Assembly (NCBI GenBank): GCA_038400315.1
Contig: CP151667.1
Location: 4,413,174 to 4,477,173, forward strand
Direction: 5' to 3'
DNA length: 64,000 nt
From: Isosphaeraceae bacterium EP7
GTDB taxonomy: Bacteria; Planctomycetota; Planctomycetia; Isosphaerales; Isosphaeraceae
The notes beneath the pieces were generated by a model that was not told the origin of the DNA, ran no database searches, and saw only the letters and a list, made by a program, of their open reading frames with translations. Below are positions 1 through 64,000 of this stretch, piece by piece. The translations under genes and the position numbers were made by a program. Numbering within the stretch: the first letter of the stretch is position 1; the number at the start of each line of letters is the position of its first letter.

Positions 1-1314
1 ATCGCCAAGGGTCCTGGTCTCGGCCAGTTCCATGATCCCCAGGTGGACCCCCTCCGGGTCGAAGGCCGTCCAGCGCATGACCCGCTTCCGGCCCAGGTGG
101 TCGACATCGAAGACAGGTCCCCAGATCGTCCGCTCGACGACCAGAGGGAGGTCGGCCCCTCCTTTCACGCGGACGATTTCCTCCGACCGATCGAACTCCG
201 CCCAGCCTTCGGGCGTCCGATATCGACTCGGATCGCCCGGGTCCACCTCCAGCTCGACCAGATCGCACCAGTCTCCCTGCGTGTTCGTGAACCCCCAGGC
301 GACATCCCCGTTGCTGCCGACGACGATCCCCGGTCCTCCCGGGATCGAGACGCCGACCGCCGATCGTGGACCGTCTTCTTGCTGAGCGTCGCCCCACTCA
401 ATCCTGGCGCGATACCAGGTATTGGGAACGCGCAGGAAGAGGTGCATATCATTGGCAACGATCGCGCCGCCATGCTCGGAACGTGAGCCGGCGACCGCCC
501 AGGCATTGCTGCCCGCGACCAGGCGTTCGATGTGGTTCGGCGAGATCAAGTCTCGCGATGGCTCCGGACGGTCCCTGAGGTCGAAGACCTCGGGACCGGG
601 CACCGGCGGGACCGGGGACGATGCTCCATAGAGCGGAGCGTCCCAGTCGGGGTTCTCCTCGGGCGTGAGGAACTCGGCCAACCCTCTGGGGAGCAGGTCG
701 TGCACCAGCCCCACGGCGGACTCCAACGGCGGATTGTCGCCCTGCAAGTCGAGGTACAGGGCCAGCACGACAAGCAATGAGTCCTCGGATTTCCAGGCCT
801 CGGGCTTCGATCTCAGCAGGCCGAACTCGAATGGATAGGCACTCAGAGAGGCCACGCCGGCATTCACCCCGTCGACATAATTCCTAAGTCGTTCCCGCTG
901 GGATTCGGGCAGGGCACTCACAGCGCGGGTCGCCACGCCATGCAATCCGAGCGTGCGCACCCGGCGATCCAGGTCGATCAGCTGGCCCTCCTCGCCGGGG
1001 CCGAACAGCTCGGAAAGGCGGCCCGAGGCGTAGCGACGAAGCGCCTCCATCTGGAAGAGGCGATCCTGCCCGTGGACGAACCCGAGGCCATAGGCCGCGT
1101 CCATCGCCGACTCGGCCCGGATGGTGGGGACGCCCATGGCGTCTCGTTCGATCGTCAGGGGACGCCCCAATCCGATGACGGTGACCGAACCGTCGAGCCT
1201 GGGCAGGCTGAGCCGGAGGTGGATGCTTATTGCCGCGAGCAGGATCAGGGCAGGGACGAGAACGACGAGGCCCAGGACAAGAGCGACCAAAACCACCATA
1301 GCGGCCCCCGACAT
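1..1314 (-). CDS. Penicillin acylase family hydrolase, C-terminus cut by window edge
   Basis: N-terminal nucleophile hydrolase of the penicillin amidase family, which cleaves amide bonds in acyl-homoserine lactones, beta-lactams or similar amides; the substrate cannot be told. The frame is open from the left edge for about 438 codons. Residues 5-30 form a hydrophobic anchor or signal segment. The hallmark GSNAW follows a hydrophilic alpha-chain part, placing the predicted self-processing and catalytic Ser at about residue 269. Downstream I read a motif-rich beta-chain start with GGPGIVVGSNGDVAWGFTN. Family members usually run to 700-800 residues, so roughly 300 or more C-terminal residues lie outside the window. 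ATG at 1314 was chosen for the hydrophobic N-terminus; a second ATG lies at 1299. It lies downstream of the flavoprotein gene on the same strand. Confidence 0.85.
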   Translation of the reverse strand, partial: MSGAAMVVLVALVLGLVVLVPALILLAAISIHLRLSLPRLDGSVTVIGLGRPLTIERDAMGVPTIRAESAMDAAYGLGFVHGQDRLFQMEALRRYASGRLSELFGPGEEGQLIDLDRRVRTLGLHGVATRAVSALPESQRERLRNYVDGVNAGVASLSAYPFEFGLLRSKPEAWKSEDSLLVVLALYLDLQGDNPPLESAVGLVHDLLPRGLAEFLTPEENPDWDAPLYGASSPVPPVPGPEVFDLRDRPEPSRDLISPNHIERLVAGSNAWAVAGSRSEHGGAIVANDMHLFLRVPNTWYRARIEWGDAQQEDGPRSAVGVSIPGGPGIVVGSNGDVAWGFTNTQGDWCDLVELEVDPGDPSRYRTPEGWAEFDRSEEIVRVKGGADLPLVVERTIWGPVFDVDHLGRKRVMRWTAFDPEGVHLGIMELAETRTLGD

Positions 1315-1408
1315 TGCCCGGGCCGACGCGGGCCAATCGCGGCCCGTCGCGGCAACAGTCGCCCAATGTAACAGGTCAAGGTCGGTCGTTCGACTTGAGA
1401 CGCGAGAC

Positions 1409-2050
1409 TCAGGGGGTGACATCGCCGAGCGTGGCCCGGACGACTTCCGCGAGGGTGGCGACCTCGGCCATCGCACCAACCCCGAAATCGCCGCAAGCCA
1501 GCCGCTTGGAGATTGGCGGGATGAGAACCATCCCGGGGGCGTGCCTCGCGAAGATCTCGTCGGCCTCGTCGAGCGAGAACGGGGGCAGGGGCGATCCGTC
1601 GCCGTGGTCTTCCAGCAACATCCTCAGATGCCTGAGCGTGACGGGGTTCCGCCACATCAGCGTGTTCATCGCCGGCGCGAGCAGCACGGGACGTTCAAAA
1701 TTCCAGGCGCGGAAGACGCAGGTCAGGAAGTTGTCGGCCAGTCCCTGGGCAAACTTGCCCAAGGTATTGGCATCCAGTGGCGCCACGACGAGCACCTCGG
1801 CCCAGTCTCGGAAGTCGATATGGGGCACCGCATCGCCCCGAGCATAGGGCGAAGCGGGCCACTCATCCGAGTCGCGGAAGACCGGGCCTCCCTCGTCCCC
1901 CTCGCCCAGCTCGGCGGGGTCGAAGAAGTGGAACGCGGGTTCGGTCGCCACCACGCGCACGCGGTGACCGAGCTGGCGGAGGGCCCCGTAGAGCGCAGGA
2001 GTGCGCGTCGCGGCCACCGAGCCCGTCACCCCGAGGAGTAGCCGCGCCAT
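1409..2050 (-). CDS. coaC: Flavoprotein, phosphopantothenoylcysteine decarboxylase (CoaC) type
   Basis: HFCD-type flavoprotein expected to decarboxylate 4'-phosphopantothenoylcysteine in coenzyme A synthesis, in the cytoplasm. About 213 residues, matching a stand-alone CoaC domain rather than a CoaBC fusion. It opens with a GVTGSVAA nucleotide-binding loop, carries PHIDF with the catalytic-type His, the PAMNTLMW motif, and a late ACGDFGVGAMAE segment that matches the substrate-clamp region of the family. The frame is open upstream to 2131; ATG at 2050 gives the canonical N-terminus. No CoaB domain is visible nearby. A UbiX or LanD-type role is possible, but the PAMN and ACGD motifs favour CoaC. 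Confidence 0.75.
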   Translation of the reverse strand: MARLLLGVTGSVAATRTPALYGALRQLGHRVRVVATEPAFHFFDPAELGEGDEGGPVFRDSDEWPASPYARGDAVPHIDFRDWAEVLVVAPLDANTLGKFAQGLADNFLTCVFRAWNFERPVLLAPAMNTLMWRNPVTLRHLRMLLEDHGDGSPLPPFSLDEADEIFARHAPGMVLIPPISKRLACGDFGVGAMAEVATLAEVVRATLGDVTP

Positions 2051-2199
2051 GGTCGGAATTCCTTCGTCGTCGATTCGGATCGCATCATCTGTGGGGGCGA
2101 CGCCCCAATCCCGACTCTCTTCGTCGGGCAAGACCTGGCCGACGCGGAATTCGTCGCGTCAGGTCGGGTGGGTCGCGAACTCGGCGAAAGAGTCCATCG

Positions 2200-2442
2200 T
2201 CATCGAGTCTCGGCCGACAGGGGCTTCAAGGAATCATTGACGGCGGCCGTCACGCGATCCCAGATGCTGGCTTGCAATTGCTTGTATTCGCGCCTGGTCA
2301 GATACAGACGCTCGTGGGCGCGTTGCGTGAGCGCCCCGACCATGGCTTTCAGGTCGGCCTCGAGCAGTCCCTCGAGGCCTTCGAACTCGGGGGGCAAGTC
2401 GAACGACTTCAGGGGAGGTGAGATCTTCTTGCAAGTAGCCAT
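2200..2442 (-). CDS. Small hypothetical protein (80 aa) upstream of the flavoprotein
   Basis: I do not recognise the family. The 80-residue product is charged and mostly helical by eye, with an N-terminal MATCKK, a proline-containing linker and a C-terminal block reading YLTRREYKQLQASIWD. The start is well supported: an AAGGAGG Shine-Dalgarno sequence lies about 6 bases before ATG at 2442. It sits about 150 bp upstream of the CoaC-like gene on the same strand and may be cotranscribed with it. In many bacteria the gene before coaBC is rpoZ, the small omega subunit of RNA polymerase, but I do not see omega's usual N-terminal motif, so that remains speculation. There is no signal peptide or membrane segment. 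Confidence 0.65.
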   Translation of the reverse strand: MATCKKISPPLKSFDLPPEFEGLEGLLEADLKAMVGALTQRAHERLYLTRREYKQLQASIWDRVTAAVNDSLKPLSAETR

Positions 2443-2706
2443 CGGGTCCCTCCTTGGCCGGTGTGCGCGATGATGTGACGGCGTGGTCCTTGCCGAGACC
2501 GACAAACTACGCCGCGTGTGCACACCGGTCAAGTGATTCGGCCGGGAGGCGACTGGCCGCAACGATTCGGCCCGTGATTATCCCGGAGACGTGAAGATCC
2601 CGCCCGCGACGATGACCGTGATCCGGCAGAGGTCTCCGGCCCGGTCCTCGCGCTGCGGGGGGAGAAGAGTGCGAATCTCGCGCCGGTCTGGCGCGAGTGC
2701 CCGGAG

Positions 2707-3552
2707 TTAGAACCAGACGGGCTCTGGTTCCTTGCGCGAACCCGGCCCCATGGCATCCTGCACCAGCTCGATCAGCCTGGGCCCGTCGATCAGCTCGATC
2801 GGGTGCTCCGCGGCGAATTTCTCGGCGGCCAGGGTGAACGTGCGAGTGGTCACGAAGAACCCCTTATGACTGCGGGTGTGATGGACCGTGCCGAGGAACT
2901 TCTGGAGCTCGGGCGAGCCGATCACGCCACGGCTGTAGTACTTGCACTGGACGACCGCACGCAGTCCGTCACGGCCGATCCTCAGGTCGGCCCCCTCATC
3001 GCCGCTTCCGCCCACGCGTTCGACGGCGTAGCCGAGCGACTCGAAGACCTCGGCGACGAACTCCTCGAAGCCCTCGGGGCTCAGGCTGCCGAGCTGGCTG
3101 ATCTTCAAGTCGGCACGCTTCGCCTGCATCCGCAATCGCTCCCCGCGCTCCCGCCCCTCGCGTACCTCGTCCCGCAGGTGCTCGTACTCTGAAAGGACCT
3201 TCGTCCGCCCTTCGGCAGTCTCCAGACGCTCGGCGTAGCGCTCGACCTTGTAGAGGGCATTCTGGATCGTGTTGTCCAGCCTGGCCCGCTCGGCCCGCGT
3301 GAGCTGATTCTGATATCTACGGAATACTGCATAACGCAAATGTTCAAGCGTGCCATCCAGCTCGGCCTCCGTGAAGATCGCCGGCGCCTCGTCCTGATAG
3401 GGGGCCGACCTCCAGAGGATTCCCTGCTTCGGCGCCGTCGTCGCGGGCATCGGTACCTCGGCGGCACCGGCCGCATCCGCCGACCCGCCCGCGATCCGGG
3501 CCTTGATCCAGTCGAGCAACAATGCCGCGCATTGCGGAGCATCGCAGTCCAT
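2707..3552 (-). CDS. Mrr-type restriction endonuclease-like protein
   Basis: Predicted PD-(D/E)xK nuclease with a C-terminal Mrr catalytic domain. The last 120 or so residues read as Mrr_cat: LSPEGFEEFVAEVFESLGY, then GSGDEGADL and VVQCKYY, giving the D-(x)n-QxK active site at about Asp189 and Gln202/Lys204. Before it lies a highly charged, coiled-coil-like stretch of about 60 residues (repeated ER, RL, KR pairs), and an unrecognised N-terminal region. Mrr proteins act on methylated DNA, but many genomic relatives are unstudied. No methyltransferase or specificity subunit is adjacent, so this is an orphan. ATG at 3552 was preferred over a TTG at 3633 because it follows a G-rich ribosome-binding stretch. 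Confidence 0.8.
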   Translation of the reverse strand: MDCDAPQCAALLLDWIKARIAGGSADAAGAAEVPMPATTAPKQGILWRSAPYQDEAPAIFTEAELDGTLEHLRYAVFRRYQNQLTRAERARLDNTIQNALYKVERYAERLETAEGRTKVLSEYEHLRDEVREGRERGERLRMQAKRADLKISQLGSLSPEGFEEFVAEVFESLGYAVERVGGSGDEGADLRIGRDGLRAVVQCKYYSRGVIGSPELQKFLGTVHHTRSHKGFFVTTRTFTLAAEKFAAEHPIELIDGPRLIELVQDAMGPGSRKEPEPVWF

Positions 3553-3829
3553 CTTCGCCCCCCCGAACCCCGCCGCGCTGCTCCGTCTTGCCGGCGTATC
3601 CCGCACGCCGCCGGTCGCGACCCACTCATTCAAGAATGGGCCCGGAGGCCCTTCGCCTCAAGCGAAATCCGGGAATTTTCACCGATGAAGGCGTTCGCAC
3701 GTCCTGTTGAATCAACGACTAAACTTCGACGCCACGCCAGACGGGGCGATCGGCATCGGTTCTGGTAGCATGGGAAGGTCGGGCGGCCGCCGTGCGGCCT
3801 CGATTTCGCCCCGCGGAGATCATCGCGCG

Positions 3830-4588
3830 ATGCCTCGTTTCGCACTCATCCTGCCCGCCGCAGGCCGTTCCACCCGATTTGGCTCCGTGCTCGACGACAA
3901 GAAGCCTTACGTCCCCCTCGACGGTCGGGCCGTCTGGCTGCGGGCCATCGATCCTTTCCTCAAGCGCGACGACGTCGTCCAGTGGATCGTCGTCATCTCG
4001 CCCGAGGACCGCGAGCTCTTCGAACGTCGCTATCGGCCCAGCGTCGCGTTCCTCGACATCCAGGTCGTCGAGGGGGGCGCGGAGCGATTCGATTCCGTCG
4101 CGAAGGGCCTCGCCGCCATCCGCGATGACTGCGACCACGTCGCCATCCACGACGCGGCTCGACCATGCGTCACGCCGGCGATCATCGATGCCGTCTTCGC
4201 CGCCGCGGTCAGGCACGGTGCGGCACTTCCCGGGGTTGCCGTCGCCGATACCCTCAAGCGAGTGGACGACCAGCTCCGCACCGTCGAGACCGTCTCCAGG
4301 GCGGGCCTCTACGCGGTCCAGACCCCGCAGGCGTTTCGCAAGGATCTGCTCCTTCAGGCCCACGCCATGCGTCCTCAACTGCCGTCCCACGTCGTCGTCA
4401 CCGACGATGCGCAACTTGTCGAGGCCACAGGCCACGCCTGTCAGATCGTCGTCGGCGACGCCCAGAACCTGAAGATCACGACCCAGGCGGATCTCGCCCT
4501 GGCTTCCTCGATCTTGAAGTCTCGACTCACGCCCGAACGCGAGCCCACCCCCAGGCGGCTGGGCGACGAAGGTGAGCTCTGGGACTGA
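3830..4588 (+). CDS. ispD: 2-C-methyl-D-erythritol 4-phosphate cytidylyltransferase
   Basis: Transfers CMP from CTP to 2-C-methyl-D-erythritol 4-phosphate in the non-mevalonate isoprenoid pathway. The product is 252 residues, a normal length. The nucleotide-binding start LILPAAGRSTRFG is at residues 6-18, followed by KKPYVPLDGRAVW. HDAARPCVTP and the late VTDDAQLVEATGH segment are both characteristic. ATG at 3830 gives the family N-terminus; the frame is open upstream to 3707 but that extension looks unrelated. The gene stands alone, convergent with recQ and only 6 bp from its stop. IspF is not in the window. Confidence 0.95.
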   Translation: MPRFALILPAAGRSTRFGSVLDDKKPYVPLDGRAVWLRAIDPFLKRDDVVQWIVVISPEDRELFERRYRPSVAFLDIQVVEGGAERFDSVAKGLAAIRDDCDHVAIHDAARPCVTPAIIDAVFAAAVRHGAALPGVAVADTLKRVDDQLRTVETVSRAGLYAVQTPQAFRKDLLLQAHAMRPQLPSHVVVTDDAQLVEATGHACQIVVGDAQNLKITTQADLALASSILKSRLTPEREPTPRRLGDEGELWD

Positions 4589-4594
4589 CCTCGA

Positions 4595-7492
4595 TCATTC
4601 CGCGGGCTTCCCCGCGCAGCAGGTGAGATAGAGCGTCCAGAGACCCCCGGGAAGGCCGAGCCCATCGTCCGGGGGCGTCTCCCCCTTTTCGAGATGCCAG
4701 GCCCGGAACCGGGCCTGAGCCTCGTCATCCAGGAACGCGGCCAGCGGCACCGGCTTCCCTTGCCTGGCGACCCAGGTCGCGTGCCGAACGACTGCCGAGT
4801 GCTCCAGGCCGCGAATCGCCGCCGCCTCGTCGAGCGTGAATCCACGATCCAGCAGCCGCCACGTCCACTCCTCCGTCGGCACGTAGGACGTCGGCGACGG
4901 AGCGGGAGGCGTCGTCTCGACGACCGGCCGTCCCGTGACCGTCGGACTCACGACGGCCGTTGCCGGTCGAGGGGCCGCGGGGGCAGAAACCGGCTCGGGC
5001 TTGCTTGCCCGTGGTGTCGGGGTCGATTCGATCGACCGAGGGGCGGGGCTGACGGGTTCTGCCCCCGGCCCGCAGTATTCCTTGATCGCTTCGAGAAGTG
5101 CCTGTCCGTATCGCTCGAGTCTCGCAGGGCCCAGGCCTTTGATGGTGGCGATCGCCGCGGGAGTGGTCGGCCTGTTTCGGACGAGCTCGTCCAGAGTTTG
5201 ATTGGTGAAGACGACGTACGCGGAATATCCGGACTCACGCGCCCAGTCGCCACGCATCGTCCTCAGCCGGGCCCTCAGCGGATCGTCGTCGCCGATGGAC
5301 GAAGGATCACCATCGACAACCGACTCACTGACCCTGGCCGGCGTCTCGGGTTGGCGAGCCGAACGCCGTTCCAGGCCGCCCTGGCGGATCTTCAAGGCAA
5401 GTTCGGCGGGGATCGGCAGGGTCAGGGGCATCTGCTGGTCGCGGAGCCACTCCTTGCCACGCGCGGTCAGGTCGATAATCGGCCTGAAGCGGTCGACTTC
5501 CTGGGCATGCACCAGCCCGGCCGAGCTCAAGGCGTCCAGGAGTTGCGTGACCTCGGTCTGGCGGAAGGCGGACAGGAGGCCGAAGGTGCTCAGACTGCGC
5601 AGGCCCAGGCGATCCATCTTCTCCGAGCCCGAGCCGGTCAGCATCTGGGCGACCATCGTCTTGCCGAACCGACCCTTGGCGCGGGCGACGCCTGAAAGGG
5701 TCTTCAGGAGCACATCCCTGCCCGCTTCGGTATCGATTTCGGCCCCCGCGAGCTCGTCGGGGCGACTGTAACCGTCGTCGCCGCAGTTGTCGCAATGGCC
5801 GCACCGATCCGCCATTGCGTCGCCGAAGTAGCCGAGGATATAGGCCCGACGGCAGTCTCGCCCGGTCGCGTAGCCGATCATCCGGTCGAGCTTGTCGTAC
5901 TCCAGCCGCTTGCGGCGATCCAGCTCGGTGAAGTCGACGGTCAGGTCACGTGTCGGCCGTTCGCGGTCCACGATCCTCGTGGCGTTGCCCCGGAACGGCG
6001 GGACGTAGTCGATGGGCAGCTCGGCAACCAGATTCCTAATCGCGCGGGTGAGGGCGACCCGGTCGAGGCCCAACGCGCCGGCAAGCTCGTCGGGATTGAA
6101 GTAAACCTGCTCGTTGAACCGGCGATTGACTAGCCCTTCCAGGCCCAGCAGCACGATGCGCTGGGTGTGGGCCTGCGGGCCGAGGCGCCCGACGAGGCTC
6201 GGCTCGTCGTCCTCGACGTTGAACCGGATGATCGCCATGTTCTCGCGGGGACGCAGCCGCTCGACCGCGCCGGCCCCTTCGAGGATCTTCAGGACGGTGC
6301 CGATGGCGCTCTCGTTCAGGTCCAGCCCCACCACGTCCTTGATCTCGGCGTGGGTCAGCTCGATCGGGTCGGCATCCATCCGACGCATCGACTCGTACGT
6401 GCGGAAGACGGCATCTCTCGGCGGATATTCGTTCTCGATGAACATTTCCTGGAGGAAACGGTCGCCGGGGGCATAGATCAAGGCGCACGCCGAGGGCAGG
6501 CCGTCGCGGCCGGCTCGTCCCGCCTCCTGGTAGTAGGCTTCCAGGGTGCCGGGGATGTTGAAGTGGACCACCGAGCGGACATCAGCCTTGTCCACGCCCA
6601 TGCCGAATGCGTTGGTCGCCACCACGACCTCGGCACGGCCCGACATGAACAAGTCTTGCGCCTCGGAACGCTCTTCGCGTCCCAGCCCGGCGTGATAGAC
6701 AACCACCTCGCGTCGCCTAGACCGCCGCAGATAGTCGCCGATCATCTCGCATCGCTTGCGGCTGGATGCATAGATGATGGCGGGGCCGGGGTTCTGGTCG
6801 AGCACCTCCGCCAGGGCATCGAGCTTATTTGCGTCCTTCGCGGCTTCGATCACGGAGTAAGCCAGATTTGGCCGGTCGAACCCGGTGACGAAGATCGCGG
6901 GGTCGTGCAGGTTGAGCTGATCGGCAATGTCCCGGCGCACCAGATCGGTGGCGGTGGCGGTCAGGGCGATCGCCGGCGGCATGCCCATCGCCTTGCGGGC
7001 CTGGCCGATCTTGGCATAGTCGGGGCGGAAGTCGTGCCCCCACTCGCTGATGCAGTGCGCCTCGTCGACGGCCAGCAAGGCCGGCTTGATCCGGGCCATC
7101 GCCTCGACGAACCGGCCGCTGCGGAACCGTTCGGGCGCTACATAGACGAGGTCGTACTGGCCTCGCTCGATGTCCAGCAGCCGGGTCCGCTGCTCCTCGA
7201 GTTCGAGCGTGCTGTTGATCAGGGTGGCACGCAGGCCACGCCTGAGCAGGGCGTCGACCTGGTCCTTCATCAAGGCGATCAGCGGGCTGACGACCAGCGT
7301 GACCCCGGGCAGAAGGATGGCCGGCAACTGGTAGCAGAGGCTCTTGCCGCCGCCGGTCGGCATCACGCAGAGGACGTCGCGCCCCGCTAGCACCGATTCG
7401 ATGACCTCTCGCTGTCCGGCGCGGAATCGCTCCAGCGCGAACCGTTCGCTCAGGGTCTGATCGAGTTCGAGTTCGGTCATCGGTCGCGACAT
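4595..7492 (-). CDS. recQ: ATP-dependent DNA helicase RecQ
   Basis: 3'-5' superfamily 2 helicase for recombination and fork repair. The product is about 965 residues, longer than E. coli RecQ (about 610). Walker A PTGGGKS is at about 45-51 and the DEAH box with the RecQ loop DEAHCISEWGHDFRP at about 143-157. The RQC zinc cluster (CRRAY...CGHCDNCG) lies near residues 545-575, followed by a winged helix and an HRDC domain with TIKGLGPARLERYG. A Pro/Ala/Thr-rich linker leads to a C-terminal helix-turn-helix region (EEWTWRLLDRGFTLDEAAAI). A GGAGGG motif 9 bases before ATG at 7492 sets the start. It is divergent from queC. Confidence 0.95.
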   Translation of the reverse strand: MSRPMTELELDQTLSERFALERFRAGQREVIESVLAGRDVLCVMPTGGGKSLCYQLPAILLPGVTLVVSPLIALMKDQVDALLRRGLRATLINSTLELEEQRTRLLDIERGQYDLVYVAPERFRSGRFVEAMARIKPALLAVDEAHCISEWGHDFRPDYAKIGQARKAMGMPPAIALTATATDLVRRDIADQLNLHDPAIFVTGFDRPNLAYSVIEAAKDANKLDALAEVLDQNPGPAIIYASSRKRCEMIGDYLRRSRRREVVVYHAGLGREERSEAQDLFMSGRAEVVVATNAFGMGVDKADVRSVVHFNIPGTLEAYYQEAGRAGRDGLPSACALIYAPGDRFLQEMFIENEYPPRDAVFRTYESMRRMDADPIELTHAEIKDVVGLDLNESAIGTVLKILEGAGAVERLRPRENMAIIRFNVEDDEPSLVGRLGPQAHTQRIVLLGLEGLVNRRFNEQVYFNPDELAGALGLDRVALTRAIRNLVAELPIDYVPPFRGNATRIVDRERPTRDLTVDFTELDRRKRLEYDKLDRMIGYATGRDCRRAYILGYFGDAMADRCGHCDNCGDDGYSRPDELAGAEIDTEAGRDVLLKTLSGVARAKGRFGKTMVAQMLTGSGSEKMDRLGLRSLSTFGLLSAFRQTEVTQLLDALSSAGLVHAQEVDRFRPIIDLTARGKEWLRDQQMPLTLPIPAELALKIRQGGLERRSARQPETPARVSESVVDGDPSSIGDDDPLRARLRTMRGDWARESGYSAYVVFTNQTLDELVRNRPTTPAAIATIKGLGPARLERYGQALLEAIKEYCGPGAEPVSPAPRSIESTPTPRASKPEPVSAPAAPRPATAVVSPTVTGRPVVETTPPAPSPTSYVPTEEWTWRLLDRGFTLDEAAAIRGLEHSAVVRHATWVARQGKPVPLAAFLDDEAQARFRAWHLEKGETPPDDGLGLPGGLWTLYLTCCAGKPAE

Positions 7493-7687
7493 CCGGGCGG
7501 TCCCTCCATCCCTCAAGCCGGCCCATTATAGGGGCCGAGCGGCCGACCTTGGAACGCCCCTATGCCGGAACAAGTGTCACCTGCCGGTTTGACGCCCCCC
7601 CATCCCGGACATTAGCATCGGGCCGACGGCCGGGGATGTCCCCGACGGTCATTGACTCCGGTGTCAAAAACGCGAAACGAGGCGGCG

Positions 7688-8380
7688 ATGGCCGACCGGC
7701 CCAAGGCGGTGGTTCTGCTCAGCGGTGGGCTCGACTCGGCGACGGCACTGGCCGAGGCGCTGGACGCGGGCTTCGAGCCTCACGCGCTCACGGTCATTTA
7801 CGGCCAGCGCCACGCCGTCGAGCTCCAGGCCGCCCGGCGTGTCGCCAAGGCGTTCGGCGTCTCCCATCACATCGAGTCCCAGGTCGATCTCCGGGCCTTC
7901 GGCGCCAGCGCCCTGACGGCCTCGATCGACGTTCCTAAGGATCGACCTGCCGACGCGATGTCCCACGGAATCCCGGTCACCTACGTTCCCGCGCGCAACA
8001 CCGTCTTCCTCTCCCTGGCGCTCGCCTGGGCCGAGGCCATCGGCGCCTTCGACCTGGTCATCGGGGTGAACTGCGTCGACTATTCCGGCTATCCCGACTG
8101 CCGTCCCGAATATCTCACCGCCTTCGAGGCGATGGCCAACCTCGCCACCCGGGCCGGCGTCGAGGGGACGGGCAAGTTCCGGATTCACGCCCCGCTGCTG
8201 ACGATGAGCAAGGAGCAGATCATCCGCCGGGGGCTCGACTTAGGGGTCGACTACGGCCTGACCCACAGCTGCTACGATCCCACACCCGAAGGCAAGTCGT
8301 GCGGCCGTTGCGACTCCTGCACGCTCCGCCTCGCCGCCTTCAGCAATCTGGGCATCCACGATCCGATTCTTTATGCCTGA
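7688..8380 (+). CDS. queC: 7-cyano-7-deazaguanine synthase
   Basis: Converts 7-carboxy-7-deazaguanine to preQ0 using ATP and ammonia, in the queuosine pathway. The product is 230 residues, the normal size. The PP-loop SGGLDSAT is at residues 12-19, followed by [32 protein letters not shown] and the [17 protein letters not shown] block are family hallmarks. Four cysteines near the C-terminus (HSCYDP...CGRCDSC) form the structural zinc site. ATG at 7688 begins the conserved part; the frame is open upstream to 7652. No queD, queE or queF is nearby and I saw no preQ1 riboswitch. Confidence 0.95.
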
Positions 8381-8393
8381 GCCCCAAATGAAC

Positions 8394-8426
8394 GATCGGC
8401 AGCCCGTGCGAGTCGGGCTGCCGATC
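8394..8426. terminator. Bidirectional hairpin terminator between queC and radical SAM gene
   Basis: A perfect 13-bp stem (GATCGGCAGCCCG at 8394-8406, complement at 8414-8426) with a 7-base loop sits between two convergent stop codons (8380 and 8461). It lacks a long T run on either side, but position and symmetry suit a shared terminator. Confidence 0.7.
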
Positions 8427-8460
8427 ATGAGAATCGAGGGCCGATTCCTGGGTCGCTTGA

Positions 8461-9585
8461 TCAGGACGTGGTGGCCACCGGGGCGGCGACCTGCTTGACC
8501 TTCTCGCCCGCCTTGGTCTTCAGCAGGGTGATGCCCATCTTGACCTTGTCGGAGATGGTCTTCTGCGAGAGGCAGGTGTAGAGGCAGAGGCGCTCGCAGC
8601 CGACGGTCTGCTTGCGAATCTCCTGCGCCTTGGCCCCGTGCCAGATTTCCTTGGCGCTGGATTCTTTGATGTTGCCGATGGGCGGGTAGAAGAAGCAGAC
8701 CTCGATGTTGCCGTTGGTCCGGATGAAGAAGTCACGCATGCCGACGCGGCAGGGCATCACGTCGGTGGGGGCCTTCTCCTCGCGGAAGTGGGCGGGCAGC
8801 AGGCCGATGACCAGTTCGGAGGTCAGGATCGGGGCGCCAGCTCGCTTCTGCTCAATCATGATATCGACAACCTTCTGGAGGTCGTCCATCTCATCATTCT
8901 CGATCCAGAGCTCGTCGTACGTCTCTTCCGTCCAGCGGTCCATCGGCTGGAAGTTGACGCAGGTGGCGCCCACGTTCTGCGCGAACTCGACCATGTCGGG
9001 CAAGTACTTGTAGTTCTTCTTGCCGATCGTGGGCTTGATGATGATCGGGAAGTCGAGCCCGCGGCGGTCGCGCTCCTCGCGGACGTACTTGATGCCGTCG
9101 GTGAGCTTCTTGAACAGGCCCGGGTAGCCGCGGAGATAGTCGTGAACTTCGGCGTTCGGGGCGTCGCAGGAGACGTTCAGGGCGAACGGATGGGCGTCGC
9201 AGAGCTTGGCGGCGTTCTTCTGGGTCAGGGCCGACCCATTGGTCGTCACGCTGCTGTGGATGCCGTTCTGGTAGCAGAACTTCATCAGGTCCAGGAAGCC
9301 CGGCTTGATGAACGGCTCGCCTCCGCTGAAGCTGATGGAGAACTCGCCGACGAAGTCCTTGATGCTCAGCAGGGCATTCTGCCACTGCTCGATCGACATC
9401 TCTTTTTCATAAGTTGGAAGCCGCCAGTATTCGCAGTAGCGGCATGCCACGTTGCAGCGCTCGTTGACCAATCCGTAAAAGGTGATCGGCTTGGTGGCGT
9501 CGTAGCCAGACTTTAAATAAACAGCTTCGGCAATGTGATTGCGGGTGTGCTTGAAGGCCAGGCGGGATAGGGTGGCGAGATTCAT
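8461..9585 (-). CDS. Radical SAM/SPASM-type protein
   Basis: Radical S-adenosylmethionine enzyme of 374 residues. The CxxxCxxC iron-sulfur motif is at Cys44, Cys48 and Cys51 (CNVACRYCEYW), followed by SFSGGEPF near residue 90 and the VTTNGSAL strand. The C-terminal part has further cysteines in a SPASM-like arrangement (PCRVGMRDFFIRTNGNIEVC, then CERLCLYTC), probably holding an auxiliary cluster. Such proteins mature peptides, lead sulfatase maturation or act in lipid and cofactor pathways; nothing here identifies the substrate. It is lysine-rich compared with neighbours. The gene is alone: convergent with queC and about 390 bp from the divergent parA-like gene. No precursor peptide gene is evident. 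Confidence 0.85.
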   Translation of the reverse strand: MNLATLSRLAFKHTRNHIAEAVYLKSGYDATKPITFYGLVNERCNVACRYCEYWRLPTYEKEMSIEQWQNALLSIKDFVGEFSISFSGGEPFIKPGFLDLMKFCYQNGIHSSVTTNGSALTQKNAAKLCDAHPFALNVSCDAPNAEVHDYLRGYPGLFKKLTDGIKYVREERDRRGLDFPIIIKPTIGKKNYKYLPDMVEFAQNVGATCVNFQPMDRWTEETYDELWIENDEMDDLQKVVDIMIEQKRAGAPILTSELVIGLLPAHFREEKAPTDVMPCRVGMRDFFIRTNGNIEVCFFYPPIGNIKESSAKEIWHGAKAQEIRKQTVGCERLCLYTCLSQKTISDKVKMGITLLKTKAGEKVKQVAAPVATTS

Positions 9586-9977
9586 TCAGACCTCGTCGGT
9601 GAAATGCGAAGGTGGCCGCGTCGGGCCGGCGGGACGAACGACGTGAGAAGAGGCCCTCGGGCAAGAAGGCCCATCTTAGCGTCAGCCTGTGCGACTGACA
9701 AGTTGCCGGGCGCCCTCGACCAAGCGGAACTTTCATGATGACATCTGAGGTATGGAACTCCCACGACCTGTTCGTCCGGCCGCGATTGGGTTAGTCCAAG
9801 GGCAACCATAGGTTACGGCGGCCGAGTCGTCCAATGCTCGGCCCGGACCGGCCTAAAATCGCCGGGGAATTCCCCTTCACGCCCCGTGGCATTCCGGCTA
9901 CATTTCCCGAAAATCGGCCGGAACCCCCGCGTCAAGCGGGCGGAATCACCTCGGCCTACCCACAGGAAGGGACCACC
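9586..9977. other. Intergenic region between divergent radical SAM and ParA genes
   Basis: About 390 bp that must hold the promoters of two divergent genes. The ParA frame stays open back to 9834 without a convincing start. I see no clear operator, riboswitch or RNA gene. Confidence 0.5.
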
Positions 9978-10865
<888 letters not shown>

Positions 10866-11012
10866 CAGCCAATGATCTCAACCTGAATCCAGGAAAGAGC
10901 AGTCGCCGGTCGTCGCTGGACAATCGGCGACTGGCCGGGGTATAGATAGTTTGTTGACGAGATCGCCCCCGCCGGCCTGCGCGCCCGCCCACTCACCCTC
11001 GACGATGCCACG

Positions 11013-11975
11013 ATGAACGTCGCGATCATCATCGTCAATTATCGGACCGCCGGGCTGACCATCGACTGCCTCGCCTCGCTCGCCCCCGAACGCGAGCGGA
11101 TGCCGGGGCTGCGGGTTTACCTGACCGACAACGCCTCGGGCGACGGTTCCGTCGATCTCCTCCGCAAGTCGATCGACGAGAACGGCTGGGGCGATTGGGT
11201 CCATCTCAGGCCCCTGCCGCGCAACGGCGGTTTTTCGTACGGGAATAACGAGGGGATTCGCGAGGCAATCGCCGTCGAGCCCCGCTTCGACTCCATCCTC
11301 CTCCTCAATCCCGACACCTACATCCGGCCGGGCGCCGTCCTCACGCTCGTCGAATTCCTGGAGCGGCACCCCGACGTGGGGATCGCGGGCAGCCGCCTGG
11401 AAGACCCCGACGGCACCGCTCAGCGGTCCGCGTTCCGGTTCCCGACGGTGGCCAGCGAGTTCGAGCAATCCCTCAAGTTCGGGCCCGTCTCCCGGCTTCT
11501 GGCCTCGAAGCTCGTAGCCCCTCCGGTCCCCGAGGCCGACTGCCCCACGGGCTGGGTGGCCGGGGCAAGCATGCTCATTCGCCGCAGCGTCTTCGACGCG
11601 ATCGGCCTGCTCGACGAAGCCTTCTTCATGTATTACGAAGAAGTCGACTTCTGCCTGAGGGCGGCGCGGGCGGGCTTCCCCTGCTGGTACGTGCCCGAGA
11701 GCCGGGTGGTGCACCTCGTCGGTCAGGCCTCGGGCGTGACAAACGCGGCCAAGTCCAGGCGCAGGCGTCCCGGCTACTGGTTCGACTCGCGCAGGCGGTT
11801 CTTCATCAGGAACTACGGCCGCGCCTACGCGGTCGCGGCCGACCTGGCCCACTCGACCGCATACATGGCCTGTCGGATGCGCTGCCTGCTGACGGGCAAG
11901 GCCTCGGCGGATCCCGAGCGGTATCTGCGCGACTTCTTCGGCCATAATGCGCTGATGCGGGGGACCGAGCCTTGA
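11013..11975 (+). CDS. Glycosyltransferase family 2 (rhamnosyltransferase-like)
   Basis: GT-A fold glycosyltransferase of 320 residues, similar in motif to rhamnosyltransferases that build polysaccharides. It opens AIIIVNYRTAGLTIDCL, carries LLLNPDTYI with the DxD-equivalent metal site, and the acceptor-side block GLLDEAFFMYYEEVDFCLRA near residues 193-212. The substrate is inferred only loosely. It is the first gene of a run in which stop and start codons overlap (TTGA at 11972), so translation is probably coupled to the acetyltransferase-like gene behind it. No membrane segment is evident; such enzymes act on the cytoplasmic face. Confidence 0.9.
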   Translation: MNVAIIIVNYRTAGLTIDCLASLAPERERMPGLRVYLTDNASGDGSVDLLRKSIDENGWGDWVHLRPLPRNGGFSYGNNEGIREAIAVEPRFDSILLLNPDTYIRPGAVLTLVEFLERHPDVGIAGSRLEDPDGTAQRSAFRFPTVASEFEQSLKFGPVSRLLASKLVAPPVPEADCPTGWVAGASMLIRRSVFDAIGLLDEAFFMYYEEVDFCLRAARAGFPCWYVPESRVVHLVGQASGVTNAAKSRRRRPGYWFDSRRRFFIRNYGRAYAVAADLAHSTAYMACRMRCLLTGKASADPERYLRDFFGHNALMRGTEP

Positions 11976-12538
11976 GCGACCTGGCCCGGCCGGTCCCCGG
12001 CCTCTGGGCCCAGATCCGCGAGGACTGGGTCGCCCACGGCCGCGACTGGACCAAGCCCGGCTTTCGGGCCGTCGCCGTCCATCGATTCGGCAACTGGCGC
12101 ATGACCGTGACGCCCAAGGTCGCCCGGGCCCCGTTCAGCACCCTCTATCGAATGCTCTATCGACGGGTCCGGAACGTCTACGGGATCGAGCTGCCTTACA
12201 CCGTCAGGCTCGGTCGTCGGGTCATCTTCGAGCACCAGGGCGGTGTGGTCATCCACGGCCACTGCGAGATCGGCGACGACTCGATCGTCCGCCAGTGCGT
12301 GACGATGGGCATCCGCACGCTCGACCGCCTCACGGATGCACCCAGGCTCGGACGAGGGGTCAGCGTCGGGGCTGGCGCCGTGCTGCTCGGGTCGATCACG
12401 GTGCATGACGGCGCGTCGATCGGCGCCAACTCGGTGGTCCTCGTCGACGTGCCCGCCGGCGCCACGGCCGTCGGTGTCCCGGCCAGAATCATCCCCAGCC
12501 GTACCTCGACCACGCCCGCCGAAGGCCTGGAAGGCTGA
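11972..12538 (+). CDS. Serine O-acetyltransferase-like hexapeptide protein
   Basis: Left-handed beta-helix acyltransferase of the CysE type, 188 residues. The N-terminal IREDWVAHGRDW and FRAVAVHRFGNWRM helices match those of serine-acetyltransferase-like proteins in polysaccharide clusters, and the second half is made of hexapeptide repeats (VVIHGHCEIGDDSIVRQCVTMG, then GAVLLGSITVHDGASIGANS). Next to a glycosyltransferase it more likely acetylates a sugar than serine (inference). The start is unusual: a TTG at 11972-11974 overlaps the upstream TGA by four bases; the next ATG would remove the N-terminal helix region. Its stop overlaps the next ATG by one base. Confidence 0.85.
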   Translation: MSDLARPVPGLWAQIREDWVAHGRDWTKPGFRAVAVHRFGNWRMTVTPKVARAPFSTLYRMLYRRVRNVYGIELPYTVRLGRRVIFEHQGGVVIHGHCEIGDDSIVRQCVTMGIRTLDRLTDAPRLGRGVSVGAGAVLLGSITVHDGASIGANSVVLVDVPAGATAVGVPARIIPSRTSTTPAEGLEG

Positions 12539-13497
12539 TGCCGCGGCGATTCTGCGGGATCGACGAGGCCGGCTACGGGCCGAACCTCGGCCCGATGGTC
12601 ATGGCCTCCGTCGAGGCCATCATCGATGACGAGAATCCGGCCTCCGACGGCTTCGACCTCTGGTCGTTGCTGCCTCAGGCCGTCAGCCGAGCCCGAGGGC
12701 CAGCTGCGTGCCTCTGGGTCGACGATTCCAAGAGGGTCTACAAGCCGGGCGGCGGCCTGAGCCGGCTCGACGATGCCCTCGGCTCCCTGATGTCCACCCT
12801 GGCGATTCCCGCCCCGCGCACCCTCGGCGAGGTGGCCTCCAGCCTTGAGGTGTCCGAGGACCAGGCCGAACTCGAACCCTGGGCGGAGGGAGTGCCTCAA
12901 GCGTGGCCACGCCCCTCGGAACGCCCAGGTCCGTCGCGGCTGGTGGACCTCCGAGGCAAGCATTGGCGTCTGACCAGCATCCGCGCCGTGATGGTCGGAC
13001 CCAGGCGGTTCAATGAAGGATTATCCCGCCACGGGAGCAAGGCGGGCGTGCATTTCGAGGCGTTTTCATCCCTGCTCGAACAATGCTGGACGAGAGCCGG
13101 CGACGGCATCCCCACCTCGATCCGGGGGGACAAACACGGCGGGCGCCACTACTATGCCGCCCCGGTCGCCGCGGCCCTGCCGGATGCAGGGATCGAGATC
13201 GAGGTCGAGTCGCCGGCCTTGAGTCGCTACAGGCTCGGCGGCCAGGGGAGGCAGGTCAGCCTGGGCTTCGAGCCTCGTGCGGACTCGGGCGATGGGCTCG
13301 TCGCCCTTGCATCGCTGATCGCCAAGGGGCTCCGGGAGCACTGGATGGCGATGTTCAACGGCTACTGGGCCGGCCGCATCCCCGGCCTGCGGCCCACCGC
13401 CGGCTACCCGCTCGACGCCGCCCGGTTTCGCGCCCAGATTGAGTCGACGGCCTTCGACCGGGGGCTATGTCCGGACATCTGGTGGCGACACCGCTGA
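12538..13497 (+). CDS. Divergent RNase HII-like (RNase H fold) protein
   Basis: The 319-residue protein starts with CGIDEAGYGPNLGPMV, very like the RNase HII opening GxDExGRGPLxGPV. DSKR (63-66) matches the conserved DSKK, and ALASLIAKGLREHWM (257-270) matches the RNase HII helix with ASxxAKxxRD. GYP near 289-291 fits the later GYPT block. The four acidic residues needed for RNase HII catalysis appear to be present: Asp9, Glu10, Asp198 and Asp252. RNase HII removes RNA or single ribonucleotides from DNA. This protein is about 100 residues longer, with an insertion at about 85-190. It overlaps the acetyltransferase gene by one base, suggesting cotranslation, though the link to sugar genes may be chance. 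Confidence 0.7.
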   Translation: MPRRFCGIDEAGYGPNLGPMVMASVEAIIDDENPASDGFDLWSLLPQAVSRARGPAACLWVDDSKRVYKPGGGLSRLDDALGSLMSTLAIPAPRTLGEVASSLEVSEDQAELEPWAEGVPQAWPRPSERPGPSRLVDLRGKHWRLTSIRAVMVGPRRFNEGLSRHGSKAGVHFEAFSSLLEQCWTRAGDGIPTSIRGDKHGGRHYYAAPVAAALPDAGIEIEVESPALSRYRLGGQGRQVSLGFEPRADSGDGLVALASLIAKGLREHWMAMFNGYWAGRIPGLRPTAGYPLDAARFRAQIESTAFDRGLCPDIWWRHR

Positions 13498-13663
13498 AAC
13501 CCGGGTTTCCGCCGGGAAGTTCGAGGCGCAGCCCGGCCGAGCCTGGGTCGGGCCAGACAACGTCGGGCCGAACCAGATCGGGCAGGTCCGCGATTTCTGA
13601 GGAGAGTGGATGCCAGGGCTGGGCATCCAGGGGCGGAGGGCGGCCTCTGGCGGAAGGCTCGGC

Positions 13664-13882
13664 TCAACGCTCGCGGTAGACGATCCGCCCCTTGGTCAGG
13701 TCGTACGGGGTGATCTCGATCGTCACGCGATCTCCCGGCACGATCCTGATGAAATTCTTGCGCATCTTGCCGGCGATGTGCGCCAGGACGCGGTGTCCCG
13801 TCTCCAGTTCGACGAGGAACTGGGTGTTGGGGAGCGCCTCCACGATACGACCTTCAGTCCGGATCGGTTCCTCTTTGGCCAC
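13664..13882 (-). CDS. infA: Translation initiation factor IF-1
   Basis: The 72-residue product is a complete S1/OB-fold IF-1, which binds the 30S A site during initiation. It begins [19 protein letters not shown] and continues with [20 protein letters not shown] and [19 protein letters not shown], all family hallmarks. It is a stand-alone gene here, not part of a ribosomal protein operon, convergent with the RNase HII-like gene. Confidence 0.97.
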
Positions 13883-14289
13883 CTGGATCTCCAGAAAACC
13901 GGCCCGGCCGCGGCCTCCGGGCGGTGAATGCTAGGGGACGCCCGCCCATGGATCTGGCGGTCACGTCGTCGGCGAGATCCCGAAAGGGACGCACGCTGTG
14001 AGACCTCGCCGTCTTGGCGGGCGAGGAGGGGGCGCGGATTTCCCGTATGCCACAGGCTACCGAAATCGGAAGGTTTTTGCCAGCGTTGAGGCGTCGAGAA
14101 ACACGCGCATGGGAACCGCGATGCCGACACTTGCCCCCATCCGACTCGCGACAACTAGCCTGGACCGGAGCATCCCGGATGGAGGCCAGGGCCCCCACTC
14201 CAGGATCGCGTCGGATGATTCCGGCCTGGCCCGGCGACGACCTTGAACGCATTCCGGGGGAGACCCACGGGGCCGTAGTCCAGGCCTGT
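13883..14289. other. Intergenic region between infA and hisA
   Basis: About 400 bp upstream of infA and downstream of hisA. It should hold the infA promoter. Frames in it look like chance openings in GC-rich DNA; no RNA gene or repeat was recognised. Confidence 0.45.
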
Positions 14290-15021
14290 TCAGCGGGCGG
14301 GGCCCGGATCGCCGGCGCGGAGCAGGGCCTCGCCCAGCGTGAACTTGCCGTCGTAGAGGGCCCGGCCGACGATGCTCGAGGCAACGGGCAGCAGGGCGAG
14401 CCGGTCGATATCCTCGATCCGCCCAACTCCGCCCGAGGCGATCACCGGGGCCTTCAGCCTGCGGGCCAGCGCCTCGGTGGCCTCCAGATTGGGGCCTTCC
14501 AGCGTGCCGTCACGCGCGATGTCGGTGTAGACGACGCCCGCTAGGGGGAGGTCGTCGAACTGCAAGGCGAGGGTCGTCGCGTCGACCGCGGAGACGTCCA
14601 GCCAGCCCTCGGTGGCCACCTTGCCGTCGCGTGCGTCGAGGCCCAGCAGCAGACGACCAGGGTATTTGGCGATCATGGTCCGGAACCAATCGGGCTGCTT
14701 CAGGGCCTGCGTCCCGACGATCACGCGCTCGATTCCCGCCTCCAGCCAAGTGATGATCGTCGCCTCGTCGCGAATTCCGCCGCCGAGTTGGCAGGGGACG
14801 CTCACCCTGCGCAGGATTGCGCGCACCGGCTCGACGTTCACCGGCCGACCTTCCTTGGCCCCGTCCAGGTCGACGAGATGGATGCGTCCCGCCCCCTGGT
14901 CTTGCCAGAGCCCGGCCATCGCGGCCGGGTCGTCGCCGAAGACGGTCTCCTGGCCGTAGTCGCCCTGCCGCAGCCTGACGCAGTTACCCCCGCGGAGGTC
15001 GATCGCCGGGATCACCTGCAT
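14290..15021 (-). CDS. hisA: Phosphoribosylformimino-5-aminoimidazole carboxamide ribotide isomerase
   Basis: HisA isomerises ProFAR to PRFAR in histidine synthesis. The 243-residue product has the beta-alpha barrel signatures: VIPAIDLRGGNCVRLRQGDY with the catalytic Asp (AIDL), CQLGGGIRDEATI, GLDARDGKVATEGW, YTDIARDGTLEGPNLE with the second catalytic Asp, and VIASGGVGRIEDI. ATG at 15021 gives the standard N-terminus; a GTG three codons upstream (15030) is an alternative. It lies 62 bp downstream of hisH on the same strand, so the two are probably cotranscribed; hisF is absent. Confidence 0.95.
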   Translation of the reverse strand: MQVIPAIDLRGGNCVRLRQGDYGQETVFGDDPAAMAGLWQDQGAGRIHLVDLDGAKEGRPVNVEPVRAILRRVSVPCQLGGGIRDEATIITWLEAGIERVIVGTQALKQPDWFRTMIAKYPGRLLLGLDARDGKVATEGWLDVSAVDATTLALQFDDLPLAGVVYTDIARDGTLEGPNLEATEALARRLKAPVIASGGVGRIEDIDRLALLPVASSIVGRALYDGKFTLGEALLRAGDPGPAR

Positions 15022-15083
15022 GGTCGTCACCGATCTTTCTCTGAATGCGATCTCGAAAAACCCGAAGGCGTGCCGGCCTCGGC

Positions 15084-15689
15084 CTACATCCTGGCGAAAT
15101 TAGCGTACATGGTCAGCCCGGCCTGCTGACTCTTCTCGGGGTGGAACTGACAGGCGAGGAGGTTCTCACGCCCCACCGCCGCGGCGAACGGGCCGCCATG
15201 GTCGCTGGTGGCCAGCACGTGCTCGGGCCGGTCGGGGCGGGCGTAGTAGGAATGGACGAAATAGACAGAAGGCGCGGCTCCGAGCCCGTCGAACAGGGGG
15301 GTCGGTCGCGCCAGGTCGAGCGTGTTCCAGCCCATGTGCGGGATCTTCAGGCCGGGCTGAGACGCAAACCGGACGATCCGGCCGGGAATGAGGCCCAGGC
15401 CTTTGTGGTCGCCGTCCTCGTCGGAGCCGTCGAACAGGAGTTGCAAGCCCAGGCAGACTCCCATGCAGGGAACGCCCCGTGTCACGGCCTCGGTGAACGC
15501 CTCGGCGAGCCCCGTCCGGCGCAGCTCGGCGATCGCGTCGGCGAAGGCCCCCACGCCGGGCAAGATCACGCGGGCGGCCGTCCGCACGACGTCGGGGTCG
15601 GCGGTAATCGTTCCCTCGGCCCCCACCGCGGCGAGCGCCTTCTGCACGCTCCGCAGGTTCCCCATCCCGTAGTCGATAATCGCGATCAT
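15084..15689 (-). CDS. hisH: Imidazole glycerol phosphate synthase, glutamine amidotransferase subunit
   Basis: Class I glutaminase subunit that supplies ammonia to HisF for the ring-forming step of histidine synthesis. The 201-residue product begins MIAIIDYGMGNLRSVQKAL, has the oxyanion-strand block ILPGVGAF, the nucleophile in GVCLGLQLLFDGS, the HMGWN motif, and the His-Glu pair in CQFHPEKSQ. ATG at 15689 is preceded directly by a TTG that could also serve. HisA follows; HisF must be encoded elsewhere. Confidence 0.96.
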   Translation of the reverse strand: MIAIIDYGMGNLRSVQKALAAVGAEGTITADPDVVRTAARVILPGVGAFADAIAELRRTGLAEAFTEAVTRGVPCMGVCLGLQLLFDGSDEDGDHKGLGLIPGRIVRFASQPGLKIPHMGWNTLDLARPTPLFDGLGAAPSVYFVHSYYARPDRPEHVLATSDHGGPFAAAVGRENLLACQFHPEKSQQAGLTMYANFARM

Positions 15690-15801
15690 CAAGCCGGCCC
15701 GCCCCAGTTCTCAATCCGAAACGGCCATCGTAACGGCCGGCACGACGAGTCGCCACCCGCAGTCCGATGCGCGGGCCTCGATGGAGGTTCGCGGATGCGG
15801 G

Positions 15802-16386
15802 TCAATCGACGGAGGACGGGCGCCCGGGCCGTGCGATCGGCAGCCATCCCCCGTCTTCCTCCTCGCGATCCTTGCGGGTCGGCGTGGGCGTGCGCCGGGC
15901 GGGTGTGTTGACCGGAGGGATGTCGTCGGGCGGGCCGAACGAGTCGTTCGATGACTCGTCGATCGGGTCGCCCTGGCCCTTGATATTGGCCACCGGGGGC
16001 TTCCTCGTCCGGGAGCGAACGGGGCGGGTTGGCGCGGGATTGCTGGCCGATCTCGCGTCGGAATCGAAGTCCATACCGGCGGAGCGACTGGTGCCATCCT
16101 GCTCGCTGATCTGGACCCGAGCGTCGTCGAGCCTCGCGGTCAACTCGCCGTTGAGCGACTCGATCTTGACCAGGTTATCCTCGACCTTGCGGGCCTCTTG
16201 CTGCGACTGGGCCAGCTCGTTGCGCAGCTTGGAATTCTCGGTCTCAAGCTGGACCACGCTCGTCTTCAGGTCGGCCATCGAGGTCCGACGGGCGAGGAAG
16301 GGGGCCTGCTGCGAGCAGCCGGAGAGAACCCCGAGCACCAAGGTAAGGGCGAGGCCGGCTCCGGGATTGGCGCGACCGTTGAACAT
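15802..16386 (-). CDS. Coiled-coil lipoprotein, function unknown
   Basis: The 194-residue product has a short basic N-terminus, a hydrophobic stretch and a lipobox-like LSGC at about residue 22, so it is probably lipid-anchored. Residues 35-80 form a clear coiled coil (LKTSVVQLETENSKLRNEL and onward). The rest is rich in Ser, Pro, Arg and Asp and looks disordered, ending in a run of basic and acidic residues. I do not recognise a family. ATG at 16386 was chosen because it directly precedes the signal sequence. It is monocistronic, downstream of a 237-bp gap. Confidence 0.7.
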   Translation of the reverse strand: MFNGRANPGAGLALTLVLGVLSGCSQQAPFLARRTSMADLKTSVVQLETENSKLRNELAQSQQEARKVEDNLVKIESLNGELTARLDDARVQISEQDGTSRSAGMDFDSDARSASNPAPTRPVRSRTRKPPVANIKGQGDPIDESSNDSFGPPDDIPPVNTPARRTPTPTRKDREEEDGGWLPIARPGRPSSVD

Positions 16387-16623
16387 CGTGGGGCATCTCC
16401 GAATCAGTGGTCCGCGCCGGGGCTTCGATCTCCGTACGTACGACATCCGCCGGGCGGCCCCCGATCCGTCGTAGGGGCATCGCGGCGGGTGTCCGAAGGC
16501 TGGAGCGATCTCCGGGCGGGCGGGGCCGGGCTGATCCGCCGGCACACACCTCAGCTCGTTGAACGTAGCCTCATCTCGAACATCGGGCGGATCGCGTCGC
16601 CGGATCACGGAAATCGGCCGATT

Positions 16624-17004
16624 TCAGGACCAGTCGGCGTCGCGAAAGCCCTCACCGGTTTTCGCGGCATAATCGGACGGGGGCCGATCATCTGGGATCG
16701 AGGTCGACTCGCTCAGGTCGGGCCGGGAAGGGCCCCCGCGGCTCCGCCTGATCGCCAGGTAGACGGTCATGGTCAGGGCCGTGATCACCGAGCCGGCCAG
16801 GGCGCTCAGCAGGATCACCATGCCGGTGGTGCTGGAGAGGCTCCCCATTCCGAAGGGGAGAAAGATCTGCACCGCGGCGTTGTTCGCCCAGATGAACCAG
16901 AGCATCAGGCCCAGAACCATCGCCAGGCCGACGAGCCTCCGGTAGATCCAGAGGTTCTTGACCAGGGAGGGGCGTCGCCGCTTGTAGGGATAGACCGGTG
17001 CCAT
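16624..17004 (-). CDS. Small membrane protein, LapA/DUF1049-like
   Basis: The 126-residue product has a basic N-terminus, a first membrane segment (VGLAMVLGLMLWFIWANN) at about residues 25-42, a short loop with FLPFGMGSLSS, a second membrane segment to about 85, then a cationic, polar tail. Topology and the NNAAVQIFLPF-type loop resemble LapA-domain proteins, which take part in LPS assembly in other Gram-negatives; the match is by eye only. It follows the prepilin peptidase gene by 32 bp on the same strand and ends the aro-pil operon. Confidence 0.6.
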   Translation of the reverse strand: MAPVYPYKRRRPSLVKNLWIYRRLVGLAMVLGLMLWFIWANNAAVQIFLPFGMGSLSSTTGMVILLSALAGSVITALTMTVYLAIRRSRGGPSRPDLSESTSIPDDRPPSDYAAKTGEGFRDADWS

Positions 17005-17036
17005 GTCCGTCGTTCCTTGGCTAACGCCCGCTGCGA

Positions 17037-17972
17037 TCATCCCAGCAGGGACCAGAAGATGTCCGCCGCGATGTCGAACCTGGGCTTGGCCCAGGCATCC
17101 CAGGCCCAGGGCCAAGCATACATCAGGGACAGCGCCGCGAGTCCGAGGCAAGGCCCGAAAGGCAATTCGCCGTCGGCGGCCGACAATTCTTGTTTTCGCC
17201 GGCGCTTGATCGCCTTCACAATGATCTTGAAAATCGCCACCGGAAGTCCGAAGAACGGGGCGATGAAGAAGGCCAGAACCGCCGCCTGCCAGCCCATGAA
17301 TGCGCCGATGAGGGCCAGGATGCGGATATCGCCGTCCCCCATCGCCTCGCGACGCATGATCACGCCGGCGATGAACCGCACAAACCAGACCAAACCACCG
17401 CCGACGACCAGGCCAATCATCCCGACCTTGAACCCCTCTAGCATCGTCAGGGCTGACGAGGGGGTGGGCCGGATGTCCGGGATGAGGGTTCCCAGCAGCA
17501 CGCCCAGGACCATCCCGGGGATCGTCACGGAGTCGAACACCAGTTTCGACTCGGCGTCGATCACGCCGATGACGACCAGGAAGGCGATGAGGGTCAGGTG
17601 ATAGACCGTCCTCGCCATCTGATGAGAGGTCACGTCGCCGAAGTGCCCGCCGCCCGTCGGGTTGAACGCGACGTCGGTGAGGTAGGCCCCCAGGAAGAGC
17701 AGGGCGACCATCAGCTCGATGATCGGATAGCGAGGCGAGATCCCCAGACCGCACCGCCTGCACTCGCCCCGGAGCGCCAGCCAGCCGAGGATCGGCACGT
17801 TGTCCATCGCCGCGATCGACGAGAGGCAGCGGGGGCATCGGGAGTCGGGCCAGATGACGCTCTTTTCCAGGGGGATCCGGTAGATGCAGACATTCAGGAA
17901 GCTGCCGACCACCGACCCTATCAGGAAGATCCCGCAGCCGATTGTCAGGTGAATCACCAGGGGGATGCTCAT
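17037..17972 (-). CDS. Prepilin peptidase (A24 family, type IV prepilin leader peptidase)
   Basis: Membrane aspartyl protease that cleaves and N-methylates prepilin-like proteins at the inner membrane. The 311-residue product has the N-terminal GSFLNVCIYRIP motif, two CxxC pairs (CPRC and CRRC) at about residues 46-75 forming the zinc site, and the two catalytic Asp motifs IDAESKLVFD and GDGDIRILALIGAFMGW, with about eight membrane segments. Substrates could include the DUF1559 protein in this window and many genome-wide paralogues (inference). Its ATG overlaps the aroK stop by four bases (ATGA). Confidence 0.92.
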   Translation of the reverse strand: MSIPLVIHLTIGCGIFLIGSVVGSFLNVCIYRIPLEKSVIWPDSRCPRCLSSIAAMDNVPILGWLALRGECRRCGLGISPRYPIIELMVALLFLGAYLTDVAFNPTGGGHFGDVTSHQMARTVYHLTLIAFLVVIGVIDAESKLVFDSVTIPGMVLGVLLGTLIPDIRPTPSSALTMLEGFKVGMIGLVVGGGLVWFVRFIAGVIMRREAMGDGDIRILALIGAFMGWQAAVLAFFIAPFFGLPVAIFKIIVKAIKRRRKQELSAADGELPFGPCLGLAALSLMYAWPWAWDAWAKPRFDIAADIFWSLLG

Positions 17973-18535
17973 GAACGGCCCCCGTCCCAGGCTGGTTGAA
18001 GTTCCGTCCAGCGGCGGGCCACTTCGTCGGCGACCTCCGCCGGGGTCCGCCCCGAGGTGACGACGACGAAGTCGGCCACCGATCGGTAATGCGTCTCTCT
18101 CGCCTCCAGCACGGTGTTGATCTCGTCGAGCACCGATCGACCGGGGGTGAGCGCCGGGCGCGAGGCCAGGCCCCGGGGATCGGCGACGAGTCGGCCGGCG
18201 ATGTCGTCGGGCGAGGCCGTCAGCCAGGCGACCAGGCCGTGGTTCCGCAGCGACGAGCGATTGGACTCGCGCAGGATCGCGCCGCCGCCGGTGGCCAGCA
18301 CCAGCCCTTCGATCCCCGTCAGCTCGGCGATCATCGCCTCCTCAAGGTCACGGAAGGCGGGCTCGCCCTGAGTTTCGAAGATCGAGGCGCTCGACCGGCC
18401 TGAGCGGCCCTCGAGCGCCTCGTCGGAGTCGATGAACGTCCGGCCCAGCCGCTCGGCGAGCAGTCGGCCGACGGTGGTCTTTCCCGTGCCTCGATAGCCG
18501 ACCAGGGACAGTCCGGGGACGCGCCGAGGGATCAT
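17969..18535 (-). CDS. aroK: Shikimate kinase
   Basis: Phosphorylates shikimate at the 3-hydroxyl in the aromatic amino acid pathway. The 188-residue product has the P-loop GYRGTGKTTVG near residues 13-23, FIDSDEALE for shikimate and Mg binding, FRDLEEAMI, the LATGGGAIL strand and RPAL in the lid region. The gene overlaps aroDE upstream and the prepilin peptidase downstream by ATGA four-base overlaps, so the three are translationally coupled. Confidence 0.95.
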   Translation of the reverse strand: MIPRRVPGLSLVGYRGTGKTTVGRLLAERLGRTFIDSDEALEGRSGRSSASIFETQGEPAFRDLEEAMIAELTGIEGLVLATGGGAILRESNRSSLRNHGLVAWLTASPDDIAGRLVADPRGLASRPALTPGRSVLDEINTVLEARETHYRSVADFVVVTSGRTPAEVADEVARRWTELQPAWDGGRS

Positions 18536-20028
18536 GACTGGAGCGGCCCCAGCTTGCGGCGGACGACGTCGCGCATCAGGTCCATCGGCGCCTCTTGGCC
18601 GGTGAACAGGTGGAACTGGAGCGCGGCCTGGCGGATGAACATGTCCACCCCGCTGATCGTCGTGCAGCCCCGCTCCTTGGCCAGCTTGAGGAACATCGTG
18701 TTCTCGGGATGGTAGATCGTGTCGAAGACGATGCTGCCCGAGCGGAAGCCGGCCGGGGGCATCGGGGTGTCGTCGACGTCGGGATGCATGCCCACGGGGG
18801 TGCAGTTAACCAGGATGTCGGCCAGAGTGCTGGCCCGCATCCCCCACGGGATCGTCCGGCAGCCGACCTCCTCGGCGAGCGCGATGGCACGTTCGTCGGT
18901 CCGGTTGGTCAGGGTCACGCCCGCCCCTCGCCGGTTCAGGCCGTAGGCGATGGCCCGAGCCACGCCGCCGGCGCCGAGGATGAGCGCCTGCCGGCCCACC
19001 AGCGAGCCCGCCTTGTCCTGGACGGCCTGGCCGTGGACCGCCTCTTCGAGCGAGTCCATCGCCGCCCGATAGTCGGTGTTGTGGCCCATCACGCGGCCGT
19101 CATCGTGCATCACCACCGTGTTGCACGAGCCGATCCGGCCGACGGCGCCGTCGACCTTGTTCAGGCAGGGGACGATCGCCTCCTTGTGGGGGATCGTCAC
19201 GCTCAGGCCCTTCAGGCGCAGCGAGGTCAGCTGCCCCAGCGTCTCCTTGACCCGGCCCGCGGGAACCTGGATCGGCACATAAACCTTGTTCAGGCCCAGC
19301 GCGCGGAACGCCGCGTTGTGCACCGCGGGGCTCAGGCTCTGGCGGACCGGGTCGCCGATGACGGCGTAGATCTCCGACTCCCGGTCGATCTTGTCGAACT
19401 GGTAGGTCCGCTGGAGTTCCTTCAGGGTCGGCAGGCCGGGGGCGAAGACGCGGTCGGGGTTGAAGCCGGCGTAGGTGAACGGGGCGCCGAACTTGGGGCC
19501 CAGGATACGGGTGAAGAACCCGACCTCGCCCATGCCGATGGCGATCGTCGGCAGGGCCGTCTCCGAGGCCAGTTCGAGCAGCCGGAGGCCGTCGACGATC
19601 GACGCCGCCAGGGTGGCGATCTTGACGATGTCGGCGTTGGCCTCGGCGCACCGGCCGTAGAGTTCCCCGAGGTCCTCGGGGGTCTTCCGCATGTTGTGGT
19701 AGCTGACGATCCGCTTGGTCTTGCCGAACCGGGGGATCTGGCCGGCGATGTCCGATTCGAGGTCGATGTAATCGACCCCCATGACGATCGCCTCGCGGAT
19801 CAGCTTCTGACGCTTCTCCTCGTCGCCGCGCCAGAGTCCGCCGTCGGCGGCGCGTCGGACCGTGACGATGACCGGGGTGTGCCGCTTGGCGAGCAACCGC
19901 TTGAGGTCGGCCTCGCGCCTCAGGCAGTCGAGGCGCAGCTCGACGAGTCCCGCTCCGGCGTTGGCCGCGGCCTCCCACTCTTCCAGGACCGAGGAGTGAC
20001 GCCCCCGGCCGATAATGGCGCAAATCAT
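18532..20028 (-). CDS. aroDE: Bifunctional 3-dehydroquinate dehydratase/shikimate dehydrogenase
   Basis: Fusion enzyme for two consecutive shikimate-pathway steps. Residues 1-220 are a type I dehydroquinase: ELRLDCLRREADL, SYHNMRKTPEDL with the catalytic His, and IVKIATLA with the Schiff-base Lys. Residues about 230-498 are AroE: SLSPAVHNAAFRALGL, SVTIPHKEAI with the catalytic Lys, and the NADP loop GAGGVARAIAYGL. The fusion occurs in plants, chlamydiae and planctomycetes. ATG at 20028 starts MICAIIGRGRH; an upstream in-frame extension exists to 20055. AroK follows immediately, forming a compact three-step module. Confidence 0.95.
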   Translation of the reverse strand: MICAIIGRGRHSSVLEEWEAAANAGAGLVELRLDCLRREADLKRLLAKRHTPVIVTVRRAADGGLWRGDEEKRQKLIREAIVMGVDYIDLESDIAGQIPRFGKTKRIVSYHNMRKTPEDLGELYGRCAEANADIVKIATLAASIVDGLRLLELASETALPTIAIGMGEVGFFTRILGPKFGAPFTYAGFNPDRVFAPGLPTLKELQRTYQFDKIDRESEIYAVIGDPVRQSLSPAVHNAAFRALGLNKVYVPIQVPAGRVKETLGQLTSLRLKGLSVTIPHKEAIVPCLNKVDGAVGRIGSCNTVVMHDDGRVMGHNTDYRAAMDSLEEAVHGQAVQDKAGSLVGRQALILGAGGVARAIAYGLNRRGAGVTLTNRTDERAIALAEEVGCRTIPWGMRASTLADILVNCTPVGMHPDVDDTPMPPAGFRSGSIVFDTIYHPENTMFLKLAKERGCTTISGVDMFIRQAALQFHLFTGQEAPMDLMRDVVRRKLGPLQS

Positions 20029-20281
20029 AATTCGGTCGCTCCGCCCTAGACCCAAGGGCCGGCCTCGCTCGACCGGGTACGGCCAGACGTGCCGACTCCG
20101 AGCCCAGGGGCATAGTCAGCTAATTGTAATTCGTCGCCGCGCCGCGATGAAAGCGCCCAGGCCTGAAACCGCGTGCGGCCGGGGCCGGTCTTGCGGATCG
20201 AGGGGCATCCGGGGGATAAAAGCGACATCCTTCCCGTACGCCGCCCGCATCAATCGCCCGGCCGCCCCAGGAGACGCCCCC

Positions 20282-21166
20282 TTGATACCGGTCCTGCGCG
20301 ACGCCGGCCTGTCGGCCCTCATTGACTCCGAGACGCTCCAGAGCGTCGCCAACGGCCTCCAATTCACGGAGGGGCCGCTCTGGAGGCCGGATGGCTCCCT
20401 GCTGTTCCAGGATCTCAAGGCCGAGCGCACCTACCGGGTCGCCCCGGACGGCGTCGTCTCGGTCTTGCGAGAGCAGACTGGCGCGGCCAACGGCCAGGCG
20501 TATGCGCCGGACGGACGCATCGTCTTCTGCGAGCAGAATGGCCGTCGGGTCTCGACGATGCTCCCCGACGGCACCGACGTCCGGACGCTCGCCGAGGAAT
20601 GGTCGGGGAAGCGTCTGAACAGCCCAAACGATGTCGTCTGCCACACCGACGGGTCCGTCTACTTCACCGATCCCCCCTACGGCGTGAAGCCCGAGGATCG
20701 GTCGATCCCGTTCCAGGGGGTCTACCGGATCGGCCCCGACGGCCAGCCGGTCCTGCTCGCCGACGACTTCGAGAAGCCCAACGGACTGGCGTTTTCGCCA
20801 GACGAGGCAACCCTCTACGTCTGCGACACCGGCCGCTACCACGTCCGCTCGTTCGCCCTGAAGCCGGACGGAACCCTGCGAGAGGGCTCGGGGGCAATCT
20901 TCTGCACCCTCGACCCCGGAGAGGCCGGCGGCCCCGACGGGATGAAGGTCGACCGCGCAGGCCGGGTTTACGTGGCCGTCGCCCTGGGAATCTGGGTCTA
21001 TGAGGCGGATGGCACGCTCATCGGCATCCTGGGGACGCCGAGCCGCCCGTCGAATCTGAACTGGTGCGGGCCCGACTTCCGGTCGCTGGCGATCACGATG
21101 GGCGACACGGTGCTGAAGGTCCGGCTGAAGGTCGAGGGAGTCCGACCCCCGTTCCTGCCCGCCTGA
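20282..21166 (+). CDS. SMP-30/gluconolactonase-type beta-propeller hydrolase
   Basis: Six-bladed propeller of the SMP-30/LRE family, usually a metal-dependent sugar lactonase. The 294-residue product shows EGPLWRPDGSLLFQD with the metal Glu, LNSPNDVVCHTDGSVYFTDPPYG with the Asn, and KPNGLAFSPDEATLYVCDTG with the Asn and Asp ligands. The substrate is unknown. Start: an AGGAG motif eight bases before a TTG at 20282 is the best supported; an ATG at 20147 in the same frame would add a basic extension of 45 residues. It is divergent from aroDE. Confidence 0.85.
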   Translation: MIPVLRDAGLSALIDSETLQSVANGLQFTEGPLWRPDGSLLFQDLKAERTYRVAPDGVVSVLREQTGAANGQAYAPDGRIVFCEQNGRRVSTMLPDGTDVRTLAEEWSGKRLNSPNDVVCHTDGSVYFTDPPYGVKPEDRSIPFQGVYRIGPDGQPVLLADDFEKPNGLAFSPDEATLYVCDTGRYHVRSFALKPDGTLREGSGAIFCTLDPGEAGGPDGMKVDRAGRVYVAVALGIWVYEADGTLIGILGTPSRPSNLNWCGPDFRSLAITMGDTVLKVRLKVEGVRPPFLPA

Positions 21167-21217
21167 AGGGGACGCGTCCCGGGTTCGGCTTGGCCGGCTC
21201 GGGACGCCCGCCCGGGT

Positions 21218-21760
21218 TCAGCGGCCGACGCCGTAAAACACGCCGCCGCCGAAGCCGATGCCGAAGTTCGGCCGGGCGTAGCTGTTGATGCTCCCCTGGA
21301 TCGCGTTATAACGCTGGGTTCCGGCGTTATAGGAGGCGATCTGGGCGGACCGCTGGGTCGCGGCGGGACCCTGGTCGAACTGGGCCGCCTTGAGCTTGGC
21401 CCCTTCGTTCTGGAACCGGTCGCCGGCGGGGTAGAACTCCGCGTTGCGGCCGACGCCGCCCGGATTGCGATAGCCGGGGGCCTGGTCGTCCTGCGTCCCC
21501 CCGTAGCTGTAGCGCTCGTTCAAGGGGTTATGGCGGATGACGCTGCGGTGCGCCGGCTCGTAATAGTCCGGATGCGCCGGGTCGGTCGGGATCCCGGGCT
21601 GGTGGAGCCGCTCCTGGTTGGGGCGATACGCGGTCCGACGCGTGGTGGTGGGGTCGGCGTGCCTGGCGGCCGGGTCGGTGGCCTTCGGCTCCTGGGCGCC
21701 CGCGTTGGTGCCAATCGCGGCAGCCGCGAGAACAAGGCAGCGGATCCTGGTCCGGAACAT
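21218..21760 (-). CDS. Small secreted hypothetical protein
   Basis: The 180-residue product begins with an export signal (MFRTRIRCLVLAAAAIG, cleavage likely after AGA). The mature part is rich in Pro, Tyr, Asn, Gln and Arg, of low complexity, with a C-terminal Gly-rich patch FGIGFGGGVFYGVG. No domain is recognised. It is convergent with the lactonase gene and follows the two-component operon. It could be an outer-surface or scaffold protein. Confidence 0.65.
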   Translation of the reverse strand: MFRTRIRCLVLAAAAIGTNAGAQEPKATDPAARHADPTTTRRTAYRPNQERLHQPGIPTDPAHPDYYEPAHRSVIRHNPLNERYSYGGTQDDQAPGYRNPGGVGRNAEFYPAGDRFQNEGAKLKAAQFDQGPAATQRSAQIASYNAGTQRYNAIQGSINSYARPNFGIGFGGGVFYGVGR

Positions 21761-21881
21761 GGTTCGAGTCTCGTCGGGCTGCGGTTCGGCAGTGCGTGAT
21801 CCGGCTCTATTCTAGATGACGACCGGGCCGGGTGGAAATCCTTCCGGCGAATCCGGGCGATTTCCCGGCCGCACCGCTCGT

Positions 21882-23255
<1,374 letters not shown>

Positions 23256-23283
23256 GGGGTCGTGCTCCGGGGCCGGGAAGGGG

Positions 23284-23964
23284 TCAGGCGGGCAGGCGGA
23301 CAGTGAACCGAGAGCCGAGGCCGGGCTCGCTGAAGACCTCGATCGTCCCGCCGTGCGCCTCGACGATCTTGCGGGTCGTGGGCAGGCCCAGGCCCGTCCC
23401 GCCGGGGCGCGTGGTGAAGAACGCCTGGAAGACCTTCGCCTGATGGTCGGGCAAGATCCCCTTGCCGGTGTCGGTCACATCCAGGACCTGGAAAGCCCCC
23501 TCGGAACGCGTGCTGAGGATCAACTCGCCCCCGTCGGGCATCGCGTTCAGCGCGTTGAGGATCAGGTTCAGCAACGCCTGCTTGAACAGGTCGACGTCCA
23601 GGGGTAGGGGGGGGAGCTCTTCGTAATGGGTCCGGATGACCACGCCGTTGACGGCCGCCTGCGGCTCGCAGAAGTCGCGCAGCTCCTCGACCACCCCTTT
23701 CAGGTCGCACGGGTCGTCGCGCAGAGCTTGCACACGGGCGAAGCGGAGGAAGTCCTCGAGGATGTCCTGGAGCCGGTCGGTCTGCTGGCGAATCCGGTCG
23801 ATCTTCTGGCGGATCCGGCGATCGCGCTGGGTCTCGGGGTTCTGGAAGTCCTCGGCCAGGAGGTCCAGATTCAGGCTCATCGTCGACAGCGGGTTGCGGA
23901 TCTCGTGGGCCAGGCCGCCGGCCAGTTCCGCGATCTCGGCATAGAGTGCGGACGGGTCGGACAT
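23284..23964 (-). CDS. Cytoplasmic sensor histidine kinase
   Basis: Partner kinase of the sigma-54 response regulator just downstream. The 226-residue product is minimal: no membrane segment or sensor domain. The H-box [12 protein letters not shown] begins near residue 17, followed by a dimerisation helix pair and an HATPase_c domain with N-box [10 protein letters not shown]1 DVTDTGKGI and G2 [19 protein letters not shown]. With no PAS or transmembrane domain, the signal probably comes from a partner protein or metabolite (inference). Confidence 0.93.
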
Positions 23965-24115
23965 CGGTCGAGACCTCGCTGAATCGGCCCGCGATCGGTG
24001 GCAACCGGGCGAATGGAGAGGGGGCGCCGTCGACCGGCGCCCCCGTGCATTCCTTTAGTCATCGATCTCGGCCTCCGAGCCCGAGTTTCAGCCTCGGAGG
24101 TCCGCGGAAGGCAAC

Positions 24116-26380
24116 TCAGTCGCGCCGGGGCGGCCCGCCGCGGTCGCCGGGGGGGCGACGAGGGGGGCCACCGCGATCGCCGCCGGGAGGAGGCCCGCCG
24201 GGGCCGCCGCCCATGCCGCTACCGGGGGGCCGGACGGCACCGCCGAGCGGGTCTTCGATCCCACGCTCGGCCAGGGCGGCCTTGCGCGAGAGCTTGACGC
24301 GGTCCTGATCGTCCACGGCGATGACCTTCACGAGCATCGTGTCGCCCACGCGGCAGATGTCGGTCACGGAGCCGACGTAGCCGTTGGACAGCTCGCTGAT
24401 GTGGACCATGCCGTCCTTGCCGGGCAGGATCTCGACGAACGCGCCGAAGTCCTTGATCGAAGAGACTCGGCCTTCGTAGATGCCGCCGACCTTGGCCCCT
24501 TCGGTCATCGCCTGGATCTTGTCGCGGGCGGCCTCGGCCCCTTCGGCCGTGGGGCTCGAGAGGGTGACGATGCCGCTGTCCTCGATGTCGATCTTGGCGC
24601 CGGTCTCGTCCTGCAGGCGACGGATCGTCTTGCCGCCCGGCCCGATGACCAGGCCGATCTTGTCGGGGTTGATCTGGATCTGGATCAGCCTGGGGGCGTT
24701 CACCGAGATCGAGTCGCGGGGCTTCTTGATCGAGCGGAGCATGGTCCGCATGATCTCGAGGCGGGCCTCGCGGGCCTGCTCCAGCGTGCCGCGGACGATC
24801 GGCTCGGTGATCCCGAGGTTCTTCAGGTCGAGCTGGATGCCGGTGACGCCGTTCTGGGTGCCGGCGACCTTGAAGTCCATGTCGCCGAAGTGGTCCTCGT
24901 CACCGATGATGTCGGTGAGCAGGACGAACTTGCCGGTGGCGTCATCCTGGACCAGGCCGATGGAAATTCCACCGACCGGGTCGTGGATCGGCACGCCGGC
25001 GTCCATCAGGCTGAGGGTGGCACCGCAGACGCTGGCCATCGAGCTGGAGCCGTTGGACTCCAGGATGTCGCTGATCAGGCGGATCGTGTACGGGAACTTC
25101 GACGCGGGCGGCAGGATCGGCGCCACGCAGCGCTCGGCCAGCATGCCGTGGCCGATCTCGCGACGACCGGGCCCGCGGATGGGCCGGACCTCGCCGACGG
25201 CGAACGACGGCATGTTGTAGTCGAGGTAGAACTTCTTGGTGTACTCCTCGGCGATGCCGTCGACCCGCTGCTCGTCGCCGGTGGTGCCCAGCACGGTGGT
25301 CACCAGCGCCTGGGTCTCGCCGCGCTGGAAGATGGCCGAGCCGTGGGCGCGGGGGAGGATGCCGACCTCGGACGTGATCATCCGCAGGTCGCGGGGGCCG
25401 CGGCCGTCGGGCCGGATGCCGTCGAGGATCATCTCGCGGACGATCCGCTCCTCGATGCCGTGGAAGGCCGACTTGACCCGCGCGGGGGTCATCTCGGGCT
25501 TGGGGTTCTCGACCGAGATGAACTCGGCGAGGGCGACCTTGAGCAGGTCCTTCACGGCCGCGTTGCGGTCCTGCTTGCCGTGGATGGCCTTGGCGGCCTT
25601 GAGGTCGTGCGCGAACCGGCCATACAGGTCGGCCTTCAGCGGGTCCTGGACCGGCTTGGGCTTCACGTAGGCGGGCAGGCCCAGGGCGGCGAGCAGGTCG
25701 GTCTGCAGGCCGATCATCTCCTGGTTGAGGCGATGGCACTCCATGATCGCGTCGAGCATCTCGGCTTCGGGAATCTCGTGGCCGAAGCCTTCGATCATCA
25801 CGATGGTCGAGTCGGTGCTGGCGACGATCAGGTCGAGGTCGCTGTCCTTCATCTCGGTGGCGGTCGGCAAGACGATGTACTTGCCCTCGACCCGGCCCAG
25901 GCGGATGGCGCCGATGGGGCCCATGAAGGGGACCTTGGCCAGCAGCAGGGTGGCGCTGGCACCGTTGATCGAGAGGACGTCGGCGTCATTCTCGCGGTCG
26001 GCCGAGATCGGGCCGCACTGGATCTGGACCTCTTCGCGGTAGCCCTCGGGGAAGAGGGGCCGGATCGGCCGGTCGATGAGCCTCGAGGTGAGGACTTCCT
26101 TGGTGGTGGGCCGCCCCTCACGCTTGATGAAGCCGCCGGGGAACTTGCCCGCCGAGTACACTTTCTCTCGGTAGTCGACGGTGAGCGGGAAGAAGTCGAG
26201 GCCTTCACGGCCGGGGCCGGACACGGTGGCCACCAGGCTCATCGTGTCGCCCAGTCGGACGACGACGGCGCCGCTGGCTTGCTTGGCGAATCGTCCGGTC
26301 TCGATCGAGACGGTCTTACCGCCGATCGTCCGTTCGACGGTGACGGGCTTGCGGCCCGGATACGAGGAGGCGCTACTCAT
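24116..26380 (-). CDS. pnp: Polyribonucleotide nucleotidyltransferase
   Basis: Phosphorolytic 3'-5' exoribonuclease and polymerase of RNA decay. The 754-residue product has two RNase PH domains (about 10-150 and 320-460, with [17 protein letters not shown] in the second), the metal-site strand [16 protein letters not shown], a KH domain with [16 protein letters not shown] near 570, and an S1 domain ([20 protein letters not shown]) near 630-700. After S1 comes a roughly 45-residue tail made of Gly, Pro and Arg with GGP, GGD and RRD units, not a feature of E. coli PNPase. It lies downstream of rpsO, the usual order, with a hairpin between. Confidence 0.96.
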
Positions 26381-26748
26381 CTACAGTGTCCTCGGCCGTG
26401 GCGAGGTGGGGTCCGCGATGGGGCATCGGCCCGACGTCGGACCCCCCCAGCAACCGAGACTCTTCGCCCTAGCTCCAGGCGCGCGAACACGCGAGGCCTC
26501 GCCGAGAGAAACTCCGGCTCGACATCGCGACAGGTGTTGGCACGGGATGGATGCATCGGTGCGCTAGGGCTCAGGGTGCCGTCGCGGCAGACAGGGAGGA
26601 GGTGCATAAGAGACGGAGACTGGGCGATCCATGAAGGAAGGCCCGCACGAGGCGGGCCCATCGCACCAACCGAAATACAAAGAGAGCGGTGGCGGGCCGC
26701 CCACCCCGGATGAAGGGGATGAGAAGCGCCCCGACCCGTCTTCGACGA
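26381..26748. other. rpsO-pnp intergenic region
   Basis: Holds a hairpin (26640-26658) and probably the pnp promoter and leader. In E. coli this spacer has RNase III processing and autoregulation sites; the equivalent here cannot be seen by eye beyond the hairpin. Confidence 0.5.
26640..26658 (-). terminator. Hairpin terminator or attenuator after rpsO
   Basis: A 7-bp GC stem (GGCCCGC at 26640-26646, complement 26652-26658) with a 5-base loop, followed on the minus strand by the pyrimidine-rich CTTCCTTCATGG. It lies about 90 bp past the rpsO stop and could reduce read-through into pnp. Confidence 0.6.
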
Positions 26749-27018
26749 TTACTTGCGGATACCCAGCCGGCTGATCAGCTCAAGGTAGCTCTTACGGTTG
26801 TGCAGCCGCAGATATTTCAGCAGGCTCGACCGCTTGGAGACCATCATCAGCAGCCCACGGCGGCTGGCGTGATCCTTGCTATGCGCCTTGAAGTGACCCG
26901 TCAGGTCCACGATCCGCGCCGTCAGGAGCGCAATCTGGACCTCAGGCGAGCCGGTATCGGCTTCCGCCCGGCCAAAGTCGCCGATAATCGTCTGCTTCTT
27001 CTCCTTCGTGATCGCCAT
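26749..27018 (-). CDS. rpsO: Ribosomal protein uS15
   Basis: Small-subunit protein that binds 16S rRNA early in assembly. The 89-residue product is full length and has the hallmarks: [37 protein letters not shown] and [22 protein letters not shown] at 27018 gives MAITKEKKQ; the frame extends upstream to 27036 but without a family match. pnp follows on the same strand. Confidence 0.97.
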
Positions 27019-27305
27019 CGCACGCCCCACTGCCACCGGCCTGATTCGGAGCCGTCTTTGTGTCGGAACTCGTACGCTTGAAGACGCAGATCGTAGACGA
27101 TCGATGACTCGAATTCAATCCCTACTCGCCCCTTTCCCCGATCGTCGCCGCCCCGGCCTCCCCGGCTCGCCCCCCTTGTCCCCCGTCGAACGGCCGCGTC
27201 GAGCCCGCCGCCGCGATCGACGCAAGATTGGCGTTGGCAAGGGTTGCCGGGTCGGGCTATAGTCCCCGCGAGAGACCCCGGCGTGGTTCCCGTCAGGAGG
27301 ACGGA

Positions 27306-28349
27306 ATGCAGGCCTTGGCCCTCGTTGAAACGCCCGATCACGTCTGCTGCCGCTACCGGATCCGGCCCTTCCTGCCGGCCCTGGAACGGGCCCACTGCGA
27401 CGTCGACATCGCCGGCCTGGAGCGGCAGCCGTTCGCCCGCGCCGGCCAGCTGGCCCGTGCAGCCCGGCCCGATGTCGTCCTGCTCCAGCGCAAGCTCCTC
27501 AGCGGCTGGCAGTGGGCACTCCTCCGCCGTCAGGCCCGACGACTCGTCTTCGACTTCGACGACGCCGTCTTCCTCCGCGACTCCTACGACCCGCGCGGAC
27601 CTAACTGCCCGCGACGCGCCCGCAGGTTCGCCCGGATCGCCCGCGAGGCCGATCTCCTCATCGCCGGCAACGCCTTCCTGGCCGAGGCCGCCATCGAGGC
27701 CGGCGCGAGCCCGAGCCGCGTCCGGGTGATCCCCACCTGCGTCGAGCCCTCGGCCTATCCGGTCGCCTTCGATCGGCCGCGAACGGAAGGGCTGGACCTG
27801 ACCTGGATCGGCTCCTCCAGCACCTTGCGCGGGATCGAGTCGAAGGCCGACCTCTGGCGACGAGTCGGCCGGTCGGTCCCGTCCGCCAGGTTCCGGGTCA
27901 TCTGCGACCGATTCCCGAGGTTCGACCCGCTGCCGGTCGTCGACGTCGCATGGGCCGAACAGACCGAAGGGGCCGAACTGGCACGGGGCGACGTCGGGGT
28001 TGCCTGGGTGCCGGACGACCCCTGGAGCCGCGGCAAGTGCGGCCTCAAGGTGCTCCAGTATCAGGCGGCGGGTTTGGCCGTCATCGCCAACCCGGTGGGC
28101 GTCCAGGCCCGGATGGTCGAGCCAAGCCGGAACGGCTGGCTGGTCGAAGACGACGATTCGTGGGTGGCGGCGGTTCGCGAGGCGGCCGGATCGCCGGATC
28201 TCTGCGAGGCGATGGGCCGGGCGGGTCGCGCCTCCGTCGAGGCCTCCTACTCGGTCGAAGGCTGGTCGGGTGAGTTCGTCGGCGCGTTGACGGGCCGTCC
28301 CGCATCTGTCGCGGGCCGACCCCTGGCGGCGGCATCTCGAGCGTCATAA
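27306..28349 (+). CDS. Glycosyltransferase family 1/4-type (GT-B)
   Basis: The 347-residue product resembles GT-B glycosyltransferases of GT4. The N-terminal half is DHVCCRYRIRPFLPALE with VFDFDDAVFLRDS, the middle contains LLIAGNAFLAEAAIEAGA and VIPTCVEPSAYP, and the C-terminal half GKCGLKVLQYQAAGLAVIANPVG matches the glycosyltransferase E-x7-E region loosely. Donor and acceptor are unknown; LPS or another surface glycan is likely from the next gene. Start at 27306 follows an AGGAGG sequence 5 bases upstream. The frame continues about 80 bp before the tandem kinase gene. Confidence 0.85.
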   Translation: MQALALVETPDHVCCRYRIRPFLPALERAHCDVDIAGLERQPFARAGQLARAARPDVVLLQRKLLSGWQWALLRRQARRLVFDFDDAVFLRDSYDPRGPNCPRRARRFARIAREADLLIAGNAFLAEAAIEAGASPSRVRVIPTCVEPSAYPVAFDRPRTEGLDLTWIGSSSTLRGIESKADLWRRVGRSVPSARFRVICDRFPRFDPLPVVDVAWAEQTEGAELARGDVGVAWVPDDPWSRGKCGLKVLQYQAAGLAVIANPVGVQARMVEPSRNGWLVEDDDSWVAAVREAAGSPDLCEAMGRAGRASVEASYSVEGWSGEFVGALTGRPASVAGRPLAAASRAS

Positions 28350-28431
28350 AGGCTGAAGAATTGCGTCGTCGCGGGCGGCGACGGAAACGCGGGGCGGGGC
28401 GGCACAGGATGGCCGCCGTCGGCGGACAAGG

Positions 28432-30225
28432 ATGGGGCTGATGCCGGAGGCGACCCGAACCACGCTCGAACAGGAAGAAGGCCGGGACGCCCTGTTCCAG
28501 GCCCCCGCCTGGCAATGGCGCAGGGCCGGCCAGGTTGGCTGGTGGTTCAAGCCCGAGTGGGGCCCGGTGCTCATCGGCCCCGACGGGCTCAGGCTCGACG
28601 AGTGGCGCCGGTCGGATTCGCTCACCACCATCAAGACGGGCCCCCACCGGGTCGTCTATCGGGCCGACCTCCCCGAGGGGGTCGTCTTCATCAAGCACTT
28701 CCTCGTCCCCGACTTCCGCGCCATCCTTCGCCAGTGGTTCCGCCGCGGCAAGGGGCGCAACGAGGGGAGGAGGGCCTCGGCCCTGGAAGCCCTGGGCATC
28801 CCCACCATCACGCCCATCGCCCTGGGCGAGCAGCGCAAGCGGCGGTTCCTCTTCGAGAACTACCTCGTCACCCACGCGATCGACCGGGCCATCCCCCTCG
28901 ACGAGTTCGTCGAGCGTGAGCTTCCCTCCGTCTCGCTGCCGCAGCGCGCCACGATGGCTCGCGAGCTGGCCCAGGCGCTGGGAATCCTCACGGCGAGGCT
29001 GCATGACGCCGGGCTCGTCCACCTCGATTTCCACCCCGGAAACATCCTCGTCCGTCGCGGCACCGGCGACCGCATCGAACTGGCGATGATCGACCTGGAC
29101 GCCCTGCGCACCGCACGAGTGCCGCTGAATCGGGGCGCCTCGCGCGACAACCTGGCGCTGTTGAACCATTACTTCTGGCTCCGCTCGGCGAAGACCGACC
29201 GCAGGCGGTTCCTCAAGGCCTACCTGGAAGCCAGGCAGACGCCGGAGTCCGACGACCGGGCCTTCGCCCGCGAGATCGAAGGGGCCACCCGTGACTGGGC
29301 CGAACGCCTCTGGAGGCGCTGGGGCCGACGCTGCCGGGGGTCGAACAAGTACTTCACCGTCGGCAGCGACAAGCAGGCCTCGACCCACGCCATCGCCTCG
29401 CGCGACCTCGACCCGGCCGACCTGCGGGCCCTGCTCGCCGACCCCGAGGCGCCGTTCCGCTCGCCCAAGTCGAGGTTGATCAAGGACTCTCGCACCACCA
29501 CGGTCATCGAGACCGAGATGACGGTGCTGGGCCGTCCGACCCGCGTGATTTACAAGCGGTTCAACCCCAAGAAGCGGCTCGAAGCGATCCTCAACCTGGT
29601 GCGCCCCTCGCGGGCCTGGCGGGCCTGGCAGGCTGCCCAGCACCTGGTCAGCCGGGCCCTGCCCACGCCTCAGAATCTGGTCTACCTCAGCAAGTCCCCC
29701 GGTCGAGGCCTTTTCAGGCGGCTCCGCGCCGCCGAGACGACCTATCACGCCGTGGTGAAGGCCGAGGACACCGTCACCCTGGGCGCCTACGTCTGCCAGG
29801 TCTTGCCCACCCTCGGGGCCGAGGAGCAGGTCGCGACCAGACGCCGGCTCCTGCGCGAGCTGGCACTGCTGATGCGGACGCTCCACGAGCGCTCGCTGTC
29901 GCACCGCGACCTGAAATCCGAGAACATCCTGGTGAAGGTCGACGGCGAGACGGGCCGGTTCGAGCTGAGCCTGATCGACCTGGTCGGGGTCCGGCTCAGC
30001 CATCCGCTGCCCAGGGACCGCCGGGTCCAGAATCTCGCCCGTGTCTACCTCAGCCTGCGCGAGATGCCTGGCGGCACCCGCTCCGACATCCTCCGCTTCC
30101 TGCTGACCTATCGCCCCGAGGCCAGGGCCCGGGGCGACGAATGGAAGGCGCTCTGGCGAGAGGTCTTCGCCGCGTCGAAGGCCAAGATCGAGCAGAACCG
30201 CAGGCGGAATCGACCCATCAGCTGA
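28432..30225 (+). CDS. Tandem WaaP/Kdo-kinase-like protein with two kinase domains
   Basis: The 597-residue product holds two protein-kinase-like domains similar to lipopolysaccharide core kinases of the WaaP/KdkA type, which phosphorylate inner-core sugars in the cytoplasm. Domain 1 (about 60-265): Lys88 in FIKHF, catalytic HLDFHPGNILV (Asp199, Asn204) and metal Asp221 in IDLD. Domain 2 (about 360-560): Lys375 in IYKRF, HRDLKSENILV (Asp493, Asn498) and Asp516 in IDLVG. Both active sites look complete. A region of about 90 residues joins them. WaaP proteins normally have one domain. It lies 82 bp behind a glycosyltransferase and 41 bp before a lipoprotein gene. ATG at 28441 is an alternative start. 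Confidence 0.85.
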   Translation: MGLMPEATRTTLEQEEGRDALFQAPAWQWRRAGQVGWWFKPEWGPVLIGPDGLRLDEWRRSDSLTTIKTGPHRVVYRADLPEGVVFIKHFLVPDFRAILRQWFRRGKGRNEGRRASALEALGIPTITPIALGEQRKRRFLFENYLVTHAIDRAIPLDEFVERELPSVSLPQRATMARELAQALGILTARLHDAGLVHLDFHPGNILVRRGTGDRIELAMIDLDALRTARVPLNRGASRDNLALLNHYFWLRSAKTDRRRFLKAYLEARQTPESDDRAFAREIEGATRDWAERLWRRWGRRCRGSNKYFTVGSDKQASTHAIASRDLDPADLRALLADPEAPFRSPKSRLIKDSRTTTVIETEMTVLGRPTRVIYKRFNPKKRLEAILNLVRPSRAWRAWQAAQHLVSRALPTPQNLVYLSKSPGRGLFRRLRAAETTYHAVVKAEDTVTLGAYVCQVLPTLGAEEQVATRRRLLRELALLMRTLHERSLSHRDLKSENILVKVDGETGRFELSLIDLVGVRLSHPLPRDRRVQNLARVYLSLREMPGGTRSDILRFLLTYRPEARARGDEWKALWREVFAASKAKIEQNRRRNRPIS

Positions 30226-30266
30226 TTCGACCCATCGACGCGAGCCGGCATCCAGGGAGGGACACC

Positions 30267-31214
30267 ATGACACGACGAAGCTGGGGGATCCTGGCGATCC
30301 TCCCCCTCATCGGACTCTCGGGCTGCTCGGTCATGGGCGACCGAGGGCCGGCCCTGCTCCCCACGCGGTACCAGCTGCGCACGGGCCCCTACGTCGTGTC
30401 GAGCCAGTTCCCCATCTCCGCCGAGCACCCCGTCATCGGCCAGCTCACCCACCTGCAAGGCGAGGTCGAGACCACCCTCGGGCTGGGCCAGGATCAGATC
30501 ACCGGGCCGGTCGAGATCTTCATCCTCGACGACAAGAAGGACTACCTGAAGTTCCTCTCGATCCACTTCCCCGAGCTACCCCCGCGCCGGGCCTTCTTCC
30601 TGGCCAGGGGAGGCCGGCGGATCATCTACGCCTTCCTCAATGAACACATCGAGGAAGACCTCCGGCACGAGGCCACCCACGCCTTGCTGCACGCCTCCGT
30701 CGGCGATCTCCCCCTCTGGCTCGACGAGGGACTGGCCGAGTACTTCGAGCCCCCCTCGCAGCGATCCAGGCTCCACCCCGAGCATCTGGCGCGGCTGAAG
30801 GAGCTGGCCAGCACCGGCTGGGAGCCCGACCTCCCGCGTCTCGAATCCCTGGGCCAGATCGATGAGATGACCCCCAAGGAATACAGCGAGAGCTGGGCCT
30901 GGGTGCACTACCTCATCAACGGCCCGGCCGCCGACCGCGCACGCCTGGGCGACTATCTCCGCGACGTCCAGGCCAGGCGCCAACCCACCCCGCTCTCCGC
31001 CCGCCCCGGAGAGCCCCAGCCCCAGCTCGCGGGCGAATTGCTCGACTACCTCTCCAAGGTCGAAAAGGTCCCCGCCTCGACCCTGGCCTCGGGCGGAGTC
31101 TCCGTCCGATCTCAGAGCGACACCCTCAAGGTCGAGCGCGAGCCCGCCCGCCGCCGCTCGTTCTTCCCCTGGCTGGGGAGGATCTTCGGCCGCGACGACG
31201 AGCCCGCGCGATGA
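30267..31214 (+). CDS. Lipoprotein with HExxH zinc-metalloprotease-like motif
   Basis: The 315-residue product starts MTRRSWGILAILPLIGLSGC with a lipobox Cys at about residue 20, so it is lipid-anchored in the envelope. The catalytic-type motif HEATH is at 134-138, followed by LWLDEGLAEYFE near 150-161, matching the gluzincin pattern with Glu as third zinc ligand (DUF1570-like). The C-terminal third is Pro/Ser/Arg-rich. Likely role: proteolysis or a non-enzymatic domain in the periplasm; the substrate is unknown. Starts 41 bp after the tandem kinase gene, so probably in the same operon, which ends in the terminator behind it. Confidence 0.75.
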   Translation: MTRRSWGILAILPLIGLSGCSVMGDRGPALLPTRYQLRTGPYVVSSQFPISAEHPVIGQLTHLQGEVETTLGLGQDQITGPVEIFILDDKKDYLKFLSIHFPELPPRRAFFLARGGRRIIYAFLNEHIEEDLRHEATHALLHASVGDLPLWLDEGLAEYFEPPSQRSRLHPEHLARLKELASTGWEPDLPRLESLGQIDEMTPKEYSESWAWVHYLINGPAADRARLGDYLRDVQARRQPTPLSARPGEPQPQLAGELLDYLSKVEKVPASTLASGGVSVRSQSDTLKVEREPARRRSFFPWLGRIFGRDDEPAR

Positions 31215-31224
31215 AATGAAGCGT

Positions 31225-31268
31225 ACGCCCGCCGCCCCGGGGACGTCCCCGGGGCGGCGGGCGTTTTT
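31225..31268 (+). terminator. Strong rho-independent terminator (40-nt perfect palindrome)
   Basis: Positions 31225-31264 form an exact 40-base palindrome made almost wholly of G and C, immediately followed by TTTTT. The stop of the lipoprotein gene is 10 bp upstream. It is a textbook intrinsic terminator and also protects the convergent DUF11 gene. Confidence 0.9.
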
Positions 31269-31270
31269 GG

Positions 31271-32623
31271 TCAGCCCTTCGAGATGGGCCTGGCCCTCAA
31301 CAGCAACGCATGGCGGGCTGCTCCGCCGGGATATCCGGTCGCGGCGACCTTGGGCTTGGCGGTGGCCTTCGCGGCCACCTTCTTGGCGGTCGTCTCCTGT
31401 GGCGGCACCTTCCCTTGCAGGATGTTCTGCCCGAAGGTCCGCACGTAATTGCTGCCGGGCAGGCCGTCGCCAACGCCGTCGAGCGCAACCCCGTCGGCAC
31501 TCTTCACCGAATCCAGCACGACGAGCTGATACAGCCGGTTGTGCAGCGCCAGTCGGGTGCGTGGGGCGAGCGTCACCGACGAGTTGGCGGCCGAGTACGT
31601 CGCGGCGACGATCGGCACGACCCGGTCATCATGCGTGCCCAGCTTGCGGTCGGGCCCCAGGTTGATCAGCTGATAATTCGAGGTGGCGCCGGCGGTCGAC
31701 GCGTCCATGGGCCGATCGAATGACACGACCAGGCGGGTCGGATAGTAGTGATATCCGTATCGGGCCAGATTCGAGACCGTGGGCGGGGGCACGGGCAGCA
31801 CCTGCGTGCTGATTGCGGCCGAATTGTTATTCGGGTCCGAATCGCCTCCGCCGACCGACACCTCGATCCAATTGACGACGGTCTGGCCCGCGGCCGAGGC
31901 GAGGGGCAGGGCCACGATCGTCAACGTCTGGGAGGTGTTGGCCGGCATGAGGCCAATGTCGGCCGACACCATGCTCGACGACACCGACACCGTCCCCTGG
32001 GTGGTGATGGCCGAGACGTACGCAACGCCGACGGGCAGGGTGTTGGCGATCGCCACGCCGAAGGCGTCAGACGGGCCGTTGTTGGTGACCGTGATCGTGT
32101 ACGTCAGATTCTGGCCGGGGAGGACTTGCGTGGGACTGCCGGACACCGACAACGTCACACTGGGCAGGACCTGCGGCTGGATCGTGAGCGTGTAGGGAAT
32201 CGAGCCCGTCGCCCCAACGCTGTCGACGGCCGAGATCACGAAGTTGACGTCGCCCGCGAAGAGTGGCCTGCCGATGAGATTGCCGAAGGGCGACAGTTGG
32301 AGGCCTGCGGGCAACTCGCCGGAGGCGACCGAGAAGAAGACGTCGCCCGTCGCTCCCGTGGCGACGATCGTCTGGCTATAAGAGGCCAACACCTGGGCGG
32401 GGGGGAGCGTGGTCGGCGTGAGCGTCAGCGTGGCGGCCTCGGCATTGATCCCCGAGGCCTGGCCCAACAGACTCGGGCCAATCAACCCGCCGGCCTGCGC
32501 CAAGGGCAGGATGATCGCCGGGACGACGCGCCCTTCCAGCCGTTCCAGCTCCAACTTGACCCGCGACGAGTGGCGCTCGGGGCGCTGAGATCCCTTGGCG
32601 AAACCGCGTCGATGATCGGGCAT
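31271..32623 (-). CDS. Exported DUF11/Ig-like repeat protein
   Basis: The 450-residue product opens with a basic stretch then LERLEGRVVPA, the planctomycete export-type N-terminus (LExLExR followed by a short hydrophobic run). About residues 65-150 are an Ig-like cadherin-type domain (TLPPAQVLASYSQTIVATGATG). Residues about 155-275 are a DUF11 domain (LTYTITVTNNGPSDAFGV). Further on is a fibronectin-like region and a Lys/Ala-rich C-terminus. Function is probably surface or matrix adhesion (inference). The gene is convergent with the metalloprotease-like lipoprotein gene. Confidence 0.8.
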   Translation of the reverse strand: MPDHRRGFAKGSQRPERHSSRVKLELERLEGRVVPAIILPLAQAGGLIGPSLLGQASGINAEAATLTLTPTTLPPAQVLASYSQTIVATGATGDVFFSVASGELPAGLQLSPFGNLIGRPLFAGDVNFVISAVDSVGATGSIPYTLTIQPQVLPSVTLSVSGSPTQVLPGQNLTYTITVTNNGPSDAFGVAIANTLPVGVAYVSAITTQGTVSVSSSMVSADIGLMPANTSQTLTIVALPLASAAGQTVVNWIEVSVGGGDSDPNNNSAAISTQVLPVPPPTVSNLARYGYHYYPTRLVVSFDRPMDASTAGATSNYQLINLGPDRKLGTHDDRVVPIVAATYSAANSSVTLAPRTRLALHNRLYQLVVLDSVKSADGVALDGVGDGLPGSNYVRTFGQNILQGKVPPQETTAKKVAAKATAKPKVAATGYPGGAARHALLLRARPISKG

Positions 32624-32807
32624 GGAAGAGTCCTCGTCGTTGGGGTGTCCTGGTGATAATGGGAGGTCTGGATAAAAGTAATCGATTGAAACCGTCCGTT
32701 CAAGGAATTCATCCTCTTCGGATCACCAGGTCACTCAGGCCAAACGCTTGCCAACTCCGATGTCTCCTCCCCCGGCCGGGCCGCGGCCAGTTCGGCGGTC
32801 CATCAAC

Positions 32808-32844
32808 GAAACCGGGCCCCTCCGATGAAGGAAGGGCCCGTTTC
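32808..32844 (-). terminator. Hairpin terminator after the RND permease gene
   Basis: Inverted repeat with CGGGCCC (32813-32819) pairing GGGCCCG (32834-32840), flanked by GAAAC and TTTC on the outer side, and followed on the minus strand by a T-rich TTTCGTT. It lies just beyond the stop at 32867, so it fits the end of the efflux operon. Confidence 0.65.
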
Positions 32845-32866
32845 CGCAGCGAGTTGATTTCGTCGA

Positions 32867-35800
32867 TCAATGGCCGAGGGCCGGAGTCGCGGGCGGAGGG
32901 GTCGCCGGCCCGTTGGTTGCTGCCTCGGCGTTCGGCCGGGCGTGGCCTTCCTCGCTCGCATCATCTTCCTCATCCTTCGGGCGCATGGCCGCAAAGTAGT
33001 CGATGATCCGCTCGCCGAGGACGTAGTAGATCGGGATGACGAATCGGCCGAGCACCGTGCTCACGCCGATGCCGAAGGCGATGACGATGCCCAGCGAGTT
33101 GCGGCTGTAGGCTCCGGCGCCTGTGGCCCTCGCCATCGGCAAGACGCCCATGACGAAGGCGAACGAGGTCATCAAGATCGGCCTGAGCCGTTCTCGCGAG
33201 GCCGCCTTGGCGCTCTCAATGATCCCCATCCCGTGCTTCTCGCGCATCTCGACGCCGAACTCGACGATCAGGATCGCGTTCTTGGTCTCCAGGCCGATGA
33301 GCATGACCAGACCGATCTGGCCGAAAACGTCAAGCGGCATGTCGTAGAGCCAGAGGCCGACGATGGCGCCGAACATGGCCAGCGGCACCGTCAGGATGAT
33401 GACCGTGGGCCTGATCCAGCTCTCATACAAGGCGGCCATGAACAGGAAGACGCAGACCACCGACAGAGCGAAGATGTAGGTCGAAAGGTTGCCCGTCTGC
33501 TGCTCCTGGAACGTGGTGCCGGTCCACTCATAGCCGAACCCCTCCGGCAAGACCGAGGCGGCGACCTCTTCCATGGCGGCCTGGGCCTGGCCCGAGCTGA
33601 ACCCCGGCGCGGGACCGCCATTCACCTTGGCCGCGGCGTACAGGTTGTAATGAGGGACGTCGATCGGCCCGAGCGCGTACCTGACCTCTCCCAGCGAGCT
33701 GAACGGGACCTTCTCCCCCTTGCGATTGAGCACGTACAGCCGCTGGATGTCCTCGGGCGTGCGGCGGACCGCGCCCTCGGCCTGCATCAAGACCTTCCAG
33801 ACCTTCCCGTAAAGGTTGAAGTCATTGACGTAGTAGGCACCCAGGTTCGTCTGGAGCACGGCGAAGACGTCGGAGATGGGCACGTCCAGGCGGCGGGCCT
33901 TGGTCCGGTCCAGCTCGAACTTGAGCTGCGGCACGCGGGCCGAGAAGGTCGAAAACACGCCGGCAAGCTCGGGGCGCTGGCGGGCCTTGGCCTGGAACTG
34001 GTCGATCACGGTCTGGAGCGCCTGCACACCTCTGCCCGCGCGGTCCTCCAGCATCATCTCGAAGCCGCCCGTCTGGCTCAGGCCGCGGATCGGCGGCGGC
34101 TGGAGCACCAGGACGACGGCGTCGCGAATCTTCGCGGAGATCATGCCCTGCAACTGCTGCGTCAGCGCGGCGGCCCTCAACTCGGGCGTCCTCCGCTCCG
34201 ACCATTCTTCCAGCGGCAGGAAGATGATGCCGGAGTTCGTCTGGTTCGTGCCGCTCAGCACGTTCAGGCCGTCCAGGGTGACAGTATGATGCACCCCGTG
34301 CAGCTCCCTGCAAAGATCCTCGACGCGTGACACCACCCGCGCGGTCACCTCGCGGCTGGTGCCGTCGGGTGTCTGAATGGCGACGATGAGGTACCCCTGG
34401 TCCTCCGTCGGGATGAACGACTTGGGCCGCTCCATGATCATCCAGCCCGTCAGCGCCAGCAGCCCGAGCGATGGCACGACGATCATCCACCAGTGATGCG
34501 CCGTCAGGTCGAGGATCGAGTCGTACGAGTTCTCCAGGTAGCGCATCCCGGCGTTGAACCAGCGGAAGAGGAAGAACTTCGCCTCGCCGTGCTTGGGCTT
34601 CAGGAACAGGCGCGACATCGCCGGGCTGAACGTCAGCGAGTTGAACGACGAGAACAGGAACGAGAAGACGATCGTCATGGCGAACTGGTTGTACAACCGG
34701 CCCGTCATCCCCGGGATGAACGCCACCGGCACGAAGACCGCCGCCAGAACCAGCGTGATGGTCACGATCGGAGTCGTGATCTCGGCCATCGCCGCCCGCG
34801 TGGCGGCCAGCGGCTTGAAACCGCGTTCCAGGAACTTCTCGACGTTCTCGACCACGATGATCGCGTCGTCCACCACCAGGCCGATCGCCAGCACCAGGCC
34901 GCAGAGCGTCAGGGAGTTCAGCGAGAACCCGAAGATTGCCATCAGCGAGAACGTGGCGATCAGCGAGATCGGGATCGCCAGCATCGGGATGATCGTCGCC
35001 CGCCACCCCTGGAGGAACAGGAACACCACGAGCATGACCAGGATGAACGCCTCGATCAGCGTGTGGACGACCTCGTCGATGTTCTCTTCGACATACTTGG
35101 TCGTGTCGTAGGCGATCCGGTATTCGAGCCCCTCGGGGAAGCTCTTCGACAGCCGGTCCATCTGGGTCTTCACCTGCTCGACGATCGAGAGGGCGTTGGC
35201 GTCGGCATACTGGTAGATCGGCATGGCGCCGGCGGGCTTGCCGTCGAGGCGGCCCGACGACTCGAAGTTCTCCGACGACAGCTCGACGCGGGCCAGGTCC
35301 TTCAGCCGGACGACCGAGCCGTCGTCCTTGCGGCGGACGATGATCTCCTCGAACTCGGAGACCTTGGTGAGCCGCCCCTTCACGGTGATCGGGAACTCGA
35401 AGGCCTGCCCCTCGGGCACGGGCGCCCCGCCGATCTTGCCGGCGGCGGCCTGGAGGTTCTCCTGCTGGATGGCCAGGATCACCTCCGTCGGCGGCACCTT
35501 CATCTCGGCCATCCGGTTCGGGTCGAGCCAGATCCGCATGGCATACTTGCGGCCGAAGACGACGACGTCGCTGACCCCCTTGATCCGCTTCATCGAGTCG
35601 GCGATGTAGATCTGGCCGTAATTGTCCAGGAAGTTGGCGTCGTAGAGCCCTTTGCCCGAGTTATCGACCAGGTTGACCACGCAGACGATGTCCGTCGACG
35701 TCTTCTTGATCGACACGCCGTACTGCTTCACCTCCGGCGGCAAGGTGGGCGTGGCCGTCTGCACCTTGTTCTGAATGTCGACGGCGGCGATGTCCTGCGA

Positions 35801-36094
35801 GTAGCCGACCTCGAACGTCGCCAAGATGTTGGCCACGCCGTTGCTCGTGCTATCCGAGCCGAAGTAGATCATCCCCTTCGTGCCGTTGATCTGCTGCTCG
35901 ATCGGCGTCGTCGCCGTCTCGGCCACCGTGATCGCGTCGGCCCCGGTGTAGGTCGTCGTGATCTGGATCTGCGGCGGCGCGATCTGCGGATACTGCGCGA
36001 TCGGCAGCAGGAAGGCGCAGATCCCGCCAATCAGGACCATCAGCAGTGAGAGCACGGTGGCGAAGATTGGCCGACCGATGAAGAAATTGACCAT
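32867..36094 (-). CDS. RND efflux permease (HAE1/AcrB type)
   Basis: Inner-membrane proton-driven drug exporter of about 1,075 residues, the expected size. It starts MVNFFIGRPIFATVLSLLM, has the FIPTEDQGYLIVAIQ and QIQITTTYTGADA porter-domain blocks, and the proton-relay Asp pair in GLVVDDAIIVVENVEK in TM4, then the repeat in the second half. Twelve membrane segments are evident. The frame is open upstream to a TTG at 36133, but ATG at 36094 gives the family N-terminus. The membrane-fusion protein gene lies 58 bp upstream; no TolC-type outer-membrane channel is present, so one must come from elsewhere. Confidence 0.95.
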   Translation of the reverse strand: MVNFFIGRPIFATVLSLLMVLIGGICAFLLPIAQYPQIAPPQIQITTTYTGADAITVAETATTPIEQQINGTKGMIYFGSDSTSNGVANILATFEVGYSQDIAAVDIQNKVQTATPTLPPEVKQYGVSIKKTSTDIVCVVNLVDNSGKGLYDANFLDNYGQIYIADSMKRIKGVSDVVVFGRKYAMRIWLDPNRMAEMKVPPTEVILAIQQENLQAAAGKIGGAPVPEGQAFEFPITVKGRLTKVSEFEEIIVRRKDDGSVVRLKDLARVELSSENFESSGRLDGKPAGAMPIYQYADANALSIVEQVKTQMDRLSKSFPEGLEYRIAYDTTKYVEENIDEVVHTLIEAFILVMLVVFLFLQGWRATIIPMLAIPISLIATFSLMAIFGFSLNSLTLCGLVLAIGLVVDDAIIVVENVEKFLERGFKPLAATRAAMAEITTPIVTITLVLAAVFVPVAFIPGMTGRLYNQFAMTIVFSFLFSSFNSLTFSPAMSRLFLKPKHGEAKFFLFRWFNAGMRYLENSYDSILDLTAHHWWMIVVPSLGLLALTGWMIMERPKSFIPTEDQGYLIVAIQTPDGTSREVTARVVSRVEDLCRELHGVHHTVTLDGLNVLSGTNQTNSGIIFLPLEEWSERRTPELRAAALTQQLQGMISAKIRDAVVLVLQPPPIRGLSQTGGFEMMLEDRAGRGVQALQTVIDQFQAKARQRPELAGVFSTFSARVPQLKFELDRTKARRLDVPISDVFAVLQTNLGAYYVNDFNLYGKVWKVLMQAEGAVRRTPEDIQRLYVLNRKGEKVPFSSLGEVRYALGPIDVPHYNLYAAAKVNGGPAPGFSSGQAQAAMEEVAASVLPEGFGYEWTGTTFQEQQTGNLSTYIFALSVVCVFLFMAALYESWIRPTVIILTVPLAMFGAIVGLWLYDMPLDVFGQIGLVMLIGLETKNAILIVEFGVEMREKHGMGIIESAKAASRERLRPILMTSFAFVMGVLPMARATGAGAYSRNSLGIVIAFGIGVSTVLGRFVIPIYYVLGERIIDYFAAMRPKDEEDDASEEGHARPNAEAATNGPATPPPATPALGH

Positions 36095-36152
36095 GGGGGC
36101 AACGGGCTCATTGATGGATGGGTCGGGCGTCAACGGTGCGGCGTGGTCTCCG

Positions 36153-37730
36153 TCAATTCTGCGGCCGTGCGGCCTGCCCGGGTGCGGCCTCGGGGGTTTG
36201 CTTCGGAGCTTCGGCCGGCTTGGGGGCCTCGGCCTGCTTCGGAGCTTCGGCCGGCTCGGGGGCCTCGGCTTGCTTCGGGGCCTCGGCTTGCTTCGGGGCC
36301 TCGGCTTGCTTCGGGGCCTCGGCCTGCTTCGGGGTTTCGGCCTGCTTCGGCGTTTCGGCCTGCTTAGGGGCTCCGGTCGCCTCTGTCGGCGGCGTGGCCG
36401 GCTTCGGCTCGGCTCCGCCGGTGGCGCTGCGGACGGGCCTGGGCAGCACGGCGGGCTCCGTCTTCACGAGCATCCCGGGGCGGATCAGCTGGAGGCCCTG
36501 GACGATGATCGGGACCCCTGCTTCGAGGCCCGAGAGGATCACGCGGATCCCTTCGAAGGACTGGCCCGCGATGACCTTCTGGATGGCCACCTTGCCGTCC
36601 TTGTCCACGAAGTAGACGGTCGGGCCCCCCTCGGTCTCCATGACCGCCATCTCGGGCACCACCACGGTATCGACCAGGCGGTCGACCACCGCCTTGATGG
36701 TCACGTACTCGCCCGGCAGTAGCGACCGTTCGGGGTTGGGCACGCGCGCCTTGACCAGGAACGTCGAGGTGGTCGGGTCGATCGTGTTGTCGATGAAGTA
36801 GGAGACCCCCGGGTAGGGGTACTCCTGCGGCCCGTTCATGCCCGGCACCGTCAGATGCACCTGCAGGCCATCGCGGATCAGGCGGGTGGCCCGCTCCAGC
36901 GACCTCGAGCTGACGCGCACGTCCAGGCCCATCGGGTCCAGTTGCTGGATGTTCGCCAGCTCGGTATAGCTCCCGCCGCCGCTGCTGGCGTCGGGGCCGA
37001 CGAGGTTGCCCACCTTCACCTTCGACTCGCCAATCCGGCCGTCGATCGGCGAGTACATCCGGCAGTACCCCAGGTTCAGCTGGGCGTCGTTCACGGCCGC
37101 GTTGGCGGCCTCCAGCATGGCCTTCGACGACAGCAAGCCCACCTCGTAGTCGGCCTTGGCCTGCTCGGCGTTGGCCATGCTCGCCTCGACCTGCGCCTCG
37201 TTCTTCTTGCGATCGGCCTCGGCCTTGTCCAGGTCCTCGCGCGACCCCGCGCTGCGGGCAAGCAGCGCCTTGGCCCTCCGCTCCTCGATCACCGACAGGG
37301 TTAGCTGCGCCTGGTCGAGCGCCAGCTGCGACTGCGAGACCTCGCGGATCTTCGACTTCTCCGCCTTCGTCACCGAGGCCTCGGCCTCCGACCGCTTCGC
37401 CTTCGCCGAGCTGAGCGCGACCTGGTAGGGCAGCTCGTCGATGACCAGCAGCAGGTCCCCTTTCTTGACGTACGACCCCTCATCGAAGTGCCGTTCCAGC
37501 AAGAACCCCCGCACCCGCGCCCGGATCGAGACCTCCTCCAGCGCACGCGTGGTCCCCGTGTTCTCGCTCAGCACCGGCACGCTCATCCGCCGCGAGTCCA
37601 CGATCCCCACCAGCGGAGGAGGCGGCGCGACCTGTTCGGCCGGCTTGCGGCACCCGGCCAGCAGGGTCGAGGCGGCGGCCAGGGCGAAGCAGGCCACGCG
37701 TGCGGCCGGGATCCGGGTGTGTGTGCGCAT
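36153..37730 (-). CDS. RND efflux membrane-fusion protein with KQAE-repeat tail
   Basis: Periplasmic adaptor linking the RND pump to an outer-membrane channel. The 525-residue product has a lipoprotein signal ending in LLAGCRKP, a barrel-sandwich half (VRGFLLERHFDEGSYVKKGDLLLVID), a long alpha-helical hairpin, and the second lipoyl-type half (LGYCRMYSPIDGRIGESKVKVG), then the beta-barrel and membrane-proximal domains. The C-terminus carries ten hexapeptide units of APKQAE type (about residues 452-511), unusual for this family. It precedes the RND permease in one operon; a TetR-type regulator is divergent. ATG at 37730 was chosen; a second in-frame ATG lies at 37742. Confidence 0.93.
   Translation of the reverse strand: MRTHTRIPAARVACFALAAASTLLAGCRKPAEQVAPPPPLVGIVDSRRMSVPVLSENTGTTRALEEVSIRARVRGFLLERHFDEGSYVKKGDLLLVIDELPYQVALSSAKAKRSEAEASVTKAEKSKIREVSQSQLALDQAQLTLSVIEERRAKALLARSAGSREDLDKAEADRKKNEAQVEASMANAEQAKADYEVGLLSSKAMLEAANAAVNDAQLNLGYCRMYSPIDGRIGESKVKVGNLVGPDASSGGGSYTELANIQQLDPMGLDVRVSSRSLERATRLIRDGLQVHLTVPGMNGPQEYPYPGVSYFIDNTIDPTTSTFLVKARVPNPERSLLPGEYVTIKAVVDRLVDTVVVPEMAVMETEGGPTVYFVDKDGKVAIQKVIAGQSFEGIRVILSGLEAGVPIIVQGLQLIRPGMLVKTEPAVLPRPVRSATGGAEPKPATPPTEATGAPKQAETPKQAETPKQAEAPKQAEAPKQAEAPKQAEAPEPAEAPKQAEAPKPAEAPKQTPEAAPGQAARPQN
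36192..36371 (-). repeat. 18-bp tandem repeat, 10 units, encoding APKQAE hexapeptides
   Basis: Ten 18-bp units inside the 3' end of the adaptor gene. The first two units after the first read TPKQAE, later ones APEPAE, APKPAE and APKQTP, so the array is degenerating from both ends. DNA units share the core GCCTGCTTCGG on the plus strand. It is in frame and therefore expressed as a Pro/Gln/Lys/Ala-rich tail. Confidence 0.9.
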
Positions 37731-37877
37731 CGTCCGCGGCATTCTGAGATGCCGTCCGTGAAGTGGGGGCGTCCGGGCCGCCGGCGCCGACCGAGGAACC
37801 TCGGGCAGGGCGACCCGTGACAGGGGAGACCGACTCAACCCGCGTGTCGGGGCCTCGTCGGCGCACCTAGAATCCGA

Positions 37878-37964
37878 GTCAACGGCCGTTGACACAAGAT
37901 AGTTCCGGTTGACGGCGGAAGTCAACCTGTGTTTACTTTGAGTCCGTGCCAACGTGAGTCAACC
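37878..37964. promoter_or_regulatory. TetR operator cluster and overlapping promoters
   Basis: Five copies of the hexamer GTCAAC or its complement GTTGAC occur in 87 bp between the divergent adaptor and TetR genes. GTCAACGGCCGTTGAC (37878-37893) is a perfect palindrome, and GGTTGAC/GTCAACC (37907-37913, 37921-37927) a second inverted pair. A fifth copy is at 37958-37963. A minus-strand promoter TTGACT-N18-TATCTT overlaps the second pair. This suits repression of both genes by the TetR protein (inference). Confidence 0.7.
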
Positions 37965-37977
37965 GCGGGGAACGTCG

Positions 37978-38559
37978 ATGGAAGACGGGGCCGGGACCAC
38001 CGTACCCAGGAAGCGCTCGGCCGCCGCAACGCGCGAGTCGATCCTGGCGGCGGCCACCCGGCGGTTCGCGTCCCAGGGCTACGAGCGCTCCGGGGTCCGC
38101 GAGATCGCCGGCGACGCCGGAGTCACCGCCGCCCTGGTCAACCGCTACTTCGCCTCCAAGGAAGGCCTCTACGCCCAGGTCATCGACCGCTCCTTCGACG
38201 TCGGAGACCTCTTCGACGGCCCCCGAGCCGACCTCCCCCGCCGCATCGCCCGCCGCGCCGTCTACGGCCACGGAGAACAAGGCCAGACCACCTTGCTCCT
38301 CCTCCTCCGCTCCGCCACCGAGCCCCACGCCGCCGTCCTGCTCAAATCAAAGATCAATCAAAACTTTATCCAACCCCTCGCCCAGAAACTCGGCGGCTCC
38401 CACGCCGAGGCCCGCGCCGCCCTCATCGCCGCCCAGCTCACCGGCTTCGCCACGCTGGACGAGCTCATCCACGTCGATGTCCTTACTACGGCCGACCGTG
38501 AAGGGCTGGTAAATATGCTCGTCGAGATGCTGCAGACGTGCGTTGGCGAAGAAGAATAG
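37978..38559 (+). CDS. TetR family transcriptional regulator
   Basis: Repressor of about 193 residues. The N-terminal helix-turn-helix spans about 12-58: RESILAAATRRFASQGYER, VREIAGDAGVTAALVNRYFASKEGLYAQVI, both typical of TetR. The C-terminal ligand domain is helical. It is divergent from the efflux operon, separated by an operator-rich region, so it probably represses the pump and itself, released by a pump substrate. ATG at 37978 was chosen; a GTG at 37954 in the same frame lies inside the operator cluster. Confidence 0.9.
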   Translation: MEDGAGTTVPRKRSAAATRESILAAATRRFASQGYERSGVREIAGDAGVTAALVNRYFASKEGLYAQVIDRSFDVGDLFDGPRADLPRRIARRAVYGHGEQGQTTLLLLLRSATEPHAAVLLKSKINQNFIQPLAQKLGGSHAEARAALIAAQLTGFATLDELIHVDVLTTADREGLVNMLVEMLQTCVGEEE

Positions 38560-38715
38560 AACTCATTCCCGGAGTCGGCCGAGATGATACGCCAAGGCCA
38601 CGCCGCCTATCGGGTCATCACCAAAGGCTGGGACGCCCCGAAGCTCGGCGAGGAGTGCGGGTGTGTACCGTGAGAATCCCTCTCCGATGATCAGGAATTT
38701 TTAACGAAGCTCGGA

Positions 38716-38744
38716 TTGACGAGAGTGTCGATCTCCCATATGAC
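38716..38744 (+). promoter_or_regulatory. Possible sigma-70-type promoter of the PEP-CTERM gene
   Basis: TTGACG (38716-38721), a 17-bp spacer and TATGAC (38739-38744) match the -35/-10 pattern at 5 of 6 and 4 of 6 positions. It lies about 50 bp before the chosen start. Confidence 0.4.
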
Positions 38745-38792
38745 CCCGTGAACGCGAAACATCACCGATGCACGGATGTCCGGAGATTGTCG

Positions 38793-39518
38793 ATGAAAAT
38801 GGGAATTGTAAGACTTGCCATCATCTGTTCTGGCATCGCGGTGATCCCGTTCGCGATGTCGAAATATGCGTCTGCCTCAACCCTGAACAATCAATACATG
38901 TCTTACGGTCATATCGACTACCCCTCGCGGGTTTCTGACATGGTGATGTGGAGCAGCAACATCGGCGGTTCGAACGAGGACGATTGGGCCCAGGAGCAGG
39001 TCCCGCTCGGCTGGGTCAACAGGTCGTCTGTCGGATCCTACCCGACCCCGGTGGGGCCGATTGCCGTTTATGATCACGTTCCCTTCTCCTTCTCGATTTT
39101 CCCGAGGATCGGAGCTCCGAGCTCCCCGCCGGGGTACCACTACGACTACACCGTCACCGGCCCGGCCTCGGATGGCGTCCTGATCCGCGGCCATCTCAAC
39201 GGCACCTTCTGGAACGACGGGACATCTGACGTCCTTGCAACCTACGAGCCGCCCACTCCCTTTGATATAGCCAAACGATTTCGCGAGGATCTCCATATCC
39301 CTTACATCGTCGACCCGAATCTCCCGAATCCGTTCCCCATCGATCGATTGATCTTGCCGGAATCGGTGAAGGTGAATGCGAGCGGTTATACCGTCTTCTA
39401 TGCCTCTCTCCGGCCCGATCCCGTGCCCGAGCCAGCCGTGATCGTCGCCTTCGTGCCGCTCGCTCTCATCTTGGCCTATCGACGTTGGTCACGCGTTTCG
39501 CCGCGTCAGGCCTGCTGA
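38793..39518 (+). CDS. PEP-CTERM exosortase-target secreted protein
   Basis: The 241-residue product has an export signal (VRLAIICSGIAVIPFAM), a mature part rich in Tyr, Ser, Gly and Pro, and the sorting signal VPEPAVIVAFVPLALILAYRR at the very C-terminus: a Pro-Glu-Pro motif, a membrane segment and a basic end. Such proteins are recognised by exosortase, perhaps for biofilm or surface display. No exosortase gene is in this window. Start at 38793 follows GGAG 8 bases upstream. The base composition is visibly less GC-rich than the neighbouring genes. Confidence 0.8.
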   Translation: MKMGIVRLAIICSGIAVIPFAMSKYASASTLNNQYMSYGHIDYPSRVSDMVMWSSNIGGSNEDDWAQEQVPLGWVNRSSVGSYPTPVGPIAVYDHVPFSFSIFPRIGAPSSPPGYHYDYTVTGPASDGVLIRGHLNGTFWNDGTSDVLATYEPPTPFDIAKRFREDLHIPYIVDPNLPNPFPIDRLILPESVKVNASGYTVFYASLRPDPVPEPAVIVAFVPLALILAYRRWSRVSPRQAC

Positions 39519-39610
39519 GGGTGCGACCGGTTTACGAGCAGGTGTGCGTCATTCCTCGCGGCCTTCGCCTTCAATGCGAATCCGGCGTTGAACGATCCTC
39601 GATCAACAGG

Positions 39611-39632
39611 GCCTCACTTACCTTGGTGAGGC
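39611..39632. terminator. Hairpin between convergent PEP-CTERM and amidohydrolase genes
   Basis: GCCTCAC (39611-39617) pairs with GTGAGGC (39626-39632) around an 8-base loop, about 90 bp past one stop and 19 bp past the other. No long T run. Confidence 0.5.
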
Positions 39633-39650
39633 AGCCTTTCCACCCATCGA

Positions 39651-41387
39651 TCATTCTCCGGCCCGTGGTCCGAACACGCAGGTTCCATCCAGGTAAGTGC
39701 TCAAGGCCCGAGTCTCCCGGATCTCATCCTCATCGCAGCTCAGCAGGTCGCGATCAATCACCACGAAGTCGGCCTTCTTGCCCGCTTCGAGCGAGCCGAT
39801 CCGGTCTTCCAGGAACAGCAGGCGGGCGTTGTTGATTGTGTAGAAGCGGATCGCCTGCTCCCTGCTCAGGGCCTCCTCGGGGTGGAGCCGGTCGTTGTAG
39901 CCTTTCGCCCGGCGCGAGACCGCGACCCACATGGCCAGGAATGGGTTGTAGGGGTTGATGGATCGGAGTGAGCCGATCTTCTGCATGTGGTCGGAGCCTC
40001 CGCCGGCGGTCACCCCGGCCTCGAACAGGCTGCGCAGGGGCTGGAAATAGCGGAGGCGGTCGACGCCGAACTGGGCGGCGAGCGTCCTGGTGTCGAGGTA
40101 GAGCCAGGCGGGCTGGATGTCGACGACGGCTCCCAGCTTCGCGGCCCGGTCGATCGCCTCGCGGCTCATGAAGTTCGAGTGCGTGACGCACGGCCGGGTC
40201 GGTGCCACCGGCGTCGTTTTGTTCACCTCTTCATAAGCGTCGAGCAGCGCATGCACGGCACCGTCGCCGACGCTGTGGGCGGTGAACTGGAGCCCCGACT
40301 CCACGGCGGCCCGGACCATAGGCACCAGCCGTTCGCGGGGGATGAACAGCACCCCGCGATACGTCGGATCGTCGATCGCGTAGATCTTGCTAATTCCCCA
40401 GGGCTTGCGCATGAAGGCGCTTCCGGTCAGCATCCCGCCGTCCAGATAGGCCTTCACCCCGACGATCCGCAGCCTGTCTCCCCCCCTGCGTAGCGGGTGC
40501 TCGGCCGTCTTGCGGATCTCGGCGACGATCGCGTCGAGTGGGCCCAGGTTCTCGACATGCCTGGAAATCCCCAGACGCACCGACAGCTCGCCGGCCTCGT
40601 GCAACCGCGAGTACCGGTCGATATCTTCGTCGGCGGCGTCGCGGTCGATCACGGAGGTGAGGCCGACGGAATTGTAATCCCTGAACAGCTCCAGCAGTCG
40701 CCTGTCCTTATCTTCCTCGGTGGGCTTCCCTTCCGAGGGCGTTGCCTTCACATATCGCGTGAGGTTGCGGAGGATGCCCGTCGGCTCGCCGGTTTTCGGG
40801 TCCTTCTCGACCTTGCCCGGCCCCTCGGGCTTGAAGTTCGCGTCGATCCCGCTGAGCTTCAAGGCCAGCGTATTGAGCGACGCATCGGGGCCCGTCGCGA
40901 ACAGCACCGGGTTGGCCGGAGCGGCCCTGTCCAGCTCGTCGCGGGTGGGGTAGCGTTGCTCAGCAAGCCTGGTGATGAACACCTGCTTGACCACCACCCA
41001 CTTCTCGGGCCCGAGCGCCCTGGCCCGCGAGCCGATATACGCCAGCACATCCGCGATCGTCTCCATCGCCGGCACCGGGTGGTCGAACTCGATCATGCTC
41101 GCTTCCGCCGGATGCGTGTGCGAGTCGATGAGCCCCGGCAGCACCATCTTCCCCCCGAGATCCACCACCTTGGTGGCCGGCCCTCGGGTCTTGAGGACCT
41201 CCTGGTCGGTGCCGACGCGTAGCAGGCGGTCCCCCTTGACGGCCAGGGCCTGGCGGATCGAGAACGCGCCGTCGACCGTGACGACCTTGCCGTTGTGCAG
41301 GATCAGGTCCGCCTCATCGGCCGCGCCGCAGAGGCAGAGCGACACGAGCAGGGCGGCGAGACACGAGACGGTGCGAGGCGTCGCCAT
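39651..41387 (-). CDS. Exported amidohydrolase (YtcJ-like)
   Basis: Metal-dependent hydrolase of the amidohydrolase superfamily, 578 residues. An N-terminal signal (TVSCLAALLVSLCLCGAA) indicates export. Family marks: LILHNGKVVTVDG, MVLPGLIDSHTHPAE with the HxH metal site, and the late GSDHMQKIG block plus QAIRFYTINNARLLFLEDRIGSLEAGKKADFVVID. Substrate is unknown. It is divergent from the acetolactate decarboxylase gene with a 451-bp spacer. Confidence 0.88.
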   Translation of the reverse strand: MATPRTVSCLAALLVSLCLCGAADEADLILHNGKVVTVDGAFSIRQALAVKGDRLLRVGTDQEVLKTRGPATKVVDLGGKMVLPGLIDSHTHPAEASMIEFDHPVPAMETIADVLAYIGSRARALGPEKWVVVKQVFITRLAEQRYPTRDELDRAAPANPVLFATGPDASLNTLALKLSGIDANFKPEGPGKVEKDPKTGEPTGILRNLTRYVKATPSEGKPTEEDKDRRLLELFRDYNSVGLTSVIDRDAADEDIDRYSRLHEAGELSVRLGISRHVENLGPLDAIVAEIRKTAEHPLRRGGDRLRIVGVKAYLDGGMLTGSAFMRKPWGISKIYAIDDPTYRGVLFIPRERLVPMVRAAVESGLQFTAHSVGDGAVHALLDAYEEVNKTTPVAPTRPCVTHSNFMSREAIDRAAKLGAVVDIQPAWLYLDTRTLAAQFGVDRLRYFQPLRSLFEAGVTAGGGSDHMQKIGSLRSINPYNPFLAMWVAVSRRAKGYNDRLHPEEALSREQAIRFYTINNARLLFLEDRIGSLEAGKKADFVVIDRDLLSCDEDEIRETRALSTYLDGTCVFGPRAGE

Positions 41388-41838
41388 GGGAGAGACTCGG
41401 GGCGAACTCTGCCGAGAAGCGGCCCGGCCGCCCCCCTCCGGGACCATCAGCCGGATCATAACCGAAGGGTCCGTCCCGCGACATCTTCAGGGGATCCGGC
41501 CGCAATCCAAGGAACCAAGGGGCACAGGGAAGGGCGGGCATGCCACCCTCCTTCGCCACATGAACTAGCCCGACGGCCGGGCGGGGGCCCTGGTCACGGG
41601 ATCGAACTTCGCGAATGCGACGGAATTCCATCGACCTCCGCCATCATTTCTCCCATGGCGAGCGGGGGAAGTTCGAGCGACGCCGGCGAAGGGAGCAGTC
41701 TGGACAACCGGCCGGCAGATCCTAAGGTTGCAAGATCGGGTCGCGCCGATGGCGTGATGGGCGGCGGCCGGAAGTCGCCGCTCCCCCGCGATCAAGACGG
41801 TCGATCGCGTCCGGCCGGACCTTCGAAGAAAGCGCGCC
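41388..41838. other. Divergent promoter region, no gene recognised
   Basis: About 450 bp between amidohydrolase and acetolactate decarboxylase starts. Open frames here look like chance; I see no RNA gene or clear operator. Confidence 0.45.
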
Positions 41839-42651
41839 ATGATCCGGCATCTGCTCAAGCCGTTCCTGTGCCTGGCCACCCTAGCCCTGACCACCTGCGC
41901 CCCGGACCGATCCGCCGCACCCCCGGCCCCGCACACGATCACGCAGGTCTCCGTCATCAACGCCCTGATGGTCGGCCGCTACGACGGCTTGATGCCGATC
42001 CCCGAACTGCTCCGCCACGGCGATTTCGGCGTCGGGACGCTCGACCACCTCGACGGCGAGCTGACCATCCTCGACGGCAAGGCCTACCAGGTCCGCGGCG
42101 ATGGCAAGGTCGCCGCCGTGCCCCCCGACCGCTCCACCCCCTTCGCGGTCATCACCCCGTTCTCCGAGGACGGCAATTTCCCCTGCCAGCAGGTCCCCAC
42201 CCTCGAAGCCCTCGACGCCCACCTCGACGACGCACTGCCGCAGAAGAACAACTTCGTCGCCATCCGGATCGACGGCCGATTCGACTCCATCACCCTGCGC
42301 AGCGTCCATCGCCAGGAGCCCCCCTACAAGCCCCTGGCCGAGGTCGCCAAGAGCCAGTCAATGTGGACCCACACCACAAAGACCGGCACGATGATCGGCA
42401 TCCGCTCCCCCGCCTGGGTCGCCGGCCTGAATGTCCCCGGCTACCACTGGCACTTCCTCACCGACGACCGCACCATCGGCGGCCACGTCCTCGACTGCAA
42501 GTTCGCCCAGGCCCGGGTGAAATTCGCCGTCTGCCCCGACTGGCTGCTCAAGCTCGACCCCTCCCCAGCCTTCAACGCCGAGGACCTGGGCCAGGACCTC
42601 CGACGCGAGGTGAAGCGAGTGGAAAGCTCACGCGGCGGCGAACGCGATTGA
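41839..42651 (+). CDS. Alpha-acetolactate decarboxylase with lipoprotein-like signal
   Basis: Converts 2-acetolactate to acetoin. The 270-residue product has the family core: LMPIPELLRHGDFGVGTLDHLDGELTILDGKAYQV, then the zinc-binding block HWHFLTDDRTIGGHVLDC near residues 195-212, with three His ligands. The N-terminus is unusual: MIRHLLKPFLCLATLALTTCAPD reads as a signal with lipobox LTTC, so the enzyme may be exported and lipid-anchored. Most family members are cytoplasmic, though an extracellular form is known from Brevibacillus. No acetolactate synthase gene is nearby. Confidence 0.85.
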   Translation: MIRHLLKPFLCLATLALTTCAPDRSAAPPAPHTITQVSVINALMVGRYDGLMPIPELLRHGDFGVGTLDHLDGELTILDGKAYQVRGDGKVAAVPPDRSTPFAVITPFSEDGNFPCQQVPTLEALDAHLDDALPQKNNFVAIRIDGRFDSITLRSVHRQEPPYKPLAEVAKSQSMWTHTTKTGTMIGIRSPAWVAGLNVPGYHWHFLTDDRTIGGHVLDCKFAQARVKFAVCPDWLLKLDPSPAFNAEDLGQDLRREVKRVESSRGGERD

Positions 42652-42730
42652 GATTGAGCCGGAGAGGATGGGAAGGGGACATGCCGGCCGGGAATCGATG
42701 CGATCTTTGGCCTGCCCCAGGTGGGCGGGC

Positions 42731-42927
42731 TCACTTTATTAAAGTAGAATGTCTCCTTTTCCCCTCTTCCGGAATTTTTTCTGAAATTGTGCGATCTCTC
42801 AACACGGTTAATCCCGAATTAGGGACGCTATTCAGTGGTGGCCCAGGAGGGCCATTCGACTTTTCCCCGCCCAGCCCCATGAAGGCGGGGCCTCTTCAAA
42901 AAGGTCGAATGTCCCCATTTACCCTCC
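42731..42927. repeat. GGGGACATTC-type intergenic repeat with long imperfect hairpin
   Basis: Two copies of a motif, AAAGTAGAATGTCTCC (42741-42756) and AAGGTCGAATGTCCCC (42901-42916), lie 160 bp apart. The second is part of an imperfect inverted pair with CATTCGACTTTT (42853-42864) that encloses a perfect 7-bp stem (CCCCGCC 42865-42871, complement 42884-42890). The rest of the gap (42652-43068) is AT-richer than neighbours and holds no gene. Confidence 0.6.
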
Positions 42928-43068
42928 ATACTTGAGCCGAAGCGATCTCATTCAAAATTGATTCGTCGTTTAGTTCATTTGCGCGTTAGAGTCTGCTCAG
43001 CTTGCTCCGACTCCCGCGAGACAAGTCGCCCCTCGGGCAAGTGGGCGTCCCCTTCTTAGGAGATCCGC

Positions 43069-46000
43069 ATGCGTCGCCCCTCCCAGCCCCAGCGACGCCG
43101 TGCGTGGACTTCCCCTCGTCTTCATGTGGAATCACTGGAGGCCCGCCGGCTGCTGGCGACGATCACCGTGACCGGAACCGGCGATACGATCGCCGCGGAC
43201 GGGATCGTCACGCTACGCGAGGCGATCACGGCGGCCAACACCGACGACGTCTCCGGCGACGCCGCGGCGGGCAGCCCGGGACTGGACACCATTGCCTTCA
43301 ACATCGCCGGCGTAGACGTGCGGACGATCGTCTTGGCGGCGGACCTGCCGGCGATCACCGACGAGCTGGCGATCGACGGTTACACCCAACCGGGCGCGAG
43401 CCCCAATACCAACGGCCCGGGGCTCGGGAACAACGCGACCTTGAGGGTCCAGATCGTCCCGTCCGAGCCGAGATTCGGGTCCAACGGCCTGCGGGTGACC
43501 GCCGGCCAGAGCACCGTGCGGGGGCTGATCCTCGACGGGTTCGCCACGGGCATCAACCTCCAGGCCAGCATCGGCGGTAGCACGATCGCCGGCAACTACA
43601 TCGGCACGACCCCCGACGGCTCGGATCGCGGGGCACGGAGCCCGGCCGCCATCGATGCGGTCCTCCTCCAGTCGTCGAACAACACGATCGGCGGGGTGGC
43701 CCCGGCAGACCGGAACCTCCTGAACTCCCCCATCCACGTCCCGCTCAACCCGACCTTCCCGGCCTCGGACAACGTCATCCAGGGCAACTTCCTCGGCATC
43801 GACGCCACCGGCAAGAACAGCCTTCTCGGGAGTTCGAGCCGTATCCTGATCGAGTCGGGGTCGGGCGATCGGATCGGCGGGGCCGGAGCCGGCGAGGGCA
43901 ACCTGATCTCGGGCGGCAACGGCACGGGGATCTTCATCAAGCTCGGGGGACCAGCCCCCGGCTCGGCCCTCAACGGCAACGGCGGCCACATCATCCGGGG
44001 CAACCTCATCGGCACCGACCTCACGGGGGCCGCCGTGCCGTCCTTCCGCGCCGGCGGTTCGGGCCTGAGTAACGGCATCACCATCCTCCCCCGCCTCCCG
44101 GGCGAACCGCAATCGCCGACGATCGACCCGCTGCCGATCGCGATCGGCGGGGCTCAGGCCGGCGAGGGGAACGTGTTCGGCGGCATCACGGATCAGGCGA
44201 TCAGGCTCGAATACCGCGCCGATTTCACGGCCCCGACCGCCGTCCGCGGTAACTTCATCGGCACTGACCGCGCCGGCACGGTGGTCCTCGGCGGCGGGGA
44301 TTCGGGCGGGATCTCCCTCAACCTCGCGACGACGCGGAACGTCACGATCGCGGGCAACACGATCGCCTTCAACGGCTCGAACTCGGCCGTGATCGTCCCG
44401 GGCGGCGAGACGGGCAACCTGATCGTCGCGAACTCGATCCACGACAACGGCCGGGGTGCCCCGGGCATCATCCGCAGCACCGACCTCGGCCCGGCGATCC
44501 CGAGCCTCGCGTCGGCCGCGGTCTCCGGCATCAATACGTTGGTCCAGGGGACGACCCGAGGCGCCGTCGGGACGACCATGCGGGTCGACCTATTCGCCAA
44601 CGCGACCCCGACGCAGGGCCTCACCGTCCAGGGCCAGACCCCGGTGAAGTCGTTGCAGGTCCTCATCGGCGCGGATGGCACCGGGGCATTCACCGCCTCG
44701 TTCCCCACGGTAGCCTCGCAGCCGCTCATCACCGCGACGGCGACCTCCCCATCCGACACCACGAGTCCATTCTCCGCCCCCGCCCCGCTGCTGCCCCCAG
44801 TCGTCACAGCCGCCGACCTGGACGTCAAGGCGACCGCAACGCCGAATCCGGTGGCAGCCGGGGACGTCCTGACCTACACGATTGTCGTTACCAACACCGG
44901 GCCCGACGCCGCCGAGTCCGTGACCTTGACCGGCGTGATCCCGGCCAGCACAACATTCATCTCCTTCAGCGCCCCGGCCGGCTGGACGGTGGCGGCACCG
45001 GCCGTCGGCGGCGCCGGCGCCACCTCCGCGACCGCGTCGACCCTTGCCGTCGGCGGTGTCGCGACCTTCACGTTGTCCCTCCGCGTCGCCGCCGGCACCC
45101 CCGCCGGCGCGCGGATCTCCTACACAGCCATGGTCGCCTCGTCCGCGTCCGACCCCTCGCCATCGAACAACTCCGCCACGCGGGAGGCGATGGTCGTCGC
45201 CGTCCCTCCCGTCGCCGTCCCTCCCGTCGCCGTCCCTCCCGTCGCCGTCCCTCCCGTCGCAGTCCTCCCCGTCTCCGACCTAGTGGTCGCCGTGGCCGCG
45301 CCGGCCACGGTCCTCATCGGGGCGGACCTCACCTACACGGTCACCGTCAACAACCGCGGCCCCGCCCTCTCCGCCCCCGGCGTGCGCCTGACCTTCACCG
45401 TCCCGGCCGGCACGACGTTCGTCTCGGCGACGACCAGCGACGGGATGGCCGTGCAGGCGGACGGGACGGTCACGGCGGTCATCGGCCCGATCGGCGACCG
45501 CCCGGCGACGGTGACCATCGTCGTGAGGCCCACGGTCGTCGGGTCGCTCATCGGCACCGCCCACGTCGTCGGCGACATCACCGACCCTAACGCGGCCAAC
45601 GACGCCTCCGCGGCCGTCACGCTCGTCAACGCCCCCGTCCTCGCGTCGGCCCTCGAACTAAAGCTCCACCAGGATCAAGAACGACGGGCTTATCTCGCGT
45701 ACGCACGCGCCCTCCGGGGCCAGATCCGGCCCACCGATCTCCCGGCCCGGGCCCGGGCGGAGCGAGCCCTCCGGCGCGTGCTCGCCGCGTTGCGGGCTCA
45801 CTGGGCCTTGGAGGCGAAGACCCGGACGATCTCGGCCTTCAACTTCCCCGCGCCACCCGCCACCGACCTTTCTGTCTCCATGGTCGCTTCGCCCCAGCCC
45901 ATACGGCTGGCCGGTGGCCCGCTCACCTACACGGTCACCGTCTCCAACCGTGGCAGCGTTCGGGCCATGGGCGTGACCTTGGTCGATACCCTGCCGGCCG

Positions 46001-46431
46001 GGGTCGACTTCATCTCGGCCACGGGCGGGGCCGTTCCGGACGAAGGGGTCCTGACCTTCCGGCTCGGCAACCTGGCCCGAGGGGCCGCGAGGACGCTCAC
46101 GATCGCCGTCCTGCCCGGTTCGGTCGGGACGCTGATCAACACGGCGGTGGTGAGTGCCAACCAGCCCGAGACCAACGGCGTGGACAACACCGCCACCGGG
46201 TCCGCGCTCGTGGCCCCGGCGCCGGCGACCTCGACCCCGGCCCAGATCCGAATCAAACATCGCGCCGAGCGGGGGGCCTACCTGGCGTTCCGGCAGAAGG
46301 CCGTGGACCAGCTCACGCGCGGAGCGGCCGCCCAAGTCCTCCGAGAGTTGCTCCTGGCCCTGCGGGCGCATTGGGCTGCCGAGATGGGCAGTGGCACCTC
46401 GGGGGATCCCTTCAAATTTCCGGACATCTGA
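43069..46431 (+). CDS. Large exported protein: parallel beta-helix plus DUF11 domains
   Basis: The 1,120-residue product opens with a basic run, then LHVESLEARRLLATITV, the planctomycete LExLExR export-type N-terminus with the CSLREA-like motif GIVTLREAITAAN near residue 60. About 40-520 reads as a right-handed beta-helix with many GNxIxG and NTIGG units. From about 585 come DUF11 domains (LTYTIVVTNTGPDAAESVTL, LTYTVTVNNRGPALSA, LTYTVTVSNRGSVRAMGV) with a Pro/Val-rich linker of VAVPP repeats between the first two. Two helical, Arg-rich stretches of similar sequence (AYLAYARALRGQIRP and AYLAFRQKAVDQL) flank the third DUF11. Probably a surface or matrix protein. Confidence 0.85.
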   Translation: MRRPSQPQRRRAWTSPRLHVESLEARRLLATITVTGTGDTIAADGIVTLREAITAANTDDVSGDAAAGSPGLDTIAFNIAGVDVRTIVLAADLPAITDELAIDGYTQPGASPNTNGPGLGNNATLRVQIVPSEPRFGSNGLRVTAGQSTVRGLILDGFATGINLQASIGGSTIAGNYIGTTPDGSDRGARSPAAIDAVLLQSSNNTIGGVAPADRNLLNSPIHVPLNPTFPASDNVIQGNFLGIDATGKNSLLGSSSRILIESGSGDRIGGAGAGEGNLISGGNGTGIFIKLGGPAPGSALNGNGGHIIRGNLIGTDLTGAAVPSFRAGGSGLSNGITILPRLPGEPQSPTIDPLPIAIGGAQAGEGNVFGGITDQAIRLEYRADFTAPTAVRGNFIGTDRAGTVVLGGGDSGGISLNLATTRNVTIAGNTIAFNGSNSAVIVPGGETGNLIVANSIHDNGRGAPGIIRSTDLGPAIPSLASAAVSGINTLVQGTTRGAVGTTMRVDLFANATPTQGLTVQGQTPVKSLQVLIGADGTGAFTASFPTVASQPLITATATSPSDTTSPFSAPAPLLPPVVTAADLDVKATATPNPVAAGDVLTYTIVVTNTGPDAAESVTLTGVIPASTTFISFSAPAGWTVAAPAVGGAGATSATASTLAVGGVATFTLSLRVAAGTPAGARISYTAMVASSASDPSPSNNSATREAMVVAVPPVAVPPVAVPPVAVPPVAVLPVSDLVVAVAAPATVLIGADLTYTVTVNNRGPALSAPGVRLTFTVPAGTTFVSATTSDGMAVQADGTVTAVIGPIGDRPATVTIVVRPTVVGSLIGTAHVVGDITDPNAANDASAAVTLVNAPVLASALELKLHQDQERRAYLAYARALRGQIRPTDLPARARAERALRRVLAALRAHWALEAKTRTISAFNFPAPPATDLSVSMVASPQPIRLAGGPLTYTVTVSNRGSVRAMGVTLVDTLPAGVDFISATGGAVPDEGVLTFRLGNLARGAARTLTIAVLPGSVGTLINTAVVSANQPETNGVDNTATGSALVAPAPATSTPAQIRIKHRAERGAYLAFRQKAVDQLTRGAAAQVLRELLLALRAHWAAEMGSGTSGDPFKFPDI
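45196..45270 (+). repeat. 15-bp tandem repeat (4 perfect units plus one degenerate)
   Basis: GTCGCCGTCCCTCCC is repeated exactly at 45196, 45211, 45226 and 45241, with a degenerate fifth unit at 45256. It encodes VAVPP units in the linker between DUF11 domains. Perfect unit identity suggests recent slippage. Confidence 0.95.
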
Positions 46432-46963
46432 GCCAGCGGACTCGGCGAGACCGGTGCACGACGCGTCCCGGAGTTTCGCACGAGTGGATAAGGCTGACGG
46501 CCGCTCTCGTTCGCCTCGAGTGAAGTTTATGTAGATGACGACAGCTCGCGCCGAGTTGCGAAAACGCCTGATGGCGCAGAGCTTTTTGCTTAGCTTAATG
46601 GCGTTCGGAATGATCTCCGGCAAAAGGCCTGATCTGCCCCCCTCAACCGAGTCCGGCGGTGATGCGACATCGTCGCCGGTTTAGTGAGGTGGGGGTAAGG
46701 CCCGGGCTGGCATTCGCGAGGGCCGGGCACAATTCGACCCGTCCAGGCCCGGACGCGGGCGGGATTTTGCCGGGCCGAGATGGGGGTCCGGAATTCTTTT
46801 CCGAATTTGTCGATTTTCTTGGGGCATTATATCCCGCTTCAGGGATATTCTTGAGGAGAGGCCCGAATGACTGGCGCGAGGCCGCGCGGTCCGGGCCCTT
46901 CGCCGATGTCGGCGAGGCTTGCACACCTCCTGAATCCGCACCCCAAGGAAGCGACGCAGCACC
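46432..46963. other. Intergenic region, no supported gene
   Basis: About 530 bp. A 49-codon frame at 46535-46684 starts MTTARAELRKRLMAQ but shows no Shine-Dalgarno sequence or recognisable family, so it is not called. The rest of the open frames are shadows. Confidence 0.4.
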
Positions 46964-48211
46964 ATGGGCAATTCCGAGAGCAGCCAGCGCCGGATCGACG
47001 CCAATCGCCGCAACGCGCAGAAGAGCACCGGGCCCAGGACCGAGGAGGGCAAGGCGCGGTCTCGGCGCAATAGCCTGATCCACGGGCTGGCAGGCGCCGG
47101 GGTGGTCGTCCCCGAGGACGAGGCGCAGGCCGCCCGCGAGCGGGGCGAGCAGTTGGTCTCGTCGCTGCGGCCGATGAACGCGTTCGAGCTGGGGCTGGTC
47201 GAGACGATCGCGATCGAGGGCGTGCGGATCGATCGGTGCCGGATCGAGGAGCGGCTGGTGCGGGATGTCCGGGCTCGGCGAGCCGGGGCGTGCTGGCTCG
47301 ACGAGCGGAAGGCCGAGGCGGCGAAGTTGGGGAAGACGCTGGCGGGGTGCCCGGATGAGGTGGCGTCCAAGCTGTCGACAAGTTCGGCAGGCTGCGACTG
47401 GATGCTGGTCCGCTGGCGGGCGCTGGGCAAGGTGCTGGAGAAGACGGGGGACTGGAATGAGTCGCAGCGGTCGCTGGCTCTGGACTTAATGGGGGTTTCC
47501 GCCGAGGTCCGCGAGATGGACAACCCGCTCGATCCAACCGACGGCGATGCCCCGATGTCCCACTTGCGGGAGCTGGTCGAGTTCGAGATTGACGGGCTGC
47601 TGATGCGCCGTGAAGAGGCCCTCGACGCGATCGACGATGACTTGCGCGAGGCGACGTCGATGGGCCTGATCGCCGTCGACGACCCGACGCTGGTCCTGCT
47701 TCGTCGGTACGAGACGGCCAGCTTCCGCCGACAGCGTTGGGCGCTGGACATGCTGCACAAGGGTCGCCAGAAGCCGGCGCCCGTCCCGACAATGACCCAC
47801 GACTACGTCGAGCGGCCCCGGCAGGTATCCTCCATCTGGTGCGCCCCCGATCCGGTCCCGCATCCGGACGGCCCCGCCCCCAACCCCGACCCCGCCGCCC
47901 CCATGCCCGATTCCGATCGGACGCATGGTCGGGGCGATCACGCATCTCGGGGAGAGCAACCCCGACCGGGATCAGGTACCGCGATTTGCGCCGAACGAAG
48001 CCAAAACGTTGGGCCAGGTCGTTTCGCCGAACGAAGCCATCTGGCTGGCCGCTTACGCCTGCTTGCTAGGCTATTCGCCGCGAAGGCCGCGTCCGTCCGG
48101 CCCGCGAGCCCGTTGGTTAGGCCCGATCGACGGCTTGGGCGGCCCTCGTTGGTCGCGGCCCGGCCGATTCGCCCGGAATTGTTCCGCCATTTTGACGTTC
48201 CGGCCGCCTGA
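46964..48211 (+). CDS. ANRRNAQKSTGPRT-family hypothetical protein, C-terminus uncertain
   Basis: The first 30 residues (RRIDANRRNAQKSTGPRT, then EEGKARSRRNSLIHGL) match a motif widespread in planctomycete and other soil genomes, in multicopy families with no known function. Residues about 45-275 are helical and charged (MNAFELGLVETIAIEGVRIDRCRIEE, then DPTLVLLRRYETASFRRQRW). From about residue 325 the sequence turns into Arg/Pro-rich text with no structure; the third frame over this stretch reads more naturally, with two PNEA motifs. A frameshift or a decaying tail is likely. No signal peptide is evident. Confidence 0.65.
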   Translation: MGNSESSQRRIDANRRNAQKSTGPRTEEGKARSRRNSLIHGLAGAGVVVPEDEAQAARERGEQLVSSLRPMNAFELGLVETIAIEGVRIDRCRIEERLVRDVRARRAGACWLDERKAEAAKLGKTLAGCPDEVASKLSTSSAGCDWMLVRWRALGKVLEKTGDWNESQRSLALDLMGVSAEVREMDNPLDPTDGDAPMSHLRELVEFEIDGLLMRREEALDAIDDDLREATSMGLIAVDDPTLVLLRRYETASFRRQRWALDMLHKGRQKPAPVPTMTHDYVERPRQVSSIWCAPDPVPHPDGPAPNPDPAAPMPDSDRTHGRGDHASRGEQPRPGSGTAICAERSQNVGPGRFAERSHLAGRLRLLARLFAAKAASVRPASPLVRPDRRLGRPSLVAARPIRPELFRHFDVPAA

Positions 48212-48476
48212 ATTCGTCTCGTCATCGCAGAAATGTGCCGATCTTTGACAATCCGGACGGATCATGGGATTTCAGCGCACCCTGTCCGGGATGGCCCGCA
48301 GGCCTGCGGGCGAGCGTCGTGGCGTGGTGCCTCATACCCGGTTTGATACGCCGTTGAAGGTAGCTCTACACATCGCGGGGACGATCTGGCGGAACGCAAC
48401 CACGGCCTGGTCGGACTTCGAGGAGACCCGGCGCTCTGCGCACCACGCGATTCTGATTGGCTCACGCGATGGTCTG
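48212..48476. other. Gap, no supported gene
   Basis: About 265 bp downstream of the ANRRNAQKSTGPRT gene and of the convergent small gene. The plus-strand frame from 48264 runs antisense into the small gene and is probably not real. Confidence 0.4.
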
Positions 48477-49016
48477 TTATTCTACTCCGAGCAACATGGA
48501 GTAGAACTCGGCATACTCATCGCCTCCGGCCAGCGTGGCACACTTGTTCGCGGTTGCTTTCACTGCTTCCAAGTCATCGAAATCAATAATGCCGATGGTT
48601 CGATCGCTGAAGAATTTCGCAGCTACTCCAAGAGCATCGAGAAATTTGCCTGGGGATCGCGCGGTTTTCCAAAGAATATGTCCAGCGGATTCGACTTCTT
48701 CTACGACGAGTTCCGAACCAGTCTTGGTAATCACAAGTGGATCGGCTTCGACAAGCCCAATCTGGATTCCCGAACTATGATGAGTTGGCGTCCCCAATAA
48801 TCGCACCATTCCTACTTCAACCCTACTTACATCCCACCGGTTGGCGAGCTCAAGTATCTCGTTGGATGCGATCAACGGCAAAGCGTTATTTCGGGGCAGG
48901 CAAATAAATCCGGCCCTGAACGCCTCCGCTTCTTTCGTGTTCAGCCCTACCTCACGAAGGCTCTCAATCGATGGTGAACTGGCAGAAAGTTTCATGACAA
49001 ATTCATCTGAATTCAT
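48477..49016 (-). CDS. Unrecognised soluble protein, possibly SUKH/immunity-like
   Basis: The 179-residue product (MNSDEFVMKLSAS) is soluble and acidic, with no signal peptide. The latter half, DPLVITKTGSELVVEEVESAG then ILWKTARSPGKFLDAL, has a strand-strand-helix pattern reminiscent of SUKH (SMI1/KNR4) immunity proteins, but this is a weak impression. Base composition is clearly lower in G+C than hldE next door, suggesting recent acquisition. It is isolated: no toxin gene is visible beside it. The start has only a weak Shine-Dalgarno sequence; an in-frame ATG lies 7 codons later. Confidence 0.55.
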   Translation of the reverse strand: MNSDEFVMKLSASSPSIESLREVGLNTKEAEAFRAGFICLPRNNALPLIASNEILELANRWDVSRVEVGMVRLLGTPTHHSSGIQIGLVEADPLVITKTGSELVVEEVESAGHILWKTARSPGKFLDALGVAAKFFSDRTIGIIDFDDLEAVKATANKCATLAGGDEYAEFYSMLLGVE

Positions 49017-49229
49017 CGATTGGCAGCTTTCGGGGTGCAGGGTGCCATTCCGGAATACGCTTTGTCTATGAGGCGGAAAGATTCCTGCTCCGAGGTCAAT
49101 GAGCATATCTCCAACGTGGACGTCCCTTGCGGTGCTCTGAGCCTCGCCCGAAGGACCGTGGCTTTCGCCGAGCGAGCGTATGCCACCTCGACGTGGACGC
49201 TCGCCCGGATCCGCTCGCGGGGTTGGGGT

Positions 49230-50798
49230 TCAGGCGTTGCGGGCGGTTGCGGATCGGTTGGCGGTCTGGGCGTCGCGGATGATGGGCGGGGGCGGGGTGG
49301 GCGTGGGGGGGTGGGCGATGATTTCTTTGTCGGTGAGCTTGCGGGCGATGTTGGTGGTCGAGTGGCCCTCGACCAGGGGGATGAGGGCGAGGCTTCCTCC
49401 CCAGGATTCGACCTCGTCGCGGCCGACGACCTGGTCGGGGCGGTAGTCGCCGCCCTTGACGAGGACGTCGGGACGCAGGGCGTTGATGAGTTCCAGGGGG
49501 GTGTCTTCGTCGAAGATGGCCACGGCGTCCACGCAGCCCAGCTCGGCAAGCAGCTCGGCGCGGGCGTCCTGGGGGTTGAAGGGGCGAGAGATGCCCTTCA
49601 GGCGCTTCACGCTGGCGTCGGAGTTCAGGCCGACCACCAGGTAATCGCCCAGGGCGGCCGCCTGACGGAGCAAGCGTCCGTGGCCGACGTGGAGGATATC
49701 AAAGCATCCATTGGTAAAGACAACCCTGCGCCCGGCGGCCTTGTGGCGGGCCACCTCGGCGACCAGGCCGTCGCGGTCGGGGAGCTTGGTGGTCTCGGGG
49801 CGGGAGTGGTCGAGCAGGTCGGCCATGATCTGCTGGCGCGAGAGGAGGGCGACGCCGAAATGCTCGACTTCCAGGCCTCCCGCGACGTTGCCCAGGGCCA
49901 CGGCCTCGTCGTAGTCGGTTCCGCAGGCCAGGCAGAGGCCGACGACGGAGAGGACCATGTCGCCGGCGCCTGTGATGTCATACACCTGGCGGGGGCGGGT
50001 CGGGATGACCTCGGCCCGGCCGTCGCGGCGGACGAGCGCCATGCCGTCGCGGTCCAGGGTGACGATGGAGGCTTCCATCTCCAGGTCGTCGAGCAGCGTC
50101 TGGGCCAGGACCAGGGCGTCGGCCGGCTGCTGGATCGCCAGGCCGGTGGCGAGCTGGGCCTCGAGCCGGTTGGGCGTCATGGCGCTGACGCCGCGGTAGC
50201 GGGAGTAGTCCTTGCCGCGGATCGGGTCGGCCACGACCCGCTTGCCGGCGGCCCGGCAGGCGTCGATGAGCGAGCGGAGCAGGGGGGGCGTGCAGACCCC
50301 CTTGTCGTAGTCGGAGATCAGGACGATGTCGGCCCAGGCGATGGCCGCGGGGAAGGCGTCGCCGAGCGAGGCCTGGACCTCGACGGGGATCGGGTCGCGG
50401 GTCTCGTAGTCGACCCGGATCATCTGCTGCGGGTGCCGGTCCTGGGCCCGGCCGATGTACCGCTCTTTCAGGGTCGTCGGGCGATCGTCGAGGGTGACAA
50501 CCAGCGAGGTGTCGACGTGAAGACTTTCGAGCATCGATCGGACGACGGCGGCCTCGGGGTCTCGGCCGACTCCGCCGACGAGCATGACCTCGGCTTCGAG
50601 GGCGCGGAGCATGGAGGCGACGCTGGCGGCGCCGCCGAGCCTGTGCTCGCGGTGGTCGGCCCGCAGCAGGGGGACGGGGGCTTCCTGACTGATCCGCTCG
50701 GCGTTGCCCGAGACGTAACGGTCGAGGATGAGGTCGCCGACGACGAGGATGCGGGGTCGGCCCAGCGTCTCGACGCGCCGGATCAGGTCGTAGGCCAT
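49230..50798 (-). CDS. hldE: Bifunctional heptose 7-phosphate kinase/heptose 1-phosphate adenylyltransferase
   Basis: Makes ADP-heptose for the lipopolysaccharide inner core. Residues 1-310 are a ribokinase-fold sugar kinase: GDLILDRYVSG, then APVPLLR, and the anion-hole motif DITGAGD (274-280). Residues about 355-475 are a nucleotidyltransferase: FTNGCFDILHVGH (HxGH at 370-373), then LVKGGDYRPDQVVG. The 522-residue size is slightly long, because of a Pro-rich C-terminal tail. ATG at 50798 gives the usual N-terminus; an open frame extends upstream to 50891. It stands next to a divergent response regulator gene. Confidence 0.95.
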   Translation of the reverse strand: MAYDLIRRVETLGRPRILVVGDLILDRYVSGNAERISQEAPVPLLRADHREHRLGGAASVASMLRALEAEVMLVGGVGRDPEAAVVRSMLESLHVDTSLVVTLDDRPTTLKERYIGRAQDRHPQQMIRVDYETRDPIPVEVQASLGDAFPAAIAWADIVLISDYDKGVCTPPLLRSLIDACRAAGKRVVADPIRGKDYSRYRGVSAMTPNRLEAQLATGLAIQQPADALVLAQTLLDDLEMEASIVTLDRDGMALVRRDGRAEVIPTRPRQVYDITGAGDMVLSVVGLCLACGTDYDEAVALGNVAGGLEVEHFGVALLSRQQIMADLLDHSRPETTKLPDRDGLVAEVARHKAAGRRVVFTNGCFDILHVGHGRLLRQAAALGDYLVVGLNSDASVKRLKGISRPFNPQDARAELLAELGCVDAVAIFDEDTPLELINALRPDVLVKGGDYRPDQVVGRDEVESWGGSLALIPLVEGHSTTNIARKLTDKEIIAHPPTPTPPPPIIRDAQTANRSATARNA

Positions 50799-51002
50799 GG
50801 CGGGTCCTCCTTGACCCTGCGAACTTCGCCGGCCGGCGCCCGCGTCAAACCGCGTGGCGCCCGGGCGAATCGACCCGACACCATAGCCCAAGGCCCTGAG
50901 TCGTCAAGCCCGACTCCGCTGGCGGCGGGCCGGACGGCCGGGGTATGCTTGGGACCAACCCTGCGAGGTTCTCCCGATTCCAAGGTCGTAGGAGGGGGCG
51001 AC

Positions 51003-51383
51003 GTGTCCTCCGAGATCGTGCTGGCCGATGACGACGCCGACCTCCGCAAGGTTTATGCAACCTGGCTGCGGACCTCGGGATACACCGTCTGGGAGGCCGC
51101 CAACGGCGCCGAGGCGTTGGCCCTGGTCCGCGACCGAAAGCCGGGGCTGCTGCTGCTCGACGTCTGGATGCCCGCGCCCAACGGAATCGAGGTGCTGGAG
51201 GCCCTGAAGCTCGACCCCGTGGCGACCCGGATGCGGGTCGTGATGCTCTCCAGCCTGGGCGAGGCCGACACCCGGCTGGAATGCTTCGCCCTGGGGGCTA
51301 GCGATTATCTGGTCAAGGGCTTGGCGCTGACCGACCTCAAGTCCTATGTTGACCGGGCCTTGCAGGCCGACCCCGCCGACTGA
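51003..51383 (+). CDS. Single-domain response regulator (CheY-like)
   Basis: The 126-residue product is one receiver domain: EIVLADDDADL with the acidic pair, phosphoacceptor Asp in LLLLDVWMP, the Ser in VVMLSSLGEAD at the Thr/Ser site, and YLVKG with the conserved Lys. With no output domain it would act by protein-protein contact. A kinase partner is not adjacent. The start is a GTG at 51003 behind an AGGAGGGG sequence. It is divergent from hldE and upstream of folC. Confidence 0.88.
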   Translation: MSSEIVLADDDADLRKVYATWLRTSGYTVWEAANGAEALALVRDRKPGLLLLDVWMPAPNGIEVLEALKLDPVATRMRVVMLSSLGEADTRLECFALGASDYLVKGLALTDLKSYVDRALQADPAD

Positions 51384-51473
51384 AAGGCCGACGCGTTCGG
51401 GCCACGATCGGCCCCAGGTTCGGTTCGAACCTTCCCCCATTTCCCCCGGCTCCAGGCGAGGCCCCGCGCCGCC

Positions 51474-52862
51474 ATGCCCGACGACTACCAGGGCTGCCTG
51501 GACTACCTGTACGGCCGCCTGAACTACGAGCGCGTGGGCATGCCCCGCACGCCCGAGGAGCTGCGGCTGGGCCGGATGCGTGCCCTGCTCCGCAGGCTGG
51601 GCAACCCGCAGGACGCCTACCGGATCGTCCACGTCGCCGGCACCAAGGGGAAGGGCTCGACCTGCTCGATGATCGCCGCCGCGGTCAGTGCGTCTGGTCG
51701 CCGCGTCGGCCTGTTCACCTCGCCGCACCTGCACCGGCTCGAAGAGCGGTTCGTCGTCGACGGCCTGGACGCCGACGCGTTCGACCTCGTCGAGCTGACC
51801 CACCTGGTCCGGCCCGCCGTCGAGGGCCTAGACCTGGACTCGGGCGACGCGGGCCATCGCGGGCCGACCTTCTTCGAGGTCACCACCGCCATGGGCCTGC
51901 TCCACTTCGCCAGGCGCAACGCCGAGGTCGTGGTGCTGGAGGTCGGACTGGGCGGCCGGCTCGACTCGACCAACGTCGTCCGCCCCGAGGTCTCCGTCAT
52001 CACGCCGATCTCGCTGGACCACACCCGCCAGCTGGGCCAGACCCTGGGCGCCATCGCCGGGGAGAAGGCCGGGATCATCAAGGCGGGCCGTCCGGTCGTC
52101 AGCGGAGCCCAGGGCGACGAGCCCCGCGCCGCGATCCGTGCCGAGGCCGAACGCCGTGGCTCGACCCTCCGCGCGATCGACGCCGACTTCCACTACCGCT
52201 TCGAGCCCCCCGCCCGCCCGTTGACCCAGCCCGAAGCCGGCCGCGTCTCGGTGCAGACCTGGCGGACCGACTGGGGGACGCTCGACCTGCCGCTGCTGGG
52301 CGACCACCAGGCCCTGAACGCCGCCGTGACCCTGGCGACGCTTGACACCCTGGCCGAAGGTGGCATCGAGGTGAGCCGCGACGCGGTTGTCCGCGGCTTC
52401 GCCGGCCTGTCCGTGCCGGCCCGGGTGGAGGTCATCGGCGGACGCCCCTGGACGGTCATCGACGGCGCCCACAACGTCGCCTCGGCCGAGGCCCTGGCCC
52501 GGACCCTGAAGGCCTGCCTGCCCGACGTGCCCCGCACCCTGGTCTTCGGCGCCACCCGCGAGAAGGACATGGTCGGCCAGCTTCGGGCCCTGCTCCCGCT
52601 GTTCCAGACCGTGATCGTGACCCGCTACGTGGAGAACCCCCGCGCGGTGCCGGTCGAGGAGATCGCCGATGCGATCGTCGACCTCGGCCGCCCCACCCCG
52701 CTGACCGCCGACGACCCCGCCGCCGCGCTTGAGCTGGCCCGCCGGGTCACGCCGGACTCCGGCCTGATCTGCGTCACCGGCTCCCTGTTCCTCGCCGCCG
52801 AGACCCGGGCGCTCATCCTGGGCCACGAGCCCGCCCCCGGGCCTGGCAAGGCGGTGCCATGA
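51474..52862 (+). CDS. folC: Folylpolyglutamate synthase/dihydrofolate synthase
   Basis: Mur-ligase-family enzyme adding glutamate to dihydropteroate or folate. The 462-residue product has the P-loop VAGTKGKGSTCSMI near 60-73, GLFTSPHLHRLEERFVVDG, the Mg-site VLEVGLGGRLDSTNVV, SLDHTRQLGQTLGAIAGEKAGI and VIDGAHNVASAEAL. All conserved family marks are intact. The ATG at 51474 fits the family N-terminus. Its stop overlaps the next gene's ATG by four bases, so a small membrane protein is coupled to it. Confidence 0.95.
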   Translation: MPDDYQGCLDYLYGRLNYERVGMPRTPEELRLGRMRALLRRLGNPQDAYRIVHVAGTKGKGSTCSMIAAAVSASGRRVGLFTSPHLHRLEERFVVDGLDADAFDLVELTHLVRPAVEGLDLDSGDAGHRGPTFFEVTTAMGLLHFARRNAEVVVLEVGLGGRLDSTNVVRPEVSVITPISLDHTRQLGQTLGAIAGEKAGIIKAGRPVVSGAQGDEPRAAIRAEAERRGSTLRAIDADFHYRFEPPARPLTQPEAGRVSVQTWRTDWGTLDLPLLGDHQALNAAVTLATLDTLAEGGIEVSRDAVVRGFAGLSVPARVEVIGGRPWTVIDGAHNVASAEALARTLKACLPDVPRTLVFGATREKDMVGQLRALLPLFQTVIVTRYVENPRAVPVEEIADAIVDLGRPTPLTADDPAAALELARRVTPDSGLICVTGSLFLAAETRALILGHEPAPGPGKAVP

Positions 52863-53203
52863 GCGCAGCCCGAGAGGCGGCCGCGACCCGGACGGCCAAC
52901 CAGCGGACTCCCACGAGGCTCCGGTTCGGCCTGCTCGACCTGATGATGACCGTCGTGCTGGTAGCTCTCGGGCTTGGAGTCGTGCGAGCCCTGGCGAGTA
53001 CGCCCTATGGGAACTTCATCAACGGCGCCCTCGGCCTGCTTTACTTGCCATTCCTGACTTTCGGCTGGTTCAGGCTCTGGACCCGGCCGATCTCCCGATT
53101 CCAGGCGGCGAGGCACTGGCTCCTGGTCGGATTCACCTCGGGGATCGTCGTCGCATTGATGGCGATGACGTCCACGATCCTCCAATTTTTCAGCTCGTTC
53201 TGA
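52859..53203 (+). CDS. Small membrane protein, function unknown
   Basis: The 114-residue product has a basic, Thr/Arg-rich N-terminus of about 30 residues and three membrane segments (LLDLMMTVVLVALGLGVV, INGALGLLYLPFLTFGWF, HWLLVGFTSGIVVALMAMTS). I do not recognise a family. It overlaps the folC stop by four bases (ATGA) and lies 18 bp before the DUF423 gene, so the three are likely one transcript. Confidence 0.75.
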   Translation: MSAAREAAATRTANQRTPTRLRFGLLDLMMTVVLVALGLGVVRALASTPYGNFINGALGLLYLPFLTFGWFRLWTRPISRFQAARHWLLVGFTSGIVVALMAMTSTILQFFSSF

Positions 53204-53221
53204 CAGACGGGAGCCTCGGCG

Positions 53222-53611
53222 ATGAACGGGTCAACATGGATCAGGTTCGGGGCAATCTTCGGGTTCCTGGGGGTCGCACTCGGGGCCTTCGGCGCCCATG
53301 GCCTGAAGGACCGGCTTGCCGAGCTGGGGACCTCCGCCAACTTCGAGACGGCCGCCCAGTATCAGATGTATCACGCCCTGGCCTTGCTGGCCGTCGGCCT
53401 GGTCGGCAGCCTGGGGCGTGGGAGTGCGGCCCTGTCGGTGGCGGGCTGGTCGTTCAGCCTCGGCATCCTGGTCTTCTCGGGGAGCCTGTACATTCTGTCG
53501 CTAACCGGCTTAAAATGGCTTGGCGCCATCACGCCGATCGGTGGTGTCGCCCTGCTCGTCGGCTGGGCGGCGCTAGCCGTCGCGGCGTCGCGGTCGTCGG
53601 CGATCCCCTGA
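53222..53611 (+). CDS. DUF423 family membrane protein
   Basis: The 129-residue product is a typical DUF423 (YgdD/YwdK-type) protein with four membrane segments. Marks: FLGVALGAFGAHGLKDRL at the N-terminus, then FETAAQYQMYHALALLAVGL, and FSGSLYILSLTGLKWLGAITPIGG near the end. Function is not known. It lies 18 bp after the small membrane gene, in the folC operon. Confidence 0.92.
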   Translation: MNGSTWIRFGAIFGFLGVALGAFGAHGLKDRLAELGTSANFETAAQYQMYHALALLAVGLVGSLGRGSAALSVAGWSFSLGILVFSGSLYILSLTGLKWLGAITPIGGVALLVGWAALAVAASRSSAIP

Positions 53612-53717
53612 GCCCTTCGAGCGGGACCGCTCGCCGCCGGCACCACATTCGATTATGCTGTCGCCATCGACGGCCCGGAACCGGGCCGGCCGACGGTCCC
53701 GCGGGAGCTGAAGAGTT

Positions 53718-54317
53718 ATGGCCACTTATATCGTCACGGTCACGTCGAGCGACACCGTCGGCATCGTCCACGCGGTGACCGGGGCGCTGCACGATCAGGG
53801 GGGGAATATCCTGGAGCTGAGCCAGACGGTCATGAGGAACTTTTTCACGATCATCCTCGCCGTCGAGTTCCCTCAGCCCCAGGATCGAGCCGCCCTCCAG
53901 AAGGCCATCGCCAGCGCGGGCGAACGCTTCAACCTCACCGTCGTGGTGCTCGAGGCCTCGTCAACGCCCGCCGCGCCCGCCGTCCCGCGCGGCGAGCGGT
54001 TCATCCTGACCGTGCTGGGCGCCGACCGCCCGGGCAACATCCGGGGCATCGCCGGCCGACTTGCGAACCGTGGGGTCAACATCGTCGACCTGCACGCCCG
54101 GACCGAAGGGGCCCGCTTCTCGCTGGTCATGGAGGCGTTCCTGCCGCCGGATCTCCCTCCCGCCGAGGTCCGCGCCGAGCTCGAACGGTTCGGCAAGGAG
54201 CAGGGGCTGGAAGCGTTCGTCCAGCATGAGAATATCTTCCTGGCCACCTCCGAGCCGGGACCCGTCCGCGTCTCGCCCGCCCAGATCGTCGCGGGCGGCT
54301 CGCAGGTCCCGCACTGA
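53718..54317 (+). CDS. Two-ACT-domain protein (GcvR-like)
   Basis: The 199-residue product contains two ACT domains: about 3-75 (YIVTVTSSDTVGIVHAVTGALHDQGGNILELSQTVM) and about 93-175 (FILTVLGADRPGNIRGIAGRLANRGVNIVDLHART). ACT domains bind amino acids and regulate enzymes or transcription; the arrangement resembles the GcvR family. It lies just before the UPF0210 gene, a neighbour known from other bacteria in which an ACT protein precedes UPF0210. Joint function is unknown. Confidence 0.85.
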   Translation: MATYIVTVTSSDTVGIVHAVTGALHDQGGNILELSQTVMRNFFTIILAVEFPQPQDRAALQKAIASAGERFNLTVVVLEASSTPAAPAVPRGERFILTVLGADRPGNIRGIAGRLANRGVNIVDLHARTEGARFSLVMEAFLPPDLPPAEVRAELERFGKEQGLEAFVQHENIFLATSEPGPVRVSPAQIVAGGSQVPH

Positions 54318-54375
54318 CCGGCCCGAACCCTGCATCCCCCACCCCCCCCACCCGACCGACCGGAGTCTGCCCGCC

Positions 54376-55752
54376 GTGTACCGCACCGAGGACGTCCTGG
54401 CTACCCTGGGAATGGTCAGGCAGAACAAGCTTGACGTCCGGACCGTGACGATGGGCATCGACCTCCACAGCTGCGCCTCGCCCGATCCCAAGGACCTCTG
54501 CGAACGGATCGCCGCGCGGCTGAGGAAGTACGCCGGCCGGCTCAAGCAGGTCTGCGAGGAGGTCGAGGGCCGCTACGGCATCCCGATCGTCAACCGCCGG
54601 ATCGCCGTCAGCCCGATCGCCGGAGTCGCCGCCGGCCACGACACCGAGGGCTATCTGGCCGTCGCCCGGACCCTCGACGCCGTGGCCGAGGAGGTGGGGG
54701 TCGACCTCGTCGGCGGGTTCTCCGCGCTCGTCCAGAAGGGCTGGACCGAGGGGGAGCAACGCCTGATCCTGGCCCTGCCCGAGGTCCTGTCCACGACCAA
54801 GCGCGTTTGCGCCTCGGTGAACGTGGGGACGACCGCCGCCGGCATCAACATGGATGCCATCGGCGAGCTGGGCCGGGTCCTGGTCGAGACCTCAAAGCGG
54901 ACGGCGTCGCACGACGGCTTCGGCTGCGCCAAGCTGGTCATCTTCGCCAACGCGCCCAACGATAACCCGTTCATGGCCGGGGCCTTCCACGGGGCCGGCG
55001 AGCCTGACTGCGTCATCAACATCGGCGTCAGCGGCCCTGGCGTCGTCAAGGCGGCCGTCGAGAGCTTCGTGGCCAACTCGCCCACCAGGCCGACCCTCGG
55101 AGAGATCGCCGAGGAGATCAAGAGCACCGCCTTCCGCGTCACCCGCGTCGGCGAGCTGATCGGCCGCGAGGTCGCCTCCAGGCTGGGCGTCGCCTTCGGC
55201 ATCGTCGACCTCTCGCTGGCCCCCACGCCGCAGGTCGGCGACAGCGTCGGCGAGATCCTCCAGGCCATGGGCATCAGCCGCCTCGGCGGGCCCGGCTCGA
55301 CCGCCGCGCTCGCCCTGCTGAATGACGCCGTGAAGAAGGGGGGCAGCTACGCCTCGTCGAGCGTCGGCGGCCTCTCGGGCGCCTTCATCGCCGTCAGCGA
55401 GGACTCGGCCCTGGCCCAGGCCGTCGAGAATGGCGACCTGACCCTGGCCAAGCTGGAGGCGATGACCGCCGTCTGCTCGGTGGGCCTGGACATGATCGCC
55501 GTGCCGGGCGACACCGACGCCGAGACCCTCTCGGCGCTCATCGCCGACGAGGTCGCCATCGGCGTCATCAACCACAAGACCACCGCCGTCCGGGTCATCC
55601 CGGTCCCCGGCAAGAAGGCCGGCGAGCGCGCCGTCTTCGGCGGCCTCTTCGGCGAGATGATCATCCTCCCGGTCCACGCCCCCGGGGGCTCCGGGGCCTT
55701 CATCCGCCACGGAGGCCGCATCCCGGCGCCCCTGTCCAGCCTGCGCAATTGA
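54376..55752 (+). CDS. UPF0210/PFL family protein (DUF711)
   Basis: The 458-residue product is a full-length DUF711 protein, related by fold to pyruvate-formate-lyase-type or RNR-like barrel proteins, with no confirmed function. Marks: VTMGIDLHSCASPDPKDLCERI, GIPIVNRRIAVSPIAG, FANAPNDNPFMAGAFHG, GVSGPGVVKAAVE and a C-terminal AVFGGLFGEMIILPVH followed by GSGAFIRHGGRIPAP. The start is a GTG at 54376, 59 bp after the ACT gene. The last 123 bp occur again at 62317-62439. Confidence 0.9.
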   Translation: MYRTEDVLATLGMVRQNKLDVRTVTMGIDLHSCASPDPKDLCERIAARLRKYAGRLKQVCEEVEGRYGIPIVNRRIAVSPIAGVAAGHDTEGYLAVARTLDAVAEEVGVDLVGGFSALVQKGWTEGEQRLILALPEVLSTTKRVCASVNVGTTAAGINMDAIGELGRVLVETSKRTASHDGFGCAKLVIFANAPNDNPFMAGAFHGAGEPDCVINIGVSGPGVVKAAVESFVANSPTRPTLGEIAEEIKSTAFRVTRVGELIGREVASRLGVAFGIVDLSLAPTPQVGDSVGEILQAMGISRLGGPGSTAALALLNDAVKKGGSYASSSVGGLSGAFIAVSEDSALAQAVENGDLTLAKLEAMTAVCSVGLDMIAVPGDTDAETLSALIADEVAIGVINHKTTAVRVIPVPGKKAGERAVFGGLFGEMIILPVHAPGGSGAFIRHGGRIPAPLSSLRN

Positions 55753-56393
55753 CCTCGGAACCTGCCGATTTACGCTTGAGGGCAGGGTCCGAGTCGACCC
55801 GCACGAGTTATGGGCCGGATCGAACGCGGCGACCGTCGTCACCAGGTCGGTGAAGTGCATGACCGTCCCGTCGAGCCATGCCTAAGAAGACGAGGATCGA
55901 AGTCTTCAACTCGTTGGGCTAGATTTCGCGAAGGACCAACGTGCGGAACCAGGCAGCCGACGCGATGAGGCGGCCGAGGCAAGCCGCACGAGTCATGCCC
56001 CGGCGAGGCCGATCGATGGTCCTGAAAAGAAGTAGATGAACAGCAAGTGCCGGTCGTCCGCACCGACGGCCTTCATGATGCCGATCGTTCGCTTCGTCTC
56101 CAGCACGCTCGATTAGCCCGGGGGACGACCTGGCCCGATCCTCCGGGGTTGAATCTCAACCTGCTCCCGAGGGTGCTCGGGCAGTCTTTGATTGCGCCGC
56201 GAGAATTCTCCGAGAACGTCCCATGACCGGTGAACGCGGGACGTCGCTGCGCAGTTACTAAGGGATAGGACCCGAGGTCGGCACGGGATGGACGACGATC
56301 GGAGCAGGCTCCGACCTTTCCGGTCCAGACGCCTCGGCCGACCCTCTTGCAGCACGATGTCGAGTGCATGAGACCAAATCAAAGGAGATGGCG
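55753..56393. other. Intergenic region with gene remnants
   Basis: About 640 bp with one recognisable fragment, an FtsX-like permease remnant on the minus strand. No intact gene, RNA or repeat is seen. The upstream region of the next small lipoprotein is included. Confidence 0.5.
55980..56112 (-). pseudogene. Remnant of an FtsX/MacB-type ABC transporter permease
   Basis: Read on the minus strand from about 56092, one frame gives VLETKRTIGIMKAVGADDRH then LLFIYFFSGPSIGLAGA before a stop, matching the ERxxEIGILKAxGA hallmark of the FtsX family. The frame then ends, and further downstream no continuing homology is seen, only scattered stops. It is a fragment of perhaps 40-50 codons of a protein normally 400-800 long. 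Confidence 0.6.
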
Positions 56394-56576
56394 ATGGCCA
56401 CACCGACACGTCGCAACTTGCTGATCGCGTTGGCCGTCGTGCCTCTGGCGGGGCTGACGTCGTGCTCGGAGAGTGAAGTCGTGATCGGGAAAGGTGCCTC
56501 GGGCGCGAGGCGGAAAGGGCGGGAAGAGTCCGAGATCAAGAGTCGGCGCAAGACCCGAGGCAGGGGCGCCTCGTAG
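56394..56576 (+). CDS. Very small lipoprotein
   Basis: The 60-residue product begins MATPTRRNLLIALAVVPLAG and has lipobox LTSC at residues 20-23, so it is lipid-anchored. The mature 38 residues are charged, with Lys/Arg/Ser/Gly (RRKGREESEIKSRRKTRG). An AAGGAG sequence sits 6 bases before ATG at 56394. No family is recognised. Confidence 0.65.
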   Translation: MATPTRRNLLIALAVVPLAGLTSCSESEVVIGKGASGARRKGREESEIKSRRKTRGRGAS

Positions 56577-56771
56577 CGAGTTTAGACCGCCGGGGCCGCG
56601 CCGTCGCGGCCTTCATAAAATTGCTGTAGATTGAAATCAATTATCTGTGATCACGGGTGCATTTGCCGTGGTCACCGAGGCAATTCATCGTTATGTAACC
56701 TCCGAAATCAACGTTGACATCGGCGTCACCCGGCCGCGATGCGGGCCATTCCCCTTCAATCGAGGTCGAGA

Positions 56772-57767
56772 ATGCGTGCTCACCGATCGAGTCGTTGCTC
56801 CGGTCTCACGCTCATCGAGCTGCTGGTTGTCATCTCGATTATCGCGGTGCTGATGGCACTGCTGCTGCCGGCCGTCCAGTCGGCCCGCGAGGCGTCGCGG
56901 CGGATGCAGTGCTCGAATCACTTAAAGCAGGTCGCCCTGGCCCTGGCCAACTACGCCGACGCCCAGGGGAGTCTGCCGATCGGCAGCAGTTCGGCTCAGG
57001 GATGGTCGACAGGGAGTTTTTTCCTGATGATCCTCCCGCACCTCGATGCCCAGCCGACCTATAACATCGTCAACTTCAGCGTGAACTTCGCCGAGTCTCA
57101 GAATGCGACGATCCACGACGCACGTCCCAGCAGCCTGGTTTGCCCGAGTGACCCCGACGCTTCCCGGCGGGTGAGGGTCGATGGAGCCTATGCATTCGAG
57201 CTCACTCCGTTCCCCGTGCCCGTGCGATTCACCAGCTATGCCGGCTGCACAGGGCTGTATTATCAGTTCAGCCGTCTCCCCGAGCGCCTCACCCAGCAAA
57301 ACGGCCTGATCGTGCACCGACAGACCGTCACGATCGCGGAGATCACCGACGGGACGAGCAACACGATGTTGGCGAGCGAGCACGCCGTCTCGAAGCTCCA
57401 GGAACCCGAGCGGTCGGAATGGCACTGGTGGACCTCGGGTTACATCGGCGACACACTCTTCACCGGGCTGTATCCGATCAATCCGTTCCAGAAGATGCCC
57501 GAAGTCGTGGCCGACGACAATACCGGCCCATACCTCGAGGCGGCCTCGAGCATGCATCCCGGCGGGGCGAACTTCGCGTTCGCCGACGGCTCGGTCCGCT
57601 GGATCAAGGATACGATTGATTCCTGGACGAATGACCTGCAGACGGGCCTGCCCCCGGGGCTCAGCTACTCTGGCGGGATCTACAAGCTTGCCCCGCAGGC
57701 AAAGCTGGGGGTCTACCAGAAGCTAATGACCCGCAACGGCGGCGAGGTGATCGGCGACGGGTTCTGA
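56772..57767 (+). CDS. DUF1559 protein with prepilin-like N-terminus
   Basis: Planctomycete-expanded family with type IV pilin-like signal. The 331-residue product starts with a basic leader then [34 protein letters not shown], i.e. a G-F/L-type processing site, Glu5 and a hydrophobic helix, expected to be cut by the prepilin peptidase. The body has [21 protein letters not shown] and the C-terminal [16 protein letters not shown] with HPGGAN before it, all DUF1559 marks. Start at 56772 gives a short leader. Role is presumably surface or secretion-linked. Confidence 0.9.
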
Positions 57768-57793
57768 AACCGGCCCGGGCTCAGGGCCGAAGA

Positions 57794-60700
57794 TCATCGG
57801 TCCTCGATGGTACGCGACCCTGACGTGGGGCGCTCCCCTCGATCGATGAAGGGATTGACCCCGGCCTCCCAGACCCGCACCGTCCCCCCCGTGTCGGCCG
57901 AGACGAGTCGACTGCCGTCGGTGGCGAACGCCAGGCCGACGACATCCCCGGAGTGCCCGAGGAGGGTCAGGACCTCCTGGCCGCTGAGGGGGTCCCAGAT
58001 CCGGACCGAGGAGTCCCGGCCCACCGACGCCAGTCTGGGCTCGCCTCCCCCGCCGAAGGCCAGACTCCAGACACTCCGAGTCTGCTTGGGCAACCGGACA
58101 CTTCGAGTGTGCTTGGAGAGGGTCCGGAGCGGCCGGCCGTCGGCGGTCTCCCACAGCTTGATGACGCCGTCGGACCCGGCCGTGGCGATCGACTTCCCGT
58201 CGGGGTGGAATGCCAGGCCGTGGATCATCGAACGGTCAGCCTCCCAGGCCAGGTCGGGCCGTCGATCGTCCGAGGCCCAGAGTCGGACGATTCCGTCTCC
58301 GCCGGCGGAGGCGACGGTCCGGCCGTCAGGGCTGTAGGTGACGGCGTAGACAACGCCCGAGTGGCCCCGCAGAATTGAACGACTCCGCCCCGTCGCGGGG
58401 TCCCAGAGTCGCACGGTCCCGTCGCCCCCGGCCGAGGCGATCTCGCGGCCATCGGGGCGGTAGGCGACTCCGTAGGTCGGTCCTTGATGGCCTGACAGTT
58501 CCAGGCGCGTCAGGCCGGAATCGGCATCGACGACCCGGATCAGGCCGGAGTGGTTCGCGACGGCCAGGGTCCGACCGTCGGGCGCGAACGCCAGTCCGAG
58601 TATCGGGACACCTCCCTCGGGAGTGGAGACCGCGGGGCGTCCGCCGTCGTGGTCGTCGAGGCGGAGCGAGCCGTCGGCCTGGCCGACCGCGATCCGGCGG
58701 CCATCGGGCGAGACCGCCAATGCCTTGATCGGGCCCGGGTAGATCTTGTCGGTCGACGGCGGCTTGGCTGATGTGGTGAGCCAGAGGTGGACCCCGCCCT
58801 TCAGGTCGGTCGTGACGAGTCGGCCGCCGTCGGGCCGGTAGGCCAGGCACATCACCACTCCCCGGTTCGCCGTCATTTTGAAGAGCAACTGACCGCGGCC
58901 ATCCCAGAGGTTGACGGTCCGTCGACGGGACTGCAACTGGGGCATGTCGGGCATGTTGGAGGGCTCGCGACCGAAGCTGGCGGCGATCTGGTCCCCACGC
59001 GGCGGGGAGAATGCGAGGTCGGTCAGGTACCCGTAGTGGTTGAGCTCGTTGTTGGAGACGGTGGTCAAACGGAGCGACAACTGCCCCGATTCGAGGGTAA
59101 TCACGACGCCCGAGCCGTCGGAGCTCGCGACACCCAACCGTTTCCCATCGGGGTGGAAGCCCATGGCCAAAGCCCCCCAGTTGGGAAACGTCCTGAGACT
59201 GGCCCCCGTGAGGGCGTCGCGGAACTGGAGCAGGCTGCTACCGCCAGAGATGACCTGGGAACCGCCCCGGGTAAAGCCCAAGGCGGTCGAAGAGCCGGCC
59301 AAACAGGGCTCGATCCAGAGTCGTCGGTGCGATGCGATCTCCCAGGCAGCGACCTCGCCGTGGAGATTCAGATCGGGGCGATCGCCGTGGATCGAGTAAC
59401 GGTCTCCGCTGGTCGTTGCGAGAAGTCGGCCGTCGGGGCTGAAGGCGACCCCGTTGCAGACCTCCCGGAATGGGCCGTATTCGCCGAGCAACGCCCCGGT
59501 TCTCGCGTCCCACCGGCGGGCCAGTCGATCGGCCCCGGCGGTGGCGACCTCTCGGCCGTCGGGGGAGTAGGCGATGTCGAAGACCGGTCCAGCGTGGGCC
59601 TTGAAGCGGAGCGGGCGACCCCCGTCCTCGGCGTCGCAGATCAGGACCTCGCCCGGCGTCTTCTCGAAACCTCGCTTGTCTCCGAAGCCGAGGCCCAGGG
59701 CGAGCCGCCGGCCGTCCGGACTGTAAGCGACGCTCTGGACGGGCGCCTTGGCATCCCACTCCCTCAGGTGTTCATAGGCGCAAAGGCGCCAGAGGTAGGA
59801 CCACTCGAAACCCCGGCGATCGCGCTCGCCCGGCGCGTTTGGTCGGAGGCTTTCGAGTTCGAACAACGCGCCGGCGACGTCGCCGACGTCGATCGAGCGG
59901 CGGACGAGATTCACGTTCGCGATGTAGGCGCCGCTCTCGGCCCGATCCTGCTGGTAGCGGGAGTCGGCCAGTGCGCGCGAAAGCTGCAGGTTGTACCAGG
60001 AGGTCAGGATCAGGCCGCCGACCAGGGAGGCGGTCGAGAAGCCGAGCAGGCCTGCGAGCGCCGGCTTGCGCCTCGCCCACTTGATGGAACGCTCCAGGTG
60101 CGAGACGCGACGGGCGGCGACGGGCCGTCCTTCCAGCCAGCATTGAAGGTCGTCGGCCAGCGCACCCGCGGAGTCATACCGCCGCGCGGGCTGCTTCTCG
60201 ATGCACTTCAAGCAGATCGTCTCGAGGTCGCGCGGGATCCCCGGGGCGAGCCTGCGGGGCCGGGGCGGCTCACCCTCGGTTACTTGCTGGATGAGGCGGT
60301 TCCGGTCGACCGCGTCGAAGGCCGGCCGGAGCGTCAGCAACTCGTAGAGCGTCAGGCCCAGGGCGTAGATGTCGCTGCGGGCGTCGGAGAGGCCGTCGAA
60401 CCGCTCGGGGGCCATGTATCTGAGGGTGCCGACGACGTCGCCGGTGTGGGTCAGGTCGGCGTCGGCGATCGCCTTGGCCAGTCCGAAGTCCGCGACCCAG
60501 ACGGTCCCTTGCATGTCCATGAGCAGGTTGGAGGGCTTGATGTCGCGGTGGAGGACCCCCTGGGAATGGGCGTACTGCAAGGCTCTGGCAACCTGAAGCC
60601 CGACCCGAGCGACTCCAGGCCAATAATGTTGAGACGTATCGGATACCGAATTGAGGCCGGAGAGCCCCGGCTGGCTCGTCGCGCGCGGAGCGGTGCCGGA

Positions 60701-61486
60701 CCCGACTCCTGCCCGCTCGACGGTTGTCCTGGGCTGCACTTTCGCTGACGATCCCCGTTCGGTCCGTGCGATCGAGGCCGGCCCTGTGTCCGCGTCGTCC
60801 GAAGGCCCGAGGCCCGCAGCGAGGGGAATGGGGAAGCTCCCGGTCACGAGGGCCTTGGCCACGTCGGCGGCCGATGCCTCGGCCGCCGTGAGGCCCGCGT
60901 CGAAGGGCCCGCCCAGAAGGCCTTCGGCCTGTCGAGATCGCTGCAATTCCCGGATCACCTCGTCGAGCCCGCGTCCTCGGATGTATTGCATGACGTAATA
61001 ATGGACGCCTTCGTGCTCACCGATTCCGAAGACCGGCACGATATTCGTGTGGTGCAGGCCGGCCGCCGACTTCGCCTCGCGGCGGAAGCGGAGCACGACC
61101 TGCTGGTTGGACAGGGCGTGTGCGGGCAGGAGCTTCAGCGCGACGCGGCGCCCGAGCGAGACCTGCTCGGCCTCGTAGACGACCCCCATGCCGCCGCGGC
61201 CCACCTCCCTGAGGATGAGGTAGTCCCCCATCCGTCGGATCGGCACGCCGGATCCGGTGGCCTCGTCCTCTGGCGCTTCTTTCCCCCGCAGGTCGGGCTC
61301 GTCCGATTTGAATCGCTCGATGGCCACCAGGGCCGGAAACAACTCCAGGATCTCCCCCGCCAAGGTGGGATATCTTCCCGCGTACTCGGAGGGAGACGGA
61401 GCCTCTCCATCGCGGAGACGCGCGGCGAATTCTTCGGCGATCTCCCCGAGCAGGTCCTGGTCGGCGCCAGTCGGATCGTGGGGCAT
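57794..61486 (-). CDS. Ser/Thr protein kinase with WD40 propeller
   Basis: The 1,230-residue membrane kinase. Residues 85-455 are an STK domain: glycine loop GRGGMGVVYEA (96-106), Lys118 in VALKLL, HRDIKPSN (313-320), DFG (333-335), and APERFDG. An Ala/Ser/Gly-rich segment of about 100 residues (about 183-286) is inserted between the hinge and the catalytic loop. One membrane segment lies near 477-498. From about 595 to the end come WD40 repeats (SPDGR, LWD, RLWASDD motifs), perhaps twelve or more. It follows the ECF sigma gene on the same strand by 32 bp; the pair likely signals together. Confidence 0.95.
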   Translation of the reverse strand: MPHDPTGADQDLLGEIAEEFAARLRDGEAPSPSEYAGRYPTLAGEILELFPALVAIERFKSDEPDLRGKEAPEDEATGSGVPIRRMGDYLILREVGRGGMGVVYEAEQVSLGRRVALKLLPAHALSNQQVVLRFRREAKSAAGLHHTNIVPVFGIGEHEGVHYYVMQYIRGRGLDEVIRELQRSRQAEGLLGGPFDAGLTAAEASAADVAKALVTGSFPIPLAAGLGPSDDADTGPASIARTERGSSAKVQPRTTVERAGVGSGTAPRATSQPGLSGLNSVSDTSQHYWPGVARVGLQVARALQYAHSQGVLHRDIKPSNLLMDMQGTVWVADFGLAKAIADADLTHTGDVVGTLRYMAPERFDGLSDARSDIYALGLTLYELLTLRPAFDAVDRNRLIQQVTEGEPPRPRRLAPGIPRDLETICLKCIEKQPARRYDSAGALADDLQCWLEGRPVAARRVSHLERSIKWARRKPALAGLLGFSTASLVGGLILTSWYNLQLSRALADSRYQQDRAESGAYIANVNLVRRSIDVGDVAGALFELESLRPNAPGERDRRGFEWSYLWRLCAYEHLREWDAKAPVQSVAYSPDGRRLALGLGFGDKRGFEKTPGEVLICDAEDGGRPLRFKAHAGPVFDIAYSPDGREVATAGADRLARRWDARTGALLGEYGPFREVCNGVAFSPDGRLLATTSGDRYSIHGDRPDLNLHGEVAAWEIASHRRLWIEPCLAGSSTALGFTRGGSQVISGGSSLLQFRDALTGASLRTFPNWGALAMGFHPDGKRLGVASSDGSGVVITLESGQLSLRLTTVSNNELNHYGYLTDLAFSPPRGDQIAASFGREPSNMPDMPQLQSRRRTVNLWDGRGQLLFKMTANRGVVMCLAYRPDGGRLVTTDLKGGVHLWLTTSAKPPSTDKIYPGPIKALAVSPDGRRIAVGQADGSLRLDDHDGGRPAVSTPEGGVPILGLAFAPDGRTLAVANHSGLIRVVDADSGLTRLELSGHQGPTYGVAYRPDGREIASAGGDGTVRLWDPATGRSRSILRGHSGVVYAVTYSPDGRTVASAGGDGIVRLWASDDRRPDLAWEADRSMIHGLAFHPDGKSIATAGSDGVIKLWETADGRPLRTLSKHTRSVRLPKQTRSVWSLAFGGGGEPRLASVGRDSSVRIWDPLSGQEVLTLLGHSGDVVGLAFATDGSRLVSADTGGTVRVWEAGVNPFIDRGERPTSGSRTIEDR

Positions 61487-61518
61487 GAGCGGGCTCGGGG
61501 GGTTGCGGGTAGGGCAGA

Positions 61519-62148
61519 TCAGCGGGTGAAGAAGCCGGGCATGCCCGAGAGGATCTCCTTTAGACGCTTCAGGGCACGGAAGTAGCGATTACAGGCGGCA
61601 GTCTTACTGATGCCCAGGACCTCGGCGGTCTCGGCATTGCTGAGCTCCTCGAAGTGGCGCAAGGTCAGGACCTCTCGGTCGATCGGATCCATGCCGTTGA
61701 GCGACTCCTGGAGGCGGAGCTTCATCTCGGCTCGGTGAGCCGCCTGGGTCGGCGAGGTGAGGCGTCCGAGCAACATCGCCGCAAGGGAAACCGATGACGC
61801 CTCGGGCAAGGCCCCCCGGTAGATCGACACCTCCTGGCCGGCGTCCCTGGCTTTGGCCCCGAGGTGGTGGCGGTGGAAGATCGTGAGACGTTGGGCAGTG
61901 AGGAAGCGGAGCCAGAGGAAGGGGGTCATCGTCGGATTGGCCACGTATTCGCCGGCCCTGCGGAGGATGTCGATCTGGGCCTCCTGGAGGACATCGGATG
62001 GGTCGACACGGCCCTGGATACGTTGGTCGAGACGAAGGTGGACCATCCGGCGCAGTCGCGACCGATGGCGGATGAAAAGTTCCACCAAGCTCTGCTCATC
62101 CACGTCGCCCGGGATGACGTGTTCGTCAGATCGAGTGATATCATTCAT
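61519..62148 (-). CDS. ECF sigma factor, planctomycete STK-associated type
   Basis: RNA polymerase sigma factor of 209 residues. The sigma-2 region is LVELFIRHRSRLRRMVHLRLDQRIQGRVDPSDVLQEAQID, and sigma-4 is LNGMDPIDREVLTLRHFEELSNAETAEVLGISKTAACNRYFRAL. Region 4 is well preserved. The arrangement next to a Ser/Thr kinase matches ECF groups tied to kinases in planctomycetes, in which the kinase is thought to control the sigma factor instead of an anti-sigma protein. It is the first gene of the pair. Confidence 0.93.
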   Translation of the reverse strand: MNDITRSDEHVIPGDVDEQSLVELFIRHRSRLRRMVHLRLDQRIQGRVDPSDVLQEAQIDILRRAGEYVANPTMTPFLWLRFLTAQRLTIFHRHHLGAKARDAGQEVSIYRGALPEASSVSLAAMLLGRLTSPTQAAHRAEMKLRLQESLNGMDPIDREVLTLRHFEELSNAETAEVLGISKTAACNRYFRALKRLKEILSGMPGFFTR

Positions 62149-62313
62149 TGAAAAGATTTTGCCCCGTGTATCTTACACTGCGCGGCAGCATGGATTGTTC
62201 ACGGAGAATCCCGATTATTTCGGCGCCGCCTCTCCGTTGGCTCCAGCGGTCCCTGGGTCGAGAGTTCGCGTGGGCCGATCTCAGCCCTCGCTCCGCGTGG
62301 TGCGACTGTCACT

Positions 62314-62439
62314 ATGGCCGTCTTCGGCGGCCTCTTCGGCGAGATGATCATCCTTCCGGTCCACGCCCCGGGAGGTTCAGGGGCCTTCATCCGCCACGGC
62401 GGCCGCATCCCGGCGCCGCTGTCCAGCCAACGCAATTGA
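62314..62439 (+). pseudogene. Duplicated 3' end of a UPF0210 gene
   Basis: Positions 62317-62439 align without gaps to 55630-55752, the last 41 codons of the UPF0210 gene. I count 9 mismatches in 123 bp; 7 are silent third-position changes and two fall in one codon, changing Leu to Gln. An ATG precedes it at 62314, so a 41-codon frame remains. The silent-site pattern suggests a copy that diverged as a functional gene before being truncated. Confidence 0.9.
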
Positions 62440-62449
62440 GCCGTCGGTC

Positions 62450-62495
62450 AATCACAAATATATTCACAAATTCACATCATTATTCATCATGTCGG
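62450..62495 (+). promoter_or_regulatory. AT-rich stretch with ATTCACA repeats
   Basis: A short AT-rich run in otherwise GC-rich DNA with two copies of ATTCACA and one ATTCATC. It could hold the promoter or operator of the aldo/keto reductase gene; no clean -35/-10 pair is visible. Confidence 0.35.
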
Positions 62496-62683
62496 CCTGG
62501 CCGCACGTCTCACGGAGGCCAACCGACCCGCGAAATTCCGGCGAAGGGGACGAAACGAGGTCCCGGTTTTATTTGGGCGCGGCGTGCGGATCGATCGGCT
62601 ACATTCGTGTAGAACCCCCGTGGCTGTGTGGGGCCATTGGCCTCGTTTCCACTTCCGATTCCGAGATCGAGGAGAGCCCAGAC

Positions 62684-63892
62684 ATGAGCGAACCGCACAC
62701 GAATCCCGTGGATCGCCGGGTGTTCCTCCAGGCGGGCATGGCGGTCACGGCCGCCACGACGGGCCTGGGAAGCGGCTCCGCGGCCGCGCAGGAGCCCAAA
62801 GGGGTCCAGAAAAAGAAGGTCCTTCCGACGCGGGTGCTGGGCAAGACCGGCGTCGAGGTCACCCTGCTCAACCACGGGACCGTCGGCGAGCCCGCCGGGC
62901 TCAATCGCCTGCTCCGCGCCGCCTACAACGAGGGCGTCCGCTACTTCGACACCGCCGAGGGCTACAAGAACTCGGAGAGGGTCATCGGCGACTGGCTGAC
63001 GGCCATGCCGGAGGTGCGTAAGTCGATCTTCCTGGCCACCAAGAGCCACGTGAAGACCCAAAGCGACATGCTCAAGAAGCTCGATGAGCGGCTGGCCGCC
63101 CTCAAGACCGACTACATCGACCTCCTCTTCTTCCACGGCCTCGAGACGAACCAGACCGACTGGCCCAAGAGCAAGGAACTCAAGGAGGCCGCCGAGGCCC
63201 TGAAGAAGACGGGCAAGGTCAAGTTCGTCGGCTTCTCGACCCACGACAGGATGATCGCCGAGCAGATTCAGAACGCCGCCGACGGCGGATTCATCGACGT
63301 CATCATGCTCAAATACACCCCCTGGCTCGACAAGAACGCCCCGCTCAACAAGGCCCTCGACGCCTGCCACGCAAGGAACATCGGCCTGGTCTCGATGAAG
63401 CAACTCGCCGGCCAGACCGAGTTCACCGCCGAGCGCGTCCCCTCGATCAAGGCCAAGGGGCTGACCCCCGCCCAGGGCCTGCTTCAGGCGATCTGGTCCG
63501 ATGAGCGGTTCTCGGCCTCGTGCGTGACCCTCCGGAACGTCGAGCAAGTCGCGGAGAATGCCGACGCGGCCAGGCGCTTCGAGCCCCTGAAGCAGGCGGA
63601 GATCGACGAGCTTCGCGACGCCGTCCTGGCCTCCAACCCGACGATGTGCCCCGGCTGCGACGGCCGCTGCTCGGTCGCGGGAGGCACCAAGGCCCGGCTC
63701 GGCGACCTCGCCCGGTTCTATACCTATCACGAGTCGCACGGGATGAGGGGCGTGGCCCGCGAGTCGTACGCCGAGCTGCCCGCCGAGGAGCGCGACTGGA
63801 AGGGCGCCGACCTCGTCGCCGCACGCGAGGCCTGCCACCACAAGATCGACTTCTCGTCGATGCTCCCCGAGGTCGATCGCCTGCTGAGCTGA
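62684..63892 (+). CDS. Tat-exported aldo/keto reductase with C-terminal Cys motif
   Basis: The 402-residue product begins with a twin-arginine signal (DRRVFLQAGMAVTAATT) and an Ala-rich end, so it is exported folded. The AKR barrel follows: TRVLGKTGVEVTLLNHGTVG, GVRYFDTAEGYKNSE with the catalytic Asp and Tyr, ATKSHVKTQ with the Lys region, and IDLLFFHGLE. The usual catalytic His lies in HGLE. The C-terminus has CPGCDGRC, a CxxCxxxC motif, possibly a residual iron-sulfur site. ATG at 62684 is preceded by GGAG. Substrate is unknown. Confidence 0.88.
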   Translation: MSEPHTNPVDRRVFLQAGMAVTAATTGLGSGSAAAQEPKGVQKKKVLPTRVLGKTGVEVTLLNHGTVGEPAGLNRLLRAAYNEGVRYFDTAEGYKNSERVIGDWLTAMPEVRKSIFLATKSHVKTQSDMLKKLDERLAALKTDYIDLLFFHGLETNQTDWPKSKELKEAAEALKKTGKVKFVGFSTHDRMIAEQIQNAADGGFIDVIMLKYTPWLDKNAPLNKALDACHARNIGLVSMKQLAGQTEFTAERVPSIKAKGLTPAQGLLQAIWSDERFSASCVTLRNVEQVAENADAARRFEPLKQAEIDELRDAVLASNPTMCPGCDGRCSVAGGTKARLGDLARFYTYHESHGMRGVARESYAELPAEERDWKGADLVAAREACHHKIDFSSMLPEVDRLLS

Positions 63893-64000
63893 TCCTGGCA
63901 CTTCTCCATCCTGCCGGTCCTATTCCGCACCTGATGCCGGCGGTCGCGAGTGGCTCGCCGGTGTCAGGGCGCTCGACGATCGCGTTCTCGGGCGAGTCGG
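63893..64000. other. Right edge, no gene seen
   Basis: The last 108 bp after the reductase stop hold nothing recognisable. Confidence 0.4.

Follow-up and report, generated by a model that had tools for sequence, protein, structure and literature searches.

The 319-aa open reading frame found at positions 12538-13497, on the forward strand of the analyzed window (the whole stretch of 64,000 nucleotides, taken from the 7.2 Mb genome of Isosphaeraceae bacterium EP7), begins with an ATG codon and encodes a type-2 RNase H, belonging to an overlooked lineage of these enzymes, which is present in most of the sampled phylum. The gene is likely to encode the Planctomycetota RNase H2, a divergent type-2 enzyme performing the function of RNase HII (rnhB), an activity inferred from sequence and predicted fold. 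Stray ribonucleotides in DNA are very frequent lesions, and their repair is initiated by RNase H2.

Annotation of the coding region as a Planctomycetota-type RNase H2 is based on the reading frame, a PF01351 match, the homologues and the predicted fold. Comparison with the PF01351 (RNase_HII) profile, proposed as a check in the first-pass annotation, gave 31.6 bits, above the Pfam gathering score of 25.8, and all of the 67 aligned family members match the same profile at E<=1e-3. The window protein reaches none of the NCBIfam equivalog cut-offs for RNase HII (29.5 bits vs 123.3 for the best) and does not match TIGR00716, the NCBIfam rnhC model, at E<=1; this model is matched weakly by 9 out of the 67 family members, with a best E of 2.7e-6. 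PDB chains of RNase HII, H2A and HIII were retrieved by the family profile, with E down to 7.7e-14. In a protein search, 58 out of 59 genomes, the source genome included, match the window protein: the sole miss is a genome only 77% complete (G018), and in two others (G020 and G027) the gene is matched in two pieces. Given these matches, and the RNase HII, H2A and HIII chains found by the family profile, the reading frame is real, beyond what chance would produce.

Among the best 80 of at least 564 contig stretches containing a relative, 76 bear names of the Planctomycetota lineage, three are labelled just 'bacterium' and one is a 'Bacteroidales' MAG. No tblastn match to the window protein was found in the plasmid and phage collections, and no match at E<=0.001 in the viral structure library. 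A single contig of the viral collection (IMGVR_UViG_3300036766_002130) contains a homologue, L163:2848-3942, featuring DENGYGS in place of DEAGYGP; it lies near an open reading frame resembling, by reading, an IS605 OrfB transposase, and the contig may be host DNA.

The residues to be expected in an active enzyme were located by reference to the T. maritima enzyme (Tm-RNase H2), for which the available part of PMC3025331 describes an active site made of D18, E19, D107 and D124, a 2'-OH read by the backbone amides of G21-R22-G23 and by the hydroxyl of Y163, a GRG loop held by R141 and R182, and phosphates touched by K47, K122 and K138. These positions were mapped by spacing, by sequence alignment and by a profile-profile alignment of the family with RNase HII (probability 98.7, E 3.6e-16, residues 4-307), and conservation was counted over 138 different aligned sequences, the window's included, derived from 163 loci. 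Matched in this way, the putative equivalents are D9, E10, D198 and D249, G12-Y13-G14, Y290, R266, R317, K65, R247 and K263. The order of motifs initially read in the frame, GIDEAGYGP near the N-terminus, then DSKR, D198 and ALASLIAKGLREHW, was confirmed. Of the four catalytic acids in the initial reading, D9, E10 and D198 stood, while the assignment of Asp252 was wrong, the fourth acid being D249.

All features described here lie on the forward strand. The first two catalytic acids, D9 and E10, and the G12-Y13-G14 loop, aligned with D18, E19 and the 2'-OH sensing G21-R22-G23 of Tm-RNase H2, are encoded at 12562-12579. D9, E10, G12 and G14 are found in all 136 sequences covering them; the GRG motif typical of classical RNase H2 and RNase HII is never encountered, being replaced by GYG in 134 out of 136 and by GLG, with leucine for Y13, in the remaining 2. 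The tyrosine is not alarming, because the R22A mutant of Tm-RNase H2, as far as the accessible text of PMC3025331 tells, spares most substrates and is slightly less efficient only in cleaving a single-ribonucleotide substrate. The DSK motif D63-S64-K65, corresponding to D45-S46-K47 in the active-site loop of Tm-RNase H2, is encoded at 12724-12732 and is invariant (138/138). K263 and R266 (13324-13335), also invariant, match K138 and R141, which respectively contact phosphate and hold the GRG loop in Tm-RNase H2. Y290 (13405-13407), aligned by the profiles with the RNA-DNA junction-sensing Y163, is conserved in 137 out of 138 sequences, and so is R317 (13486-13488; one gap), the proposed equivalent of R182, another residue holding the GRG loop: it lies outside the 4-307 stretch of the profile-profile alignment and was aligned with the C-terminal arginine of RNase HII at the sequence level. 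Position 247 is occupied by R in 62 and by K in 44 of the 138 sequences.

The third and fourth acids are more variable. D198 (13129-13131), aligned with the aspartate of the RNase HII 'IDAP' motif, is D in 134 sequences and G in 4. D249 (13282-13284), the counterpart of D124 of Tm-RNase H2, falls on the aspartate of the RNase HII 'KAD' motif in the profile-profile alignment, and is an aspartate in 91 sequences and a glutamate in 47. Position 252 was rejected as the fourth acid, since it is D in just 30 out of 138 sequences, against an acidic residue at 249 in all of them. A deletion within residues 250-252 accompanies E249 in 36 out of 47 members and D249 in only 1 out of 91, as though a shorter loop made up for the longer side chain. 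The four members carrying D198G (L065, L074, L075 and L119) all feature E249 followed by a second acid, without the deletion. Since no other type-2 RNase H was found in three of their four genomes, activity may have been either rearranged, perhaps around a shifted metal site, or lost in these members.

Prediction of the structure of the window protein by AlphaFold2, from a 67-row alignment, produced a model with mean pLDDT 93.5 and pTM 0.93. VIA-align superposed it best on M. jannaschii RNase HII (1eke; Z 18.1, 2.5 A, 203 residues), followed by T. ammonificans RNase H3 (4py5; Z 17.0); other scores were 16.0 for human H2A (3p5j), 13.6 for E. coli RNase HII and 13.3 for the T. maritima enzyme. 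Only RNase HII, HIII/H3 and H2A structures occupy the best 25 rows, and the first row outside type 2, an RNase H chimera, scores just Z 7.1. The predicted fold is thus that of RNase H2/H3 enzymes, and the initial claim, for which any other fold would have been fatal, was not refuted. According to the superposition and the alignments, D9, E10, D198 and D249 would cluster in space.

As originally pointed out, the protein exceeds by about 100 aa the archaeal RNase HII chains it matches (about 210 aa): the extra length is mainly due to two insertions, defined on the alignment and on the model. The former (residues 88-142; 12799-12963) contains two short helices and includes the lowest-confidence block of the model, residues 121-130. 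The latter (residues ~201-245; 13138-13272) contains the family motif GGRxxY, whose R203 and Y206 are invariant, and an extra beta hairpin. At the sequence level, the two insertions and the D-K/R-x-G-G-R-x-x-Y motif mark the clade with respect to the HII and HIII sequences compared, and they probably shape substrate binding.

The relationship of the family with known enzymes was analyzed in a tree of 70 bacterial sequences, whose root is not fixed: 37 from the divergent family, 16 HIII (typed by the GKGD motif and by the TIGR00716 match of their genome), 9 planctomycete HII and 8 other bacterial HII. Archaeal and eukaryotic sequences were not included, nor were L176, L182, L184 and L190, which did not match the motif patterns, and L181 and L183, whose type is unclear. 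The divergent family and HIII each form one clade (100/100 in both cases); planctomycete and other bacterial HII join at 96/84, without the divergent family. The AU test does not reject a tree joining the divergent family to planctomycete HII (p 0.111). Profile-profile scores are 113 between the family and HII, 104 between the family and HIII, and 166 between HII and HIII. By sequence, therefore, the family is a separate clade, joined by long branches in the tree and, by profile scores, farther from both HII and HIII than these are from each other. Its separation from RNase HII in the tree makes a different substrate preference possible.

In the source genome, a protein search hits one place only, the 12538-13497 gene, and a six-frame profile search detected no other PF01351 gene; the sensitivity of this latter search is limited, as it misses the gene itself, and it was positive in 14 out of 14 control genomes. 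The suggestion that this could be the genome's RNase HII, to be checked by looking for a second rnhB, is thus the best reading. In the set of 59 genomes, PF01351 matches were found in 27, each of them on a homologue of the window gene, and RNase HI was found in 57. PF01351 matches above 27.6 bits are absent from nineteen genomes behind named loci, including Zavarzinella, Scalindua and Brocadiales. In a group of genomes which probably corresponds to Gemmataceae (family f3: G038, G043, G047, G051, G053 and G056), RNase HI matches PF00075 weakly, with E from 3.3e-8 to 1.5e-14, compared to about 1e-40 in most other relatives.

The search was extended to an evenly drawn sample of 294 Planctomycetota genomes, 273 of which match the family profile at E<=0.001: 262 matches are strong (E<1e-20) and 11 weak, the latter coming from nine genomes with an ordinary RNase HII and from two more (G158 and G238), where they are perhaps gene pieces. 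Strong PF01351 matches (>=60 bits) occupy 90 places in 89 genomes, 71 of which also contain the divergent family. The possibility that these represent canonical RNase HII was discarded, as 81 out of the 89 genomes carry RNase HIII, according to sequence inspection of examples and to TIGR00716; 81 of the 90 places coincide with an HIII place, the remaining 9 lying elsewhere. TIGR00716 itself gives rnhC-type matches of at least 65 bits in 82 genomes, in 59 of them over the curated cut-off. An ordinary RNase HII is found in just 9 out of 294 genomes (G063, G079, G083, G094, G103, G111, G123, G126 and G160), belonging to 8 families, 72-95% complete and, in eight cases, split into at least 100 contigs; eight of the nine contain no HIII, and G083 has both.

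None of the 294 genomes contains both RNase HII and the divergent family: the latter is absent from all 9 genomes with the former, and the former from all 262 with the latter (hypergeometric 7e-10, a figure which ignores relatedness). In 72 genomes RNase HIII accompanies the divergent family. RNase HI and HIII occur together in 18 genomes, HIII alone in 64, HI alone in 179 and neither in 33 (Fisher 6.6e-24, uncorrected), in agreement with the mutual avoidance of prokaryotic RNase HI and HIII reported in the consulted part of PMC1950709, which also defines the combination of HII and HIII as group C. In 57 genomes HIII and the divergent family are present and no RNase HI is detected. Because it excludes HII, coexists with HIII, and accompanies HIII in genomes with no detected HI, the gene plays, genetically, the part of HII within the set. 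Taken with the fold and the active site, this distribution supports the initial description of a divergent RNase HII-like protein. No HII, HIII or divergent family member was found in 14 of the 294 genomes, 13 of which are listed as 59-90% complete.

Six genomes of family f46 contain, along with the divergent family, a further PF01351 protein scoring about 26-52 bits, not counted as ordinary RNase HII. Examples are L182 (G140 C9:226736-227371), L183 (G102 C36:42205-42840) and L184 (G122 C1:1409447-1410076). The additional protein corresponds to a frame of about 500-700 aa, with the motif GLDETGTGELIGT in L183, and looks unlike HII, HIII and the divergent family.

With RNase HII, such as the M. 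jannaschii enzyme, the family shares the fold, the D-E-D-D tetrad, the DSK motif, the K and R of ASxxxKxxR, the junction tyrosine of GYPxD, the C-terminal arginine and the lack of an extra N-terminal domain. It differs in length (319 aa in the window protein vs about 210), in its two insertions, in having GYG for GRG, N159 and K168 in place of the ID and N/D of the HII sequences compared, the D-K/R-x-G-G-R-x-x-Y motif and, often, E in place of D249, as well as in scoring below the NCBIfam cut-offs and forming a separate clade. With RNase HIII (rnhC, TIGR00716) it shares the fold, as seen with 4py5, and a mid-domain [FY]N at 159; the likeness is partial for the DK following the strand of the third acid, present in some HIII, and for the E and loop deletion at the fourth acid, present in part of the family. 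Unlike HIII, the family has no GKGD motif, keeps the junction tyrosine and lacks the N-terminal substrate-binding domain, described as TBP-like for RNase HIII in the abstract of PMC4132731: in the AlphaFold2 model the catalytic domain opens with a strand beginning at residue 3, and no such domain precedes it. The fold is also shared with eukaryotic H2A, as seen with the human structure. Eukaryotic H2A works in complex with B and C subunits.

These comparisons bear on whether the family might have changed its job, acting as an HIII-like hybrid degrader or as a nuclease for some special RNA/DNA structure, with classical ribonucleotide excision repair either absent from the phylum or entrusted to another enzyme. 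Such a change would fit with the separate clade and with profile scores to HII and HIII below the one between HII and HIII; with the HIII-like [FY]N at 159, DK at 198 and E249 with loop deletion, the last in 36 out of 138 sequences; with the second rank of T. ammonificans RNase H3 in the structure comparison; and with a phylum largely without rnhB, according to the part of PMC11929135 consulted. We nevertheless consider it unlikely, as Y290 is kept in 137 out of 138 members, its equivalent being absent from type 3 enzymes in the portion of PMC3025331 at hand, as the N-terminal substrate-binding domain of RNase H3 could not be accommodated and as it is RNase HII, not RNase HIII, that the family excludes across the 294 genomes. 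Far less probable is that these proteins are catalytically dead or moonlighting relatives, kept for nucleic-acid binding: the four members without D198 might be so interpreted, but the residue is retained in the other 134, D9 and E10 in all 136 sequences covering them, and an acid at position 249 in all 138.

The reading frame was also initially described as coupled to sugar-modification genes, on account of a one-base overlap with an acetyltransferase gene. The overlap was verified: the TGA of the latter ends at 12538, the A of the RNase ATG. A glycosyltransferase gene (11013-11975) and the serine-acetyltransferase-like gene (11972-12538) lie between the RNase gene and a ParA-like ATPase gene (9978-10865, starting at an internal ATG), whose product is 68-84% identical to that of the ParA-like gene found upstream of the homologue in relatives. 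Homologues of the glycosyltransferase and of the acetyltransferase are absent from the flanks of all other loci in the set of 163; the coupling is therefore seen in the source genome alone, and was rejected as a conserved unit. The common neighbour in the window's family is the ParA-like ATPase, found upstream on the same strand, within the flank, in 24 out of 31 other loci in addition to the window. Elsewhere neighbours differ: a semialdehyde dehydrogenase gene lies downstream in 8 loci, four of which have Brocadiales, Brocadiaceae or Scalindua names. The overlapping frames would fit with a role in a sugar-modification cluster, with the RNase acting together with the preceding glycosyltransferase and acetyltransferase, but the absence of both genes from the other loci of the set, along with the ParA-like neighbour in the window's family and other neighbours in other groups, makes it the least credible of the alternatives. 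Since neighbours vary between groups, the gene has the appearance of a stand-alone housekeeping gene, and the ParA-like neighbour is not needed for the proposed RNase function.

As a Planctomycetota RNase H2, the protein would hold two metal ions by D9, E10, D198 and D249, and would hydrolyze the phosphate 5' of a ribonucleotide lying within a DNA duplex. Reading of the 2'-OH and of the RNA-DNA junction would fall to Y290 and to the G12-Y13-G14 loop, kept in place by R266 and R317, and phosphates would be held by K65, R247 and K263. The resulting nick would start ribonucleotide excision repair; RNA/DNA hybrids may be cut too. A more ambitious proposal, possible rather than probable in our judgement, is that the family represents a further class of prokaryotic type-2 RNase H, of a depth similar to HIII, a hallmark of Planctomycetota which replaced RNase HII and reads substrates in its own way, based on the GYG loop, on the D-K/R-x-G-G-R-x-x-Y motif with its hairpin, and on a fourth acid shifting between Asp and Glu along with the loop deletion.

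In the part of PMC1950709 available, a 2007 survey, a single planctomycete is included and placed in group E, which, by elimination from the definitions of the other groups, would correspond to RNase HI only. A 2025 study of Planctomycetota from anaerobic digesters reports, in the accessible portion of PMC11929135, that rnhB is largely lacking, as judged from KEGG annotation. Nothing on the divergent family was found in the available parts of PMC4624368 and PMC2837039, and no paper describing it in the titles and abstract starts of the open-licence literature, which does not prove it to be unpublished.

The divergent gene is most likely the RNase HII enzyme recorded as missing from Planctomycetota: a conserved type-2 RNase H found in 262 out of 294 sampled genomes would fill the rnhB gap of the phylum, and would be a case of annotation cut-offs hiding a housekeeping enzyme. 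The family may also offer a natural test of which parts of RNase H2 are essential, as its members vary in the arginine of GRG, in whether the fourth acid is Asp or Glu and, in four cases, in the third acid.
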